Assembly: GCA_000403255.2 (NCBI GenBank)
Contig: KE159593.1
Span: 423,712-487,711, forward strand
Source: Lachnospiraceae bacterium 3-1
GTDB taxonomy: Bacteria; Bacillota; Clostridia; Lachnospirales; Lachnospiraceae
Direction: 5' to 3'
DNA: 64,000 nt
Numbering within the stretch: position 1 is the stretch's first letter; every line of letters begins with the position of its first letter. The position numbers were made by a program, and so were the translations under genes. The notes below the pieces were generated by a model. The model was not told the DNA's origin. It worked only from the letters and a program-made list of their open reading frames with translations, and did not search any database. Of the stretch, positions 1-64,000 are shown piece after piece.

Positions 1-1548
1 CCAGAAATGGAAATGCAAGGCTTTGAAGAAGAAGTGCCAGAAATGGAGTTGTCAGGCTTCGAAGGCGAGATACCAGAAATGGAAATGCAAGGCTTCGAAG
101 AAGAAGTGCCAGAAATGGAGCTGTCGGCTTTTGAGGGTCAAGAGCCAGGTTTCGAAGAAGTGCAAGGCTTCGAGGGCGAGCTGCCAGGAATAGAAGAGGC
201 AGCCTGGGCGGAATATCCAGAAAATGAATTGACAGGGTATCCCGAAGAAGTTTTGGTGGAGAATGTAGAAGAACAGCAGATTCCGGTAAATGAATTTGGC
301 GAGATAGATTTGGAAATATCCCAAGGCGGAACGCCAGTATCAGCAGTAGCCGAAGCCCCCAAAGGGAACATACCAAAAGTGCAGGAGGAAATGAAAACCG
401 AAGATCTGGAACAGACCCCACCAAAAGAACAGGTACAAGAGGAAGCAGACAAGGAGATAATTCAAGAACAGGAGCAGGCTTCTCAAAAAATTGAGGATGA
501 CAGGGCGGACCAAGAAGAACCACTTAAGCAGCAGGAGACTCAGGAGGTTATAAAACCGGAGAAAAAAGATGCAGAGCAATATCTTGAATCTGTATTTCAG
601 GCAGCAAGAGCCTCCCGGGAGGCAAAGAATCAGGTTGCCGGGCCAGTGGTTGCTCCTGAGGTAAACCATGAAATTCAAGAAGTAACAGTGGAATTAGAGG
701 ATGTGAGCAGCCACCTATCCAAGGAAGCAGCGATGCATCAGCAAAATGTCGTGTTGCCTGAAATAAAAATAGAACCTGAAAAGGAAATAAATCGAAGACT
801 CAGTGAGGAACAGAGGGAAATTTTTTCTTATTTTGTTCCAGTAACTGGAATGGAACAGCAGCTTTGCATGGCATTGGAAGGAGCCTTACATAGAAAAGGT
901 AAGGACAATAGCTCTGCCAGCGGAAATATTTTGATTATGGGTGGCAGAGGCAGCGGAAAAACTGTACTGGCTACGGATTTTATCAAGGCAATTCAAAAAG
1001 CTGAAGGAAATGCCCAGGGAAAAGTAGGCAAGATTACCGGAGAGTCCTTAAACCAGAAGGATTTAAGTCAGTTACTAAAGAAGGTTGCAGGAGGATACTT
1101 GATTATAGAAAGGGCGGGAGAGATGTCTCCAGAAACAGCCACAAGGCTTGCTCTTTTGATGGATCGGGATACCAATGGACTTTTGTTTATTCTGGAGGAT
1201 ACCAGAAAAGGGATTGAAAAGGCGTTAAGTCTCGATGTAAATTTTGCAAAAAAATTTACAGAGCAGATAAAGATACCAGTGTTTACCAGCGATGAGCTGG
1301 TGGAATTTGCGAAAGCATATGCAGATGAACAGGAATGTGAAATTGATGATATGGGAATATTAGCCCTTTATAACCGTATCAGCAACATACAAAAGCTGGA
1401 TGAGGCTACCACATTGGCAGAGGTAAAAGAAATTGTAGACATGGCCATCAGCAGTGCGGAAAGAGGTGGATTGAAAAAGTTATTTGGCGGAAAAAAATTC
1501 AGCCCAGAAGGGTATTTATATTTACGAGAAAAAGATTTTGAAGAATAA
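1..1548 (+). CDS. P-loop ATPase-like protein with acidic N-terminal repeats (5' end outside window)
   Basis: The frame is open from the first base, so the gene starts upstream; the first Met in the window is at 7. The first 60 or so residues are tandem acidic repeats of the type PEMEMQGFEEEV / PEMELSGFEGEI. A long Glu/Gln-rich, probably disordered linker follows to about residue 260. The last 230 residues look like an AAA-type ATPase domain: Walker A GGRGSGKT near residue 315, then GYLIIERAGEM as a Walker B-like strand. AAA+ proteins with this layout occur in Lachnospiraceae, but I do not know a function. It lies 27 bases before glgB on the same strand and may be co-transcribed with it. Confidence 0.75.
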   Translation, partial: PEMEMQGFEEEVPEMELSGFEGEIPEMEMQGFEEEVPEMELSAFEGQEPGFEEVQGFEGELPGIEEAAWAEYPENELTGYPEEVLVENVEEQQIPVNEFGEIDLEISQGGTPVSAVAEAPKGNIPKVQEEMKTEDLEQTPPKEQVQEEADKEIIQEQEQASQKIEDDRADQEEPLKQQETQEVIKPEKKDAEQYLESVFQAARASREAKNQVAGPVVAPEVNHEIQEVTVELEDVSSHLSKEAAMHQQNVVLPEIKIEPEKEINRRLSEEQREIFSYFVPVTGMEQQLCMALEGALHRKGKDNSSASGNILIMGGRGSGKTVLATDFIKAIQKAEGNAQGKVGKITGESLNQKDLSQLLKKVAGGYLIIERAGEMSPETATRLALLMDRDTNGLLFILEDTRKGIEKALSLDVNFAKKFTEQIKIPVFTSDELVEFAKAYADEQECEIDDMGILALYNRISNIQKLDEATTLAEVKEIVDMAISSAERGGLKKLFGGKKFSPEGYLYLREKDFEE

Positions 1549-1575
1549 GATTAAGAAAAAACAGGAGTGTAAGCT

Positions 1576-3468
1576 ATGGAACGTTTTTCAGATTTGGATA
1601 TGTATTATTTTGGACAGGCAACACATTATGATATCTATAAGAAATTAGGTGCGCATCCCCTCACAGAGAAGGGAAAAAAAGGCGTATATTTTGCAGTATG
1701 GGCTCCCAATGCTGCTAAGGTTTCCGTAATTGGAGAGTTCAATGAGTGGAATGAAGATGCAAATGAAATGAAACGCTTAGAGCCTATGGGAATCTTTGAG
1801 TTATTTATCCCAGGGGTAAAAGAAGGGGATTTGTATAAGTACTACATTGAAACTCCAGAAGGAAATAAGCTTTACAAGGCAGATCCATTTGCAAATTATG
1901 CAGAGCTGCGTCCAGGAAATGCTTCTGCAGTAGCAGATATTAATGCGTTTAAGTGGACAGATACGAAATGGATGGAGAAGCGCAAGGCATGTAAAGATGT
2001 TCATACTCAGCCTATGGCAATTTATGAAGTGCATCCTGGTTCCTGGATGCGTCATCCAGGCAGAGAGGATGAGGGGTTCTATACCTATCGTGAGTTTGCA
2101 GTAAAATTAGCGGCCTATGTAAAAGAAATGGGATACACTCATGTGGAGCTGATGGGAATTTCAGAGTATCCGTTTGATGGTTCCTGGGGATATCAGGTGA
2201 CAGGATATTATGCGCCTACTTCCCGGTATGGAACTCCGGCTGATTTTGCCTATCTGGTAGACTATCTGCATAAACACGGAATCGGCGTTATCTTGGATTG
2301 GGTACCAGCCCACTTCCCAAGGGATGCTCATGGACTTGCAGAGTTTGATGGAACCTGTCTGTATGAATATGCTGATACCCGAAAAGGAGAACATCCAGAC
2401 TGGGGTACTAAGATTTTTGACTATGCAAAGAATGAAGTAAAGAATTTCTTGATTGGCAGCGCGCTGATGTGGGTGGAACATTACCATGTAGACGGCCTGC
2501 GGGTGGATGCAGTGGCTTCTATGCTGTATTTGGATTATGGCAAACAGGATGGACAATGGGTAGCCAATAAATATGGCGATAATAAAAATCTGGAAGCAAT
2601 CGAGTTTTTCAAACATATTAATACCTTGATTCTGGGCAGGAACCCAGGAACGGTTATGATTGCGGAAGAATCTACCGCATGGCCTAAGGTAACCGGAACC
2701 GTGGAAGAGGATGGGTTAAATTTCAGCTATAAATGGAATATGGGATGGATGCATGACTTTTTGGATTACATGAAGTTAGATCCTTATTTCCGGAAAGATA
2801 ATCATAATAGAATGACCTTTGCCATGAGTTATAATCACTGTGAAAATTATATTCTGGTGTTATCTCATGATGAGGTGGTACATTTGAAATGCTCCATGAT
2901 TAATAAGATGCCAGGAGAGGGCAAGGATAAGTTCTCTAACTTAAAGGCTGGATATGGCTTTATGATGGGCCATCCTGGGAAAAAGCTTCTGTTTATGGGA
3001 CAGGAATTCGGGCAGCTTCGGGAGTGGAGCGAGGAGAGAGAACTAGACTGGTTCTTATTGGCAGAGCCAGAGCATCTTCAGCTTCAGACCTTTGTAAAGG
3101 ATCTCCTTCATATTTATACAAAATATCCAGCTATGTATGAGGCAGATACCAGCTTTGAGAATTTTGAATGGATTAATGCAGATGATAATTTCAGGAGTAT
3201 TTTCAGCTTTGTAAGAAAGAGCCGCGCTGGAAAAAATAATTTGCTGTTTGTCTGCAACTTTACTCCTGTGGAACGGGAAGATTATCGTGTTGGCGTACCG
3301 CTGAAAAAGCAGTATAAGCTGATTTTTAACAGTGATGATAAGAAATACGGTGGAGAAGGTGTGAAGCGTCCAACTGTATATAAAGCAGAAAAGCAGGAGT
3401 GCGACAACAGGCCATTCTCCTTTGCCTATCCGCTGCCAGCATTTGGCGTAGCTGTTTTTGTATATTAA
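1576..3468 (+). CDS. glgB: 1,4-alpha-glucan branching enzyme
   Basis: This enzyme makes the alpha-1,6 branches of glycogen by cutting and transferring alpha-1,4 glucan chains in the cytoplasm. At 630 aa it has the usual length. The N-terminal CBM48 module is visible (VYFAVWAPNAAKVSVIGEFNEW). The GH13 catalytic residues are D311 in GLRVDAV, E364 in MIAEEST and D432 in LSHDEVVH. The start ATG at 1576 is preceded by AGGAGTG. The glgC-glgD pair of the same pathway is about 42 kb away, so the glycogen genes are not in one operon here. Confidence 0.97.
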   Translation: MERFSDLDMYYFGQATHYDIYKKLGAHPLTEKGKKGVYFAVWAPNAAKVSVIGEFNEWNEDANEMKRLEPMGIFELFIPGVKEGDLYKYYIETPEGNKLYKADPFANYAELRPGNASAVADINAFKWTDTKWMEKRKACKDVHTQPMAIYEVHPGSWMRHPGREDEGFYTYREFAVKLAAYVKEMGYTHVELMGISEYPFDGSWGYQVTGYYAPTSRYGTPADFAYLVDYLHKHGIGVILDWVPAHFPRDAHGLAEFDGTCLYEYADTRKGEHPDWGTKIFDYAKNEVKNFLIGSALMWVEHYHVDGLRVDAVASMLYLDYGKQDGQWVANKYGDNKNLEAIEFFKHINTLILGRNPGTVMIAEESTAWPKVTGTVEEDGLNFSYKWNMGWMHDFLDYMKLDPYFRKDNHNRMTFAMSYNHCENYILVLSHDEVVHLKCSMINKMPGEGKDKFSNLKAGYGFMMGHPGKKLLFMGQEFGQLREWSEERELDWFLLAEPEHLQLQTFVKDLLHIYTKYPAMYEADTSFENFEWINADDNFRSIFSFVRKSRAGKNNLLFVCNFTPVEREDYRVGVPLKKQYKLIFNSDDKKYGGEGVKRPTVYKAEKQECDNRPFSFAYPLPAFGVAVFVY

Positions 3469-3568
3469 ATTGCTCATTTAGACATTGCAAAGCGACAGTC
3501 CCTTTCTTGTGTAGCAGAACCGAAAATCAGGCATATAGTATAGAGACAGAAAAAATGGGAGTAGAGCA

Positions 3569-4219
3569 GTGGATTATAAACAGGAAATGTTTTACAGAAT
3601 GCCAGAACGGAACATGCCGAAAATGCCTTTTTATATGGCGTATCCCATGCAGAACGTATACCTGGAAGAGCTGGAATACGAGCGTGATATGCAGAAACTG
3701 AAAGATTTGTATCCCAAAGAAGTAAAATCGATTCAGGTATTGGTAGAAGATGAATGTGATAAAATGGAATATGAAGGAAGCCTCATGTTTGATGAATATC
3801 CAGATAAATTGATGCTCAGGCAAATCGTAAACAGAATTTATGACGGAGTTGTCGGCAGTCAGATGAGTATTCAAGGTTTTGAGGCAAGTCCTTATGAGGC
3901 AGAGCAGTACGAACCAGAGCAGTATGGGAGCGAGCAATACGAATCAAAGCCATATGAGAACCAACAGTATGAGGATAAAACAATTCAAGAAGACGATATG
4001 CAGGCAGAGGAGCTTCCCTTAGAGGGAAAACTAATGGAACAAAGAAGACCACCAAGACCAGGCTGGGGACCACCGCCACCGCCTCCAGGACCAGGTTGGG
4101 GACCGCCGCCACCGCCTCCTCGAGGCCATAATGGGTTGGATAATCTCATTGAAGTATTGCTCTTCAATGAAATGTACCAGAGAAGATGCAGGCATAAGCG
4201 ATGCCGACGCTGGTGGTAA
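3569..4219 (+). CDS. Proline-rich protein with basic C-terminal tail, function unknown
   Basis: A 216-aa protein starting with GTG at 3569, with GGGAG eight bases upstream. The N-terminal 110 residues are mixed and include MPFYMAYPMQNVYLEELEYERDM. Next come short tandem EQYEPEQYGSEQYES-type repeats, then a Pro-rich part with two copies of GWGPPPPPP (about residues 165-188). The end is basic and Cys/Arg-rich (RRCRHKRCRRWW). This composition recalls spore-coat or envelope proteins of Clostridia, but that is inference only. It ends just before a strong hairpin at 4244-4278. Confidence 0.75.
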   Translation: MDYKQEMFYRMPERNMPKMPFYMAYPMQNVYLEELEYERDMQKLKDLYPKEVKSIQVLVEDECDKMEYEGSLMFDEYPDKLMLRQIVNRIYDGVVGSQMSIQGFEASPYEAEQYEPEQYGSEQYESKPYENQQYEDKTIQEDDMQAEELPLEGKLMEQRRPPRPGWGPPPPPPGPGWGPPPPPPRGHNGLDNLIEVLLFNEMYQRRCRHKRCRRWW

Positions 4220-4243
4220 AATATGATGATATAAAAGGGAAAG

Positions 4244-4278
4244 TCCCTGCAAAACTTACGGATAGGGTTTTGCAGGGA
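4244..4278 (+). terminator. Hairpin terminator after the proline-rich gene
   Basis: A perfect 12-bp stem (4244-4255 pairs with 4267-4278) with an 11-base loop follows the stop codon by 24 bases. The T-run after it is short (ATTTAT), so termination may be partial. Confidence 0.6.
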
Positions 4279-4315
4279 TTTATCAACATGTATGAAAAGA
4301 TCAGAAAGGTTCCTT

Positions 4316-5479
4316 ATGAGTGAGTTAAAGCAGGTTTTAGATAAATACTTAAATAATCAATTAATCCATATGATTATCAGCAATCCCAGGAATCGGGATC
4401 AAGCTGCGAAAATTAATCTTCGTCCAGTTATGATGAAAAATAATATAGTTTTTCAGGCAAGTGAATACCAGGAGAAAAAGGTATTTCATAAAAATTATTC
4501 CCATAAAGAGGCAGCCTTAGCGGTTTTGGAATGGATGGAGCAGTACCGTCAGTTGGAGATTTCTTCTCAGATTGGCCAAGTTACGATGCGAGTTAGTAAG
4601 AAGGGGAAGGTTACCATCAAGGAAAAAATAGGTACGGTTGGTGTAAAGAACGTAGATTTGTCTCATAATAGAAAAAAGAATTATATTTTAGACCCGACAG
4701 AAAAAATAGAGTTTTTGGTAGATTTAGGTGTCCAGACCAGGGAAGGGAAGATTGTGGCATCCAAATATGATAAGTTTCGGCAGATGAATCGTTTTCTGGA
4801 ATTTATTGAGGATATTCTTCCAAAGCTTCCTCGGGATCGGGAAGTGACAATCTTGGATTTTGGGTGTGGAAAGTCTTATTTGACCTTTGCTATGTATCAT
4901 TACTTCAAGGAACTCAAGGGGTATCAGGTTCATATTATTGGTTTGGATTTGAAGGAAGATGTGATTGCAGAATGCAGCAGGCTTTCGGAAAAATATGGAT
5001 ACGAAGGTCTCGATTTTTATGTAGGGGATATTGCAGGATATGAAGGCGTGGAAAAAGTAGATATGGTGGTTACCCTACATGCCTGTGACGTTGCTACAGA
5101 CTATGCGTTGCAGAAAGCGGTGAACTGGGGAGCCAAGGTTATTTTGTCGGTGCCATGCTGCCAGCATGAGTTGAACCAGCAGATCGAGAATGAATTGCTT
5201 GCGCCTATTTTAGAATATGGTTTAATTAAGGAACGGATCGCTGCACTCGTTACGGATGCGTTGCGGGCACAAATATTGGAAAGTAACGGTTACCAGGTGC
5301 AGATTCTGGAATTTATTGATATGGAACACACCCCAAAGAATATACTGATTCGGGCAGTGAAGAAGGGAAAGGCAAAAGACAGCAGGAATTATGAGGAAGT
5401 TATGGAATTTTTGCATGTAAAGCCCACTTTGGCGGTATTGCAGGATAGAAAGGAAGACAAGGAATGCGTAAAGGCATAA
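4316..5479 (+). CDS. Class I SAM-dependent methyltransferase
   Basis: The SAM-binding motif I is DFGCGKSYLTFAMYHYF near residue 183, followed by an acidic motif II (IIGLDLKED). A conserved VPCCQHELNQQI segment lies near residue 280. The pattern resembles the GSTCD/METTL25-like methyltransferases, which have a VPCCQH segment; the substrate is unknown. The ORF could start at 4292, but AAAGG lies seven bases before the ATG at 4316 (MSELKQVLDKYL), and the upstream ATG sits next to a terminator hairpin. I therefore prefer 4316 (387 aa). The last 16 bases overlap the next gene, so the two are probably translated together. Confidence 0.85.
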   Translation: MSELKQVLDKYLNNQLIHMIISNPRNRDQAAKINLRPVMMKNNIVFQASEYQEKKVFHKNYSHKEAALAVLEWMEQYRQLEISSQIGQVTMRVSKKGKVTIKEKIGTVGVKNVDLSHNRKKNYILDPTEKIEFLVDLGVQTREGKIVASKYDKFRQMNRFLEFIEDILPKLPRDREVTILDFGCGKSYLTFAMYHYFKELKGYQVHIIGLDLKEDVIAECSRLSEKYGYEGLDFYVGDIAGYEGVEKVDMVVTLHACDVATDYALQKAVNWGAKVILSVPCCQHELNQQIENELLAPILEYGLIKERIAALVTDALRAQILESNGYQVQILEFIDMEHTPKNILIRAVKKGKAKDSRNYEEVMEFLHVKPTLAVLQDRKEDKECVKA

Positions 5480-7992
5480 TTAAAATATGTGTATTGTTGT
5501 TGGTATTTTGTTTGACAGTTGCGGCTATGGAGAATATCAGCCATCAGAGCGCCACAGATATGACCTCAGAAATGCTGCCTGCTACTCTTCCAGTGGTGTA
5601 CTTACAACAAGAGGACACCAGGATCAATAGGCTATATGGATATTTATCCGAAATGGATGGGACAGGAATGCGTGATTCCATTACTCCTCTGGGTAAGGAT
5701 TTATCCTTGCCAGTGGTGATAAAATCTTATCAGAACCAGATTGAAGAAGTGGAATACGAGGTGCGCACCATGAATATGGAGCGTCTGGTTGAAAATGGAA
5801 AGGTAGAAGAATTTTCAGAGAAAAATGGTGAGGTAGCCTTGACCTTGCATTTTCAGAATATTCTAGAAGAGGAAGTGGAATATGTGCTGGCCCTTTCCGT
5901 AAAATATTCTGGGAAACAGGCTTGGTATTATACCAGGATTGCCCGAGAAACAGACTATTACATGAAAGAATCATTAGAGTTTGTGAAGAATTTTCATGAA
6001 CAGACTTTTGATAAAGAGAATTCGGATGGACTTGCCACTTATCTGGAACCGGATAATATGGAAGATAATACTACTTTGCAGAGGGTTACCATTCATTCCA
6101 GTCTGCGTCAGGTAAGCTGGGCGAATTTTGAAGGAAAACTTCTGGAAGCTCCAGTGCCTTCCATCAAGGAAATGGGAAGTTCTTATAATACCATTGTACT
6201 AGAGTATGTGGTGACCTCGGAAGGAGAGAATGGAGAGGTAGAATATTATAATGTAGAAGAATATTATCGTGTCCGCTATGATCAGGCAATTGGCCGTATG
6301 TATCTTTTGAATTATGAACGAAGCATGAATCAGATTTTCCGAGGAGAAAATGGAGCCATTGATAAAAACAGAATGATGCTTGGCATACGTTCTACGGATG
6401 TGGAATATATTGCAAGTGAACAGGGAAATATCATTGCTTTTGTTCAAGAGGGAGAGCTTTGGAGCTATAACAGTGACAACAATGTACTTTCCCAGATTTA
6501 TAGTTTCCGTAGTCCAGAGGGCATTTCAGACAGGGAAAATAATTCTCAGCATCAGATTAAGATTATGAAAATTGATGAGGCTGGGAGTATGGACTTTGTA
6601 GTGTATGGCTATATGAATCGGGGAAAGCATGAAGGCAAGACAGGAATTAACGTGTTCCACTATGACAGTGTGGGGAATACCGTTGAGGAAGAGCTTTTTA
6701 TCCCAGCAGACAAATCCTATGAAATGCTAAAGGCGGAGTGGGGAAGGCTTTTTTATGTAAGTGAGGAAAATATTTTCTATTTTCTGGCAGACGATATCCT
6801 GTACAGAATCGATTTGTATGCAAGAGAGACCAGGAAGCTGATGGAAGGATTAAAGCCAGGAAATTATGCGGTATCTGAGAATGGGAGATATATTGCATGG
6901 CAGGATGGTGAGGATATGGACCGAACGGAAATTTTAAAGATTATGGATCTGGAAGGAGAAGAAACCAGAATCATAAACAGCGACCAGGGAGCATATTTAA
7001 AACCAATCGGGTTCGTAGAAAGCGATTTTGTCTATGGCGCTGCAAAAGCAGCAGATGTGGTGACAGATGCGGCTGGAAATATCAGGTTTCCTATGTATCG
7101 GGTTACTATTGTAGATAAGAATTCCCAGGTAGTAAAGGATTACCAAAAGCAGGGATTCTATGTATCGAGGGCATATGTGGAACGGGATACTATTTTTTTG
7201 GATCGGGAAATAAAGACAGAAGCTGGGTATATGGATGTGGAACAGGATACCATCAAAAATCAACAGTTGGAATCATCTAGAAAAATAGTAGTAGAAACGT
7301 TGCAGTCTGAGAAGAAGCAGTGTCAGGTTCAGATTGTTTTAGGTGGTAACGGAAAGGAAACTGTGAAAAAACTTCAGATCGTGGTACCTGAAGAGATTGC
7401 GCTGGAAGAGAAACGGATCGTGAAGTTGGATACTGGAAAGAAACAAGGGAATTATTATGTTTACAGTGGAGGAAAAATCGTGTTATCTACTTCCTCCCTA
7501 ACAGAAGCGATTATTTCGGCGGATCAAAATATGGGAGTGGTCATTGGTCAGGAACAGAAATATGTCTGGCGACGGGGAAGAAAAAATGTTCAGCCGATGA
7601 TTGGTACGGGAACTGTGGATATCACAGGGGTCAGTGACAATTCAACGGCACGGTGCTTGACCTATTTGCTGCGGACCGAGGAGATTAATATGGATGTGGA
7701 TGACCTGATTGCTCAGGGAGAAACTCCGAAACAAATATTGACAGAGGCATTGAATGGGCGGAAGGTAATCGATCTAACGGGGTGCAGCATTGAGCAGGTT
7801 TTGTACTATGTGAATCTGAATACACCAGTATTTGCTATGGTAAACGGTGAGGCAGTTCTTGTGGTAGGATATGATGAGCATAACACCTTGTTGTATCAGC
7901 CAGAGCTTAATGTAGTGCGGAAATTAGGTCGTCAGGACAGTAATACCATGTTTGAAGCAGCAGGGAATACTTTTTTGGGATATATTGAGTAA
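5464..7992 (+). CDS. Large membrane-anchored secreted protein, degenerate C39-like C-terminus
   Basis: An 842-aa protein with an N-terminal hydrophobic segment (ICVLLLVFCLTVAAM) that acts as a signal or anchor; the rest is predicted outside the cell. Most of the length has no family I recognise. The last 100 residues look like a papain-fold C39-type domain: LTGCSIEQVLYYVNLNTPVF, then VNGEAVLVVGYDEHNTLLY. The position that is usually His in such peptidases (the NGGHWVVV-type motif) reads NGEAVLVV, so it is probably not an active protease. It overlaps the methyltransferase gene by 16 bases. Confidence 0.8.
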   Translation: MRKGIIKICVLLLVFCLTVAAMENISHQSATDMTSEMLPATLPVVYLQQEDTRINRLYGYLSEMDGTGMRDSITPLGKDLSLPVVIKSYQNQIEEVEYEVRTMNMERLVENGKVEEFSEKNGEVALTLHFQNILEEEVEYVLALSVKYSGKQAWYYTRIARETDYYMKESLEFVKNFHEQTFDKENSDGLATYLEPDNMEDNTTLQRVTIHSSLRQVSWANFEGKLLEAPVPSIKEMGSSYNTIVLEYVVTSEGENGEVEYYNVEEYYRVRYDQAIGRMYLLNYERSMNQIFRGENGAIDKNRMMLGIRSTDVEYIASEQGNIIAFVQEGELWSYNSDNNVLSQIYSFRSPEGISDRENNSQHQIKIMKIDEAGSMDFVVYGYMNRGKHEGKTGINVFHYDSVGNTVEEELFIPADKSYEMLKAEWGRLFYVSEENIFYFLADDILYRIDLYARETRKLMEGLKPGNYAVSENGRYIAWQDGEDMDRTEILKIMDLEGEETRIINSDQGAYLKPIGFVESDFVYGAAKAADVVTDAAGNIRFPMYRVTIVDKNSQVVKDYQKQGFYVSRAYVERDTIFLDREIKTEAGYMDVEQDTIKNQQLESSRKIVVETLQSEKKQCQVQIVLGGNGKETVKKLQIVVPEEIALEEKRIVKLDTGKKQGNYYVYSGGKIVLSTSSLTEAIISADQNMGVVIGQEQKYVWRRGRKNVQPMIGTGTVDITGVSDNSTARCLTYLLRTEEINMDVDDLIAQGETPKQILTEALNGRKVIDLTGCSIEQVLYYVNLNTPVFAMVNGEAVLVVGYDEHNTLLYQPELNVVRKLGRQDSNTMFEAAGNTFLGYIE

Positions 7993-8180
7993 AAATGTAG
8001 ATTGAATATTTTTACGGTATTCTCAAGTCATTTTGAAACGAAATGTTTTATTTTTCTGCAAAGTATGATATAGTTTTTATAGACAATGCAGATTTTTCTG
8101 GCGTTTTCCTGAACCTTGGTCCAGGAAAAACCAATTGGATAAAATATATTAATTAGCATTAGAAAAATAGGAGGAAAGAT

Positions 8181-8534
8181 ATGCACAGCGATGACATTAA
8201 AGCACAATTAATCAGACAATTCCCAGCAGAGGTAGTGGAACAGAAGGGTTCTATGAATCAGATGTATTATTCCTGCCCCACCTGTGGCAGGACAGTGTCA
8301 ATGGGAATGGAAAAATGTATGGGCTGCAGCCAGATTTTAAGCTGGAAAAATATTAACCAGAAGGAATCGCCCAACGGACAAAGAAAGGCTGTGTTGGAAT
8401 TTGAGGTTTTGGAAGGCTTTACGGTTGGCGATTGCCGAAAATGCCCCATTTCTTACATAGCGTCTAACGGTTCAGAGAGTTCCTACGAATGTCCCCTGAA
8501 AATGAGGGGTTCGTGCAAGATCCAGCTACTTTAG
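8181..8534 (+). CDS. Small zinc-ribbon protein, function unknown
   Basis: A 117-aa protein with two cysteine clusters: CPTCGRTVSMGMEKCMGCSQ (residues about 31-50) and CRKCPISYIASNGSESSYEC, followed by a further CxxxC-like pair. These are probably zinc sites. AGGAGGAAAG precedes the ATG at 8181. It lies 18 bases before the MATE gene, so the two probably share a transcript. No function is known to me. Confidence 0.75.
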   Translation: MHSDDIKAQLIRQFPAEVVEQKGSMNQMYYSCPTCGRTVSMGMEKCMGCSQILSWKNINQKESPNGQRKAVLEFEVLEGFTVGDCRKCPISYIASNGSESSYECPLKMRGSCKIQLL

Positions 8535-8552
8535 GCAGGAGGCGCATATTTA

Positions 8553-9920
8553 ATGCAGAATGATAAATCGGCAACTTTGCTGACGGAGGGAAGCATCTGG
8601 AAAAAAATTATAGCGTTTGCGATTCCTATCTTTTTGGGAAATTTGTTCCAGCAGCTTTATAATACGGCGGATTCCTTGATTGTGGGGAATTTTGTGGGCA
8701 GTGATGCACTTGCGGCTGTAAGTTCTTCTGGCAACCTAATTTTTTTGATGGTTGGTTTTTTCAGCGGAATTGCTATGGGGGCTGGAGTAGTGATTGCTCG
8801 TTATTATGGCGCAAGGAGCAAGCAGGAGGTTTCTCTGGCGGTGCATACCCTGACAGCCTTTGGGTTGGTGGCAGGGGTTATTTTAACAATAGTGGGGGTT
8901 ATGATTACCCCGCAGATTTTAAGATGGATGGGGACACCCAAAACGGTGTTCCCCAATTCTGTTTTGTATTTTCGGATTTACTTTGCAGGTTCTCTCGGCT
9001 TTGTTATGTATAATGTTTTTGTGGGAATCTTGCAATCTATTGGGGATAGCAGACATCCATTGATGTATCTGATTTTCTCTTCTGTTACCAATGTTGTACT
9101 GGATCTTTTGTTTATTGCTGTTCTTGGCATGGGCGTAGGAGCAGCAGCTTTTGCAACCATAATTTCCCAATTCGCCAGTGCTGTTTTGTGTTTGATCCGC
9201 CTGGTGCGTAGCAAAGAAGAATACCGAATTGAGATTCGGAAAATCTGTTTTGACAAGAGGATGATGAAACAGATTATTTCCAATGGATTTCCAGCAGGTG
9301 TGCAGAATTCCATTATTGCATTGGCAAATGTGGTGGTTCAGTCTAATATCAATGTATTTGGCATGACAGCAGTGGCTGGTTGTGGAGCATATTCTAAGAT
9401 TGAGGGATTTGGATTTTTGCCCATTACCTGTTTTGCCCTTTCCCTGACTACTTTTATAAGCCAGAATCTGGGTGCAAAGGAGTATGAGCGGGCGAAAAAG
9501 GGCGCCAGGTTTGGGATATTTTGCTCGATTATTACTGCAGAATTGGTAGGAATTTTTATTTATCTTTTTATCCCTGCTCTGATTCGCGCATTTGACAATA
9601 ATCCCCAGGTAATCCTTTATGGAACGACCCAGGCTAGAACAGTTACGTTATTCTATTTTCTGTTGGCGTTTTCCCACTGCCTTGCAGGTATTTTCCGAGG
9701 AGCAGGAAAATCTATCGTTCCCATGGTGGTGATGCTGGTTTGCTGGTGTGTGATACGAATTACTTATATTACGGCAGCAGTGAAAATTGTGCCAGTGATT
9801 CGAACGGTATTTTGGGCATATCCGCTGACCTGGAGCCTGAGTTCTATTATTTTCCTGATTTATTTTCTAAAGGCAGACTGGATTCATGGGTTTGAAAATC
9901 AAGATAAGATTCCTGTATAA
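8553..9920 (+). CDS. MATE family efflux transporter
   Basis: A 455-aa polytopic membrane protein with about 12 predicted membrane segments. The N-terminus has the MATE pattern: IPIFLGNLFQQLYNTADSLI and VGNFVGSDALAAVSSSG. The second half repeats it (FPAGVQNSIIALANVVVQSNIN). Transporters of this type exchange Na+ or H+ for drugs or other organic cations. An AGGAGG ribosome site lies before the ATG at 8553. Substrate unknown. Confidence 0.92.
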   Translation: MQNDKSATLLTEGSIWKKIIAFAIPIFLGNLFQQLYNTADSLIVGNFVGSDALAAVSSSGNLIFLMVGFFSGIAMGAGVVIARYYGARSKQEVSLAVHTLTAFGLVAGVILTIVGVMITPQILRWMGTPKTVFPNSVLYFRIYFAGSLGFVMYNVFVGILQSIGDSRHPLMYLIFSSVTNVVLDLLFIAVLGMGVGAAAFATIISQFASAVLCLIRLVRSKEEYRIEIRKICFDKRMMKQIISNGFPAGVQNSIIALANVVVQSNINVFGMTAVAGCGAYSKIEGFGFLPITCFALSLTTFISQNLGAKEYERAKKGARFGIFCSIITAELVGIFIYLFIPALIRAFDNNPQVILYGTTQARTVTLFYFLLAFSHCLAGIFRGAGKSIVPMVVMLVCWCVIRITYITAAVKIVPVIRTVFWAYPLTWSLSSIIFLIYFLKADWIHGFENQDKIPV

Positions 9921-10019
9921 AATTTCCATCCTTGCACATACTGATTACAAAGGAATAGCCGCAAGTTTTACGGTTGTTCCGAAACAGTAATGCAACAAAA
10001 GGAAAGGCAGGAAATGAAT

Positions 10020-10619
10020 ATGGCAATGGATTTTAAGCAAAGTGAAACAATGAAAAACCTTATGCGTGCATTTGCAGGAGAAAGCCAGGCAAGAAACCGC
10101 TATACTTTTGCAGCAGGCCAGGCGCATCAACAGGGCTTGTATGTATTGGAGCAGGTATTTCAGTTTACCGCAGATCAGGAAAAGGAACATGCAGAAGTGT
10201 TTTACAATCAGTTAAAGGAGCTGGCTGGAGAAACCATTGAGATTGATGGAACTTATCCGGTGGATTTGAGCCCTAATATGTCTGAGCTTTTGAAAATGGC
10301 CCAGCATAATGAGTATGAAGAGCACGATGATGTATATAAGAATTTTGGCGATAAGGCTCAGGAGGAAGGGTTCGGCAAGGCTGGGATGAAGTTTCATAAA
10401 ATTGCTGAAATTGAGAAAATGCATGGAGACCGATTTGGGGCTTTTGCAAAATTATTGGAGGACAACCAGTTGTTTGTTTCCAAGGTGGAGACAAAGTGGA
10501 TGTGCTTAAACTGTGGTTATGTCTATGAGGGCACAGAGGCCCCTATGAGCTGTCCAGTATGTGACCATGAGCAGGGCTGGTATGTGAGGCTGGAGCTTGC
10601 GCCCTACTGTAGGAGCTAA
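10020..10619 (+). CDS. rbr: Rubrerythrin
   Basis: A non-haem iron protein that reduces peroxide in anaerobes. The diiron four-helix domain shows its ligand motifs: AFAGESQARNRYTF, ADQEKEHAEVF, NEYEEHDD and IEKMHGDRF. The C-terminal rubredoxin-like domain has CLNCGYVYEG and CPVCDHEQGW. The ORF extends back to an ATG at 9990. The ATG at 10020 (MAMDFKQSETMKN) has AGGCAGG at about eight bases and matches the usual family N-terminus, giving 199 aa. It stands alone and is followed by a foldable repeat element. Confidence 0.93.
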   Translation: MAMDFKQSETMKNLMRAFAGESQARNRYTFAAGQAHQQGLYVLEQVFQFTADQEKEHAEVFYNQLKELAGETIEIDGTYPVDLSPNMSELLKMAQHNEYEEHDDVYKNFGDKAQEEGFGKAGMKFHKIAEIEKMHGDRFGAFAKLLEDNQLFVSKVETKWMCLNCGYVYEGTEAPMSCPVCDHEQGWYVRLELAPYCRS

Positions 10620-10640
10620 CGCAAAAAATTGATAGAAAAA

Positions 10641-10831
10641 GGGGCTGTCGCACTAACATAAATTACAATATATAAATTTGTTCAAAAGGTTTACATTGCA
10701 AAGCAATGCAAACAAAATGTACAAAAAATATCTTGGGAAGCTAGCTTCCCAGAATAATTTTGTGCATTCTGTCTTTGCCGCATAAGCGGCAAGACCTTTT
10801 GAACAAGTAACTATATTAGTGCGACAGCCCC
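10641..10831. repeat. 191-bp foldable MITE-like element with terminal inverted repeats
   Basis: The ends are near-perfect inverted repeats (18 of 19: GGGGCTGTCGCACTAACAT against the right end). A second inverted pair lies inside (TTGTTCAAAAGG with CCTTTTGAACAA). Between them are three hairpins: CATTGC/GCAATG, an 18-bp palindrome TGGGAAGCTAGCTTCCCA and TGCCGC/GCGGCA. It has no ORF. The termini resemble those of the insertion-sequence remnant at 34323-34505. It fills most of the 323-base gap 10620-10942 and is followed by a T-run, so it may also end transcription. Confidence 0.7.
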
Positions 10832-10942
10832 CCTTTTTTTAAAATTATGATATTTTTCATGATTTTTTCACTAGCGTATGTTAAAATACCGTTGATATAT
10901 GAAATATGCCGTAGAAAAATTATTAGTTGGAGGTAGTTTATA

Positions 10943-12253
10943 GTGAAAAAAAGAAAATATTTGATAATGGTTTTGCTGCTGTCAGGAATTATGGTATTTT
11001 CAGGCTGCGGAAATGAAAAAAAGAATCAATCAGCAGATACATCGGATGCTTCTTCCAATGAAGATGCAGATACGTCGGATGCTTCTTCCCACGAGAATGC
11101 ATTGGATTTTAACGTGGAAGATTATGTAAAACTGGGGGAATATAAGAATTTAAAGGTGCAGTATCCGATTCCAGAGGTTGTTGAAGAGGATGTGGAATAT
11201 TCCATTGAAGAGTTGAAAGAGGAAAATACAGAATACAAAGAAATTAAAGACCGGCCATCCAAGGAAGGCGACAGTGTCAATATTGATTATACTGGCGTAA
11301 TTGATGGAGAGACATTTGACGGGGGAAGTGATACAGACTATGAGCTTGTGTTAGGTTCTGGAGAGTTCATGGAAGAATTTGAAAGTAACCTGATTGGGAA
11401 GAATGTTGAGGAAGCCGTCACATTTCCAGTGACGTTCCCGGAAGATTATTTTGACACAGAGGTTGCAGGAAAACAGGCGGAATTTACCGTTACAATTAAT
11501 AAAATCAGTGAGGTGATTGTTCCTGAATATACCGATGAATTTGTGGCAAAGGTAACAGATTACAGCACCAGGAAGGAATATGAGGAATACATAAAGAAAC
11601 ATTTAGAGGCGTCTGCTGAGGAAGAATCCATTTCAGCAGCGGGAGAAGAGGCTTTGAGCCTTGCGGTGGAAAATGCAGATATTGATGGATATCCCCAGGA
11701 ATTGTATGATTTTTATTATGATGAAACAGTTGCAGGATATGAGTTTTACGCCTCTATGATGGGAATGGAATATGAGGAGTTTGTAGAACAGATGGGAGAA
11801 GATTCCATTGACGCTGGAGCATTAGCTCAGACAAATGAATTTTTGGTAATTCAGGCAATTGCAGAGAAAGAGGGGCTTACCATTACCGAGGATAATTATA
11901 AAGAAGAGGCAAAGGAATTGATGGAGGAGAATGAGTATGAGACGTTAGAGGAATTTGAGCAGGATTACGGAAAGGTATCCATTATTACCCAGCTTCTTCG
12001 GGGGAAAATTATGAATTTTCTCTATGAGAATGCAGAAATAGAAGAGGTTTCCCAGGAAGAATATTATGAGGAAGAGGAGCCCGGAGAGGAAGAGGAGCCC
12101 GGAGAGGAAGAGGAGCCCGGAGAGGAAGATGCCGAAGAGCCGGTAGAAGGCAAGAGGGAAGAAGAGCTCAGTGATTTTCAAAGAGCAGAAGATGAGTTGT
12201 TTTTGGAATTGAATGCAGAGGCGCCAGAACAGGAGACAAACGAGGAAGAGTAA
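10943..12253 (+). CDS. Trigger-factor-like FKBP peptidyl-prolyl isomerase lipoprotein
   Basis: It starts with GTG at 10943, with GGAGG ten bases upstream. The N-terminus is a lipoprotein signal ending at VFSGCGNEK. The FKBP-type domain (about residues 90-190) shows GDSVNIDYTGVIDGETFDGG and ELVLGSGEFMEEFE, as in the trigger factor PPIase module. A helical C-terminal part resembles the trigger factor chaperone arm. The ribosome-binding N-domain is replaced by the lipid anchor. It probably folds exported proteins at the outer face of the membrane. The tail is very acidic and holds three exact 18-bp tandem repeats at 12071-12124 coding for EEEPGE units. Confidence 0.88.
   Translation: MKKRKYLIMVLLLSGIMVFSGCGNEKKNQSADTSDASSNEDADTSDASSHENALDFNVEDYVKLGEYKNLKVQYPIPEVVEEDVEYSIEELKEENTEYKEIKDRPSKEGDSVNIDYTGVIDGETFDGGSDTDYELVLGSGEFMEEFESNLIGKNVEEAVTFPVTFPEDYFDTEVAGKQAEFTVTINKISEVIVPEYTDEFVAKVTDYSTRKEYEEYIKKHLEASAEEESISAAGEEALSLAVENADIDGYPQELYDFYYDETVAGYEFYASMMGMEYEEFVEQMGEDSIDAGALAQTNEFLVIQAIAEKEGLTITEDNYKEEAKELMEENEYETLEEFEQDYGKVSIITQLLRGKIMNFLYENAEIEEVSQEEYYEEEEPGEEEEPGEEEEPGEEDAEEPVEGKREEELSDFQRAEDELFLELNAEAPEQETNEEE
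12071..12124 (+). repeat. Three perfect 18-bp tandem repeats inside the lipoprotein gene
   Basis: Three identical in-frame copies of GAAGAGGAGCCCGGAGAG follow each other without gaps and add six residues each. Copy number is likely to vary between strains without shifting the frame. Confidence 0.9.
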
Positions 12254-12256
12254 GAG

Positions 12257-13114
12257 ATGAAAGAGAACGTAAAGAGGGCGCTGTTTGAGTATACAATGAT
12301 TACCCTTGCGGTAATTCTGCTGGTGGCAGGTGTATATTTCTTTAAGTTTCCAAATAATTTTTCTTTTGGCGGAGTTACAGGTATTGCAGTTGTGCTGAGT
12401 GCGGTGACTCCTTTCAGCGCCGGAACCATAAATTTTGTGATTAATATGGCATTGCTGGTAGTGGGATTCTTTTTCTTTGGACGGGAGTTCGGGGAAAAAA
12501 CGGTTTATGTAAGTGTTTTGATTTCTTTGGGGCTGAGCGGGCTGGAAAGATATTTTCCAATGAATCGGCCCCTGACCCAGGAACCAGTGTTGGAGTTGGT
12601 TTTTGCAATTGTTCTTCCAGCTTTAAGTTCTGCAATTCTATTTAACATAGGGGCAAGCGGCGGCGGTACGGATATTGTGGCAATGGTTTTAAAGAAGTAC
12701 AGTACGGTTAATATAGGGACCGCTTTATTTTTGGTGGATTTGATGATTACAGTGGCAGCATGTTTTATTTTTGATACCCAGACTGGATTGTTTTCTTTTT
12801 GCGGTTTGATGGCTAAGTCTTTGGTGATCGATGGAGCCATTGAGAATATTAATCTTTGTAAATATTTCACTATTGTGTGTGATGACCCAGAGCCAATTTG
12901 TGATTTTATTCATGAAGAGCTTACTCGAAGCGCTACTATTTTCCAAGGGGAAGGCACCTATACCCATAACCGGAAATATGTGATTTTGACGGTTATGAAA
13001 CGGGGACAGGCGGTCCAGCTTCGGAATTACATTAAACTGAATGAGCCGAGTGCATTTATGATGATTACAAACAGCAGTGAGATTATAGGAAAAGGGTTTC
13101 GGGGGCTTGATTAG
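12257..13114 (+). CDS. YitT family membrane protein
   Basis: A 285-aa protein with five or six membrane segments (YitT/DUF161 region, residues about 10-200), including FKFPNNFSFGGVTGIAVVLS and NIGASGGGTDIVAMVLKKYS. A C-terminal soluble DUF2179-type domain follows, with YVILTVMKRGQAVQLRNYI and FMMITNSSEIIGKGF. Transport function and substrate of this family are not known. It follows the lipoprotein gene by three bases and is probably in one operon with it. Confidence 0.9.
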   Translation: MKENVKRALFEYTMITLAVILLVAGVYFFKFPNNFSFGGVTGIAVVLSAVTPFSAGTINFVINMALLVVGFFFFGREFGEKTVYVSVLISLGLSGLERYFPMNRPLTQEPVLELVFAIVLPALSSAILFNIGASGGGTDIVAMVLKKYSTVNIGTALFLVDLMITVAACFIFDTQTGLFSFCGLMAKSLVIDGAIENINLCKYFTIVCDDPEPICDFIHEELTRSATIFQGEGTYTHNRKYVILTVMKRGQAVQLRNYIKLNEPSAFMMITNSSEIIGKGFRGLD

Positions 13115-13149
13115 TCCATAGCAGGAGAGAAGGACACAGGAGGAAGGTT

Positions 13150-13347
13150 ATGAATTTGTTAAATTATTTGGTGACAGCGCTGAGTATTTCTGTGATTATG
13201 ACATTAATTCCTTTTATTTTAGGATATCGGAACAAAGGAAATGAAGGGAAGCGGAAAGGATACTGGAAGCTGAGTTGTGTATTTGGCGGGATTACAGTGG
13301 CGCTTGGAGTTGTGGCGCTTGTTTTGATGCTTCCATTTTTTCAATGA
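13150..13347 (+). CDS. Small two-helix membrane protein
   Basis: A 65-aa protein with two hydrophobic segments (LVTALSISVIMTLIPFILGY and GGITVALGVVALVLMLPFF) joined by a basic loop (RNKGNEGKRKGYWK). AGGAGGAAGG precedes the ATG at 13150. It is the last gene before a strong hairpin. Function unknown. Confidence 0.65.
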   Translation: MNLLNYLVTALSISVIMTLIPFILGYRNKGNEGKRKGYWKLSCVFGGITVALGVVALVLMLPFFQ

Positions 13348-13366
13348 TAGAATGGTTTGCAATTGT

Positions 13367-13431
13367 GGTAAAGAACTGTTCCAAAATAACTTGTATGTTT
13401 TCTATGATTTATCTTGGAACAGTTCTTTACC
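13367..13431. terminator. Bidirectional hairpin between convergent genes
   Basis: A perfect 18-bp stem (13367-13384 with 13414-13431) closes a 29-base loop. It lies between the small membrane protein gene (+) and the HAD phosphatase gene (-). T-rich sequence after the stem (ATGGATTTT) supports termination rightward. Confidence 0.7.
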
Positions 13432-13488
13432 ATGGATTTTAAAATGGGCCATACAGCCTGCCAAAGGAAGGGCTGTGGGATGGGAATT

Positions 13489-14148
13489 TTACAAATCCGA
13501 AAGGATATTCCAGAGATCCTCCATGGAATCTGCAATTCGTGCGGCTCCATGAGCCAGAAGAAATTCCCGGCTACGGAAGCCCCAGCTTACGCTGATGCAG
13601 GGAATACCAGCGTTGTCAGCGGTTGCAAGGTCTACGTCAGAATCACCGATATAAACGCAGCATTCTGGTGGGGACTTAAGCTCTTTCATGGCCGCAAAGA
13701 CTGTGTCTGGGGCAGGCTTGTGAGCAATCTGTGGGGATTCTCCAATGGCAGTAGTGATGTATGGGTCAAAAAAATCCTTACAAAGCCCCTTAACTGCAAG
13801 GTCAAATTTGTTGGAAACTACTGCCAGCTTCATCCCGCGCTCCACAGCAGCCTTTAGAAATTTCATAACGCCAGGAAAGGGCTTGGTTTCATCCTTTTTA
13901 TGGATTGCATAATGTTCCTGAAAGGTTTTCAGGCAGTCTTCAAATTCTGGAAAGGTACGTCCGCCAGGGATTGCCCGTTCCATCAGAATGGCAACGCCAT
14001 TTCCTACCATCTGACGTACTTCATCTTCAGAGTGGGTAGGAAATCCATATTGTTCTAGGGCGTAATTCACGCTGTTCGTTAAATCTGTTAAAGTATCCAG
14101 AAGAGTTCCATCTAAATCGAAAATAATCGTATCAATTTTTTGTGACAT
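13489..14148 (-). CDS. HAD-family phosphatase, phosphoglycolate-phosphatase-like
   Basis: A 219-aa HAD hydrolase. Motif I is IIFDLDGTLLDTLTDL at the N-terminus with the catalytic Asp pair. Motif II is AVVSNKFD and motif IV is VYIGDSDVDLATADNAG. A helical cap lies between motifs I and II, as in Gph/PgmB-like enzymes. It probably dephosphorylates a small metabolite such as 2-phosphoglycolate; the substrate cannot be fixed from sequence. It is divergent from the 932-aa gene and convergent with the preceding operon. Confidence 0.88.
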   Translation of the reverse strand: MSQKIDTIIFDLDGTLLDTLTDLTNSVNYALEQYGFPTHSEDEVRQMVGNGVAILMERAIPGGRTFPEFEDCLKTFQEHYAIHKKDETKPFPGVMKFLKAAVERGMKLAVVSNKFDLAVKGLCKDFFDPYITTAIGESPQIAHKPAPDTVFAAMKELKSPPECCVYIGDSDVDLATADNAGIPCISVSWGFRSREFLLAHGAARIADSMEDLWNILSDL

Positions 14149-14214
14149 AATATCGCTCCTTTTTTATTGATTTTATACCGATACAAAGAAATCTGCAAGA
14201 AAAATCTTTGTGCG

Positions 14215-14243
14215 TTTACATAGGATTTTGTGTGTGATAGAAT
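14215..14243 (+). promoter_or_regulatory. Sigma-A-type promoter for the 932-aa zinc-ribbon gene
   Basis: TTTACA (14215-14220), a 17-base spacer and TAGAAT (14238-14243) lie 45 bases before the start codon. Confidence 0.6.
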
Positions 14244-14287
14244 GTACATAGAGTGATTGCGAATCGAAAGGGAGAGAGGTGCATGGA

Positions 14288-17086
14288 ATGATCCTGCTAA
14301 AAGCAAATGAGGAATTGAAAAATATATTCGGCCGGATGCTGAAAACGATGGATGCCAATGTAATGTGGACTGGGAGTATTGTGGTATTAAATAATTTCCT
14401 GATTTTATCTGGAAATGTCCGATCAATGATATTTAATTTTGATAAAGGGAAAGTAATTACCAACGTGATTGAGCTGCCCAATAAGGAAGAAGATATGGAG
14501 CCGGTGGCAGACAACCAGACATTAACCAATGTCTTGAATATGACATTGTATGCATTTGGAAAATGGGGCGTCATTCAAGGGCTTAAGGTAGAAAAAGATT
14601 ATAGTCAGTTGAATGCGCTGTTTTATGCAATTTTAAAAGATATGAAAATCATACCTGGATTTCGGGACGATAATTTTCGTTTTTACCGGGAGAATATACA
14701 GATTACCTATGAAGAAGTGATCCAGGCAGCGATAGAGGAAGGAAAACGCAAGCCGGAGGAGATTAAGGAGGAGAAGAAAGAACAGACCTCTGAGGAAAAG
14801 GGGTTAGGACTGTGGCATAAGCTACAGTGGAAGGTGGAAAAGAAATCCTTTCAACGAGGAGAAGTTGGTGAGTATGAAAAGAAGGCTTCTCGGCTAGGAA
14901 ATAATTTTTACATAAGTAATTATCAATGTCCCGAATGTGGAAGAAAGCTGTATATGGCAGTGTATCCTCAGGGAAAAGAATTTCCAATTGAAACGGAGGA
15001 GGGAAGGGTATATCTGGCAAGGAGCTATACCTGTGATAACTGTAATCTTTTCTATACCCCAAGACCTGGGAAATTGCTGCGGGAAGGGGAAAGCTATGCT
15101 ATGAAATTTGGTGGAGACCGGGATGCCTATGAGGATTATCGGGAGCTTCTTGGAAGCCAGGCAGAGCGGACCTCTAACTGTAATTTTAATGAATTTGCAT
15201 CGGAACGTGGCAAACATGCCCTTCTTTCCATTGAAGAGGCTGGCGCTGATTTAGAGCATATGAAAGAGGAAGAATTACAGAATCTGGAGGAAAAAATAGA
15301 GGATGGATTCTTCCCGCTGATGAAGGCGGAGCCTTATCTTGAGAAAATTAAGGACTTGCTCCGTAAAAAAGCAGAGGAAAAAGAGCTTAAGAAGAAACCA
15401 AAGCAGGAAGAAAAGATATCTGTACCTAGGAAGCAAGAAGAGATATCTGTACCTGAGAAGAAAGAGGAGATTTTTACGCCAGAAAGGGAAGAGGAGAAAG
15501 CAGCCAGGGAATCGGTTCTGGAAGCTTCTGATCCCAAGAACCAGGATGGAAAGAAAAAGAGTTTATTTCCAAAGAAAAATTTAGAAGATAGAAAACAAAA
15601 GGAATGGATTTCTGGGGAAAAACCATCTATTTTAAAAAGAGAAATAGGAAAAAGCAGCCCAGAAGAAAAGAAAGGAACTCAGAATCTGGAAGAGGATTTT
15701 GAAGAGGAAATTTCAGGGAGCAATCTGTCTATAAAGGAAAAATACGATGCACGAATGCGAATGCTGGATCGTATGTCACTGTGGCAGGTGAGAAGGCTGC
15801 GAGAGCAAATTCAGTCCGATGAGCGGCTGGATTGGGTGGACAAAGAAAAATATGAAAAGCTGACGAAACAGGCAGTTTACCGAAAAGGGGAAGAGGAGGC
15901 CCGTAAAAAGGCAGAATATTGCAGGAACAGACCGTATGGGACGGTGAAGCGTGCCATAGAGGAAATTTCCCAGATGGAATGTCCGAAATTGATACAAGAG
16001 GAAATATTAAAAACCTTAGGAGAAATAAAAAGAAAGCGGGGACAGGAGGAAGCAGCAGATCTGATTGCAAAGATGCCGGAGACCATGACCCGTAATCAGT
16101 ACCGAACCTTTCGGGAGAAGCTGGATCAGTATGATGAGGAAGATATTTCCGTTTATAAAGAAGTATTGGAAAGCAGCAGAAGACTAGCGGAAAAACGGGA
16201 AATTGCCGGGATGTTAAAACGTGCTGCCAGAAGTGATAGAAACGGGTTGATGCGGATGCTTAAGCAGCTTAAGGAGGATGGTTTTCTGCCGGAGCAGGCG
16301 GAACCTGCAATCAAGGAGATTACAGGAAGGGTTCGTGCAATGGATGAGAAGGTGATTGAGAAAATATGTCCCAATATTATGAGTATGACCTTTGATGAAG
16401 CTGCGGCGGCATATGAAAAGATTGAAGGGGGAGCTTTTCTCCCAGAAATAAAGACGGATACTTTGGAAATGATTGATAAGCGGCTGACAAAGATTAAAAT
16501 GGATGAATGTGGGCTGCTGGTGGAAAAGTTAAAAGAAGCGTTGGAAGGAAAAATAAACGATACAGAGAGACTTCACTTCTATGAAGTGCGCAAGGTTATG
16601 CGGGGAGATTGGAATCCCCGGGAGTCGGAACTGGTTGCAAGGGCATTGAATACCTATGCCACAGAGCGGGATCGTTATGAATACCCGATTCTCGTGTGTG
16701 ATTCTTCTGGTCGTCAAAACGGAGCAGATGGGTTTATTCTTACACCAGATCATATTTTTTATAATAGCCTGTTCAGCAGTGAAATGATACCCATCCGGTC
16801 AGTAACCGGGGTGGAAGGAAATACAGGTCTTTTGAACAAGGGAATTTATTTGAAACGGGGGAATGGAAAGAGGACTAAGATTCCGGGAGGAATTCCGGCT
16901 AAGGAGCTTAAGATCTTTGCAGAAATTTTGGAAGAATTTGTGTCTTATTTGCAGGAAAAGCCGGAATCCAGGAGTATTGCGTATTTATCCAAGGAAGAAC
17001 ACAAGGTGAAGTGCTGCTACCGTTGCGGATTTACTTACAGAGGTGGGAATGTCTGTCCAAAGTGTGGAAATCAGGCGAATCATTAG
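14288..17086 (+). CDS. Zinc-ribbon, coiled-coil and PH-like domain protein, function unknown
   Basis: About 932 aa. The ORF could begin with GTG at 14279, but GGAGAGAGG fits the ATG at 14288 (MILLKANEELKNIF). A zinc ribbon lies near residues 215-260 (CPECGRKLYM and CDNC). A long charged helical middle has EKK/EE-rich linker repeats (residues 370-470). The C-terminal region (about 800-900) looks like a bacterial PH-type domain: FYNSLFSSEMIPIRSVTGVE. A second zinc ribbon ends the protein (CCYRCGFTYRGGNVCPKCGN). No function is known to me. Its last 21 bases recur at 23501-23521, which marks the border of an inserted module. Confidence 0.75.
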   Translation: MILLKANEELKNIFGRMLKTMDANVMWTGSIVVLNNFLILSGNVRSMIFNFDKGKVITNVIELPNKEEDMEPVADNQTLTNVLNMTLYAFGKWGVIQGLKVEKDYSQLNALFYAILKDMKIIPGFRDDNFRFYRENIQITYEEVIQAAIEEGKRKPEEIKEEKKEQTSEEKGLGLWHKLQWKVEKKSFQRGEVGEYEKKASRLGNNFYISNYQCPECGRKLYMAVYPQGKEFPIETEEGRVYLARSYTCDNCNLFYTPRPGKLLREGESYAMKFGGDRDAYEDYRELLGSQAERTSNCNFNEFASERGKHALLSIEEAGADLEHMKEEELQNLEEKIEDGFFPLMKAEPYLEKIKDLLRKKAEEKELKKKPKQEEKISVPRKQEEISVPEKKEEIFTPEREEEKAARESVLEASDPKNQDGKKKSLFPKKNLEDRKQKEWISGEKPSILKREIGKSSPEEKKGTQNLEEDFEEEISGSNLSIKEKYDARMRMLDRMSLWQVRRLREQIQSDERLDWVDKEKYEKLTKQAVYRKGEEEARKKAEYCRNRPYGTVKRAIEEISQMECPKLIQEEILKTLGEIKRKRGQEEAADLIAKMPETMTRNQYRTFREKLDQYDEEDISVYKEVLESSRRLAEKREIAGMLKRAARSDRNGLMRMLKQLKEDGFLPEQAEPAIKEITGRVRAMDEKVIEKICPNIMSMTFDEAAAAYEKIEGGAFLPEIKTDTLEMIDKRLTKIKMDECGLLVEKLKEALEGKINDTERLHFYEVRKVMRGDWNPRESELVARALNTYATERDRYEYPILVCDSSGRQNGADGFILTPDHIFYNSLFSSEMIPIRSVTGVEGNTGLLNKGIYLKRGNGKRTKIPGGIPAKELKIFAEILEEFVSYLQEKPESRSIAYLSKEEHKVKCCYRCGFTYRGGNVCPKCGNQANH
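17066..17086 (+). repeat. Left copy of 21-bp direct repeat flanking the LytTR/ABC module
   Basis: These 21 bases are the 3' end of the zinc-ribbon gene, including its TAG stop. The same 21 bases occur at 23501-23521 in the same orientation, 6435 bases away. They bracket the two-component and ABC module like a target or attachment-site duplication, although no integrase gene is present. Confidence 0.7.
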
Positions 17087-17122
17087 GTGTTCATATCAGA
17101 GAAAAAGGAAGAATACGAAGAA

Positions 17123-17836
17123 ATGCAAAAGTTAATGATTGGAATTTGCGATGATGAAGAGATTATATTGGAAAAATTGCAAGAACTGGTAGAACAGACA
17201 GTGAGAAGAAAAGGGCTGGAATATGAAATTCTGGCCTTTTCTTCTGGAGAAGCATTGCTTTTACAGGCAGGAAATTTGGAAATTGTTTTCCTGGATATTG
17301 ATATGCCTGGATTGGATGGGATAGAAACTGGCCTGAGGCTTCGTCAAATAAATCCAACATGTACAATAATTATGGCAACTGGAATGGAGGAACGGTATAA
17401 AGAGGCATTTTATGTTCAGGCAATTCGTTTTGTTACAAAGCCCTTTATTTGTTTAGAAATTGAAGAAGCTATTGATGCTTGTCTAAAGAGGAGGATTGGG
17501 TCTAAAACAGTAGAAGTGTACAGAAACCGAAACTTATATCAGGTATGCCAGAGGGATATTGTATATGTAAGTTCTTATGGCAGCTATGTGGAATTGATGG
17601 TGCGAGGAAAGAGGTTTCGAAAAGAAGTCTCTATGGAAGAGATGGAAAAAGTATTGGAGCCCCAATTGTTTTCTCGTGTCAGTCGTAAGTATTTGGTGAA
17701 TTTTGCACATGTAGATGGCTATAAAAATGGCATTGTTATGATTGAGGAAGAAGAGATTAAGGTGTCAAGAAGGAGAAAAAAGGCGTTTGAAGACGCATAT
17801 ATAAAGTTTGACTTGGAGTATAGAGATAAGATGTAA
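17123..17836 (+). CDS. LytTR-family response regulator (AgrA-like)
   Basis: The receiver domain (residues about 4-120) has the acidic pocket ICDDEE, phospho-acceptor near D58 in VFLDIDMPGLDG and the Lys in VTKPF. The C-terminal LytTR DNA-binding domain shows DIVYVSSYGSYVEL, FSRVSRKYLVN and VKVSRRRKKAF-like residues. The ORF is open from 17087; I choose the ATG at 17123 (MQKLMIGICDD). It sits directly before the kinase gene. LytTR proteins bind paired 9-bp repeats about two helical turns apart. Such repeats lie at 19176-19201 and at 34130-34155, so both promoters are likely targets. Confidence 0.93.
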   Translation: MQKLMIGICDDEEIILEKLQELVEQTVRRKGLEYEILAFSSGEALLLQAGNLEIVFLDIDMPGLDGIETGLRLRQINPTCTIIMATGMEERYKEAFYVQAIRFVTKPFICLEIEEAIDACLKRRIGSKTVEVYRNRNLYQVCQRDIVYVSSYGSYVELMVRGKRFRKEVSMEEMEKVLEPQLFSRVSRKYLVNFAHVDGYKNGIVMIEEEEIKVSRRRKKAFEDAYIKFDLEYRDKM

Positions 17837-17843
17837 TTTTCGA

Positions 17844-19184
17844 ATGATAAGGGAAGAAACAGGGATGGCAGGGATAAGATTGTGTGGCTTTCTGATTGAA
17901 CTTTGGGAATATCAACTGGGGATGAAGGCATTTTTTTCTGTAAGGCTGCATAGGAAATGGATGGCGGCGGTGGGAATAGTTTTGTATGGAATGTTGGCAT
18001 TTTCTGGATGGATAAAAGAAGAGTATATGTATCTGAGTGCATATGCTTTGACAGTGGCATTGATTTTTTTTATGGCAGATACAAATTGGAAAAGGAAAGC
18101 AGGAGAAATACCGATACTGCTTTTTATCATTTCATGTATGGAAAGTTTCTTTGAAGAAGGCGTGTATGCTGTGCTGAAATGGCATGGAGGGACTGTCTTA
18201 GCCAGAAAATGGGATTATTTAGGCGGCAGTATTGTAACTTTGGGAGTACTAGCTGTACTTGTAATTTTTCATGATAGAAAACATCGGAAGGAAAAAGAAG
18301 ATATCATTCGTTTTATCCCCAAATGGATGGTTTTTTTTGTGATTCTTATGGCAGTAGAAGTGATATTGACTGTTACTGGACTAAGTTACGCAAAAAAATA
18401 TATTATGGATGATAGATTCAGAATTTTTGCAGGGCTCTTAAGTTCAGCAGCTTATTTTGCGGTATGCATATTGGGAATTTTTTTTATTTATATAAAAAAA
18501 ATCAATGAAAGATTGGAGTTGGCTGTGGAAACAGAACGGCGTCTAAAAGAAATGCAGAAGAAGTACTATGAAGACATGCTTATGAGGGAAGAAGAAACCA
18601 GAAAGTATCGTCATGATTTAAGAAACCATTTGATTTGCCTGTATGGACTGGCGAAGGAAGAACAGGCTAAGAAGGTTATGGCTTACATTAGGAATATGGA
18701 GGAACAGGCAAGATTTATACAACAAAAGTTTTATACAACAGGGAACAAGGTTTTAGATGCTCTTGTGAATTATTATGGTTCTCTTATAGAGTTAGATACA
18801 AGGTTAAGAGTCTCAGGGAAAGTAGAACATGATTTGGAAATTACAGATACAGATTTATGCACTGTATTTGGAAATCTCCTGCAAAATGCAGTAGAAGGGG
18901 TGATGCGGGTTCAGGGTGGAGAGAAATATATATGGATCCAGTTTGAACAGGGGCGAGAATATTTGAGAATTAGAATTGAAAATAGCGCAGTATTTCCTGA
19001 AAATAATATATTGCAGACGAAAAAATTTTTTACGGAAACAATAAAGAAGGATAAAAGGAATCATGGGATTGGGATAAGTAATGTTCAAGAGACTGTCAAA
19101 CGTTATCAGGGAAAAGTTAATGTTCTTAGAGAGGGACAGAAAGTTGTTGCAGAGGTAATATTGAGGAATAGAGTAACCGTTTGA
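17844..19184 (+). CDS. GHKL sensor histidine kinase (AgrC-like)
   Basis: About five or six membrane segments in the first 200 residues, then a cytoplasmic kinase region. The phospho-acceptor is H257 in KYRHDLRNHLICL, and the N-box is FGNLLQNAVEGV. The G-box HGIGISNVQETVKRYQG is typical of GHKL kinases that sense peptides. The frame is open from a TTG at 17808. ATG 17844 or 17865 is more likely, and the gene follows the regulator by seven bases. The regulated promoter overlaps its last codons. A decayed paralogue with the same C-terminal residues lies at 34147-34318. Confidence 0.92.
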   Translation: MIREETGMAGIRLCGFLIELWEYQLGMKAFFSVRLHRKWMAAVGIVLYGMLAFSGWIKEEYMYLSAYALTVALIFFMADTNWKRKAGEIPILLFIISCMESFFEEGVYAVLKWHGGTVLARKWDYLGGSIVTLGVLAVLVIFHDRKHRKEKEDIIRFIPKWMVFFVILMAVEVILTVTGLSYAKKYIMDDRFRIFAGLLSSAAYFAVCILGIFFIYIKKINERLELAVETERRLKEMQKKYYEDMLMREEETRKYRHDLRNHLICLYGLAKEEQAKKVMAYIRNMEEQARFIQQKFYTTGNKVLDALVNYYGSLIELDTRLRVSGKVEHDLEITDTDLCTVFGNLLQNAVEGVMRVQGGEKYIWIQFEQGREYLRIRIENSAVFPENNILQTKKFFTETIKKDKRNHGIGISNVQETVKRYQGKVNVLREGQKVVAEVILRNRVTV

Positions 19185-19243
19185 GAACTTATCTGACCGT
19201 TTAAGAAGTTAAAATTGTAATCCATAATGGTATTTGCTACTAT
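19174..19243 (+). promoter_or_regulatory. LytTR-controlled promoter, copy 1
   Basis: Two ACCGTT repeats start at 19176 and 19196, exactly 20 bp apart. The -35 is TTGTAA (19215-19220), the spacer is 17 bases and the -10 is TACTAT (19238-19243). The first repeat overlaps the stop codon of the kinase gene. The same block occurs at 34088-34157 on the minus strand with six differences in 70 bases. Confidence 0.85.
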
Positions 19244-19268
19244 CTTAAAAAGAAAGGGGCAAACTGTT

Positions 19269-19340
19269 ATGGATTATTTTTATTTGAATGTAACGTCATT
19301 GTGGAAAGATTTTTTTGAATTGATTTTTCCAATAAAGTAA
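19269..19340 (+). CDS. 23-residue hydrophobic peptide, candidate signal or effector
   Basis: An ORF of 23 codons directly downstream of the LytTR-type promoter, 26 bases after the -10. AGAAAGGGG lies about ten bases before the ATG. The peptide begins MDYFYLNVTSLWK and ends LIFPIK. It is rich in aromatic residues and could form an amphipathic helix. It has no leader, no Gly-Gly site and no Cys. It could be a leaderless signal, a PSM-like membrane-active peptide, or simply a leader ORF. The position matches that of the 35-residue peptide gene in the second module. Between 19341 and 19473 only very short frames occur. Confidence 0.55.
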   Translation: MDYFYLNVTSLWKDFFELIFPIK

Positions 19341-19473
19341 AAAATTTAAAACAAAGTAAACATATAAGGAAATAAATGGCGAATGGATGGATTAGAAACT
19401 ATGAGAAAAAAATTTGCTGAATTTTTGGCAAATTGACATGTTCGTGTTGAATACACACAGAATGGAGGAAATA

Positions 19474-19896
19474 ATGAATAGAATAAAGAGAATAGTTACA
19501 ACCTGCTTCGCATTAGCATTTTGCGTAATGAGTGTTACAATGACGGCTTCTGCAAATACAGTAAATTATGATTTTTTCTTCACTGGCACCACTAATACGG
19601 TGAGTACTGGACAAGGATATAAAAATGACAATGAGCAGAATTATTATATTACAATTAGCAGTGGTACGCTTTCATCCAAAAATGTATTTGGAACGAGAAT
19701 CAGAAAAAAATCTGGTACTTCTGATATTGCAATGAGTAATTATAAATTACATACAGGTAAGAAAACCAGCGCAAAGTATGCTTACGATTTAGGTATAAAA
19801 GCTGATATGAATTCTACATACTTTATGAAATCCAAGAAAGATACGTCTAGTACTTCTAATGAAATATTAAATGTAATAGGAAAAGTTACTTTTTGA
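19474..19896 (+). CDS. Small secreted protein, function unknown
   Basis: The ORF is open from 19414, but GGAGG lies just before the ATG at 19474, where a clear signal peptide begins (MNRIKRIVTTCFALAF, cleavage after TASA). The mature part is about 113 aa, begins NTVNYDFFFTGTTN and is rich in Lys, Ser, Thr and Tyr without Cys. It is reminiscent of small DUF2712-type secreted proteins found beside bacteriocin and ABC genes, a weak resemblance. It is the first normal-sized gene after the LytTR-type promoter and is followed by a lipoprotein and an ABC exporter. Confidence 0.75.
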   Translation: MNRIKRIVTTCFALAFCVMSVTMTASANTVNYDFFFTGTTNTVSTGQGYKNDNEQNYYITISSGTLSSKNVFGTRIRKKSGTSDIAMSNYKLHTGKKTSAKYAYDLGIKADMNSTYFMKSKKDTSSTSNEILNVIGKVTF

Positions 19897-19971
19897 TAAT
19901 TTTATCTAATACTTAAATAGTATAGCCATCCATCATCATTTATAAAATATTTGTATTAGGAGGAGTTCATT

Positions 19972-21123
19972 GTGAAATCTATAAAAATATATTATATATG
20001 TATGATTATGATATTGATTTTTGCTTCCGGATGTTCTGAAAAAAATCGGGAAGAATCCGAGAAAGAGATGGGATCAGGACAAAATAATTTGGAAGAGTCC
20101 ACGGTGAATACAGAGGGATTGCAGGTAATTGATATTCATGAAAAAATCATGGATAATCTGTTGATAGAAGCTAAAGTTAATGTTTACCGAAAAAAATATA
20201 AATCTTATCAAACGTCATATAAGAACTTTGATGTGGAGAAGATGACTACATTATTTATGCCGGATGCAAAGGAAGATGAGTTGCAGATAGATCGTTCAGA
20301 AGATGGATCAATGATTACACATCAAGAAGAAACTATAAATATAAATCCTGGTATTTTGAGATATAGTAAAGATAAAGAAATCATCTTTATTAGTGAACTT
20401 TTTTCACTTGCAGAATTTAGTAACCGTTTGGAGAGCAGGGAATTAAAGTTTATGTCATCGGGGCAGGCAGCAGATAAGGCGGCAGCTTTGATAGAACAGC
20501 TTGGTCTGGGAACTATTACTGGTGAAGCAAAAATCAGTGGGTTTACGAAAGAGGATTTGACAGATATACAGAAATATTTCATGGAATATGATGAGGATTT
20601 TCGTGTTCAATGTGAAACGGGAAAGTTACAGTCAAGAGATCATTTTCAAGATGAGGATGAGATGTATCGCATTAAATATGTATTTGAACAGGATGGTTTG
20701 CCTGTGTTTGGTTTTGAAGATCCGCCTATGCAAATGATGGGAGGCATTGATGCCCCGCTTCTGGCAACTCCCATGGAAGCTACTGTTTATATTTCTTCTT
20801 CTGGCGTTCGCAGAATAGAATTGTATGGAGCAGTAGATGGTAATATGAAAGTCTCAGAGGATAAAGAAATTATCTTATTAGATGATGTTAAAAAAGCGCT
20901 AATAAAAAAATATGAAGATGTTATTTTAACACAAGAAATGAAAGTGACGGATATCTGGTTGGAATATGTTCCAGTGATAGATATAGAAGAGGATAATGCT
21001 GTTGATTTGATTCCTGTTTGGTGTTGTGAGTCTTATATAGATCATTCAAATGAGGAGGAAGGCTTTTCAGCGTTACGATATGCGGATCGGTTTCATGCAT
21101 TTACCGGGGAGGCAATACAGTGA
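19972..21123 (+). CDS. Lipoprotein of the LytTR-controlled ABC operon
   Basis: GTG start at 19972 after AGGAGG. The N-terminus has a lipobox (IFASGCSEKN), so the 383-aa protein is anchored on the outer face of the membrane. The rest is acidic with no family I recognise; segments such as YRIKYVFEQDGLPVFGFEDP are typical of extracellular YcnI/YpeB-like beta domains only in a loose sense. Its stop codon overlaps the start of the first permease by four bases, so it belongs to the same transporter unit. A role in immunity or signal processing would fit but is inference. Confidence 0.8.
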   Translation: MKSIKIYYICMIMILIFASGCSEKNREESEKEMGSGQNNLEESTVNTEGLQVIDIHEKIMDNLLIEAKVNVYRKKYKSYQTSYKNFDVEKMTTLFMPDAKEDELQIDRSEDGSMITHQEETININPGILRYSKDKEIIFISELFSLAEFSNRLESRELKFMSSGQAADKAAALIEQLGLGTITGEAKISGFTKEDLTDIQKYFMEYDEDFRVQCETGKLQSRDHFQDEDEMYRIKYVFEQDGLPVFGFEDPPMQMMGGIDAPLLATPMEATVYISSSGVRRIELYGAVDGNMKVSEDKEIILLDDVKKALIKKYEDVILTQEMKVTDIWLEYVPVIDIEEDNAVDLIPVWCCESYIDHSNEEEGFSALRYADRFHAFTGEAIQ

Positions 21124-21917
21124 GGATACGGACTTTTTTTTGCGAACTGAAACGTGCAATGAATTTTAGAATAATCCTTGGGGTTATGGGGGTGATTTTC
21201 TGTATCTGTTTTGATTCTTGGAATGACTTGCTGGGTGCATTTCGGGGAAATGTTGGAAATGTACATTATTTTTTCTGGAATTCAGCATATGGCGGAGTAT
21301 GTCGTGAGTATTTCTTGCCTGTATTTTCTGCTATTCCATTTGCTGTTAGCTTTTGTAAGGAATATAACGAGAATGTCTTTCCTTTTATAGTGTCCAGAGA
21401 AGGAAAAACGGGGTACTGCATCATGAAGTACGTTGCAAATGCATTGTGCGGAGGGGTGGTGGTTGCATGTGGAACGTTAATCTTGTTTATCCTACTGGCA
21501 GCCAGAATGCCGATTGCTAATATGACTTCTCTAGATATGGCCTCGGAAGTACGATTGCATTTTTGGCTTTCGATGCATGATCCATTTTTATATGGTGTGG
21601 TTGAAGTTGTGAACGGTTTTTTAACAGGATTATTATGGTCCAGCATTGCGCTTAGTGTATCAGCTTATATACCAAATACATTTGTAGTAATAATGTCACC
21701 GTACTTGATGAGTTTTGTTTTGGTGCATACGTTTCGATTAACTGGAATAGATTCTGCCTATTGGTTTACGAAATGGTTGACGGGGTATTCAGTGATTGGA
21801 TCCAGCGTGAAGACAATGGGACTATCAGTAGTGGTGATTTTAACTATCTTAGGCATATTGGGAGTTTTATTTACGAAAAAAGTGCGAAGGAGGATTGAAA
21901 ATGACTTACATCAATAA
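21120..21917 (+). CDS. ABC-2-type membrane subunit 1
   Basis: A 265-aa protein with about six membrane segments, including VMGVIFCICFDSWNDLLGAF, AFRGNVGNVHYFFW and VVVILTILGILGVLFTKKV. It starts with GTG at 21120, overlapping the lipoprotein stop, with GGGGAGG upstream. The layout with a second permease and an ATPase suggests a two-permease exporter such as those giving self-protection against lantibiotics. No substrate can be named. Confidence 0.8.
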   Translation: MRIRTFFCELKRAMNFRIILGVMGVIFCICFDSWNDLLGAFRGNVGNVHYFFWNSAYGGVCREYFLPVFSAIPFAVSFCKEYNENVFPFIVSREGKTGYCIMKYVANALCGGVVVACGTLILFILLAARMPIANMTSLDMASEVRLHFWLSMHDPFLYGVVEVVNGFLTGLLWSSIALSVSAYIPNTFVVIMSPYLMSFVLVHTFRLTGIDSAYWFTKWLTGYSVIGSSVKTMGLSVVVILTILGILGVLFTKKVRRRIENDLHQ

Positions 21918-22776
21918 AGCATTACATATTGCAGTTTACCATTTCCGTCTTCTTACAGTTCATGTACGTATTCCCATTATCTTAGTTATGATTGCACTTT
22001 TTATCAATGAAAATCTCAGGACAGTTCTGTTGTTTTCAAAAGCAGTCAATATATCGGTAACACCTTATGCATTTCCGCACTTGACAAATGATTATGTTTG
22101 CCAGCTAATTATAATGGCGGGGGCAATTTTGCTTTTTTGTGATGCGCCGTTTGAAGGGAAGGAATCTCCATATCTGCTGTCACGTGGTGGCAGATTTGCA
22201 TGGGGCGCAGGTCAAATCGTTTATATGACAGGTCTTGCATTTTTCTATGTGTCGTTTATCCTGATTATTAGTATCCTGCCGTTTTTTGGTCATCTTAGTT
22301 TTGGAGAGGAATGGGGGAAGATATGGGGAACGCTTGCTAAGACAGATGCTGGCGCACAATTTGGCGTTACATTGCATGTGACAGAATATATGGTGAGTCG
22401 TTATGCTGCTCGTTCGGCAATGATGATTAGTTTTGTTCTGGAATGGGCATGTGTGGTATGGCTCGGGCTTCTGGTATATTTTTTTAATAAATTGACCAGC
22501 CGACCAATTGGAACCTTTACAGGAGCGTTTTGTGTGCTATTAGATGTTTGTATCTCAAATGATTGGGCAAATTGGGCATATAAATTCTCACCAATTACGC
22601 TGGCACAGACGAACACATATGCAGGATATAACTTGCAAAATAATATTACATTTGATTATGGAATCAGATTTTTTTCTATTGGCATTGTGTTGCTTGTTCT
22701 TTTATGCATCTTAGCAAATTACAAAGATAAAATATGGGGGCGGCTGACAAGACATATTAGAATGCGGAAAGTGTGA
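21895..22776 (+). CDS. ABC-2-type membrane subunit 2
   Basis: A 293-aa protein with about six membrane segments. It overlaps the previous permease by 23 bases, and AAGGAGG lies seven bases before its ATG. The segment APFEGKESPYLLSRGGRFAW matches the same position in subunit 1 (FPFIVSREGKTGYCIMKY), so the two subunits are probably distant paralogues. It is likely to form a heterodimer with subunit 1. Confidence 0.8.
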   Translation: MKMTYINKALHIAVYHFRLLTVHVRIPIILVMIALFINENLRTVLLFSKAVNISVTPYAFPHLTNDYVCQLIIMAGAILLFCDAPFEGKESPYLLSRGGRFAWGAGQIVYMTGLAFFYVSFILIISILPFFGHLSFGEEWGKIWGTLAKTDAGAQFGVTLHVTEYMVSRYAARSAMMISFVLEWACVVWLGLLVYFFNKLTSRPIGTFTGAFCVLLDVCISNDWANWAYKFSPITLAQTNTYAGYNLQNNITFDYGIRFFSIGIVLLVLLCILANYKDKIWGRLTRHIRMRKV

Positions 22777-22794
22777 TAGACTGGGAGGTGTAGA

Positions 22795-23439
22795 ATGGAT
22801 AAAGATTTTATAATATCAGTAAAAGGAGTATGGAAAGAGTTTAAAAACCAAACGGTACTACAGAATGTGACAATTGATTTTGAACGAGGGAAGATACATG
22901 GAATTATTGGGCGAAATGGGTCAGGGAAGACGGTTTTGTTAAAATGTATCTGTGGTTTTATGAACCCAACCTCTGGACATGTGTTAGTAAATCAAAAAAT
23001 TGTTGGAAAGGATGTTGATTTTCCTCCTGAAATTAGTTTTATTATTGAAACACCGGGCTTCTTATCAAATTGTTCTGGCTATAAAAACCTAAAATATTTC
23101 GCATCCATCCGTAAAAAAATATCTAATGACAAAATAAAAAATGCAATTTCACGGGTTGGTTTGGATCCAAATGATAAAAAACATGTGGGGAAGTATTCTC
23201 TGGGGATGCGACAGCGTCTTGGCATTGCGCAGGCCATTATGGAAGAGCCAGATATATTGATTTTAGATGAACCAATGAATGGATTGGATAATCAAGGTGT
23301 GGAAAATATGCACAAACTTTTCAAAGAGCTAAGAGAACAAGGAAAAACGATACTGCTTGCATCACATAATATGTATGATATCGAAAATTTATGTGATACA
23401 GTAAGTGAAATGGATGCTGGAAGGCTAGATATGAAATAG
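22795..23439 (+). CDS. ABC transporter ATP-binding protein
   Basis: A 214-aa ATPase with Walker A GRNGSGKTVLLK, signature YSLGMRQRLGIAQ, Walker B ILILDEPMNGLDNQG and switch His in LLASHNM. It energises the two membrane proteins encoded just upstream. It is short and has no C-terminal extension, as in BcrA-type exporter ATPases. GGGAGG precedes the ATG. This is the last gene of the module; the right copy of the 21-bp repeat follows 61 bases later. Confidence 0.95.
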   Translation: MDKDFIISVKGVWKEFKNQTVLQNVTIDFERGKIHGIIGRNGSGKTVLLKCICGFMNPTSGHVLVNQKIVGKDVDFPPEISFIIETPGFLSNCSGYKNLKYFASIRKKISNDKIKNAISRVGLDPNDKKHVGKYSLGMRQRLGIAQAIMEEPDILILDEPMNGLDNQGVENMHKLFKELREQGKTILLASHNMYDIENLCDTVSEMDAGRLDMK

Positions 23440-23500
23440 TAAGTTTTCAGTATACAGGACTAAGATGAAAAAATCTCTGGTCCAACTTCCGGGGATTGTG

Positions 23501-23521
23501 GGAAATCAGGCGAATCATTAG
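23501..23521 (+). repeat. Right copy of 21-bp direct repeat flanking the module
   Basis: This copy is identical to 17066-17086, the 3' end and stop codon of the zinc-ribbon gene. No coding frame for that protein continues upstream of it, so it is an isolated copy. The rest of the gap 23440-23640 shows nothing else I can name. Confidence 0.7.
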
Positions 23522-23640
23522 AAGGGCGCTTTTGGGTATCTCAATAAAATTTTATTTATAGCACATCAAATCATATATCTTATAAGTTTTGGAATGGTTA
23601 AATATATAGTTGTTCATGTGTTCCAAATGGTATCTTTTCA

Positions 23641-24257
23641 ATGGAAAAAATTTCAGAAATCATTGAAATTTTCGGGGAAGTTCGTCCGGAAACCTGCCAG
23701 CATAATTTCATTCAAACAGAAATAAAGCCTGCCACCTGTATCGAAGGCGGAACCAAAACCTTACAGTGTAGTGAATGCCAAGTGATACAAACAGAAACGA
23801 TTGCCGCCACAGGTCACAAACCGGGCAGCTTGGAAACAGTGAAACAGCCCACCTGTACGGAACCAGGTTCTCAGGAACAGAAATGTACGGTGTGTGGTGA
23901 AATTATGGACAAAAAGCCAATTCCTTCCATTGGCCCTTCCTTCGGCCAATGGAGACAAACTCAGCTACGGTGAAGGTAGAGGTACAGAAAAAGGCTGTAA
24001 CCACAAAGGGGCTCACTGTACAAGGTAAGTCTGTAAAGAAGAATAAGCTTACGATAAAAAAAGGAAAGAGTGTGACATTGATTATCGAACGAAAACCAGT
24101 CGCCAGTACAGAAAAAATTACGTATCAGTCTTCCAATAAGAAGATTGCTACAGTTTCCGCCAAGGGAAAGATTAAGGCAAGGAAGCCAGGGAAAGCAAAT
24201 ATAACAGTGAAATCTGGCAAAAAGAAAGTTGTAATCAAAGTAACAGTGAAAAAATAG
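23641..24257 (+). pseudogene. Surface protein remnant (TGH-Cys repeats plus BIG2 domain), frameshifted
   Basis: Two frames make up one decayed gene. The first (23641-23973) has Cys-rich repeats of the kind TCIEGGTKTLQCSECQ and ATGHKPGS, typical of large Lachnospiraceae surface proteins. Near 23940 the frame shifts and continues to 24257 as a bacterial Ig-like (BIG2) domain: ITYQSSNKKIATVSAKGKIK and KPGKANITVKS. No signal peptide is present, so the 5' part is lost as well. Confidence 0.7.
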
Positions 24258-24493
24258 AAATGGAAAAAGGGGCTTTCTGTTCATGATTATCTATTTGATT
24301 CAACTTTGCATGAACTAAGGGAATTTTATACATAAAACTACTCGACGTTCTTACATGCATTTTGTCAAAGCATTCATACTATGTTGTCATCGTCATATTA
24401 TCTAATTTTTTCTAAATCTCTTTTATAACTATCATCCGCATTTTCTATCTCCTCAACCATTATTAATTCTTGTTCCAGTTTATCCAAAAAATA

Positions 24494-24540
24494 AACAGTA
24501 TATAACACTTGACAACAGTTTAATACTGTTATATACTGTT
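24494..24540 (+). promoter_or_regulatory. Promoter with palindromic operator of the GntR/ABC operon
   Basis: TTGACA (24509-24514), a 17-base spacer and TATACT (24532-24537) form a consensus promoter. A perfect 14-bp inverted repeat (24494-24507 with 24527-24540) spans it, and a smaller AACAGT/ACTGTT palindrome lies inside the spacer. This is probably the autoregulatory site of the GntR protein encoded 20 bases downstream. The rest of 24258-24493 is AT-rich with no gene seen. Confidence 0.8.
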
Positions 24541-24560
24541 TACAACGAGGAGGTTAAAAG

Positions 24561-24932
24561 ATGGAAATTATTATAAATAATTCCCTGATGGTTCCTATTT
24601 ATGAGCAGATTGTAGACCAGGTAAAAACGCTAATCCGTAATGAGGAATTAAAGGAGAACGATAACCTGCCTTCGGTCCGATCCTTATCCAAGGAACTTAG
24701 AATCAGCGCATTAACCGTTAAAAAGGCATATGACAGCCTGGAAGAGGAAGGGTTTACGGTAACCGTTCATGGGAAAGGGACGTATGTAGCGGCTACCAAT
24801 AAAGAACTTTTACTTGAAGAGCAGAAGAAGGAATTGGAAACGGATCTGGATCTGGCAATCCAGAAGGGCAGAAGATTTGGAATCAGTGATGAAGACATTA
24901 AGAGCCTGTTTGAATTGATTTTGGAGGGATGA
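24561..24932 (+). CDS. GntR-family regulator, YtrA type
   Basis: A 123-aa repressor with an N-terminal winged helix: PIYEQIVDQVKTLIRNEEL, LPSVRSLSKELRISALTVKK and GKGTYVAA. The C-terminal part is short and helical, without an effector domain, as in the YtrA subfamily that controls neighbouring ABC transporters. GAGGAGG precedes the ATG. The operator at its promoter is palindromic. Confidence 0.93.
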   Translation: MEIIINNSLMVPIYEQIVDQVKTLIRNEELKENDNLPSVRSLSKELRISALTVKKAYDSLEEEGFTVTVHGKGTYVAATNKELLLEEQKKELETDLDLAIQKGRRFGISDEDIKSLFELILEG

Positions 24933-24934
24933 CA

Positions 24935-25786
24935 ATGTTAAAGATTGAGCATTTAAAGAAAACGTATGATAATTTTTCTCTGGACTGTTCTCTGAGGATT
25001 CAGCCAGGGGCCGTGACTGGATTGATTGGTCAGAATGGGGCAGGGAAAAGCGTCACATTTAAGGCAATTTTGGGATTGATAAAAGCAGATGGAGGAAAAG
25101 TGACAATCCTGGGGAAGGATATTCAGGATTTTTCGGTAAAGGATAAACAAAGGCTGGGCGTGGTTTTATCGGATTCCGGGTTTAGCGGATATCTGGATGT
25201 GAGGGATGTTATTTCTATACTGAAAAATTTGTACGAAACATTTGACCAGAAATTTTTTATGAAGCAAGCACAAAAGTTTGGGCTTCCAATGAATAAAAAA
25301 ATAAAAGAATTTTCCACAGGTATGAAGGCAAAATTAAAAGTTCTTACAGCAATTTCCCATAAGGCTAAGCTGCTGATTCTGGATGAGCCCACAGTTGGGC
25401 TGGATGTGGTGGCCAGGGATGAGCTGTTAGAGGCCCTTAGAGAGTTTATGGAAGAGGAAGAAGACCGATCCATTTTAATCAGTTCTCATATTTCCAGTGA
25501 TTTGGAGACTTTGTGTGATGATTTGTATATGATACATGATGGGAAAATCATTTTTCATGAAGATACAGACGTGCTATTAAGCGATTACGCTTTGTTAAAG
25601 GTTAATGACAGCCAGTATGCGGCTTTGGATAAGCAGTACATTCTGCGGCATAGAAAAGAGAATTTTGGACATTGCTGTCTGACGAATCAAAAGCAGTATT
25701 ATCTGGATAATTTTCCCCAAATTGCCATAGAAAAAGGAACAGTGGATGAAGTAATAACTATGATGATTCGAGGTGTGGAAGAATGA
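24935..25786 (+). CDS. ABC transporter ATP-binding protein of the GntR operon
   Basis: A 283-aa ATPase with Walker A GQNGAGKSVTFK, signature FSTGMKAKLKVL, Walker B LLILDEPTVGLD and switch His in ISSHISSD. GGAGGG fits the ATG at 24935 better than the one at 24929, which it touches. It has the roughly 70-residue C-terminal tail common in YtrB-like ATPases. Partner of the permease gene that overlaps its end by four bases. Probably answers cell-wall or membrane stress; substrate unknown. Confidence 0.93.
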   Translation: MLKIEHLKKTYDNFSLDCSLRIQPGAVTGLIGQNGAGKSVTFKAILGLIKADGGKVTILGKDIQDFSVKDKQRLGVVLSDSGFSGYLDVRDVISILKNLYETFDQKFFMKQAQKFGLPMNKKIKEFSTGMKAKLKVLTAISHKAKLLILDEPTVGLDVVARDELLEALREFMEEEEDRSILISSHISSDLETLCDDLYMIHDGKIIFHEDTDVLLSDYALLKVNDSQYAALDKQYILRHRKENFGHCCLTNQKQYYLDNFPQIAIEKGTVDEVITMMIRGVEE

Positions 25787-26436
25787 AAGGATTATTACAA
25801 AAAGATTTTAGACTTATGGTAAAGCAGAGTAAATTTTTTACAACAATTGCATTCATTACAGTGATATTTGCTGGCGTGGTGGAGAATATTTCGTTTATTA
25901 TTAGTTATCTGACGTTTATTGGTTTCATGTTTACATTAAGCACGATCAGTTATGATGAATTTGACAATGGGAATGCTTTTTTGTTTTCCTTGCCAATTAC
26001 AAGGAGAGGGTATGTAGTGGAAAAATATGGATTTGGCCTTCTTATGGGTGGAAGCTGCTGGATATTTGCCACATTAATTGCCGTGGTTTGCGGGCAGGTA
26101 CGGAGAACGAATTCCATTAATGATTCACTGGCGGTTGCCTTTATGATTATTCCGGTTATGTTGCTGCTGTTGGCAATAATACTTCCCTTTCAACTGAAAT
26201 TTGGCGGTGAAAAGGGACGGATAGCGGCGATTGCAATGGTGGGAATTGTATTTATTGTTTTTTTAGGAGTGGCAAAGATTACAAAAACCATGCATATTGA
26301 TTTGAGTGGTTTGCTGAATCGCATAGAAACAATGGATACCAGAATGTTGGGCGTGGCTGCAATTGCAGTTTCCATTGGAGTATTGTTGCTGTCTGGAAGA
26401 ATCAGCGTAACCATCATGGAGAAAAAGGAGTTTTAA
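25783..26436 (+). CDS. ABC-2 transporter permease of the GntR operon
   Basis: A 217-aa protein with about six membrane segments; it begins MKGLLQKDFRLMVKQSKFF. SYDEFDNGNAFLFSLPITRR is a typical conserved stretch of ABC-2 permeases of the YtrC/D kind. The start overlaps the ATPase stop by four bases. A hairpin follows the stop. Confidence 0.9.
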   Translation: MKGLLQKDFRLMVKQSKFFTTIAFITVIFAGVVENISFIISYLTFIGFMFTLSTISYDEFDNGNAFLFSLPITRRGYVVEKYGFGLLMGGSCWIFATLIAVVCGQVRRTNSINDSLAVAFMIIPVMLLLLAIILPFQLKFGGEKGRIAAIAMVGIVFIVFLGVAKITKTMHIDLSGLLNRIETMDTRMLGVAAIAVSIGVLLLSGRISVTIMEKKEF

Positions 26437-26469
26437 GATTTCCGTGTACCTTTCATTGATATTGCCCAT

Positions 26470-26502
26470 TCTCAAGCCTCGCACTTTTTGCGAAGCTTGA
26501 GA
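26470..26502. terminator. Hairpin after the GntR/ABC operon
   Basis: Arms 26470-26483 and 26489-26502 pair at 13 of 14 positions with a 5-base loop. The sequence after the stem is not T-rich, so ending of transcription is not certain. Confidence 0.45.
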
Positions 26503-26536
26503 GAATCCGGTAAAATCGTCAAAATCCAACTTTTTC

Positions 26537-26797
26537 TTATTTTTTCTTCATCCAATTTCTCAAAGGGTTTACTTCTTTTGCTTTGATTAGAATATCATTG
26601 CCGTTCTGAATGAGATAATCACTGAGCTGTTGCAATTCATCTGGAGTAAAACCAGCGGATTTCTCAATTAAGCCGGAGGGTACAGTACCTTCGGCATAAT
26701 CTTTATCCCGCTCAAAAATTACCCTTGCAATTTTTTCTCCGTTTTTCTGTGTAATAAGACCAGAATAGGTCATGCGAAGTTCCTGTGGCTGATGCAT
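26537..26797 (-). CDS. Small conserved-looking protein, function unknown
   Basis: An 86-aa soluble protein with AAGGAGGG eight bases before the ATG. It has an N-terminal beta-rich part (SGLITQKNGEKIARVIFERD) and a helical C-terminal part (FTPDELQQLSDYLIQNGND). No Cys and no membrane segment. It stands alone on the minus strand between the GntR operon and the patatin gene. I do not recognise a family. Confidence 0.65.
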   Translation of the reverse strand: MHQPQELRMTYSGLITQKNGEKIARVIFERDKDYAEGTVPSGLIEKSAGFTPDELQQLSDYLIQNGNDILIKAKEVNPLRNWMKKK

Positions 26798-26884
26798 GAA
26801 AATCCCTCCTTGTATTTCTGCAAAAATGACTGATTACCATTAATTATACATTTTTGAGCGTAAATTACAAGTTTTCATTTGAGA

Positions 26885-26913
26885 TTGTAAATAAAATAAA
26901 AATCTTGTAAAAT
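26885..26913 (+). promoter_or_regulatory. Probable promoter for the patatin gene
   Basis: TTGTAA (26885-26890), a 17-base spacer and TAAAAT (26908-26913) lie about 107 bases before the start codon. The region is AT-rich, so the match is only moderately telling. Confidence 0.4.
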
Positions 26914-27020
26914 ACTATGGAAAGATATGGAATAGAAGAATAAATTCCATTGAAAAGATAGTTAAGGGACTGTAGATAAGTCATTGATATACAGTTCCAA
27001 AGGAAAGGAATGAAGATAGA

Positions 27021-27872
27021 ATGAAACTTGGAATTACCATGGAGGGCGGCGCCAGCCGGACATTATTTAGCTGCGGCGTTGCAGATGCTTTTTTAGAGGA
27101 AAATATTATGCCGGATTATTTTGTAGGAGTCTCAGCAGGAATTGCTTACGGGGTTTCTTATTTATCCAGGCAGAATGGAAGGAATCTGGTGATTGCACAG
27201 AAATATATGAAAGACAAACGGTTTATGGGGATGCGTCATCTGATGCGGGACAAAAGTTTCTATAATATTCCCTTTGTATTTGGAGAGGTGCCTAACAAAC
27301 TAGAAACATTTGATTATGAATCTTTTGCGGCATTTCCGGGTGAAGTGGAGGCATGCGTTACAAATATTCATACTGGGCAGGCAGAATATTTACAGGTGCC
27401 AAGAGGAGAAGAGATGCATGATGTGCTGGTGGCAAGCTGTGCACTGCCTATTTTGTTTCAGCCAGTAAAAGTGGGGAAACGCTATTATTTGGATGGAGCC
27501 CTTTCTGATTCGATACCTTATAAACATGCGATAGAAATGGGATGTGATAAAAATATTGTGATTCTCACCAGAGAACGAGGTTATGTGAAAAAGCCAGGAC
27601 GTGCTGGAAATATTTCACAGAAGCTCTATAAAAAATATCCTCATATTGCGGAGGATTTGAAAACCCGGCCAGAGCGGTACAACGCGTGTATCCAGGAGCT
27701 TATGGAAAAGGAGCAGGCCGGGGAAATTTTTGTGATTGCGCCGGAAACCACTCATGGGGTAGGAAAAACTGAGACAAATCCAGAAAAATTGACGACATTA
27801 TACGAAGAGGGCTATCAACAGGCGAAAAAGCAAATGGAAGATTTGAAGCGTTATCTGGAAATAAAAGAGTGA
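27021..27872 (+). CDS. Patatin-like phospholipase
   Basis: A 283-aa alpha/beta hydrolase of the patatin/RssA type. The oxyanion loop is EGGASRTLFSCG, the nucleophile Ser is in GVSAGIAYG and the catalytic Asp is in LDGALSDSIP. These enzymes cleave acyl chains from lipids with a Ser-Asp dyad. No signal peptide, so it is cytoplasmic. GGAAAGGAATG-type upstream sequence fits the ATG at 27021. Confidence 0.92.
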   Translation: MKLGITMEGGASRTLFSCGVADAFLEENIMPDYFVGVSAGIAYGVSYLSRQNGRNLVIAQKYMKDKRFMGMRHLMRDKSFYNIPFVFGEVPNKLETFDYESFAAFPGEVEACVTNIHTGQAEYLQVPRGEEMHDVLVASCALPILFQPVKVGKRYYLDGALSDSIPYKHAIEMGCDKNIVILTRERGYVKKPGRAGNISQKLYKKYPHIAEDLKTRPERYNACIQELMEKEQAGEIFVIAPETTHGVGKTETNPEKLTTLYEEGYQQAKKQMEDLKRYLEIKE

Positions 27873-27939
27873 TGGAGTGATATGGTTGGAGCATCAGTAT
27901 CTTAATCAGTTATAGAAATAAAAGAAAGGAACGTGGTTT

Positions 27940-29106
27940 ATGAGAATTTTTCATTTGTCGGATTTGCATATCGGAAAACAGCTTCATTACTATAGTTTAA
28001 AGGAGAACCAACAGGCAGTGCTCTTTCAGATTGTAAATCTGGCAAAAAAGCGCCGGCCTGATGTAATTTTACTCTGTGGGGATATCTTTGACCGTTCGGT
28101 GCCCTCTGGAGAGGCTTATACGATATTTGATGAATTTTTGCAGAGCTTATCTAAGATCAGGCCCCAGATTCCGGTTCTTGTGATTGCAGGGAATCATGAC
28201 AGCGCCCAGCGTTTGAATTATGCCAGCTCCTTTTTGGAAAAGCATCAGATTTATGTGTCAGCCATGGCTCCCATTGAGGAAGGGGAATATCTGAAAAAAG
28301 TTGTGTTAAAAGATGAACATGGAGCAGTTAATTTTTATCTGCTGCCCTTTTTAAAGCCAGGCTATGTGCGGCATTTGTTTGAGGAAGGCGTTGTGACAGA
28401 TTATGAAAGTGCAGTGAGAGAAATTTTAAATCGGGAACAGGTGGATTACAGGGAGAGAAATGTGCTGCTTTCCCATCAGTTTTATACCAACCAGGGAGAG
28501 AAACCAGAGACTTGTGATTCGGAGACCTCAGTGATAACAGTGGGTGGCCTTGACAATATTGATGTGTCTGTAATAGAAAGGTTTGACTATGCAGCCCTTG
28601 GGCATATCCATGGGGCACAGATGGTGAAGCTACCCCATATTCGCTATTCTGGCACTCCATTGAAATATTCGGTGAGTGAGGAATTTCATAACAAAGCAAT
28701 TACTTTGGTGACATTAGGGGCAAAACAGGAGGAGGTTGAGATTACCTCTATTCCTCTCAAACCCATACAGGAGGTCCGCCGGGAGAGAGGCTTGTTAAAA
28801 GAGATTATCGGCCGGGGAACTCAGGAAAATTGCCATGATTTTATCAGTGTGACTTTGACAGATGAGAAGGAACCCTATCGGCCGAAGGAACAGTTAGAAG
28901 AAGTTTATGATTTTATACTGGAGTTGAGGGTTGACAATACAAGGACTAGAAATATTCTGGAATCCAAGGAAGAGGAGCATATTTTGCTGCACCCTATGGA
29001 AGCATTCCGCGCCTTTTACCAGGAAATGCAGCATCAGCCCATGAATGGGGAGGAGGAAGGGATTGTTGCATCTATTTTAGACCAGTGGGGAGGGGAAGAG
29101 ATATGA
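27940..29106 (+). CDS. sbcD: Exonuclease subunit SbcD
   Basis: The Mre11-like nuclease of the SbcCD complex, which opens hairpins and trims DNA ends. The phosphoesterase motifs are all present: HLSDLHIGK, LLCGDIFDRS, VIAGNHDSA, LLSHQF and ALGHIHGAQ. At 388 aa it has normal length. Its stop overlaps the start of sbcC by four bases. Confidence 0.96.
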   Translation: MRIFHLSDLHIGKQLHYYSLKENQQAVLFQIVNLAKKRRPDVILLCGDIFDRSVPSGEAYTIFDEFLQSLSKIRPQIPVLVIAGNHDSAQRLNYASSFLEKHQIYVSAMAPIEEGEYLKKVVLKDEHGAVNFYLLPFLKPGYVRHLFEEGVVTDYESAVREILNREQVDYRERNVLLSHQFYTNQGEKPETCDSETSVITVGGLDNIDVSVIERFDYAALGHIHGAQMVKLPHIRYSGTPLKYSVSEEFHNKAITLVTLGAKQEEVEITSIPLKPIQEVRRERGLLKEIIGRGTQENCHDFISVTLTDEKEPYRPKEQLEEVYDFILELRVDNTRTRNILESKEEEHILLHPMEAFRAFYQEMQHQPMNGEEEGIVASILDQWGGEEI

Positions 29107-31943
29107 AGCCTGTAAAATTAATGATGTCCGCCTTTGGCTCTTACGCAGGCCAGGAAATCATAGACTTTGCTGGAATTGGTCAGGGTGTTTTTTTGATTAC
29201 CGGAGATACGGGAGCTGGAAAAACCACGGTATTTGACGCGATTACCTATGCGCTATATGATGAGACCAGCGGAGGCAAGCGGGAAGGGGATATGATGCGC
29301 AGTCAGTATGCAGACCCAGATACGCCTACGTTTGTGGAATTTACCTTTCTTTATGACAAAAAAGAATATACGGTTCGAAGGAATCCCAATTATAGAAGAA
29401 CCAGCAAACGGAAAAATAAAGAAGGGGAGTATACGCTCACAAAAGAAAATGCATCCGTAATGCTGCGTATGCCCGATGGTCAGGAATATCCAGGAAAAAT
29501 TAGGGAAATCAATGAAAAAATTGTAGAAATTATAGGAGTGGGCGCACCGCAGTTTACTCAGATTGCCATGATTGCTCAGGGGGAATTTATCAAATTGCTC
29601 CATGCATCTTCCAGGGAACGAAAGGAGATATTTGCAAGGCTTTTCGATACCAATGTGTATGCTTATCTCCAGATGAAGCTGCGGGAGGAAAGCAAATCCT
29701 TGTATGGTCAGTTGGAGGACAACCGCAAATTATGCAGCCATGAAATCCAGGGAATCCAGTATCTTCCTGAAAGCAGTTATATTGAGGAATGGGAGGAGTG
29801 CTGCGGTTTGTTGGAAACAAATCCCAGACGAATACAGGAGATTCTTTCTTATCTCTTACAGGAAATGAAAGAAAAGGAAGAAAAAATTCGGGAAGAAGAA
29901 AATAAGAACCGCAGACTGGCAGAAGAAAATGCCTGGAATATCCGCCAGGCAAAGGGAATTAACCAATTATTCACTCAGGCAAGGAATGCAGAGAAGGAAA
30001 TTGCTGCTCGTATCACATTGATAGAGGATCAGAAAACGCAGGAGCAGAAGGAGGAAAAACAGCTTCAAAATCTTAAGGAACAGTGGAAAGAGCAGCTTCC
30101 GAAGCTGTCCCAGCAGATTGCAAGCTGGCGGAATCTTCTGCCAAAGTATGAGGACTTACAGGAAAAACAAAAGATTGCAGCTTCCACAGGAAGAAAATTA
30201 CAGGCATCCGAGCATGCATCCAGACAGGCAAAGGAAAATCTGGAAAAGATACGTATGGCAATACAAAATGCAAAGGAGCAAATCAGTGATTTGGAGGGAT
30301 GTACTGTTCAGGTTTCTACCCTTTCGGAAAGAAAAAAAGAGCTGGCAGGAAGGCAAGCTTTGCTGGAGGATATGGCTGCTACTTACAAAAAGTGGCAGTT
30401 ATCGGAGAAAAAGAGGAAACAGGAACAGGAGAAAGTACAGAAATCTCTGGATTTGTTTCAGGAAAAAAGCCAGGAATACGAGGAAAAGAACCGCAGCTTT
30501 ATTGCGGAACAGGTGGGGATTATTGCCGAACATTTGAAGGAAGGACAGCCATGTCCAGTATGCGGTTCTTTGGAACATCCCAAAAAAGCACAGCTTTCTT
30601 CTCATGCGGTAACCAAACAGCAGGTAGAGCAGGCAAAAAAGGAACGGGAACAGGCAGACAAAAAGCTGAATGAGTGCAGGGAGGGTTTTCAGAAAGTACA
30701 GGAAACCTGCGAAAAAGAAAAATCATTGTTGGAACAGGATGGAATGCGTATGTTTGGCGGAGACTTTCAGCCAAGCATGATTCCATCAGCCCTGGAAGAA
30801 TCCATAGGAAAAAATCAGGAAACAGAGGCTCTTTTGGAAGAAGCAAAAAGGAAAGAAAAGCGGTTAAAACAACAGCAGGAAAAACAGGAACAACTAGAAA
30901 AAGAGCAGAAGCAATTGGAAAGCCAACAGGAAAAATTGGCACAAAGCCAGTATGAGGCAAGACTTGCCTTTGAAAAGGCGAATCAGGCACAGGAATTGTT
31001 GGCAAAAGAGCTGCCATTTGCAGAAGTCCAAGAATTGCATCGGTGTCTGCAGAAAGCGGAAACAGAGAAATCTTCCATAGAAAAACGACAGGCCAAGGCA
31101 GAGGATTCTTTGCAAAGGCTAAAACGGGACATAGCAGAAAGCCAGGGGATTTTGGCACAACAGCGGAAGAACCAAAAACTGTTAGAACAACAGCTAGAAG
31201 GAAAAGAGCCAGTAGAAACAGATGGGTTGCTGGAATATGACCACCAATTGAAGCAGGCCATTGACCTTTTGGAAAAAGAAAAACTACAGCTTGCAGCCGC
31301 AAAAACAAGAAACCAGCAAGGAAAAAAGCAGCTTGAAAAACTGTATCAGAAACGGGAAATCCTAAAAGAAAGATATGAGATGGTAAGCAATCTGGATAAG
31401 ACGGCAAATGGAAACCTGCCGCAACATATCCGGTTGGATTTTCAAACCTATGTACAGCGGCGTTATTTTCGAACAATGATTGCTGAAGCCAATCGAAGAC
31501 TGATAAAAATGAATGGGAACCAATTTATGCTCCAATGTCGGGAGGTGGAACATCTGGGGAAGCAAGGAGAGGCAGGGTTGGACCTAGATGTGTATGATTT
31601 GGTGACAGATCAGGTGAGGGATGTAAAAACCCTTTCCGGTGGGGAATCTTTTCTAGCCGCCCTTTCCATGGCTCTTGGTATGACGGATGTGATACAACAC
31701 ACCGCCGGGCGGGTACATCTGGATACTATGTTTATCGATGAGGGATTTGGTTCTCTGGATGAAGAGGCACGAGACCGGGCAATCGCTATTTTGAATGAAT
31801 TGGCCGGGAATACCAGAATGGTGGGTATTATTTCCCATGTAACGGAATTGAAGGAGCAGATGGACCGAAAGCTAATGATTTCTAAGAGTGATAAGGGAAG
31901 CCATGCAAAGTGGGTGATAGAGAGTTATTACTCCGGCGGTTAA
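29103..31943 (+). CDS. sbcC: Exonuclease subunit SbcC
   Basis: The Rad50-like ATPase partner of SbcD. It has Walker A TGDTGAGKTTVFDAITYA near the N-terminus and two long coiled coils around the zinc hook (GQPCPVCGSLEHP, about residue 480). The signature is KTLSGGESFLAALSMALG and the Walker B is MFIDEGFGSLDEE. The ORF is open from 29085, but AGGGGAAG and the ATGA overlap with sbcD point to the ATG at 29103 (946 aa). The last codons form one arm of a 20-bp terminator stem. Confidence 0.96.
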   Translation: MKPVKLMMSAFGSYAGQEIIDFAGIGQGVFLITGDTGAGKTTVFDAITYALYDETSGGKREGDMMRSQYADPDTPTFVEFTFLYDKKEYTVRRNPNYRRTSKRKNKEGEYTLTKENASVMLRMPDGQEYPGKIREINEKIVEIIGVGAPQFTQIAMIAQGEFIKLLHASSRERKEIFARLFDTNVYAYLQMKLREESKSLYGQLEDNRKLCSHEIQGIQYLPESSYIEEWEECCGLLETNPRRIQEILSYLLQEMKEKEEKIREEENKNRRLAEENAWNIRQAKGINQLFTQARNAEKEIAARITLIEDQKTQEQKEEKQLQNLKEQWKEQLPKLSQQIASWRNLLPKYEDLQEKQKIAASTGRKLQASEHASRQAKENLEKIRMAIQNAKEQISDLEGCTVQVSTLSERKKELAGRQALLEDMAATYKKWQLSEKKRKQEQEKVQKSLDLFQEKSQEYEEKNRSFIAEQVGIIAEHLKEGQPCPVCGSLEHPKKAQLSSHAVTKQQVEQAKKEREQADKKLNECREGFQKVQETCEKEKSLLEQDGMRMFGGDFQPSMIPSALEESIGKNQETEALLEEAKRKEKRLKQQQEKQEQLEKEQKQLESQQEKLAQSQYEARLAFEKANQAQELLAKELPFAEVQELHRCLQKAETEKSSIEKRQAKAEDSLQRLKRDIAESQGILAQQRKNQKLLEQQLEGKEPVETDGLLEYDHQLKQAIDLLEKEKLQLAAAKTRNQQGKKQLEKLYQKREILKERYEMVSNLDKTANGNLPQHIRLDFQTYVQRRYFRTMIAEANRRLIKMNGNQFMLQCREVEHLGKQGEAGLDLDVYDLVTDQVRDVKTLSGGESFLAALSMALGMTDVIQHTAGRVHLDTMFIDEGFGSLDEEARDRAIAILNELAGNTRMVGIISHVTELKEQMDRKLMISKSDKGSHAKWVIESYYSGG

Positions 31944-31974
31944 ATTTCGTCGATATTTAACCGCCGGAGTAATA
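31926..31974. terminator. Bidirectional terminator between sbcC and the RiPP-like operon
   Basis: A perfect 20-bp stem (31926-31945 with 31955-31974) and a 9-base loop. It contains the stop codon of sbcC and ends one base before the MFS stop codon on the other strand. The GC-rich core with A/T flanks suits termination in both directions. Confidence 0.85.
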
Positions 31975-33141
31975 TTATGCTTTAGTATTATAAATCTGCT
32001 TAAAGACTATACAGCCAACAAACAAAACAGTGCAAAGTATACCAAGAGTGATATATTCAAGTTTTGCCCTCATATTTATAATAGAAAATAAGAATAACAA
32101 TGCTGAGCTTCCAAAATTGCATCCCAATGAAATAATTGAAAATGCAGTATTTCTAAAAGAATCATCATTAATATTCTGATTAACCAAAGAAGAAAACATT
32201 GGGGATGTAATTCCCCACACAAGCCTATAAACACATACAAATATGAATATTAGTAACACTGCTGATGTAATTCCAAGTCCAAACATACAAAATGAGAGTA
32301 ATATCAAACATATACTAATCAATATTTTCTCAGACTTAAAAATTCTTTTTAGTTTTTTAAAAAAATAAGCTCCACTACTAGCAAAAATAGCAGCAATAAA
32401 ATACAATAGACCATTATATTTTTCGGCTATTGATGAGTTCAATAAGTATGTTTGCAAAATCTGATAGCCTGTTACTAGAACAATTGAAAAACATATATTC
32501 AACAAGCATATTATTAACAATTGTCTATTAGAAACAATTTCAAAGAAATACTTTTTTACAATGTCATTAACATTGTTATTAATACCATCTGTTCTAATAC
32601 GGGGAAGTAAACTTACAATAAAAAGCAATATAATATTTGCAATAAAAGTAAACCAAAATACATATGCTAATTCTCCGTTTTTTAAAATTACAAAACAACC
32701 TAGAAAAGAAAAGCATAATGCAATCCATTGCAATGAATATGACTTTGAAACAATATCATCAAAATCCAAATTATTTTTTGTGTCTTTACAATACTTATAA
32801 ATAATGCTGTCAAATGGCCCTGAAAAGAAAGTACTTCCTACTCCCAAAATAAACTCTCCAATATATAGCAGTACAGTTGTCCCATTTATAAAAAGAAACA
32901 TTGCAATAGCTGTTAAAGCAGCTCCAATAATCAAAGAGTTATTTTCTCCAATTTTGTCACCTAAAACTCCTGTTGGTATTTCGAGTAAAAAAACAGATAA
33001 TGAATATACCGCAAACAAGCTTGTGATTTGCGCACTATTTAAGCCATGCTCCAATTGACAAAAAGACGCAAAAACAGGCGTTGTAAAATTAATGGTCATA
33101 AAAAAAGATAGAAGATATATTAGCCACTTTAGTCGTTTCAT
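31975..33141 (-). CDS. MFS transporter, likely exporter of the RiPP-like operon
   Basis: A 388-aa protein with about 12 membrane segments and the MFS loop motif GVLGDKIGENNSLIIG between helices 2 and 3. It begins MKRLKWLIYLLSFFMTINF. The start overlaps the stop of the upstream protein gene by four bases, so it is co-translated with it. MFS exporters are common next to RiPP genes that encode cobalamin-type methyltransferases. Base composition is markedly more AT-rich than sbcC. Export of, or resistance to, the product of the 35-residue gene is inferred. Confidence 0.85.
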   Translation of the reverse strand: MKRLKWLIYLLSFFMTINFTTPVFASFCQLEHGLNSAQITSLFAVYSLSVFLLEIPTGVLGDKIGENNSLIIGAALTAIAMFLFINGTTVLLYIGEFILGVGSTFFSGPFDSIIYKYCKDTKNNLDFDDIVSKSYSLQWIALCFSFLGCFVILKNGELAYVFWFTFIANIILLFIVSLLPRIRTDGINNNVNDIVKKYFFEIVSNRQLLIICLLNICFSIVLVTGYQILQTYLLNSSIAEKYNGLLYFIAAIFASSGAYFFKKLKRIFKSEKILISICLILLSFCMFGLGITSAVLLIFIFVCVYRLVWGITSPMFSSLVNQNINDDSFRNTAFSIISLGCNFGSSALLFLFSIINMRAKLEYITLGILCTVLFVGCIVFKQIYNTKA

Positions 33142-33878
33142 ATTACGCCTCCGTATTTCCCAATTTTTATTGCATTTTTAAGTGATGAAACTAGGAAGCA
33201 GCATACACTCGATAATTTTTCTTCATCCAGTTTCAGGGTAAGAATAGGACAAATATCGGTATTACATTTTGGAGGCGTAGTATTGCTGCAACCATTAACC
33301 CGTGAAACCAATAGCGGGCAATAATAGTATTCCCCTTCAGTGCTAATTTGTATTCTATCAAACGCTCCACGTCCTTCACTTTTTGCTATAACATTATCTT
33401 TGGGAAGAAATGCGGTTTCAACAGAAATATCCACCGAAGCATTAATCTGTTTCAGTGCATTATAGATATCATACAAAAGCCCAAACCATTCCTTTGCTTT
33501 CTTGGCTATATCGCTTATTTCTTCAACAGATGATAATTCCAGAAAAACATCGTTAAAGTTTTCATCATATTTCTTTAAAAAATCAATTCCAAGCAATGGC
33601 ATATTTTCATTTGCAGCATTAGCAAATATTCTCTCCCCAAGCATAGTATGCATGGACATAAGGGCTATGCTTATTTGTTTATATTTATCAACACCTATAT
33701 AATTTGCAAAAAGCATATTGGAGTATAATACAGTAGTTTTTATCTGCATTGATTCTGCAATTGTCTTTAAAATATCTAACCCTATGCAAGGCAAATCCAA
33801 CAATGAAAAGGGTGGTACAATTAGTAAAATTTCACTATCAGAGTTATTATCTAAAATTTGACGTATTTTATTATCCAT
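33138..33878 (-). CDS. Protein resembling the N-terminal domain of RiPP radical-SAM C-methyltransferases, without the radical SAM part
   Basis: The ORF is open from 33920. AGAGGGA fits the ATG at 33878 (MDNKIRQILDNN), giving 246 aa. Residues about 16-95 read like the cobalamin-binding-like start of RiPP maturation radical-SAM C-methyltransferases: LLIVPPFSLLDLPCIGLDIL, then VLYSNMLFANYIG and MLGERIFANAA. Those enzymes are about 600 aa and continue into a CxxxCxxC radical SAM domain. Here no such motif exists. The C-terminal third instead has scattered cysteines (YYYCPLLVSRVNGCSN, KCNTDICP, SVCCF) and no known family. It lies between the peptide gene and the exporter. Assignment is from memory of the family pattern, not from alignment. 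Confidence 0.7.
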   Translation of the reverse strand: MDNKIRQILDNNSDSEILLIVPPFSLLDLPCIGLDILKTIAESMQIKTTVLYSNMLFANYIGVDKYKQISIALMSMHTMLGERIFANAANENMPLLGIDFLKKYDENFNDVFLELSSVEEISDIAKKAKEWFGLLYDIYNALKQINASVDISVETAFLPKDNVIAKSEGRGAFDRIQISTEGEYYYCPLLVSRVNGCSNTTPPKCNTDICPILTLKLDEEKLSSVCCFLVSSLKNAIKIGKYGGVI

Positions 33879-33897
33879 ATTCTTTCCCTCTAAATAA

Positions 33898-33934
33898 ACG
33901 TCGCTAAATATTCTATACAAATATCTAGCGACGT
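33898..33934 (-). terminator. Attenuator-like hairpin between peptide gene and downstream operon
   Basis: Arms 33898-33912 and 33920-33934 pair over 15 positions with one G-T pair and a 7-base loop. It sits 19 bases after the peptide stop and 19 bases before the next start codon. A leaky terminator here would give more peptide than processing protein, as is common in RiPP operons. Confidence 0.7.
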
Positions 33935-33953
33935 CATTCTCAAAATGTAATTC

Positions 33954-34061
33954 TTAAATTACATGTCCACTGCATACGTCTGCTGACATAAGAAAGTCTT
34001 CAGCGCTAGCATCAAAATCAAAATCCTCTTCTGGCATTTCAAGGTTTTTTATTTCTTCCAT
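33954..34061 (-). CDS. 35-residue precursor-like peptide
   Basis: A 35-codon ORF with a strong AAGGAGG eight bases before the ATG at 34061. The first 25 residues are acidic and leader-like (MEEIKNLEMPEEDFDFD), followed by ASAEDFLM. The end is SADVCSGHVI, with the only Cys at residue 30. It is the first gene after the LytTR-type promoter copy 2 and is followed by a hairpin, a maturase-like protein and an exporter. This order fits a RiPP or modified signal peptide. No match to a named precursor family is known to me. Confidence 0.7.
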   Translation of the reverse strand: MEEIKNLEMPEEDFDFDASAEDFLMSADVCSGHVI

Positions 34062-34087
34062 GTCAAAATCCTCCTTTCTTTTTTTTA

Positions 34088-34157
34088 ATAGTAGCAAATA
34101 CTGCTATGGATTTCAATTTTAACCTTTTAAACGGTCAGATAAGTTCTCAAACGGTTA
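34088..34157 (-). promoter_or_regulatory. LytTR-controlled promoter, copy 2
   Basis: Reading on the minus strand: two ACCGTT repeats 20 bp apart (34150-34155 and 34130-34135), -35 TTGAAA (34111-34116), 17-base spacer and -10 TACTAT (34088-34093). It is 64 of 70 identical to the promoter after the intact kinase gene at 19174-19243, including all bases of both repeats and the sequence between them. It should respond to the same regulator. Confidence 0.85.
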
Positions 34158-34318
34158 ATTTATTCTTCAATATTACTTGTGTAATAACTTTCTGTTCTTT
34201 CATATTTCTGATATAAGCCATAGCCTTCTTAGATTGTTCTTCCTGTGCCAATGCATTCAAACAAATCAAATTATTTCTTAAGCCAGCTCCAATCTTTCAT
34301 TGTTTTTTATGTAAAAAA
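34147..34318 (-). pseudogene. Decayed GHKL kinase gene, three fragments with two deletions
   Basis: Minus-strand translation gives three pieces that match the intact kinase at 17844-19184 in order. First FYIKNNERLELA (intact: IYIKKINERLELA), then LRNNLICLNALAQEEQSKK and AMAYIRNM (intact: LRNHLICLYGLAKEEQAKK, VMAYIRNM), then KVITQVILKNKLTV and stop (intact: KVVAEVILRNRVTV). The segments between are missing and the first junction breaks the frame. The 5' side is cut off by an insertion-sequence remnant. The promoter overlaps its end just as in the intact module. Confidence 0.85.
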
Positions 34319-34322
34319 ATTG

Positions 34323-34505
34323 GGGGCTGTTGCAAAAGTAGATTAAATTATCTACTGGAATAGCAGTTCCTTTTTTTCTACCTGAAAACAGAAAACGGAC
34401 TCCCAGGAGACCGCAATCCATGTTCTGACCTATGCTTATTCCCAAAACATTATATAGAGCGAGGGCATCGCTCAATCATCTAACTTGACGATTTTGCGAC
34501 ACCCT
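34323..34505. mobile_element. Insertion-sequence remnant or MITE inserted in the kinase pseudogene
   Basis: About 183 bp with terminal inverted repeats (GGGGCTGTTGCAAAA at 34323-34337 against 34491-34505, 12 of 15). The GGGGCTGT(C/T)GCA start is shared with the element at 10641. It contains no intact transposase; a 65-codon minus frame that crosses it is not a real gene. It lies between the kinase remnant and the G5 lipoprotein gene. Confidence 0.65.
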
Positions 34506-34532
34506 CATTTTTGGAAAAGCAGTATACTTCCT

Positions 34533-35504
34533 TTAAAATTCTTCATATTCCACGCTGCCATCGGAATATGTGATTTCATAATATCCATGGCCGGAGCCGT
34601 TGCAGTCGTAGAATGCTTTTTTTGATACTACTGACCGTTCTGGAGCGGCAGGAGCAGCGGCAGGGGGAGCTTCTTGCACTGGTTCTTTCGTTCCTACTGC
34701 CACAACCTTATTTACGGGTTCCTTTGTAACCTTTTCTTCGATTGCTTCTCGGGACTCTTCCGTTCCGTCCACATAAGTAACCTTGTAGGACACCTCTTTT
34801 TCACCGTTCTCACCGTTTTGGCTGACTTGTTCCTCACCTTTTGTAAGGGAACTGTCATTTTCATAGGTAGTTTCGTATTCAAGAGTTTCTGTTTCTACTA
34901 CTGTCTCAAAGGTGATACGGTTTACCACAATTTTCATACCGTCTGTTACTGCTTCTGTCACAGCGGGAGTGACACGGTCGTCTTCCCCTAATGTGATTTT
35001 TAACTCTGCTAATGCATCGCCTACGGTTGCAGCCTCTGTCTCCTGGGTAAGGGTTTTTCCGTCGCATTGAACTTCTATAGCAAAGGAATAAAAGATTTTA
35101 ACTTCCATTCCGTCCGTCAGCCGTTCACTTAAATCATAGTTTATGTGCTGTTTTTCTCCCAGGGTAATGCCTTCCTGCTTTAAAAGATCACTGATGGTTC
35201 CTCCAACAATAACCACATCCTCTGTCTTTCCATCCATAGTTAGATGAATGGTATTTTTTCTGGAAATTACGATTTCCTGCGCTTCTGAAATCTTTGTATC
35301 CAGCGCAGGGCTTACTTCATCCCCATCTTTCAATGTAATTTCTGCATCCTCTAAAATCTTTTCTACTGTACTTGGGACGGAAACCTCTATTTCGGTGGTT
35401 GTACCGCCGTCATTTACTTTCATAGTTGCTTTTCCACAGGCGCACAATCCCAGTGAAAGCAAGAGAGCTGTGCCAAGCATCATTATTTTTTTCATTGTAT
35501 TCAT
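34533..35504 (-). CDS. Lipoprotein with DUF348 repeats and a G5 domain (YabE-like)
   Basis: A 323-aa lipoprotein (lipobox LGLCACGK). Three DUF348-type ubiquitin-like repeats are visible by their TVGDALAELKITLGEDDRVT and TISDLLKQEGITLGEKQ patterns. A G5 domain follows (ETVVETETLEYETTYENDSS through YKVTYVDGTEESRE). YabE/Rpf proteins carry this set before a peptidoglycan-lytic 3D or Rpf domain; here the tail is Pro/Ala-rich and ends with YYEITYSDGSVEYEEF, so no lytic domain is seen. It probably binds cell wall. GAAGGAG precedes the start, which overlaps the DHHW gene stop by four bases. Confidence 0.88.
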   Translation of the reverse strand: MNTMKKIMMLGTALLLSLGLCACGKATMKVNDGGTTTEIEVSVPSTVEKILEDAEITLKDGDEVSPALDTKISEAQEIVISRKNTIHLTMDGKTEDVVIVGGTISDLLKQEGITLGEKQHINYDLSERLTDGMEVKIFYSFAIEVQCDGKTLTQETEAATVGDALAELKITLGEDDRVTPAVTEAVTDGMKIVVNRITFETVVETETLEYETTYENDSSLTKGEEQVSQNGENGEKEVSYKVTYVDGTEESREAIEEKVTKEPVNKVVAVGTKEPVQEAPPAAAPAAPERSVVSKKAFYDCNGSGHGYYEITYSDGSVEYEEF

Positions 35505-36928
35505 GGTAATAATTCTCCTTCATTTATTTTTTTTGTCTGGACCACACGGTAGTCATTCAGGTTCTTTGTCAGTATTTCAATTTCCACCGGATAGGCCGTA
35601 ATATTTTCTTTTTTGATATAGACCTCATAATCATTGGAGTCAATATGATACGCATTATAATATTTTCCGTTGATTCGGACAATAATGTCTGTTTCATTCT
35701 CTAGGAGAGATTCCTCTATGCTTCCGCTAATCGTATAGTAATTAAAATCATAATCTAAGGACGCCATTGATATGGTAGCGGCGGATTCCGCAGCCTGAGT
35801 GGTATCCTTTGCTGTGATAGCTTTTGAAGCTTTGAGGACATTTTCTGTTTCTTCCACGGGAGAAATGATGGGCGGCATGTTGATATATTCAGAGAGGTTA
35901 CGCTCCACCTTCTCAAGTACAACTGCATCTGGATTATATTGCTCCATCAGGCTTTCCAATCCATAGGGGACTTCTTTCGTGAAATATGCTTTTTCAAACT
36001 GATCTGCAATCAAAGGGAGCAATGTATTTCCAAAGGAATCCCGAAACATGAGCAGTGTGCCGTTTCCTGTTCCGCCTTCTGTCTCAATCCATCCGTCTTC
36101 TACACTTTTGGCATCATTTACATAGGTGTGTTTTTGGTCTATCTCATAGTTGTAATTCAGTTCTTTTTCCCCATAAAAGGTATAAAGCATCCGGTTTAAG
36201 TCACCGTCCTCATTTTTGGCTCTAGTGACAGGGAGGTCGGTATAATTCATGTAGGGATATTCCAAAGCATCCATGATGCACTGATAGGCCAGAACTGCAC
36301 CTTTCATGTTCCAGTGGGAATCCCTTTTCAAATATAAAACCTCATCCTCGTTTCGAAACAGTTCCAATAAATCTGCATAAGGAATGTTTAATTCCTGAAG
36401 CTTCGGCGTTAACAGGTCTACATTATGTGTATGATCCACAATATAGGAATTATAATATGGCATATGTTCTCCATACAATGTATTTTTATTGGGCGGAATT
36501 GTCAGGAGAAAATCACTTCCTTTTCCCGCCACATATTCTTTAACCAGAGAAATATTATGGGCAAGATTGTAGATCTGCCGATCTGACATCCGGTTAGAGC
36601 CCAGATAGTCCCCCAAAGTGGAGGTATAATACAGCCAGTCATCCGTTCCGTATGTAACGGTATCCACATTGGAAACCGAAAAAAGGGAGGTCTGAATCTT
36701 TGCATCTGCATAAACCAGTTCATTGCGGAATGCAAAATGTTCATTAAAATATTTTTCAAATTCCTGAAAAAAATCCAGATTCAAGGACCCATCTTTTGCC
36801 TTCAGGCTTGGAAAGGAGGACATTACCTTATTTTCTGTGCTTGTGGTTGTGGGATGCACAGCCATGCCAATCAATGGCAGCAGGCATACACATATGCAGG
36901 CGATGATAAAGATTAAATGTTTTTTCAT
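35501..36928 (-). CDS. DHHW family protein (AlgX/AlgJ-like)
   Basis: About 475 aa from the ATG at 36928 (MKKHLIFIIACICVCLLPL), which has AGGAG in front; the ORF is open from 36958. The N-terminus is one membrane anchor with the rest outside the cell. It has the SGNH-like acylation fold: the conserved RDSHWNMKGAVLAYQ (His-Trp motif) near residue 205 and FRDSFGNTLLPLIADQ near 300. Such proteins move acetyl groups from a membrane-bound MBOAT partner to a surface polysaccharide. The MBOAT gene is directly upstream in the same operon. Confidence 0.9.
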   Translation of the reverse strand: MKKHLIFIIACICVCLLPLIGMAVHPTTTSTENKVMSSFPSLKAKDGSLNLDFFQEFEKYFNEHFAFRNELVYADAKIQTSLFSVSNVDTVTYGTDDWLYYTSTLGDYLGSNRMSDRQIYNLAHNISLVKEYVAGKGSDFLLTIPPNKNTLYGEHMPYYNSYIVDHTHNVDLLTPKLQELNIPYADLLELFRNEDEVLYLKRDSHWNMKGAVLAYQCIMDALEYPYMNYTDLPVTRAKNEDGDLNRMLYTFYGEKELNYNYEIDQKHTYVNDAKSVEDGWIETEGGTGNGTLLMFRDSFGNTLLPLIADQFEKAYFTKEVPYGLESLMEQYNPDAVVLEKVERNLSEYINMPPIISPVEETENVLKASKAITAKDTTQAAESAATISMASLDYDFNYYTISGSIEESLLENETDIIVRINGKYYNAYHIDSNDYEVYIKKENITAYPVEIEILTKNLNDYRVVQTKKINEGELLP

Positions 36929-36970
36929 ATAAGTTCTCCTCTTTGTACAAAGATTCACAGTTTGGTTTTC

Positions 36971-38425
36971 CTAAAATCTAAAATAGATAAAAGGATTATA
37001 AGAACCACCAGACAGCCGGATGATGCACCATAAAAGCAGTACAAAGGAAGCTGCATACAAGGTGAATTGTACAAGGTTTTCTTTTTTGCTGCAAAGGTCG
37101 GAGACTTCTGTTGTAGCCTTTCCGTTTTCATGGCCTTCCATATTAGAAAAGCCGAGGATTTTTCTGTTAAGAAAGCAAATAGGTCCGCAGCCGATGACGG
37201 CTGCAATCAGCATGGCAATAAAAAATGGCGTCATCTGCTGATAGATAAAGGACATAGATGCTGCTGAGAATTCAAAGCCTGTAAACATCTTTGCGATAAA
37301 GGTAAGACCAAGGCTTAAAGTATCTGCCCGGAAAATCACAAACCCTACGGTTACAATCAACATCGTATACAGATGCAGAATTACACGGGGCAGTTTTTTT
37401 AGGGATGGGACAAATTCCTCCAGGAAGCTAAAGGCTCCGTGGAACAGTCCCCATACAACAAAAGTCCAGTTGGCGCCATGCCAAAGTCCTGTAAGGAAAA
37501 ATACAATGACCTTATTGACTCCAGTGCGTATTTTTCCTTTCCGGTTACCGCCAAGGGGAATGTACACATATTCCTTAAACCAGGAGGATAAGGAAATGTG
37601 CCAGCGACGCCAGAATTCCTTGATGGTGAGGGAGCCGTAGGGATGCTCAAAGTTTTCCTTAAAATGAAAGCCAAACATCCGTCCAAGTCCAATGGCCATA
37701 TCACTGTATCCGCTGAAATCAAAGTAAATCTGCATGGTATAGGCGATGGCTCCAATCCATGCGCCTAGGATATTCAGAGAATCAAAGCCCTGGCCGAATG
37801 CATGGTCGGCAACCACTGCCATGGTATTGGAAATTAATATTTTTTTTGCCAGGCCGCAGATAAAGCGTCGCAAGCCCTGGGCTGTTTCTGCTATGCTTAT
37901 GCTTCGGTTGTCAATTTCAAGCGCAATGTCCCTGTATTTTACAATTGGCCCTGCAATAAGCTGAGGGAAGAAGGATATGTATAACAATACTTTACCAAAA
38001 TTCTTCTGAATCTCTACCTGTTCCCGGTATACATCAATTACGTAGGACAATGCCTGAAATGTGAAAAAGGAAATGCCAATGGGCAAAGTAATTTGTGGAA
38101 CATTGATGTTACAGTGTAAGATACTGTTTAAGGTTGTAATGAAAAATCCGGTGTACTTAAATACGCTTAAAATACCAATATTCACCACTACCGCTGTAAT
38201 CAATACAGCTTTCCGATTTATCTTTTCCATAAGTATTGCGCACAAATAATTCAGAAAGGCGCTTATGACCATCAAAATCACATAAACTGGTTCGCCAAAT
38301 GCATAGAAAACCAGGCTTGCAATGATGAGAAGTACATTTTTTACTTTTATGGAAGGGATTGCACTGTGCAGGCAAAATATAATCGGAAAAAATATACATA
38401 AAAATACTAATGAGCTGAAAACCAT
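36971..38425 (-). CDS. MBOAT family O-acyltransferase (AlgI-like)
   Basis: A 484-aa polytopic membrane protein with the MBOAT pattern: QLIAGPIVKYRDI, FSGYSDMAIGLGRMFGFHF, NFEHPYGSLTIKEFWRRWH and the active-site His in GLWHGANWTFVVWGLFHG. These enzymes carry acyl groups across the membrane for acetylation of exopolysaccharide or wall polymers. It is paired with the DHHW gene 42 bases downstream. The target polymer is not evident from the neighbours. Confidence 0.95.
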   Translation of the reverse strand: MVFSSLVFLCIFFPIIFCLHSAIPSIKVKNVLLIIASLVFYAFGEPVYVILMVISAFLNYLCAILMEKINRKAVLITAVVVNIGILSVFKYTGFFITTLNSILHCNINVPQITLPIGISFFTFQALSYVIDVYREQVEIQKNFGKVLLYISFFPQLIAGPIVKYRDIALEIDNRSISIAETAQGLRRFICGLAKKILISNTMAVVADHAFGQGFDSLNILGAWIGAIAYTMQIYFDFSGYSDMAIGLGRMFGFHFKENFEHPYGSLTIKEFWRRWHISLSSWFKEYVYIPLGGNRKGKIRTGVNKVIVFFLTGLWHGANWTFVVWGLFHGAFSFLEEFVPSLKKLPRVILHLYTMLIVTVGFVIFRADTLSLGLTFIAKMFTGFEFSAASMSFIYQQMTPFFIAMLIAAVIGCGPICFLNRKILGFSNMEGHENGKATTEVSDLCSKKENLVQFTLYAASFVLLLWCIIRLSGGSYNPFIYFRF

Positions 38426-38460
38426 TTTTTTCTCCTTTGTTACAAGACGTCATATGTCTG

Positions 38461-39977
38461 TCAGATTTTTATATGCATCCACGGTTCGTTGGCTGCAATT
38501 CCTCCTTTATGATCTACGTTTGTCTTGGTATCATAGCTGAGGGCATAGTAACTATAGGAAGGGTCAAATTTGTTTCGTTCTGGATCATAAATTAATCCAT
38601 CAATTTCAGCCCATCCATGATAGCCGCTGCTGCAACAATATACTTCTTCATATCCAATGGCTTTTGCCAGATATGCAAAGGCAGCAGCGTAACTAAAACA
38701 ATTTCCTTTTCCGTCGTTTAAGAACATATCATTTGCATAGACCACGGGCCAGTCCATACCCATATAATGAGGAATTCTGGGAAAGGCTCCCTGGTAGGTT
38801 TTTACAAATTCAAAACAAGTTCTCAGCTTTTTTTCTTTTGACATGCTGTCAGTTGTAATGCTGGCAAGCGCCGTCTGAGCCCTTTGGAGGGTTGCAAGTG
38901 ATTCTGGGCTCATGCCTTCCATTGCTTTTCCATTCACATATACGGTCAGCGCTGGGAGCTTTAGCGTTTTTTTTGCAGAATAACTATAATACCTGGTTCC
39001 GGCGTTCAGCCCTGTGTTGGCCAAGGTGAGGGAACCCTTTTTTGCACGATACATTTTATTTCTGCTGTTTAGATAATATCCAGAATACAACTTTCCTTTG
39101 ATATAAAGGGTAGGCTGTGAGAGCTTCTGGGTCTTAGAACTTTTGTAGTTGTAATACTGGTGTTAATCTTAAGAGTGCCAGTTACCAAGGTGAGGGAACC
39201 CTTTTTTGCACGGTACATTTTATTTCTGCTGTTTAGATAATATCCAGAATAAACCTTGCCTTTCACATACAAAGTCTGTTTTGACAGTGTTCTGGTTTTT
39301 CCGGTGTTGTAGTTAAAGTATTTGGCGCCTGCTGGAATAATTCCAGTTCTCAGGGTGATGACGCCTTTTTTCACATGATACATGTTATTTTTCCTGTTGA
39401 GGTAATAGCCAGAGTAGATTTTTCCTTTTACAAATAGGGTCTGTTTTGGTAAAGTCACAATTTCATTGTTCTGGCAGTTATAGTATGAAGCGCCTTCCTT
39501 TAGGGTTTTTGTTACCAATTCTGCTGAACCGTTAGATACTATGTACAAAATACCAGCCTTGTCCATGTAATAGCCAGTATAAAGTACTCCATCCATATAA
39601 ATGAGTCCATCTTTATTTTCCAGTCCTTCTGATGGTGTCTCTTGTATTTCCTCAGTGGGAGGAACAGGATTTATTTCTGCTTTTTGCTCTTGGCTGTCAG
39701 GCATTTCTAATTCTGATTGTTCCCTATTCGAACATTCAGGTTCTGTGTGTGCATCACCTGATAATTGAGGTTCTGTGTGTGTATCATCCGATAATTGAGG
39801 TTCTGCGTGTATATCATCCGATGTTTTCCATTCTTCCGATTGTGTTTCATCATGCATTTCTGTTTCGGCAGAAACATCTTCTATTAATGTTGCATAAGCA
39901 GGCATTACATTAACAGCAAGGAGACTTGCTGTTAATGCAAATGAACAGATATAAACCATGAGTTTCTTGTTTTTCAT
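38461..39977 (-). pseudogene. Secreted transglutaminase-like protein with SGYYLN repeats, frameshifted
   Basis: One gene split by a single-base frameshift near 39159. The 5' part (39069-39977) has a signal peptide (VYICSFALTASLLAV), short tandem acidic repeats (DDTHTEPQLS) and about three KGKVYSGYYLN-type repeats. After TLKINT the frame moves by one base, consistent with loss of one C in a short C run. The 3' part (38461-39090) carries the last repeat and the transglutaminase domain with Cys in GNCFSYAAAF, His in YHGWAEIDG and Asp in LIYDPE. It is a clear paralogue of the intact gene upstream. It may be a true null, a phase-variable gene or a sequencing error. Confidence 0.8.
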
Positions 39978-40065
39978 AAATTTTCCCTTCCTTACATTTG
40001 TTTTGGAAAATAATTATGACAGTGAAAGAGTTTTGCACAAATGGAATGTCATAATCATTTTTTTA

Positions 40066-42105
40066 TTAAAGTTTTATGCGCATCCATGGTTTTCTAGCTC
40101 CAATCGCACCCTTATAGTCCTGGTCGGTAGGTGTGTCATAGCTGAGCGCATAGTAATTGTAGACATGATGCCATTTACTCCATTCCGGATCATAAATCAA
40201 TCCATCAATTTCAGCCCATCCATGGCCACCGCTGTTACAGCAGTATACTTCTTCATATCCAATGGCTTTTGCCATATATGCAAAAGCAGCCGCGTAACTG
40301 CAGCAGTTTCCGCTTCCGTTCACAAACATATCGTTTGCATAGATAACTGGCCAATCCATTCCTGTATAATGAGGCATTCTAGGTCTGCTTTCCTGGTATG
40401 TTTTTACATAATCAAAACAAATGCGGAGTTTTGTTTCCATTGACATGCTGTCATTGGTGATGCTGGCAACTACTGTCTGTGCTCTTTGGAGGGTTGCAAA
40501 GGACTCAGGGCTCATTCCTTCTATTACTTTTCCATTGATATAGATAGTGGATGCCGCAAGTGTCTGCATTCCTTTGGCATTATGGTTATAGTATGCAGTT
40601 CCAGCGCCGAGTATGCCATTGACTGGAGTGCAGATACCTTTTTGTACGTGGTGCATTCTGTTTTCAGGATTTAGATAATAGCCAGAATAAATTTTTCCGT
40701 TCACATATAACGTATCTTTTGACAAAGTTTGGGTTTTTCCTGCTTTATAGTTGTAATATTTCTCGCCAGTACCCAGTATTTTGGTTACCAGTGTGAGAGA
40801 ACCCTTTTTTACAGAATACATGGTGTTGCTACTGTTTAAATAATAGCCAGAATACAATTTTCCTTTTATATAAAGTGTTGCCTTTGAGAGTCTTTGTGAT
40901 TTATCTTTTTTGTAGTCGAAATATTTGGTTTTTACTTTCAGGGTACCAGTTACCAGGGTAAGAGAGCCCTTTTTCACGCGATACATATTGCCTTTACTGT
41001 TCAAGTAATAGCCAGAATAAATTTTTCCTTTTATATAAAGTGTTGCTTTTGAAAGCCTTTGTGTCTTGTTCTTCTTGTAGTCGAAATACTTGGTTTTTTC
41101 CTTCAGAGTGCCAGTCACCAGGGTAAGGGAGCCTTTTTTGGCACGATACATACGATTTCTGCTGTTTAGGTAATAGCCAGAATACAATTTTCCTTTTACA
41201 TAAAGTGTTGCTTTTGAGAGACCTTGTGTTTTATTTTTCGTGTAGTCGAAATACTTGGTTTTTTCCTTCAGAGTGCCAGTTACCAGGGTAAGGGAGCCTT
41301 TTTTCACACGATACATTTTACTATTATGGTCCATATAATAGCCGGAATGTAATTTCCCTTTTACATATAATGTTTGTTGGGAAAGCGCTAAGTTCCCTTT
41401 GGAAGAGAGATTATAGTAGTCAGTATTTTTTTCTAACGTTCCAGTGAATGGTTCTGCCACTCCATTTGATACCTTGTACATAATATTGGAGCTATCAATA
41501 AAATAGCCAGAATACATCTGTCCATTTACAAAGACAGTCTGCTTTTGCAGTATGACCTTTTCATTACTGGGAAGTTTATAGTAGGATGTCCCCTCACTCA
41601 ATATGTCATTTACCAGTTCAGGGATTCCATTAGATACTATGTACAAAATACCAGCGCTATCCATATAATAGCCATTATAAAGGGTATCATCCATAGAATA
41701 GATTAAGTTGTCGTCTTTTATCTGTATGCCGGATACCGCGCCAGATTCCCCTTCTGCTCGTGGAACAGGGGTGAACTCTGGATTTGCATCTGTTCCATCA
41801 AAATCCTCCAGTTTTCTTCGGAAACCATTGGGATTTTGGGAATTTTCTTCGGTTTCGTCAGAGATTTCTGGTGTTACCTCAGTGTCATTAAATGGTTCTG
41901 TTTCGGGCATTGGTTCAATTTCTCTTACTGCTTGTGCATGTTCGGGCGATAGTTGTTCATCCACAAGTTCTTCTTTTCTGGTTTGCGTTTCATCTGCCAT
42001 AAGCTCCTCAGATGGCATTGCTGCAAAAGCGGGGAATGCATTGGCAGTAATGAGACTTACTGTTAGGGCCAATGCACAGATCGGAGTAATAAGTTTCTTT
42101 TTCAT
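40066..42105 (-). CDS. Secreted transglutaminase-like protein with cell-surface repeats
   Basis: 679 aa. The signal peptide is MKKKLITPICALALTVSL with cleavage near AFAA. A disordered acidic part follows to about residue 130. Nine or so repeats of about 40 residues, each with LYVKGKLYSGYYLNS and MYRVKKGSLTLVTGTLK, fill residues 130-490. They resemble the choline/cell-wall-binding repeat style in spacing but not in residues. The C-terminal transglutaminase-core domain has Cys in GNCCSYAAAFAYMAKAIGYE, His in GGHGWAEIDG and Asp in LIYDPEW. It may cross-link or cleave surface proteins. No sortase motif is seen. Confidence 0.85.
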   Translation of the reverse strand: MKKKLITPICALALTVSLITANAFPAFAAMPSEELMADETQTRKEELVDEQLSPEHAQAVREIEPMPETEPFNDTEVTPEISDETEENSQNPNGFRRKLEDFDGTDANPEFTPVPRAEGESGAVSGIQIKDDNLIYSMDDTLYNGYYMDSAGILYIVSNGIPELVNDILSEGTSYYKLPSNEKVILQKQTVFVNGQMYSGYFIDSSNIMYKVSNGVAEPFTGTLEKNTDYYNLSSKGNLALSQQTLYVKGKLHSGYYMDHNSKMYRVKKGSLTLVTGTLKEKTKYFDYTKNKTQGLSKATLYVKGKLYSGYYLNSRNRMYRAKKGSLTLVTGTLKEKTKYFDYKKNKTQRLSKATLYIKGKIYSGYYLNSKGNMYRVKKGSLTLVTGTLKVKTKYFDYKKDKSQRLSKATLYIKGKLYSGYYLNSSNTMYSVKKGSLTLVTKILGTGEKYYNYKAGKTQTLSKDTLYVNGKIYSGYYLNPENRMHHVQKGICTPVNGILGAGTAYYNHNAKGMQTLAASTIYINGKVIEGMSPESFATLQRAQTVVASITNDSMSMETKLRICFDYVKTYQESRPRMPHYTGMDWPVIYANDMFVNGSGNCCSYAAAFAYMAKAIGYEEVYCCNSGGHGWAEIDGLIYDPEWSKWHHVYNYYALSYDTPTDQDYKGAIGARKPWMRIKL
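40690..41340 (-). repeat. Tandem DNA repeats coding the SGYYLN units
   Basis: Five or more units of about 120 bases with high similarity at DNA level, for example the AAGGGAGCCTTTTTT-type stretches near 41125 and 41290. They code for the 40-residue units of the transglutaminase-like protein. Copies in the neighbouring frameshifted gene are similar enough for recombination between the two genes. Confidence 0.75.
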
Positions 42106-42368
42106 TTGTTTGTGTCCTTCCTTTTTACAATATTTGTACTATATCATATAGCCTTTAGTATACAACAAAATGGGAAAACGTCAATGGAAAAACATGCGCA
42201 GTATATTTACTAAAAGTATTATTTGCTAATTTATTCTTTTTAGAATATAATTAATTGCGAAATTTTAGGTTAGTATAATTTTATGTATAATTTACACAAT
42301 TTTCCGATACAGAAACACAAAATGCTGGATGCACCAAACGGAAGTTAAGGAAAAGAGGCTATAAAATT

Positions 42369-43079
42369 ATGAGGTTGTATGTTATCCGTCATGGGGCAAC
42401 CCAGGGAAATCGGGAGCGCCGTTATGTAGGGCGTACCGACGAGGAAATTCTGGAATCAGAAAAAGAACGGTTGAGACAAAAGATACCATATTTTCCCCAA
42501 ATGGATATGGTTTTTGTAAGTCCCTATCTAAGATGCAGACAGACAGCAGAAATCCTTTTTTTCCACAGGCTGGAGGAAGGTTTTTTTGATTCCCAAAGGG
42601 GGAAGCTGCCGGAGCTTGAAATGGTCAGCAATCCCAATGTAGAAATTGTAGAGGATTTGCGAGAGATGGATTTTGGAGCGTTTGAGTACAGGAATTACCA
42701 GGAATTGGCTGGTAATTCGGACTATCAAGCATTTATTGACAACGGAGGAACCACAGGATTCCCAGGCGGAGAGGATTTGGGAGTATTTAAAGAACGCTGC
42801 TGTCAGGCATTTTTGGCATGTATCAGGAAAGCCAGTGAGAATCGGTGGCAGCAGATTGGATTTGTGGTACATGGCGGAACCATTATGGCGGTTTTGGAAG
42901 CATTTTCTGATCCGCCAAAAGATTATTATGATTGCCAGGTGGGAAACGGCTGTGGCTATATAATAGATTTAGAGATAGAGAGGGAAGAGCGTGACCATGT
43001 TTTGCTATCCCATACAAAAGAAAAATTTTTGGAGGATAGGGAGAATATAAAATTGAAAATTAAGGAGGAAATAAGATGA
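42369..43079 (+). CDS. Histidine phosphatase family protein
   Basis: A 236-aa member of the phosphoglycerate mutase-like superfamily. The catalytic His motif is VIRHGATQGNRERRYVGRTDE, the second Arg is in SPYLRCRQTA and the second His is in VVHGGTIMAVLE. Family members remove phosphate from sugars or cofactors; the CobC/PhoE type is the nearest by pattern. Its stop overlaps the next gene by four bases, so the two are co-translated. Confidence 0.9.
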   Translation: MRLYVIRHGATQGNRERRYVGRTDEEILESEKERLRQKIPYFPQMDMVFVSPYLRCRQTAEILFFHRLEEGFFDSQRGKLPELEMVSNPNVEIVEDLREMDFGAFEYRNYQELAGNSDYQAFIDNGGTTGFPGGEDLGVFKERCCQAFLACIRKASENRWQQIGFVVHGGTIMAVLEAFSDPPKDYYDCQVGNGCGYIIDLEIEREERDHVLLSHTKEKFLEDRENIKLKIKEEIR

Positions 43080-44005
43080 AAATTGTATTTTTGGATGCAA
43101 AGTCCATTGGGGAAGATATTGATTTATCTGGGTATGAAACCTTAGGAGAAGTAGTAAAATATGATTTTTCCACCACAGAAGAGGCGAGAGAGCGGGTAAC
43201 AGATGCAGATGTCATTATTTTAAATAAGGTATTGATCAATGAAAAAAGTATTGGTAATGCGAAAAATTTAAAGCTTGTCTGTGTGACAGCAACCGGAACT
43301 AACAATCTGGATAAAGAATATCTGGAAAAGAGAGGAATTGCCTGGCGAAACGTAGCGGGATATTCTACAGAAACAGTGGCTCAGCATACCTTTGCAATGA
43401 TGTTTTACTTGTTGGAGCATTTGCCTTATTACGATGAATATGTGAAATCAGAAAAGTATGTGGCAGACCGCTTGTTCACTCATTTTGACAAGAAATTCTC
43501 AGAATTGGCTGGAAAGACCTGGGGAATTATTGGCATGGGCGCTATTGGACGAAGGGTTGCGGAAATAGCCAGGATGTTTGGCTGTAACGTGATTTATTAT
43601 TCTACCTCTGGGAAGAATAACCAGCCAGAGTATCAGCGTGTGGAATTTGAACAACTGTTGGAAAATTCTGACATTGTATCCGTTCATGCGCCATTGACAC
43701 CGGAAACAGAAGGATTGATGGATAAACATGCATTTGCGAAAATGAAGAAATCTGCAATTTTCTTAAATTTGGGAAGGGGACCCATTGTCTCAGAGCAGGA
43801 TTTGGCGGATGCCTTGCGCACAGGAGAAATCCGGGGAGCAGCTCTTGATGTGCTTTGTGTGGAACCTATGAGTAAGGACAATCCTTTGAGAGAAATCAAG
43901 GATAGTGATAAATTGTTGATTACGCCTCACATTGCCTGGGCAAGCGTGGAAGCCAGAACCAGGCTGATGGAGACGATATTGGAACAAATCAAGGAGTTTT
44001 TCTAA
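43076..44005 (+). CDS. D-2-hydroxyacid dehydrogenase
   Basis: A 309-aa NAD-dependent enzyme. The nucleotide-binding motif is GIIGMGAIGRRVAEIARMFG. Catalytic residues lie in FLNLGRGPIVSEQDL (Arg region), ALDVLCVEPM (Glu region) and TPHIAWASVEARTR (His). These enzymes reduce 2-keto acids to D-hydroxy acids, for example glycerate or lactate. GGAGGAAATAAG precedes the ATG, and it overlaps the phosphatase gene. Confidence 0.93.
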   Translation: MKIVFLDAKSIGEDIDLSGYETLGEVVKYDFSTTEEARERVTDADVIILNKVLINEKSIGNAKNLKLVCVTATGTNNLDKEYLEKRGIAWRNVAGYSTETVAQHTFAMMFYLLEHLPYYDEYVKSEKYVADRLFTHFDKKFSELAGKTWGIIGMGAIGRRVAEIARMFGCNVIYYSTSGKNNQPEYQRVEFEQLLENSDIVSVHAPLTPETEGLMDKHAFAKMKKSAIFLNLGRGPIVSEQDLADALRTGEIRGAALDVLCVEPMSKDNPLREIKDSDKLLITPHIAWASVEARTRLMETILEQIKEFF

Positions 44006-45030
44006 CTGGGAATATCGGCATCCAATCCGCTGTGGTAGGAAAGGTTCCCAAGATTTTTTAAAAACATATTCCAATTGGGAGAATTTTTCTGTCTCCTGGA
44101 ATCTGGAAGATCTGACTGAGGATAAACAAATTCCTGGTGAGATGTTCCAGATTTTTTTTGTGTGTCAGAATAAAGCAGTTGATTTAATTCTGACAAAATA
44201 TTGATATAGCTTTTTTGGGCATTCTGCATCAAGTCAAAAAAAGAATCATTGGAGGTAAAGGAGGCGTCCCAGGGATTTTTCCACGGTTGATGGAGTAAGT
44301 TTAAGGGGTCTGCGTGGATAAAAAAGGTGTCGCTTGGAATAAGGGTGGATAACAGGGTGTGGCCGAAAAACAGTTGTTCCAGTGTTCCGATTACAGCTTT
44401 TTTCTTTCCAGATGGGTCTCGTAGAAATTTTGTTCCCATTTGAATGGAGCCAATGGAAGTGCGGATGGTAATAGGCAGGATACCAAGCTGTGGGTAGGTG
44501 TTATGGTACGCGTAATGTAGAATTTTGACAATGGTGTGTTTTTGCAGCCTGCTCAGTGAGATGGTAGAATCCTGCCGGAAAGCTGAAGGGGAAAGCTGCT
44601 TGTAAAATTTAAGAAGCTTGGTGTCAATCTCTGTTTCCAGTCCCATATGTCTGCCATGGTATTGATTGTTTTTTTCCTGAAATTCTGTTTTCCAGTAAAC
44701 ATAAGGATGGCAGTGGGTATCCAGGGTATAGTGTCCAAGGAAGCCTGCCATGTAAGCATGTGCGATTTCCTGCTCCTTGGGGGTTTGGAATAATTTTCGG
44801 CTGTTAAGAAGATGACGGAGGAACTGATTTGTTTTTTCTGTATGCGCTACAGAGCCAATGTTATTTTTGTGAACAAGATAGGAGGGCAAAAAATAAAAAA
44901 ACAGATCGGGTCCCTGGAGACCTAAGGCGTAGGCAGTATGGCGCTTACATATGGTTCGTTTTAAGGGTGTGGAAGAAAAGTGTTTATAGGCATTTAGTCC
45001 AAATAAATAATGTGTGGTAAATCCGGGCAT
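44002..45030 (-). CDS. Zinc-dependent phospholipase C-like protein
   Basis: The ORF is open from 45099, but GGAG lies before the ATG at 45030 (MPGFTTHYLFGLNAY), where the family pattern begins. This gives 342 aa. The zinc-ligand residues are seen in HYLFG, GLQGPDLFFY, AHAYMAGFLGHYTLDTHCHP and HMGLETEID. It matches the PF00882-type domain found widely in Clostridia as cytoplasmic proteins without signal peptide, so the real substrate is uncertain. It is convergent with the dehydrogenase gene and overlaps it by four bases. Confidence 0.85.
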   Translation of the reverse strand: MPGFTTHYLFGLNAYKHFSSTPLKRTICKRHTAYALGLQGPDLFFYFLPSYLVHKNNIGSVAHTEKTNQFLRHLLNSRKLFQTPKEQEIAHAYMAGFLGHYTLDTHCHPYVYWKTEFQEKNNQYHGRHMGLETEIDTKLLKFYKQLSPSAFRQDSTISLSRLQKHTIVKILHYAYHNTYPQLGILPITIRTSIGSIQMGTKFLRDPSGKKKAVIGTLEQLFFGHTLLSTLIPSDTFFIHADPLNLLHQPWKNPWDASFTSNDSFFDLMQNAQKSYINILSELNQLLYSDTQKKSGTSHQEFVYPQSDLPDSRRQKNSPNWNMFLKNLGNLSYHSGLDADIPS

Positions 45031-45146
45031 ATTAATCTCCATTCCGCCGCAGCATATCATTTTTGAAATGAACGGCATAAATTTTTCAAACAAAATCATT
45101 TTACCATAAAAAGATGTGTTTTTTATAGTTAAATTGTAATAATTTA

Positions 45147-45175
45147 TTTACAAAAAAGTCATAATCCTGTACAAT
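45147..45175 (+). promoter_or_regulatory. Sigma-A-type promoter of glgCD
   Basis: TTTACA (45147-45152), 17-base spacer and TACAAT (45170-45175), 73 bases before the glgC start codon. Confidence 0.65.
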
Positions 45176-45247
45176 AATAACAATTGGAGCTGGGCATTTT
45201 GTATGTCTGGAACCAAAAATAATTATTAAAAGCAAAGGAGAGAGAAA

Positions 45248-46453
45248 ATGGGTAAAGAAATGATAGCTATGCTTCTTGCTGGTGGACAGGGGTCCCGTCT
45301 TTATGCGTTGACCCAGAAGCTGGCAAAACCTGCAGTTCCTTTCGGCGGGAAGTACCGTATAATTGATTTTCCGCTGTCGAACTGTGTGAACTCTGGGATC
45401 GATACGGTAGGTATTTTAACACAGTATCAGCCATTGGTTTTGAATGAGTATATTGGAAATGGGCAGCCATGGGATTTGGACCGTCTGTACGGCGGGGTGC
45501 ATGTGCTTCCGCCTTACCAGCAGGCGTCTGGTTCTGACTGGTATAAGGGTACCGCTAATGCAATTTATCAAAATCTTTCATTTATTGAGCGTTATGATCC
45601 GGAATATGTTATTATTCTTTCCGGCGACCAGATTTGTAAACAGGACTACAGTGATTTCCTTCGTTTTCATAAGGAAAAGGGTGCAGAGTTCTCGGTAGCT
45701 GTTATGGAAGTACCGTGGGAAGAAGCATCCCGGTTCGGACTTATGGTTGCAGATGAGAATGGTAGAATTACAGAATTCCAGGAGAAGCCCAAGGAGCCCA
45801 AATCAAATTTGGCATCCATGGGTATTTATATTTTTAACTGGGATATCCTGAAAAAATATCTGGAAGAGGATGAGGCAGATCCCGAATCTGAAAATGATTT
45901 TGGAAATAATATTATTCCAAATCTTTTAAAGGATGAAAGAAAAATGTATGCATACCGATTCAGCGGCTACTGGAAAGATGTAGGAACGATTTCTTCTTTG
46001 TGGGAAGCAAATATGGAAGTACTCGATCCGGAAAACAGCGGCATCAATTTATTTGATGAGAAGTGGAAAATTTACAGTCGAAACAGCGGTATGACCGGTC
46101 ACAAGATTAATGCAGGTGCACATGTAGAGAATTCCATGATTACAGATGGATGCAACATCTCTGGTGATATCAAGCATTCCATTCTGTTTGCAGGTGTTAA
46201 GGTAGAAGAAGGAGCAGAGGTAGAAGATGCTGTTGTTATGGGCAATAGTATTATCAAGGCAGGAGCTAAGGTAAAGCATTGCATTGTAGCAGAGAACGTA
46301 ATCATTGGGCAAAATGCCGTGGTAGGGCAGATGCCTGAAGGAGAAGATGCAGGCGTGGCAACTGTAGGGCCTGGTGTTTATGTAGGTGATAACGCTGTAA
46401 TCGGGCCAAATGCTATGGTCAATGATAATGTAAAGGACGGTGATAAACGATGA
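45248..46453 (+). CDS. glgC: Glucose-1-phosphate adenylyltransferase
   Basis: Makes ADP-glucose for glycogen synthesis. The nucleotidyl-transfer motif is [20 protein letters not shown], followed by the substrate region [15 protein letters not shown]. The sugar-phosphate site shows as [22 protein letters not shown]-terminal left-handed beta-helix is present (residues about 290-390). At 401 aa it has usual length. AGGAGAG precedes the ATG. Its stop overlaps glgD by four bases. Confidence 0.97.
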
Positions 46454-47595
46454 TGAATACCAGTAACACCAATGCGTTGGGTATTATTTTCCCGAATGCT
46501 TACGATGAACTTGTACCTGAACTGACCAGCGAGCGGCTGATGGCTTCTATTCCTTTTGCAGGCCGTTACCGCATGATTGACTTTGTACTTTCCAGTATGG
46601 CAAACTGCGGAATTGACAATGTTACCGTATTAGTCCGTGAAAATTATTTCTCATTGTTGGATCATTTGGGCTCCGGCCGTGAATGGGATTTGACACGTAA
46701 GAACGGCGGACTGAATATTTTCCCACCATTTGCCCAGAAGAATATGAGAGTTTATACTGGCAGAGTTGGTATGCTTGGCAGTATTCTGGGATTCTTGAAA
46801 TCGCAGAAAGAAAAATATGTAGTAATGTCTGATACGAACATTGCGTTTAATTTTGATTTTAAGGCATTGTTAGACACTCATATTGCGAGTGAGGCAGATA
46901 TTACAATTGCTTATACAAAAGAAGAACTTCCGGAAAGTATTATGAAAGCGGAAGAATGGAATAAAGGTAATTTTTATACACTGGATTTGGATGGCAGCCG
47001 TGTAAAGAGGATACATATCAATCCTCAGGAGCCGGGCGAGAAGAATTTCTCCATGAATGTATACGTGTTTGAGCGTGAACACTTGATTAATTTGGTAAAT
47101 GAAGCATTTATGGCTGGCGCCGTATATCTGGAGCGTGATATCTTAATGCCCCAGTTGGCCGAATTGAATGTGAATGCTTATGAATATACAGAATATGTAG
47201 CGCGTATTGGCAGTTTGAAAGAGTATTTTGATGAAAATATGAGGCTTTTGGAGAATGAAAATCTGTATGAGCTCTTTGGCAAAAGTCCAATTTACACCAA
47301 GATTCGTGACGATAACCCAACCCGTTATGTGAATGGCTCTTCTGCGAAGAATGTTATGGTAGCTGACGGTTGCGTCATTGAAGGTGAAATTGAAAACTGT
47401 ATTTTATTCCGTGGTGTGAAGATCGGCAAGGGCGCAAAGGTAAAGAATGCTATCTTAATGCAGGATACGGTAATTGAAGCAGATGTGAATGCAGAATATA
47501 TTATTACCGATAAGAAGGTGCAGATTTCAGCAGGTAAGGAAATCAAAGGGGCAGACACAAAGCCATTCTTTATTCGGAAGAAAGAAGTAGTATAA
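46450..47595 (+). CDS. glgD: GlgD, regulatory subunit of ADP-glucose pyrophosphorylase
   Basis: A 381-aa paralogue of GlgC. The loop that holds the catalytic GGxGxRL motif reads [20 protein letters not shown], so it is most likely inactive, but [20 protein letters not shown] is conserved. In Firmicutes GlgD forms a heterotetramer with GlgC and raises its activity. The beta-helix C-terminus is present ([16 protein letters not shown]). Co-translated with glgC. Confidence 0.95.
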
Positions 47596-47669
47596 TCTTT
47601 ACCATAAGGAGCCCAGGAATGCTTGGATAAGCCCTTCGCAATTGATTTTGATATGGCAGGAGACAGGAT

Positions 47670-50600
47670 ATGGATGGAAAAAAACCACAGAAAGATACAC
47701 TTATGAGAAATGGGAAGGTTCTCTCCACCGGGTCTTCCGCCAGCAAAGGAATTGCGCCAGGCAGAAGCAGCAGCTACGGACTGTCCCGTTTAATTCACCA
47801 ATATAAGGAAAAGGAACGTTTGGCTTATCACCAGATGGAAATCAATGGGACAATAGATTTGGTTCCGCTACTGTCGTTAAGCTACCATCAACTTCATGTG
47901 GAATTTAAAATCGGCAACAAAAAGAAATATGTGTTGAAGGATATTATGACCTTTGCAAATGCTATGGAGCGGAGAGAATCTATTTTCTATGGGAAAGAAT
48001 TAGAATTTTACCATATCCCAGAAGCATTTACACCCAGGGGCAGAAGACTTGCGGAGTTTTTGGCAAGGGAGGCCGAAAACAGGAATCGCAATAAACAGAC
48101 CTGGAGTTATTACAATAAGAATGACAACCGATATGTCCACATTCATAGCGGAAATATGGATGACTTTTTTCAGGCAGTAGGAACAGAAGAATTTCAGACA
48201 GAGCTGAACCACAGCTCCAGACGGCTCTGGCATATTTCAGAGGAACCGTACCAGCCCCTTTTGACGATTTGGGGGCATGAGGATGGAGCAGTATTAGAAC
48301 CCGAGGAAGTGTTTTATACCTTTGGAGGAAAATATGCATATCTCTGGAAGGATGGAACACTTTACCGGGCGTCTATGGAAAAAATACGGGAGATTCGTCC
48401 TTTCCTGGAATGGATCAGCAGCTACAAATATGAGGAATGCTTTGTTTCACGAGGGGAATTGCCTGGATTTTGCAGGGAACTCCTGCCGGCGCTTGAGCGG
48501 AACTACCGGGTAAAGAGACAGCAATTTCAGGAAAGTGAATATCTGCCGCCAGAACCAGAATATGAAATTTATTTGGATGCCCCAGACAGGCAGACCGTAA
48601 CCTGTGAAATGTTTGTTTGCTATGAAGAAGTAAAATATAATATTTTTGACAAGCCCCGTATGATTGAAAACAGAGACGAGCTTGCAGAGTTAAAGCAACG
48701 GGAAAAGGTTCGTGTTTGGTTTCAGAATATGGATGTTCAGAAAAAGCAAATGATACTTACAGGGGATGATGAAAAGCTGTATGTTTTGTTGACAGAGGGA
48801 TTGGATGAGCTGGCAAAGGTTGGAAAGATATATGTCAGCGATGCCTTGAAATCTATTCAGGTAAATCCTTCTCCTTCTGTTTCCGTGGGCGTTTCCTTGA
48901 AGGGAGATTTGTTAGAATTAACTTTAGAAAGTGAAGAGATGCCCTTGTCAGAACTGATCGAGATTCTTTCTTTATACCAGCGGAAACGAAAATTTTTCCG
49001 GTTAAAAAGCGGAGATTTCTTAAGTATGGAGGAAGATGGGCTTGCAGTTCTTTCCAGAATCCAGGAGGGGATTTTAGCTCCGGCTACTGGGTGGGAGCAG
49101 GGAAATCTTTTGATTCCTAAGTACCGGGCCTTGTATCTGGATGGGGAATTGAAAGACCGAAATCGTTTTCATGCAGTGAAAAACAGAGAATTTAAAGCAC
49201 TGGTACGGAACATGAAGACGGTAGAGGACAATGATTTTGAGGCGCCAAGGTCTCTGGAAAAGGTATTACGGGAGTATCAAAAACAGGGATTTTTATGGCT
49301 GAAAACCTTGTACGCCAATGGATTTGGCGGGATTCTGGCCGATGATATGGGCTTAGGAAAGACGTTGCAGATCATTGCGTTCCTGCTGTCGGAACAGGAG
49401 GAAATGGATTGGAGTGGGAAAGAAAGCCAGGAGGAAGAAAAGAAGGGCCGTAAATTTGCACTGATCGTTTGTCCGGCTTCCCTGGTCTATAACTGGAAAA
49501 ACGAAATTGAGCGGTTTGCGCCTAAGCTCCATGCAGTGACTGTAACAGGAAATGCTCCAGAGAGAAAGGAAATCATTGATTCTGCCAAGGAGCAGGATAT
49601 TCTTATTACCTCTTATGATTTGCTGCGCCGGGATGAAGATTTTTATGGGCAATACAGATTTTGCCATGAAATTATTGATGAAGCACAGTATATCAAAAAC
49701 CACAATACCAGGGCGGCGAAAGCAGTAAAGAATATTCAGGCAGGATTTAAAGTGGCATTGACAGGAACTCCAATTGAAAACAGGCTTAGTGAACTGTGGA
49801 GTATATTTGATTATTTGATGCCAGGATTTTTGTATCCTTATAGCCGTTTTCGGGAAGAGATAGAGATTCCGGTGGTAGTTGAGCAGGAGGAAGAGGCTTT
49901 TGAGCGCCTAAGGAAAATGATTCGGCCTTTTGTATTGCGGCGGTTGAAAAAGGATGTATTAAATGATTTACCCGACAAGCTGGAGGAAGCGGTATTTGCC
50001 CAGATGGAAGAAGAACAGGAAAAGTTGTATGCTGCTCACGTACAACGTATGAAGCTGATGTTAGATGGACAGTCAGAAGAGGAATTTGCCTCCCAGAAGA
50101 TACAGATATTGGCAGAGCTTACAAGGCTGCGCCAGCTCTGTTGTGATCCGTCATTGGTGTATAGAAATTATCAGGGAGAGTCAGCAAAAATGCTGATGTG
50201 CATGGATCTGATTAAGAATGCATTGGACGGCGGGCACAGAATTTTGCTATTTTCTCAGTTTACAACTATGTTGTCCATGCTGCAGGAAGCCATAGAGAAA
50301 GAAGGAATCCCCTTTTTAAGCCTTACCGGAGCTACCAAAAAAGAAAAGCGGGCAGAGCTGGTGGAGACCTTTCAAAAAGGGGAAGTTCCAGTATTTTGTA
50401 TTTCCTTAAAAGCCGGAGGAACCGGATTAAACTTAACAGCGGCAGATATTGTAATTCACTATGATCCCTGGTGGAATGTGGCGGTGCAGAATCAGGCAAC
50501 CGACCGGGCGCACAGGATTGGCCAGAAAAATCCTGTGACGGTGTATAAGCTCATCGCCAAAAATACCATTGAAGAAAAAATTCTGAAATTACAGGAAAAA

Positions 50601-50690
50601 AAGAGTGAGCTTGCAGAACATCTCCTTGGAAAAGAAGGATTTGAAAGCGTCAAATTTACCAAGGAAGAGATGTTGGAGCTTTTGGGATAA
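47670..50690 (+). CDS. SNF2-family helicase
   Basis: A 1006-aa DNA-dependent ATPase. The N-terminal half is the usual bacterial SNF2 accessory region. The motor has Walker A ADDMGLGKTLQIIAFL, the DEAQ box IIDEAQYIKN, the TGTPIENRLSELWSIF motif III region, LKAGGTGLNLTAADIV and the arginine motif ATDRAHRIGQ. Such proteins move on duplex DNA and probably displace bound proteins. GGAGACAGG precedes the ATG. A stem-loop follows. Confidence 0.95.
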   Translation: MDGKKPQKDTLMRNGKVLSTGSSASKGIAPGRSSSYGLSRLIHQYKEKERLAYHQMEINGTIDLVPLLSLSYHQLHVEFKIGNKKKYVLKDIMTFANAMERRESIFYGKELEFYHIPEAFTPRGRRLAEFLAREAENRNRNKQTWSYYNKNDNRYVHIHSGNMDDFFQAVGTEEFQTELNHSSRRLWHISEEPYQPLLTIWGHEDGAVLEPEEVFYTFGGKYAYLWKDGTLYRASMEKIREIRPFLEWISSYKYEECFVSRGELPGFCRELLPALERNYRVKRQQFQESEYLPPEPEYEIYLDAPDRQTVTCEMFVCYEEVKYNIFDKPRMIENRDELAELKQREKVRVWFQNMDVQKKQMILTGDDEKLYVLLTEGLDELAKVGKIYVSDALKSIQVNPSPSVSVGVSLKGDLLELTLESEEMPLSELIEILSLYQRKRKFFRLKSGDFLSMEEDGLAVLSRIQEGILAPATGWEQGNLLIPKYRALYLDGELKDRNRFHAVKNREFKALVRNMKTVEDNDFEAPRSLEKVLREYQKQGFLWLKTLYANGFGGILADDMGLGKTLQIIAFLLSEQEEMDWSGKESQEEEKKGRKFALIVCPASLVYNWKNEIERFAPKLHAVTVTGNAPERKEIIDSAKEQDILITSYDLLRRDEDFYGQYRFCHEIIDEAQYIKNHNTRAAKAVKNIQAGFKVALTGTPIENRLSELWSIFDYLMPGFLYPYSRFREEIEIPVVVEQEEEAFERLRKMIRPFVLRRLKKDVLNDLPDKLEEAVFAQMEEEQEKLYAAHVQRMKLMLDGQSEEEFASQKIQILAELTRLRQLCCDPSLVYRNYQGESAKMLMCMDLIKNALDGGHRILLFSQFTTMLSMLQEAIEKEGIPFLSLTGATKKEKRAELVETFQKGEVPVFCISLKAGGTGLNLTAADIVIHYDPWWNVAVQNQATDRAHRIGQKNPVTVYKLIAKNTIEEKILKLQEKKSELAEHLLGKEGFESVKFTKEEMLELLG

Positions 50691-50724
50691 GCTTTGCGGA
50701 CGCGTAAGGGTTGTCCCAACCCAT

Positions 50725-50770
50725 ATGGCTCTGGCGGTTTTATGATGGTACATAGAACCGCCAGAGCCAT
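50725..50770. terminator. Bidirectional hairpin between SNF2 and the sensor kinase
   Basis: A perfect 15-bp stem (50725-50739 with 50756-50770) and a 16-base loop lie between convergent genes. The right arm overlaps the kinase stop codon region. Followed by TAGTTTAAAA. Confidence 0.75.
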
Positions 50771-52053
50771 TAGTTTAAAATTACTGTAAAAGTAGCGCCT
50801 CCGCCAGGAGTATCTGAAGCATATAATTTTCCTTTGTGTATGGAAATGATTTCCTGGGCAATGCAAAGCCCAAGTCCAAAATGGGACTTATCCTTATGGG
50901 ATTTGTCACACCGATAGAAGCGGTCAAAAATCGCTTCTTTTTCTGTATCTGGAATGCCAATACCATTATCTGATACCTGGAGCATAAATTTGTCAGAGCT
51001 CGTTTTGAGGGAGAGAGTAATTTTTCCTCCTGGCGGAGTGTAGCTGAGAGCATTGTCCAGAAGTATGGATAGTACCTGCTCGATACGCTCCTTGTCACAA
51101 AGACAGGGAGATACCATTTCATCTGGTAAGGTAATGTCTATGGAAATGGATTTTTTCCGTACCAGAGGTTCAAATTTTTCATAGGCAGATAACAGCAATG
51201 TGTCCAATTCCACAGGGGTTCTATGGATGGCTAAGTGGGAACTGTCAGTGCTGGAAAGGGTCAGCATATCCTCAATCAGCCGCCCCATACGTTTTCCCTC
51301 TCTTTCTATGGTTGCAGAAAAATATGCTGCTTCTTCCTGGGACGCCTGCTTCATGGCGGAAAGACTGGAAAGCATAACCGTTAAAGGAGAACGAAGCTCA
51401 TGGGAAGCAGAGGCAATAAACTCTGCCTGCTTCTGTCGGCTGAGGATTAATGGTTGTATCATGCGCCAGGTAAAAAACCAGAAGAAGGTGAATAGTAAAA
51501 GGATACCAAAGGTATCTGCTGCGGCAAATAAAAGCCGTTGAAAGAGGATAGATTCAGATGGGCCCGACAGGGGATAAAGGACCGCAATATTTAGCACGCC
51601 ATTGTTTTTAGGAATCAATGCAGTTGCACCAAAATATTTTTCCTCTTGGATCGTTAGTTTAAATTCAGCATAGGTGGAAAGGATGTGATTGACAGAAAGA
51701 GATTCTTCTAAAATACCATAATCATTTTTGGCTTTTTCACGTGCCAGCATAAAATGCTCTTTCGTCAGGGAGTTAGGAGTTAAATCCTCAAAAATCAGTT
51801 GGGAGCCATTATCCCTGATATCAATTTCATACTGTGTATCTGTGCAGAACTGGGCAAGCCAGGTATAGGAAATAATTGTTTGGTTTTCCAGATGATTGAC
51901 CAGCATACTGATATTAATTTGAAAATCAGAAAAATAATTTTCCCAGGATTTCCGTTCCGAGACAGAAAGACAGAGTAAAGACATAAAAACCAGAATGATA
52001 CTGCTGACAAAAGTGCAGAAAAAAGTAAGCCGAATGTGAAGCTTTCCAATCAT
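50770..52053 (-). CDS. Sensor histidine kinase (OmpR-partner type)
   Basis: 427 aa with two membrane segments (TFFCTFVSSIILVFMSLLC and LLFAAADTFGILLLFTFFWF) around an outside loop of about 150 residues. The His box is ASHELRSPLTVMLSSL, the N-box is LLDNALSYTPPG, G1 is DNGIGIPDTEKE and G2 is FGLGLCIAQEI. It is downstream of the response regulator and divergent from an ABC transporter operon, which it probably controls. The signal is unknown. Confidence 0.95.
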   Translation of the reverse strand: MIGKLHIRLTFFCTFVSSIILVFMSLLCLSVSERKSWENYFSDFQINISMLVNHLENQTIISYTWLAQFCTDTQYEIDIRDNGSQLIFEDLTPNSLTKEHFMLAREKAKNDYGILEESLSVNHILSTYAEFKLTIQEEKYFGATALIPKNNGVLNIAVLYPLSGPSESILFQRLLFAAADTFGILLLFTFFWFFTWRMIQPLILSRQKQAEFIASASHELRSPLTVMLSSLSAMKQASQEEAAYFSATIEREGKRMGRLIEDMLTLSSTDSSHLAIHRTPVELDTLLLSAYEKFEPLVRKKSISIDITLPDEMVSPCLCDKERIEQVLSILLDNALSYTPPGGKITLSLKTSSDKFMLQVSDNGIGIPDTEKEAIFDRFYRCDKSHKDKSHFGLGLCIAQEIISIHKGKLYASDTPGGGATFTVILN

Positions 52054-52094
52054 TGTGAACCTCCCATAGATAGCCGATGAAATATAATGTAAAA

Positions 52095-52790
52095 TTAGTG
52101 GGCAGCAGGTGAGGCATTGGGAAGCTCAAGCTGGTAACCAATGCCCCGTATGGTTTTAAGCTGGAGAGCGCTTTTGACACTTTTCAGTCTGCGGCGTAAA
52201 AAATAAATATAATTGTCCAGGTTGCCATCCTCCACCTCTGCATCTGGTCCCCAGACCTTTGTTAGTAAAGACGCTCTGGGAATTGTCTGCCCTGGGTTTC
52301 TTAAGAAAAATTCCAGCAAATCCCCTTCTCTAGCGGAGAGAGAGCAGGAAGAATTGCTGCAGGAAAGCTTTTTCTGGCTGGTGTCATAAGAAATATCCCC
52401 CAATTCCAAGGGCTTGTTGCCTTCCCATTTGCTCGGGCGTCGCAAAATGCAGCGTATTCTGGCAAGGAGCTCCTCAAAATCAAAGGGCTTTACCAAATAG
52501 TCATCTGCTCCACAGTCCAGCCCGGTGATTTTGTCATTCAAAGCGCCAAGAGCAGTAAGAAAAATAATTGGTGTAGAAATATTCTTTTCCCTGGTGATTT
52601 TCAACACAGAGATTCCATCTAAAATGGGAAGCATCCGATCCAGCAAAATCAGGTCGTGGGATTGCTGTTCAATAAAGTACAGTCCTTCTTCCCCATCATA
52701 ACAGACATCTGTTTCGAAATGATTGCATTCTAGTTGGAATCGAAGGGTTTCTGCCAGTGATTTGTCATCTTCTATAATCAAAATTCGCAT
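52095..52790 (-). CDS. OmpR-family response regulator
   Basis: 231 aa from the ATG at 52790 (MRILIIEDDKS), with AGGAG six bases before it; the ORF is open from 52805. The receiver has the acidic pair IIEDD, the phospho-acceptor in LILLDRMLPILDG and the Lys in YLVKPFDFEEL. The C-terminal winged helix shows REGDLLEFFLRNPGQTIPRA and LDNYIYFLRRRLKS. Likely target is the repeat array at 52843-52895 just upstream. Confidence 0.95.
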   Translation of the reverse strand: MRILIIEDDKSLAETLRFQLECNHFETDVCYDGEEGLYFIEQQSHDLILLDRMLPILDGISVLKITREKNISTPIIFLTALGALNDKITGLDCGADDYLVKPFDFEELLARIRCILRRPSKWEGNKPLELGDISYDTSQKKLSCSNSSCSLSAREGDLLEFFLRNPGQTIPRASLLTKVWGPDAEVEDGNLDNYIYFLRRRLKSVKSALQLKTIRGIGYQLELPNASPAAH

Positions 52791-52842
52791 GATATTCTCC
52801 TTCAAATATATAAAACGTATTTTTTAATATTGTACCATAGAT

Positions 52843-52895
52843 ATCTCTAAATAATCTCTAAAAATTTCCAAGTAGTTTAGAGAAAGATTAGAGAT
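52843..52895. promoter_or_regulatory. Four-half-site operator between the two-component pair and the ABC operon
   Basis: Two 20-base arms face each other: 52843-52862 carries TCTCTAA twice, 11 bases apart, and 52876-52895 carries the reverse complement TTAGAGA twice, about 12 bases apart. OmpR-type regulators bind direct repeats with 10-12 base spacing, so this array could bind two dimers and serve both divergent genes. No other gene-size feature is present in 52806-52972. Confidence 0.7.
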
Positions 52896-52972
52896 TCCTG
52901 TGTTATGCTTTTTTCAGGTTCGCAAACGCCTAAATTACCTATCAATGAACAGGACGCAAGGAGGTAAGAAGA

Positions 52973-55291
52973 ATGAAATATGGAATGTTAAAACGAGCAG
53001 CAGGAACCCTGTTGGCGGCAGCGCTGGTTCTTGGAAGCCTTACCGGATGCAGTGGAAAGGGAAATGAAAGCGCCAGTAATGGAAATACAAAGGCTTCAGA
53101 TGAAAATGGCGCAGAAGGAGATGGCAAAGAACAGGCTAAGGGACGCTTTCTAGAGGAAGATGTCACATTGCCAATTGTGTTTGGCAATATTTTTGATATG
53201 AAAAAGCTGGAGGATGGAACCATTCGAATCATAGGAATCAATGGAGATAATGGGACAAAGACAGTTTGGGATTCCAAGGATTTGGGAGCAAACTGGGAAA
53301 AGGCATTTGATGCACCTAAGGAAATACAGGATGAAGGGAATGGGTATGTAGATTATGCAGCCCTTTCTTTCGATGGACAGTCAGTGTGGGTATATAACCA
53401 GATTGGAGATGGAGGAATCACGCATGTTTTATATTTGGTGGATCAAGAGGGAAATGGAAGCGTTATTCCGTTTGAACTTCCGGCAGCAGAGGGGGAAGCA
53501 TTTTCCACAGACAATCCCATAGAAAATTTGATAATGAGAATAGGATTTTTGGGAAGTGAACAGCTTTTAATTAAAGATATGACAGGTAAAATTTTTCAGA
53601 TAAGCGTGGTAGATGGAAGTGTGAAACAAACCTATGATTTCAGCGATGCAGAAGATGCTCATGAGATTTATGTGGTGGGAAACAAAATACTGATTGCTAC
53701 GAGTAGTGAGATTTTGATTTATGATGGTGAAACAGGAGAACAACAGCAGACCGAGGAGGCATTACAGAAAAGCGTTGCAGAAAGCGGACGTTTTGATGCA
53801 GTTGATACCATAGATGCTGGGGAAGGTATGTACTACCTTACCAGCGGCGGGCTGTATCATTACAAATTTGGCGGAACTGTTATGGAACAGTTGATCGATG
53901 GAACCATGAATTCCCTTGGGGCGCCTGCTTTTTATCCCATTGCTCTGACCATGTTGGATGAAGAAAATCTTCTGGTAGCGGCAAACGATATCAATTCCAG
54001 CTCTCCAGGTGGAATTGCACTGTTAAAATATACCTGGTCAGCAGAAACTTCTGCAAAACCAGACAAGGAGCTAAGGGTGTATTCTTTGTATGACAATCGG
54101 GAAATGCGTCAGTCTATCAGCCATTTTCAGAAAGAACATACGGATGTTTATGTGAATTATCAGGCAGCCATGACAGAAGAAAATGGTGTGACCGTTTCTG
54201 ATGCGCTAAAGACATTAACGACAGAAATAATGGCTGGAAAGGGGCCTGACTTGATTATCCTGGATGGAATGCCAGTGGAAACTTATATAGAAAAAGGAAT
54301 TTTAAAGGATCTCTCCTCTGTGTTTGCAGACAGCGGCAATTATTTTGAAAATATCCTCAATGCTTACCAGGACAGCCAGGGACAAATCTGTGCAGTCCCT
54401 GCAAGATTTTTGATTCCGGCGGCCCAGGGTGGCAGCACATATTACACGCCAGGGGAAGATTTTGACACGTTTACCAGTAAACAGGGGGTATTGGAAAAGA
54501 TGATTCCAGAGGTGACCATAGAAAAATTCTGGTATAGCTGTGGGGCTTCCTGGCAGAAGGAGGATAAGACTTTAGATGTAGAAAAGATTACGGAATTCCT
54601 CACAAAGCTTAAAAATGCTTTTGGAGAATATGATAACAGTACAGAAGATGATAACGTAACAAAGAGTATGTCAGAAGGCGAAATCGTAAATGAGCTTAAG
54701 AAAGTATCCTTAAGCTATGGAGATCTTGATTTGGCATTTGGAAGATATAAGGTGAATGTGGGACTTCTTGGAAGACTGGATTACGGTATGATGAATGCAG
54801 TAAATGAAAAACTGGAAAATGGAGATTATGGATTGATGCCAGGGCAGGTTGAAAATGTGTTTGTACCTTCCATGATTCTTGGAATCAGCAGCAAGGCAGC
54901 CCAGCCAGAGTTAGCAGAAGAAATGGTAGCATATCTGTTTTCAAAGGAGGCACAGAAGGTTTCTCAATCTGGAGGATTTCCAGTGGAAAAAGAAGCATTT
55001 AAAAGCGTCATTGATGGACATGAATATGAGACAAATATGGATGGCCTGGTGGGGGTTGCAGGCGGCGCTAATCCAGATGAAAGGCTTGACTATGCGCTGA
55101 TTCCCACGCCAGAAGAAGCAATAAACAAGCTTACAAGTCTGGTAGAATCATTGACGGTTCCAGCTCTTGAAGACGACGTAATAAAGGATGCTGTCGTTAC
55201 CCAGGGGGCAAAGGTGCTGAAAGGGGAAATAACCCCAGAAGAAGCAACGGATGCTATTATGCAGAAGGTAAATATCTATCTGGCAGAATAA
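52973..55291 (+). CDS. Large solute-binding lipoprotein of an ABC importer
   Basis: 772 aa with lipobox SLTGCSGKG. The N-terminal 350 residues are beta-rich with propeller-like segments (FLEEDVTLPIVFGNIFDM, TIRIIGINGDNGTK, SSEILIYDGETGEQ). The second half is an extracellular solute-binding domain of the sugar type: LRVYSLYDNREMRQSISHFQ and MAGKGPDLIILDGMPVE, and near the end YLFSKEAQKVSQSGGFPV. The extra N-terminal part makes it about twice the normal length. AAGGAGG precedes the ATG. Ligand unknown. Confidence 0.88.
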   Translation: MKYGMLKRAAGTLLAAALVLGSLTGCSGKGNESASNGNTKASDENGAEGDGKEQAKGRFLEEDVTLPIVFGNIFDMKKLEDGTIRIIGINGDNGTKTVWDSKDLGANWEKAFDAPKEIQDEGNGYVDYAALSFDGQSVWVYNQIGDGGITHVLYLVDQEGNGSVIPFELPAAEGEAFSTDNPIENLIMRIGFLGSEQLLIKDMTGKIFQISVVDGSVKQTYDFSDAEDAHEIYVVGNKILIATSSEILIYDGETGEQQQTEEALQKSVAESGRFDAVDTIDAGEGMYYLTSGGLYHYKFGGTVMEQLIDGTMNSLGAPAFYPIALTMLDEENLLVAANDINSSSPGGIALLKYTWSAETSAKPDKELRVYSLYDNREMRQSISHFQKEHTDVYVNYQAAMTEENGVTVSDALKTLTTEIMAGKGPDLIILDGMPVETYIEKGILKDLSSVFADSGNYFENILNAYQDSQGQICAVPARFLIPAAQGGSTYYTPGEDFDTFTSKQGVLEKMIPEVTIEKFWYSCGASWQKEDKTLDVEKITEFLTKLKNAFGEYDNSTEDDNVTKSMSEGEIVNELKKVSLSYGDLDLAFGRYKVNVGLLGRLDYGMMNAVNEKLENGDYGLMPGQVENVFVPSMILGISSKAAQPELAEEMVAYLFSKEAQKVSQSGGFPVEKEAFKSVIDGHEYETNMDGLVGVAGGANPDERLDYALIPTPEEAINKLTSLVESLTVPALEDDVIKDAVVTQGAKVLKGEITPEEATDAIMQKVNIYLAE

Positions 55292-55332
55292 AATTACCTA
55301 TCTCTATAAATTGAGGAAAGGAACAGAGAACT

Positions 55333-56214
55333 ATGCATAGGAAAAGGAAAGGAACGAGAATATCTGAAAACTGTGGAAAATTTAAGAAATGGCAGGGATT
55401 TCTGTGGATATTGCCCAGCTTTTTCGGAGCGCTTGTATTTTATCTCCTTCCTTATGCAGATGTTGTCCGCCGCTCCTTTTTGGGAGCGGTAGACAACCGT
55501 TTCGTTGGACTGGTAAATTACCGGATCATCCTGGATAATACAGCATTTCTTCTGGCGGTGAAAAACACAGTAAGGTTTACCCTAATTTGTATACCGATTT
55601 TGATTGTGTTGGCATTGGTGTGTGCTGTGGTGTTGTATCAGAGTAAATACGGTGGGATGATCAAAAGCGCTTTTTTGATGCCTATGGCATTGCCAGCAGT
55701 CTCTGTGGCGTTGGTGTGGCGGCTGCTTTTCCATTCTCAGGGATTGCTGAATAACTGGCTGGAGCATTTGGGGCTGTTGGGAAAGGATTGGATGAATACA
55801 CCCAGTGCATTTTGGATTTTGGTTGTCAGTTATATATGGAAAAATCTTGGCTATGACATTGTGCTTTGGATGGCTGGACTGGCAGGAATTTCAGAAAATA
55901 TTTATGAAGCTGCCAGGGTGGACGGGGCAGGGGAATGGAAATGCTTTTTAAATATCACACTGCCCAACTTAAAGCCATCCTTTTATACCATTACCGTGTT
56001 GTCTTTTCTCAATTCCTTTAAAGTATTTCGGGAAGCATATCTGGTGGCTGGTGATTATCCCCATGAAAGTATTTACATGATGCAGCATTTGTTCAATAAC
56101 TGGTTTCGCAATTTTTCTTTTGATAAGATGGCTGCTGCTGCAGTAATAGAGAGTTTGATATTGCTAGGATTGATTTTGCTTTTGCAAAAGGCTTGGGACA
56201 GTGGGGTGGAATGA
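55333..56214 (+). CDS. ABC sugar-type permease (MalF-like)
   Basis: A 293-aa protein with six membrane segments. It begins KKWQGFLWILPSFFGALVFY as in sugar permeases, and has the EAA loop YEAARVDGAGEWKCFLNIT that binds the ATPase. The partner permease follows with overlap. GGAAAGGAAC precedes the ATG at 55333. Confidence 0.93.
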   Translation: MHRKRKGTRISENCGKFKKWQGFLWILPSFFGALVFYLLPYADVVRRSFLGAVDNRFVGLVNYRIILDNTAFLLAVKNTVRFTLICIPILIVLALVCAVVLYQSKYGGMIKSAFLMPMALPAVSVALVWRLLFHSQGLLNNWLEHLGLLGKDWMNTPSAFWILVVSYIWKNLGYDIVLWMAGLAGISENIYEAARVDGAGEWKCFLNITLPNLKPSFYTITVLSFLNSFKVFREAYLVAGDYPHESIYMMQHLFNNWFRNFSFDKMAAAAVIESLILLGLILLLQKAWDSGVE

Positions 56215-57059
56215 TGGTTAGAAGATTGTTTCTTTGGTTTATCTTAACAGCGCTGGCAATGCTCGCCTTATATCCAGTGTTGTTTCTGGTGTCTGGCTCC
56301 TTTATGGGAAAAGATGAGCTGTGGGATTATTTGGGGGCAGTGGTTTCGGGAAGTGGGGGATATGCAGATTTTCCATTGCTGCCTGTTTATCCCACCTTGC
56401 GCCATTATGTACAAATTTTTCTGGATTCCCCAGAGTTTTTCGTGATGTTTTGGAATTCTATGAAAATAACCTTTGGCGTACTGGCTGGACAGTTGGTAAT
56501 AGGGACCATGGCAGCCTGGGGATTTGCAAAATATCAGTTTCCATGGAAAAGGGGATTTTTCCTGATTTATATGATACTGATGCTTTTGCCCTTCCAGGTA
56601 TTGATGCTTTCGGATTACCTGGTGTTGGATAGACTTGCATTGACAGATCATCTTTTAGGTATTATTTTGCCAGGGATTTTTTCTACATTTCCGGTGTTTA
56701 TTATCTATCGGTTTTTTCGGGAAATCCCGGACAGCCTGCTTGAGTCAGCCAGGCTGGATGGAGCCAGGGAATGGCAGTTATTTTGGTATCTTGCTCTTCC
56801 CATAGGCTCCTCAGGAATCATAGCGGCTATGGTGCTTGGATTTTTAGAATATTGGAGCTTGATGGAACAGCCTATGACTTTTTTGAAGGAAAAGAGGCTG
56901 TTTCCATTATCTATTTTTTTGCCGGATATTACATCCGTTGAGCAGTCCGGTATGGCGTTTGCGGCATCGGTGATTACCTTCCTTCCAGCCCTTTTGGTAT
57001 TTTTGGGCGGACAGGATTATCTGGAGCAAGGTATTATGGCAGGTGCAGTAAAGGAATAA
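56211..57059 (+). CDS. ABC sugar-type permease (MalG-like)
   Basis: About 282 aa with six membrane segments and the EAA loop LLESARLDGAREWQLFWYLA. The frame is open from 56193, but the ATG at 56211 overlaps the previous stop as ATGA and begins MMVRRLFLWFILTALAM. No ATPase gene is encoded in the operon, so a shared MsmK/UgpC-type ATPase elsewhere in the genome probably drives it. Confidence 0.9.
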   Translation: MMVRRLFLWFILTALAMLALYPVLFLVSGSFMGKDELWDYLGAVVSGSGGYADFPLLPVYPTLRHYVQIFLDSPEFFVMFWNSMKITFGVLAGQLVIGTMAAWGFAKYQFPWKRGFFLIYMILMLLPFQVLMLSDYLVLDRLALTDHLLGIILPGIFSTFPVFIIYRFFREIPDSLLESARLDGAREWQLFWYLALPIGSSGIIAAMVLGFLEYWSLMEQPMTFLKEKRLFPLSIFLPDITSVEQSGMAFAASVITFLPALLVFLGGQDYLEQGIMAGAVKE

Positions 57060-57113
57060 ATAGAAGCAGAAGCTTGGATTGTTGGGCCTCTGTGTTTGGA
57101 AAGGAACAGATGG

Positions 57114-58613
57114 ATGGTTAGAAAAAAAATAATTACGATATTTGGTGGTTTTCTGGCAGTTATGATGGTGTTTACTGTTTTGTCAAGGGCAGTAAACGGA
57201 GCGTCTATGGCTAAGGTGGAGACTGTGAGGATAAAAACGGGAACCATTGATCATAAGGTGACAGGGAGTGGGAAGGTAGAAGCCGGAAAAGAGATTGCAG
57301 TATATACAGAGAGTGGACAGCGGGTGAAGGAAATCTGTGTCAAAGAAGGACAGATGGTGGAGGAAGGAGAGCTTTTGTTTACCATTGACTTAGAAGAGCT
57401 GGAGGAGCAGATTTTGACTGTGCAGCAGGAAATGGAAAAGGCGAAATTGCAAAACCAGGATATTGAGAGCGCGAAAAACCTGGAGGAGAGAAACCGGATA
57501 ACGGCTCAAAACCGGGCGGCGGATGATTATAATCAGGCAGTATCTGAGGGGGATTTAACAGTGGCCCAGGCGAAAACAGCTTGGGATAACGCGGAGCAGG
57601 CATTACAGGAATTTTTGCAGACCAGACCTAAGATCCTTGGGAGTGGAAAGGAAAATCATGAGGAGGAAGATGGAGAGGGACAAAGGGTGATAAATCCATC
57701 TGAAACAGACAACGAAAAGGAAAGCTCCCAAGAGAATCAGTCAGAAGCAGATGAAAATCAAGGCACAGAAGAGAATCAGAACCCAGGAATAGATGTGGCA
57801 GACTGGGAAGCTAAGGAAGCACAGCTGGAACAGGCAGTCACAGAAGCGAAAGCTGCTTATGAAGCGGCTCTTTCTGCCAGAACTGAGAACGTGAAGGCAG
57901 CAGCCAGGGCGTTGGAGGATGCATCAGCCCCCACAGCAACAGACAGCGCCTCAAAGCAGAATGAAATTACTGGAAAACAGCAAGAATTAACTTTGCAGAA
58001 GCTTTTGACATTAAAGGAGGGGGAAGGGAAGGTTTTCGCACCAGTGAGAGGTGTTGTGATACAGATTGCAATTACCACAGGAGATTTTACCACGGAGGGG
58101 ACAGCCATTCGTCTTTCGGATACTTCTCAAGGAAACAGGCTCGTAGCATCTGTGGACAAAGTCAATGAGAGATATGTCACCAAAGGAAGTCAGGTTCATA
58201 TTTCTGTTTTCGGGAGCAAAGAGAAAATCAGCGATTATACAGTCACCAATGTGGCAGAAAACAAAGAGGATAAGATGCTTTTGGATGTGGTGATTGATTT
58301 GCCGGAGGGAGTATTGGAAGCAGGCGCAAACGCAGAGATTGAAATTGTGCAGAAATCAGAAAATTATGGTTCCGTGATTCCCATACAGGCATTGCATGAG
58401 GAACAGAATGGATATTATGTACTGGTGGTAGAGCAGGAGCAGGGGGTAATGGGGAAAGAACAGGTTGCAAGACGGTTTGAGGTGAAGGTTCAGGATAAAA
58501 ATAATATGTATGCAGCGCTGGAGGATGGAGTGTTGACCCAAGAGCAGGAGATTATCAGCAGCTCCAGCAGAACCATAGATGATGGCAGCAGGGTCAGAAA
58601 GAAGGAAGAATGA
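57114..58613 (+). CDS. HlyD-like efflux adaptor protein
   Basis: About 499 aa from the ATG at 57114 (MVRKKIITIFGG); the frame is open from a TTG at 57096. One N-terminal membrane segment is followed by a lipoyl-like half (VTGSGKVEAGKEIAVYTE, VKEGQMVEEGELLFTI). Next come coiled coils with an acidic Glu/Asn-rich insert (residues about 180-235), the second lipoyl half (GKVFAPVRGVVIQIAITTGD) and beta-barrel parts. Adaptors of this kind link membrane exporters to the outside in Gram-positives, usually with a MacB-like permease and ATPase. No ATPase is seen here. Confidence 0.85.
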   Translation: MVRKKIITIFGGFLAVMMVFTVLSRAVNGASMAKVETVRIKTGTIDHKVTGSGKVEAGKEIAVYTESGQRVKEICVKEGQMVEEGELLFTIDLEELEEQILTVQQEMEKAKLQNQDIESAKNLEERNRITAQNRAADDYNQAVSEGDLTVAQAKTAWDNAEQALQEFLQTRPKILGSGKENHEEEDGEGQRVINPSETDNEKESSQENQSEADENQGTEENQNPGIDVADWEAKEAQLEQAVTEAKAAYEAALSARTENVKAAARALEDASAPTATDSASKQNEITGKQQELTLQKLLTLKEGEGKVFAPVRGVVIQIAITTGDFTTEGTAIRLSDTSQGNRLVASVDKVNERYVTKGSQVHISVFGSKEKISDYTVTNVAENKEDKMLLDVVIDLPEGVLEAGANAEIEIVQKSENYGSVIPIQALHEEQNGYYVLVVEQEQGVMGKEQVARRFEVKVQDKNNMYAALEDGVLTQEQEIISSSSRTIDDGSRVRKKEE

Positions 58614-59758
58614 AACAATATGGAAAATATTTGGTGATAACAGGGCTTATCATACTGGGAATGTTCTTGTCCTATTTGTCTGCATCTGCTTGGGGAAGAA
58701 TGGTTCAGCAAAAGGACAGAGTGATGTTTTATCTGAAACAGCCCATTGCCCTGGAAGATGCGTTAGCGGTGGCAGAGCAAAATAAGGAAACGGCAGAGGA
58801 ATACCGACAAGAGCAGGAGGAGAAAAAGCCGCCCCTTTCTTTTTGTATCTGGGGGCAAAAGGAAGATGTCATGCTGTCCAATGAAAATCTGTCCCGGAGT
58901 TTTATGGCAGATGTGATTCTTCTTTGCGGAAGCCCTGAGCTTTTGTTTGAGGATTGCCGGGTACCAGTACAGGAAGACTCTGCAGGATGTCTCGTGGATG
59001 AAAAAGCGGCCTGGGAGCTTTTTGGGGATATGAAGGTAGTTGGCAAAGAAATTTCCTATGAAGGAAATGATTATACCATAAGAAATGTGGTGCCAGGAAA
59101 AGAAGGAATCGTTGCATTTCAGGCAAGCAGAGCGTTAATAGAAAAAAATACAAAACTGGAGGGCGCCCAATCCAATGAGTCTATGGATGGAGTGATGCAG
59201 AGGCTTACCATGCACAAGCCGAAGGGATATTCCGTATATGATTTAGAGTCTTCCTGGAATCATGCGTATGGATTCTTCGTGGATGTATTGGATCTCCAGC
59301 TCCTTCGGGGAATCGGAGGAATTGTCATGCTGTTGTTTCCAGTAAGTCTGTGTTTTCTTTTTGGATGTTATCTGTACCATCTGCGGGCTTCCTTGAATAT
59401 TTCATCTAGGTTATTTGGGCATTTCACAGTGGGGAAAAATGGAAAATTATTGCAGGGGAAGGCAGCGGCAGTTGGTCTTTCCCTGATGCTTATGGGGTTA
59501 CTGCTGTTTTTTTTGAAGGATATGGTACAGATTCCAGATGATTATATACCTACCCGCTGGTCTGAGTTTTCTTTTTGGACTAGGTTGTGGGAAATAAAAA
59601 CAGAAGCGGTGAAATTGTTACTTGGGATGCCTAAGACAGTATTGGATTCTCACTGGATGGGAGATTTTTTTCAAACATTGACAGGGGGATTTTTGGCAGA
59701 AGCGCTTTTAGTAGTTGCTGGGTTTTTGGCACAACTGCTAAAAGAAAGGAAAACTTGA
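58610..59758 (+). CDS. Membrane protein with MacB-like outside domain
   Basis: 382 aa. The start overlaps the adaptor stop by four bases. One N-terminal membrane segment (LVITGLIILGMFLSYLS), then about 200 residues outside with MacB-core-like pieces: GCLVDEKAAWELFGDMKVVG and YEGNDYTIRNVVPGKEGIV. Then three C-terminal membrane segments, including GIGGIVMLLFPVSLCFLFGC. This is the shape of an ABC-type permease of the MacB/FtsX kind but with no conserved motif I can fix. Together with the adaptor it may form an export or sensing unit for the transporter operon. Confidence 0.7.
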   Translation: MKQYGKYLVITGLIILGMFLSYLSASAWGRMVQQKDRVMFYLKQPIALEDALAVAEQNKETAEEYRQEQEEKKPPLSFCIWGQKEDVMLSNENLSRSFMADVILLCGSPELLFEDCRVPVQEDSAGCLVDEKAAWELFGDMKVVGKEISYEGNDYTIRNVVPGKEGIVAFQASRALIEKNTKLEGAQSNESMDGVMQRLTMHKPKGYSVYDLESSWNHAYGFFVDVLDLQLLRGIGGIVMLLFPVSLCFLFGCYLYHLRASLNISSRLFGHFTVGKNGKLLQGKAAAVGLSLMLMGLLLFFLKDMVQIPDDYIPTRWSEFSFWTRLWEIKTEAVKLLLGMPKTVLDSHWMGDFFQTLTGGFLAEALLVVAGFLAQLLKERKT

Positions 59759-59783
59759 AAGTATGTGAATTTGCTAGTATACT
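59755..59783 (+). promoter_or_regulatory. Sigma-A-type promoter of the AAA/nuclease gene
   Basis: TTGAAA (59755-59760, overlapping the previous stop codon), 17-base spacer and TATACT (59778-59783), 46 bases before the start. Confidence 0.65.
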
Positions 59784-59829
59784 GATAAAATGAAGGAAAA
59801 ACATTTGTTTCGAGGGAGGTGTCTATCAC

Positions 59830-61548
59830 ATGCTTACAACACAAATGCGCATAGCGGAAAAAGGAAAAAAGAAAAAGCTTCCAATCGGAATTGACCTTTT
59901 TGAAAAGATTCGTTCCGAAGATTTCTATTATGTGGATAAAACGGGGTTACTTAATGAGCTTCTTCGGGATTGGGGAGAGGTAAATTTGTTTACCCGTCCT
60001 AGGCGGTTTGGAAAAACCTTAACGATGAGTATGCTGGAAAGTTTTTTTTCTGTCAATGGGGATAAAAGTATTTTTAATGGTTTGGAGATTTTAAAAGAGA
60101 CTACCCTTTGTGAGGAATATATGGGAAAATATCCGGTGATTTTTATTTCCCTGAAGGGGGTAAACGCTTTGGCTTACGAGACGGCATTTCAACTGGCGGT
60201 TCAAGTGCTCAATGGAGCAGCAGAGAAGGTACAGTTTCTGCTGGAGAGCGAGCAGTTGAGTGCGCATGACAAAGCGGGATTCCAAAAACTGTTGGATGAT
60301 AAGATGGATGAGGCATTTTTTTGCAGCGGTCTCAAAAAGTTATCAGAATTATTGGAAAAGCATTATGGCACAAAGGTGATTCTGTTGATTGATGAATACG
60401 ACGTTCCTTTGGCAAAGGCATACGAAAATGGATATTATGACCAGATGTGTTCCTTAATTCGGAACCTGTTTGAACAGGCATTGAAAACCAACAGCAGTTT
60501 GAAATTCGCAGTGATGACGGGCTGTATGAGGGTTTCCAAGGAAAGCATTTTTACGGGACTGAATAATTTGAGGATTCTGTCGGTTGCGGATGTAGAGTTT
60601 GAGGAATATTTCGGTTTTACAGATGAAGAGGTTCGGGAGCTTTTGGAATATTATGAATGTACCCAAAGCTACGATGATGTAAAAAAGTGGTATGACGGGT
60701 ATCAATTTGGGAATACAGAGGTATATTGCCCCTGGGATGTGATCTGCCATTGCAGTAAGCTTCGGGTGGATAAGAAAGCACAGCCCCAGAATTATTGGAT
60801 TAATACCAGTAGTAATGATGCGGTAAAACGATTTATTGAGGAGTCGGGAAATGCTACCACAAAGCGGGAGATTGAATGTCTGGTAGCAGGAGAGATGATC
60901 ACAAAGGAGATTCACCAGGAGCTAACTTACCGGGATATGTATCAGTCTATCGATCATATCTGGAGTCTGCTGTTTATGACAGGATATCTGACCCAGCGAG
61001 GGAAAGGGGAGGGAAGGCAGATGAAACTGGCCATTCCAAACCTGGAAATCCGGGATATCTTTATGGTACAGATTATGGATTTTTTCAAAGAAAATGTTAG
61101 AAAAGACGGGGAAATGCTGGGCCGATTCTGTGATGCGCTGCAAACTGGGGATGCAGAAGGTGTGGAGAAAGTTTTTACCGGGTATTTGAGAAAAACCATC
61201 GGCATTCGGGATACGTTTGTGCGGGATGATTTGAAGGAGAATTTTTATCATGGTATTCTTCTGGGGATTCTTGGGGTTAAGGATACCTGGGGGATTTTTT
61301 CCAATCGGGAAATGGGCGAGGGATACAGTGATATCCTTGTGGAACCAGACACTGGTGAGTTGGGCATAATCCTGGAAGTAAAATATGCCCGGGATGGGAA
61401 TTTGGATGATGCATGTAAAAAAGCGTTAAAACAGATACAGCACACAAGATATCAGGATGACCTTCTGGATGATGGAGTGGAGGATATTTTAAAATATGGA
61501 ATTGCCTGTTATAAAAAACGCTGTAAGGTAGCCGTCGAGCGTGTTTGA
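59830..61548 (+). CDS. AAA-ATPase with C-terminal PD-(D/E)XK nuclease-like domain
   Basis: 572 aa. The N-terminal part is the AAA-ATPase-like domain (PF09820 type): PIGIDLFEKIRSEDFYYVDK, Walker A-like TRPRRFGKTLTMSMLESFF and Walker B VILLIDEYDVPLAKA. The C-terminal part is the PDDEXK_9-type nuclease-like domain: GYSDILVEPDTGELGIILEV with Lys in the EVK motif. These proteins occur in many copies in anaerobes; proposed roles include mobile-element and defence functions but none is proved. GGGAGG precedes the ATG. Confidence 0.92.
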   Translation: MLTTQMRIAEKGKKKKLPIGIDLFEKIRSEDFYYVDKTGLLNELLRDWGEVNLFTRPRRFGKTLTMSMLESFFSVNGDKSIFNGLEILKETTLCEEYMGKYPVIFISLKGVNALAYETAFQLAVQVLNGAAEKVQFLLESEQLSAHDKAGFQKLLDDKMDEAFFCSGLKKLSELLEKHYGTKVILLIDEYDVPLAKAYENGYYDQMCSLIRNLFEQALKTNSSLKFAVMTGCMRVSKESIFTGLNNLRILSVADVEFEEYFGFTDEEVRELLEYYECTQSYDDVKKWYDGYQFGNTEVYCPWDVICHCSKLRVDKKAQPQNYWINTSSNDAVKRFIEESGNATTKREIECLVAGEMITKEIHQELTYRDMYQSIDHIWSLLFMTGYLTQRGKGEGRQMKLAIPNLEIRDIFMVQIMDFFKENVRKDGEMLGRFCDALQTGDAEGVEKVFTGYLRKTIGIRDTFVRDDLKENFYHGILLGILGVKDTWGIFSNREMGEGYSDILVEPDTGELGIILEVKYARDGNLDDACKKALKQIQHTRYQDDLLDDGVEDILKYGIACYKKRCKVAVERV

Positions 61549-61597
61549 CTTTGCAGGGAGATTGTTTTAAAATAAAAACAAAAAGGAGGTTTATGCC

Positions 61598-61951
61598 ATG
61601 GAATATTTATTGATAGAATATCCAAAATGTTCCACCTGCAAAAAAGCAAAGCAGTGGCTGGAAGAACATCAGGCAGCATTTGAAGACCGGAATATCAAAG
61701 AACAGAATCCCACCAAAGAGGAGTTAAAGGAGTGGCATGAAAAAAGCGGTTTGGATATCAAACGTTTTTTTAATACCAGTGGAATGTTGTATCGGGAAAT
61801 GGAATTAAAGGACCGTTTGCCGAACATGTCTTTGGAAGAAAAGTATGATTTGCTTTCCACGGATGGGATGCTGGTGAAACGTCCCATATTGGTGACAGAA
61901 AAAGGCATCACAACAGGGTTTAAGCCCGAGGAGTGGGAGAAATTGATATAG
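61598..61951 (+). CDS. ArsC/Spx family protein
   Basis: A 117-aa thioredoxin-fold protein with the redox-type motif YPKCSTCKKAKQWLEEH, an ArsC-style helix and RPILVTEKGITTGFKPEEWE near the C-terminus. The motif pattern suits the YffB/arsenate reductase family; the arsenate-reducing role is not certain without the extra Arg/Cys residues. AAAGGAGG precedes the ATG. Confidence 0.9.
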   Translation: MEYLLIEYPKCSTCKKAKQWLEEHQAAFEDRNIKEQNPTKEELKEWHEKSGLDIKRFFNTSGMLYREMELKDRLPNMSLEEKYDLLSTDGMLVKRPILVTEKGITTGFKPEEWEKLI

Positions 61952-61953
61952 AG

Positions 61954-62292
61954 ATGAGAAATATAATAGGAAAATTTCTGCATTTTGGACGAAAGGATGA
62001 AGAAGTCGTTAAAAAAATGGGAATGATAAGGGAACATTTCACGTTTACTGGAAGGGTGCAGGGCGTAGGGTTTCGATTCCGCACAGGAAACTTAGCCAAG
62101 CGCTATGGGGTAACTGGATGGGTACAGAATAACTATGATGGTTCTGTGGAAGCAGAGATGCAAGGACGGGAAGAAGAATTGGACAAAATTATCCAGTCCT
62201 TGCAGCAGGACAGCTATATCCGCATAGATTGGATGACAAGGAATCGAATTGAGATAGAGCCTGGAGAGAAAAGATTTTATGTAAGGTATTAA
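61954..62292 (+). CDS. Acylphosphatase
   Basis: The core (last 85 residues) is complete: FTGRVQGVGFRFRTGNLAKR with the active Arg, VTGWVQNNYDGSVEAEMQG with the active Asn and the C-terminal KRFYVRY. It splits carboxyl-phosphate bonds. Start uncertain: the frame is open from 61933 and overlaps the ArsC-like stop; I choose ATG 61954 (112 aa), but the domain itself begins near 62017, so the N-terminal 25 residues may not be real. Confidence 0.85.
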   Translation: MRNIIGKFLHFGRKDEEVVKKMGMIREHFTFTGRVQGVGFRFRTGNLAKRYGVTGWVQNNYDGSVEAEMQGREEELDKIIQSLQQDSYIRIDWMTRNRIEIEPGEKRFYVRY

Positions 62293-62317
62293 TTGATATA
62301 GTTTTAGAGAATGAGGA

Positions 62318-63499
62318 ATGAAAATGACAGGAAATATAGGCATGGGCATTAAAATTTTTTCTTTTTTTTCAGGAGCGGGTTTTTTGGATTTTGGATTTGA
62401 ACAGGAAAAATTTGAGATTGTATTTGTTAATGAATGTAATAAAGAATTTTTAAACGCTTATAAATTTGCACGTAAAAACATGAATGTCAAACCACCTAAA
62501 TGGGGTTATGTTTGTAATGATATTAATTGTTTATTGAAAGGTAAACCTAAAATTTGGCTGACAGAAAAAGTAACTTTAGAAAAGGAAGAAGGTATCGTTG
62601 GGTTTATCGGGGGGCCTCCATGCCCTGATTTTTCTGTTGCTGGTAAGAATGAGGGAATATCTGGTAAAAATGGTATATTAACGAATAGCTATAAACGCAT
62701 TATATTGCAACAGGAACCAGATTTTTTTGTATTTGAAAATGTGAAAGGGTTATGGTCTACGCAAAAACATCGTAAGGAATATGAAAAGGTAAAAGATTCG
62801 TTTCGGAGGAAAGGATATATATTAATTGATAGGCTTGTAAATGCTTTAGATTATGGTGTGCCGCAAGACCGTGAACGGGTTATTTTATTTGGTATTAAAT
62901 ACCAGCTCGTGGATCAAAATCGTAAAGCGGCATTACTGAAACTTAAAAATAGATTTTCTTGGGGAATGGAAGAAAAATTTAATCAAGATAAAAGGAGCCA
63001 ATGTGAATGGCCCCAAACAAATCAATTTGCAGTAAATTCCAATAGTTTGCAGTCTGTAGATATAATACCAGAGCTATGTATTGAGTATTGGTTTCAAAGG
63101 AACGATGTTTACAAACATTATAATGCTGATGATTATTTTCGACCAAGGTCATTAGATAGATTTGAAACAATACAGGAAGGGGATGTAAGTAAGAAGTCTT
63201 TTAAAAGGCTACATAGATGGAGATATTCCCCAACAGCGGCGTACGGAAATAACGAAGTGCATTTGCACCCATATTATGCACGTAGACTTTCAGTTGCCGA
63301 ATCATTGGCGATACAATCTCTGCCAAAAGAATATGTAATTAGTAAAACCTTATCAAAAAGTGATATGTTTAAAACAGTCGGGAATGGCGTCCCATATTTG
63401 CTTGCAAGAGGAGTGGCCCATTCGATAAAACAGTTCTGTGAAAATGAAGTATGCAAAGGAGAGAATAAGGGTATATTCACTGGGAGAAATACAAAATGA
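62318..63499 (+). CDS. C5 cytosine DNA methyltransferase
   Basis: 393 aa with the motifs of the DNMT family in order: I FSFFSGAGFLDFGFEQE, IV GGPPCPDFSVAGKNEG (catalytic Cys), VI FVFENVKGL, VIII GVPQDRERVILFG, IX ARRLSVAESLAIQSLP and X TVGNGVP. It methylates cytosine in a DNA target that cannot be read from sequence. The start is at 62318 or the ATG at 62324. Base composition is clearly more AT-rich than the acylphosphatase gene, as for acquired restriction-modification genes. The next gene overlaps it. Confidence 0.95.
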   Translation: MKMTGNIGMGIKIFSFFSGAGFLDFGFEQEKFEIVFVNECNKEFLNAYKFARKNMNVKPPKWGYVCNDINCLLKGKPKIWLTEKVTLEKEEGIVGFIGGPPCPDFSVAGKNEGISGKNGILTNSYKRIILQQEPDFFVFENVKGLWSTQKHRKEYEKVKDSFRRKGYILIDRLVNALDYGVPQDRERVILFGIKYQLVDQNRKAALLKLKNRFSWGMEEKFNQDKRSQCEWPQTNQFAVNSNSLQSVDIIPELCIEYWFQRNDVYKHYNADDYFRPRSLDRFETIQEGDVSKKSFKRLHRWRYSPTAAYGNNEVHLHPYYARRLSVAESLAIQSLPKEYVISKTLSKSDMFKTVGNGVPYLLARGVAHSIKQFCENEVCKGENKGIFTGRNTK

Positions 63500-64000
63500 C
63501 CTGAAAAGCCTGACAGAGAAACAATTTTACACAAAACATATTATTCGGTCGGACAATTGGTATTTTGAAAGTTATCTAGGGAAAAGCCCAGATGCAGTTA
63601 TTCATTTAATAGACGACTATAGATTGATTATTAGTGAAAGCTTTGGGGTGAGTTTTAATTCAGTAATGATGGTAGGAAGTGGAAAATTAGGTTATAGTAT
63701 CTCACCGCCAGATGAAAATAATCCGCAGAAATCAAAGATGTTTTTGCCATTTAATGATGATGAAAATATTAGGAAAGTTTCAGATTTGGACATAGCGATA
63801 ATTTCTAGTGATATATTCCATGAATACTGGAAAAATTTCAGAAATTCATATAAGACAAGATTTAAAAATACATATCGGCATTTGTACAATGAGCTGTACC
63901 GAGGATATATTAATGAAAGAAATATTATGGAAGTGGATGGATGTAGAAAACAGTGGAACGAAACAGCTTCCAGGTCTAAAAAGAAATTACATTCTGAATT
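63444..64000 (+). CDS. Nucleotidyltransferase-like protein, partial at window end
   Basis: A frame open from ATG 63444 (MKYAKERIRVYSLGEIQNDL) to the last base, about 185 codons, overlapping the methyltransferase end by 56 bases. AAAGGAG at 63455 may mean a nearby non-ATG start. It contains VMMVGSGKLGYSISPPDENN and VSDLDIAIISSDIFHEYWKN. A GSGxxG(Y/F)S segment followed by a SDxD pair resembles a pol-beta-type nucleotidyltransferase. Proteins of this kind occur beside defence genes, but a restriction enzyme partner of the methyltransferase cannot be excluded. The C-terminus lies outside the window. Confidence 0.7.
   Translation, partial: MKYAKERIRVYSLGEIQNDLKSLTEKQFYTKHIIRSDNWYFESYLGKSPDAVIHLIDDYRLIISESFGVSFNSVMMVGSGKLGYSISPPDENNPQKSKMFLPFNDDENIRKVSDLDIAIISSDIFHEYWKNFRNSYKTRFKNTYRHLYNELYRGYINERNIMEVDGCRKQWNETASRSKKKLHSE

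Follow-up and report, generated by a model that had tools for sequence, protein, structure and literature searches.

The radical SAM C-methyltransferases of RiPP maturation are described by the profile TIGR03975 (rSAM_ocin_1), which extends over 606 positions. The gene order closest to that of the locus under study is found in Butyrivibrio sp. M55, where the gene of a TIGR03975 maturase is followed by that of a second radical SAM protein of 292 amino acids and, finally, by an MFS exporter gene like the one described below. The window, by which the whole analysed stretch of 64,000 nucleotides is meant, contains a 246-amino acid ORF that resembles TIGR03975 in the first 89 profile positions and in having a short peptide gene nearby, but lacks positions 90-606, that is, the radical SAM domain, the CX7CX2C motif, and the C-terminal part. 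Its residues 122-246 are 82% identical (E 3e-69) to the C-terminus of the 292-amino acid protein of M55, which carries the motif RRCNLHCPYC and belongs to the superfamily PF04055 (E 2.5e-17); the first approximately 171 residues of that protein, including its CX3CX2C motif, have no equivalent in the ORF.

Layout of the Locus and Similarities of the 246-Amino Acid ORF

The order of peptide gene, hairpin, 246-amino acid protein, and MFS exporter, as given by the first-pass annotation, was found complete on the minus strand. The peptide gene (33954..34061), preceded by an AAGGAGG ribosome site, encodes the 35-amino acid RiPP precursor-like product MEEIKNLEMPEEDFDFDASAEDFLMSADVCSGHVI. It is separated from the 246-amino acid ORF (33138..33878) by a hairpin (33898..33934; inverted-repeat pair I9) with a folding energy of -24.3 kcal/mol (z -7.1), which was equalled by none of 200 shuffles. 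The stop of the ORF overlaps by 4 nt with the start of the exporter gene (31975..33141), the product of which has 388 amino acids, is assigned to MFS_1 of Pfam (E 4.3e-23), is intact, and resembles the M55 exporter. The layout is that of a RiPP operon, as had been proposed. Judged from the sequence, the precursor, an operator-like site, and the exporter look intact, but both modifying enzymes, i.e., the maturases, appear to be broken. A 24-nt inverted repeat with 96% complementarity is located at 31926-31974, between the exporter gene and a convergent SbcC-like gene, and is likely a terminator common to the two.

The predicted maturase-like N-terminus was recovered by profile search, with positions 1-89 of TIGR03975 aligning to residues 17-107 of the ORF (E 3.2e-13). 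The score of 49.1 bits places the ORF outside the family, for which the curated cut-off is 281.85. A stretch of 89 profile positions is less than one whole cobalamin-binding domain, and the homology to the maturase stops near codon 125; a complete N-terminal cobalamin-binding-like domain is hence not present. No Pfam domain was found in the ORF even at E values of up to 10, PF04055 included, and the 246 amino acids contain neither CxxxCxxC nor the CX7CX2C motif read in the TIGR03975 relatives at loci L009, L010, L041, and L044. The absence of CxxxCxxC and the presence of a distinct Cys-rich tail had both been recognized correctly; this tail, however, is the C-terminus of a second gene, namely, that of the 292-amino acid radical SAM protein. 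A sequence search of the PDB returned three sequences at E <= 1, the best at a not meaningful E of 0.29. The structure prediction proposed earlier for the 246-amino acid protein was carried out with AlphaFold and is too weak for a fold comparison (mean pLDDT 39.5), the low value being uninformative either way because the alignment had six rows. The model of the M55 292-amino acid protein (mean pLDDT 49.6, two rows) is likewise too weak for use.

Upstream of the peptide gene, at 34073..34319 (minus strand), are the remains of a GHKL sensor kinase gene together with its downstream region. This remnant consists of three collinear fragments with identities of 86, 81, and 86% to the intact kinase encoded at 17808-19184 and is interrupted by two internal deletions, the second of which sits at a shared ACAG. 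The same three fragments could also have been produced by a local duplication that decayed later. The intact kinase gene is preceded by that of an intact LytTR response regulator (17087-19184 for the pair, plus strand), and the pair is followed by a 23-amino acid ORF, MDYFYLNVTSLWKDFFELIFPIK, at 19269-19340 (plus strand) behind an AAAGGGG site; the regulator/kinase pair and this ORF may form a regulatory locus that is controlled by a peptide. A 29-bp direct-repeat site (ACCGTTTGA..ACCGTTTAA; 19176-19204, plus strand), which we take to be LytTR-operator-like, lies at the end of the intact kinase gene. It recurs without mismatch 15 kb away at 34127-34155 (minus strand), on the upstream side of the peptide gene, with zero such recurrences expected by chance. 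Since the two sites are identical, the promoter of the peptide gene could still be a target of the intact regulator.

The locus is part of an AT-rich island with a G+C content of 26-36%, compared with 42-45% in the left flank and 37-45% in the right flank from 34500; such a composition is as in a stretch acquired from elsewhere. With the upstream kinase gene also being a remnant, the island seems to be decaying. A 58-bp stretch at 34453-34510 recurs on another contig of the same genome in a transposase-bearing locus, near transposase-like ORFs, and is presumably an IS1182-like insertion-sequence scar.

The Related Locus of Butyrivibrio sp. M55 and the Junction

Butyrivibrio sp. M55 was the sole relative obtained from a scan of species genomes (57 pattern matches). 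Its locus (L008, L044) agrees with that of the window in gene order and in the 4-nt overlap at the exporter start; it differs in that the two maturase genes are separate, with the first one split and incomplete. The C-terminal piece of the M55 maturase (profile positions 425-562, E 5.4e-25) lies directly upstream of the 292-amino acid protein gene, with an 8-nt overlap, and the middle of the maturase lies on another contig (profile positions 59-428; 298.9 bits, above the cut-off of 281.85), being 76% identical to residues 68-137 of the window ORF. Between these pieces, the gene is interrupted by an element flanked on either side by one and the same 8-base sequence, GTTCCACT (L008 1-358, L044 2598-2941), which we assume to be IS66-like on account of its proteins and the 8-bp duplications. 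As both contig ends enter seemingly one such element with the same 8 bases, they are regarded as the two sides of one insertion. The M55 maturase also misses about its first 70 codons. Codons 1-70 of the window ORF have no counterpart in M55 and are instead covered by TIGR03975 and by two relatives in frames of 611 and 674 amino acids (40% and 29% identity). Amino acid identity to M55 amounts to 86.5% over codons 74-125 (maturase), to 83.5% over 115 codons (second protein), and to 80.6% over the 386 codons compared for the exporter. The 35-amino acid peptide matched none of 79 genomes from the same genus as M55, in a search that had no positive control and, with a query of 35 amino acids, little power.

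In a codon-wise comparison, the 246-amino acid ORF tracks the maturase of M55 as far as approximately codon 125 and, from approximately codon 130, the second gene, so that the switch between the two parents takes about six codons. The ORF can thus be divided into a 5′ part corresponding to the start of a TIGR03975 maturase (codons 1-125; 33504..33878), the junction (about codons 126-131; 33486..33503), and a 3′ part corresponding to the C-terminus of the second radical SAM protein including the Cys-rich tail (codons 132-246; 33138..33485), all on the minus strand. The junction was scanned for nucleotide identity to both M55 genes in windows of 30 nt at steps of 15 nt. Windows that begin at codons 74-119 give values of 0.73-0.93 for the maturase and 0.17-0.40 for the second gene, and those that begin at codon 129 or later give 0.10-0.50 and 0.57-0.93, respectively; a single window, starting at codon 124, is in between, with 0.67 to the maturase and 0.73 to the second gene. 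Around the switch point, the two M55 parents have a short, imperfect stretch in common. The missing stretch comprises 923 + 1025 = 1948 nt in M55 coordinates, excluding the insertion sequence. The missing part of the maturase was sought elsewhere in the genome of the window, where the best match reached only E 0.009 at 27% identity. Since the gene order is the same in M55 and in the window, one internal deletion explains the 246-amino acid ORF. A split of the gene in M55, rather than a fusion in the window, was considered and rejected, since the M55 maturase pieces span profile positions 59-562; this span, together with the second protein's own radical SAM domain, is the ground for taking the separate state as ancestral.

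Searches for Stand-Alone and Intact Forms

The first-pass annotation had proposed a maturase domain that works alone, without a radical SAM enzyme. This has to be abandoned, as the corresponding locus of the M55 relative encodes both a maturase and another radical SAM protein, and the window ORF joins the start of the former to the end of the latter. The suggested search for homologues of a stand-alone domain gave none among 392 genomes of the order; the 120-amino acid N-terminal query matched three of them, namely, the own genome and the two long frames of 611 and 674 amino acids. The C-terminal 125 amino acids matched the own genome only, out of the same number of order genomes. With the whole ORF, six of 61 genomes were matched at E <= 0.1, which are the own genome and five weak ones (E 0.006-0.09). 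The titles among the literature matches listed do not mention a stand-alone maturase domain, and the terms "radical SAM," "rSAM," and "M55" are absent from the main text of PMC13289728 as far as it was available.

The M55 292-amino acid protein was similarly rare. It matched one of 397 family genomes at E <= 1e-18 (the own genome), one of 79 genomes from the M55 genus at E <= 1e-15 (M55 itself), and four of 398 phylum genomes at E <= 1e-18, i.e., the own genome and three of one genus, the latter covering residues 11-140 alone at 36% identity. In plasmids, three records were found with 33% identity over residues 12-114, and in viral contigs, 11 pattern matches contained no relatives. For the M55 maturase fragment, 56 plasmid records, 20 of which are listed, had less than 60% identity throughout, and four pattern matches in viral contigs again included no relative. 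The TIGR03975 cut-off was passed in two of 145 relatives. An intact two-maturase cluster was not present among the genome samples searched; since the genomes of the family, order, and phylum searches were drawn evenly from larger groups, such a cluster may exist. At locus L041 (71-3243), a TIGR03975-like maturase of at least 592 amino acids is encoded beside a divergent 394-amino acid radical SAM protein, which is another such pairing.

Origin and Fate of the 246-Amino Acid ORF

We are confident that the 246-amino acid ORF is a deletion fusion of two adjacent maturase genes in a decayed RiPP cluster and not a new type of system. The ancestral cluster would have comprised a sensor kinase, the 35-amino acid precursor, a TIGR03975 maturase of about 605 amino acids (the sum of 73 codons counted in the window and 532 in the pieces of M55), the second radical SAM protein (approximately 292 amino acids), and the MFS exporter. 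This ancestor is deduced from one relative, itself broken, because the samples searched yielded no intact cluster. A single in-frame deletion of some 1.95 kb across the short sequence common to both maturase genes would have removed the maturase beyond about codon 125 plus the first approximately 171 codons of the second gene, and it would have been by chance that the outer ends met in frame. Observed directly were the homology of each half to one of two adjacent genes, the abrupt change from one to the other, the loss of the motifs, and the kinase remnant; the occurrence of the deletion in this lineage, the inactivity of the product, and the fate of the peptide are what these observations suggest.

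The notion of a separate protein family consisting of the maturase N-terminal domain alone would agree with a TIGR03975 match that is confined to the N-terminus, but it is contradicted by the codon-wise tracking of two M55 genes, by the 82% identity between the remainder of the protein and a portion of a complete radical SAM protein, and by the location of both order relatives of the N-terminal part in the 611- and 674-amino acid frames; its probability is considered negligible. It is also very improbable that the genes are intact in the genome and that the contig is short of about 2 kb by an assembly artefact. The stretch common to the parents could have served as a collapse point, and the assembly alone was examined; in M55, however, that stretch is short and imperfect, no other contig yielded the missing part of the maturase, and the genome is 96.75% complete and 3.94% contaminated in 27 contigs.

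A functional new gene would be somewhat less improbable, though still unlikely. The in-frame fusion would then have been kept through a gained use, e.g., as a precursor-binding or immunity protein made from pieces of two maturases, with the N-terminal part and the Cys-rich tail binding or carrying the precursor or protecting the host without radical SAM chemistry. Such a role would be in line with a frame that is free of stops and lies between the precursor-like gene and the gene of an intact exporter, the start of which overlaps its stop, and with the low Ka/Ks of both halves. In comparison with M55, the first part has a Ka/Ks of 0.09 (52 codons), the second part of 0.06 (115 codons), and the MFS exporter of 0.10 (386 codons), values that are rough because Ks (0.74, 1.61, and 1.07, respectively) is near saturation. 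A low Ka/Ks is, however, expected also from the time before the deletion; it would fit two genes that were selected until recently and neither proves nor disproves that the fusion is maintained at present. Either a recent deletion or a fusion that is still kept could explain an in-frame, stop-free ORF with these values. A functional role is further opposed by the loss of all but about the first 89 of the 606 profile positions, by the failure to find such a fusion in the other genomes searched, and by the adjoining kinase gene being likewise a remnant.

Returning to the deletion fusion, the 246-amino acid product is most likely non-functional, because the radical SAM motifs of both parents are gone and the pieces of the two proteins are incomplete. 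The peptide, if made, would stay unmodified unless another enzyme acts in trans. The latter is possible, as there are weaker TIGR03975 matches elsewhere in the genome, which has three matches including the ORF of the window; the best one, a 594-amino acid frame on contig C21, scores 57.5 bits and is below the cut-off.

Summarizing, a false lead is removed, since a stand-alone maturase domain, if true, would be a new principle of RiPP biosynthesis; most likely, the 246-amino acid ORF is the scar of a deletion in a cluster that is of a known kind but broken. A TIGR03975 maturase would once have had a small radical SAM protein as its partner enzyme, together with an MFS exporter, and this two-enzyme cluster would have been broken in a different way in each of the two genomes in which it was found, that of the window and that of Butyrivibrio sp. 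M55.
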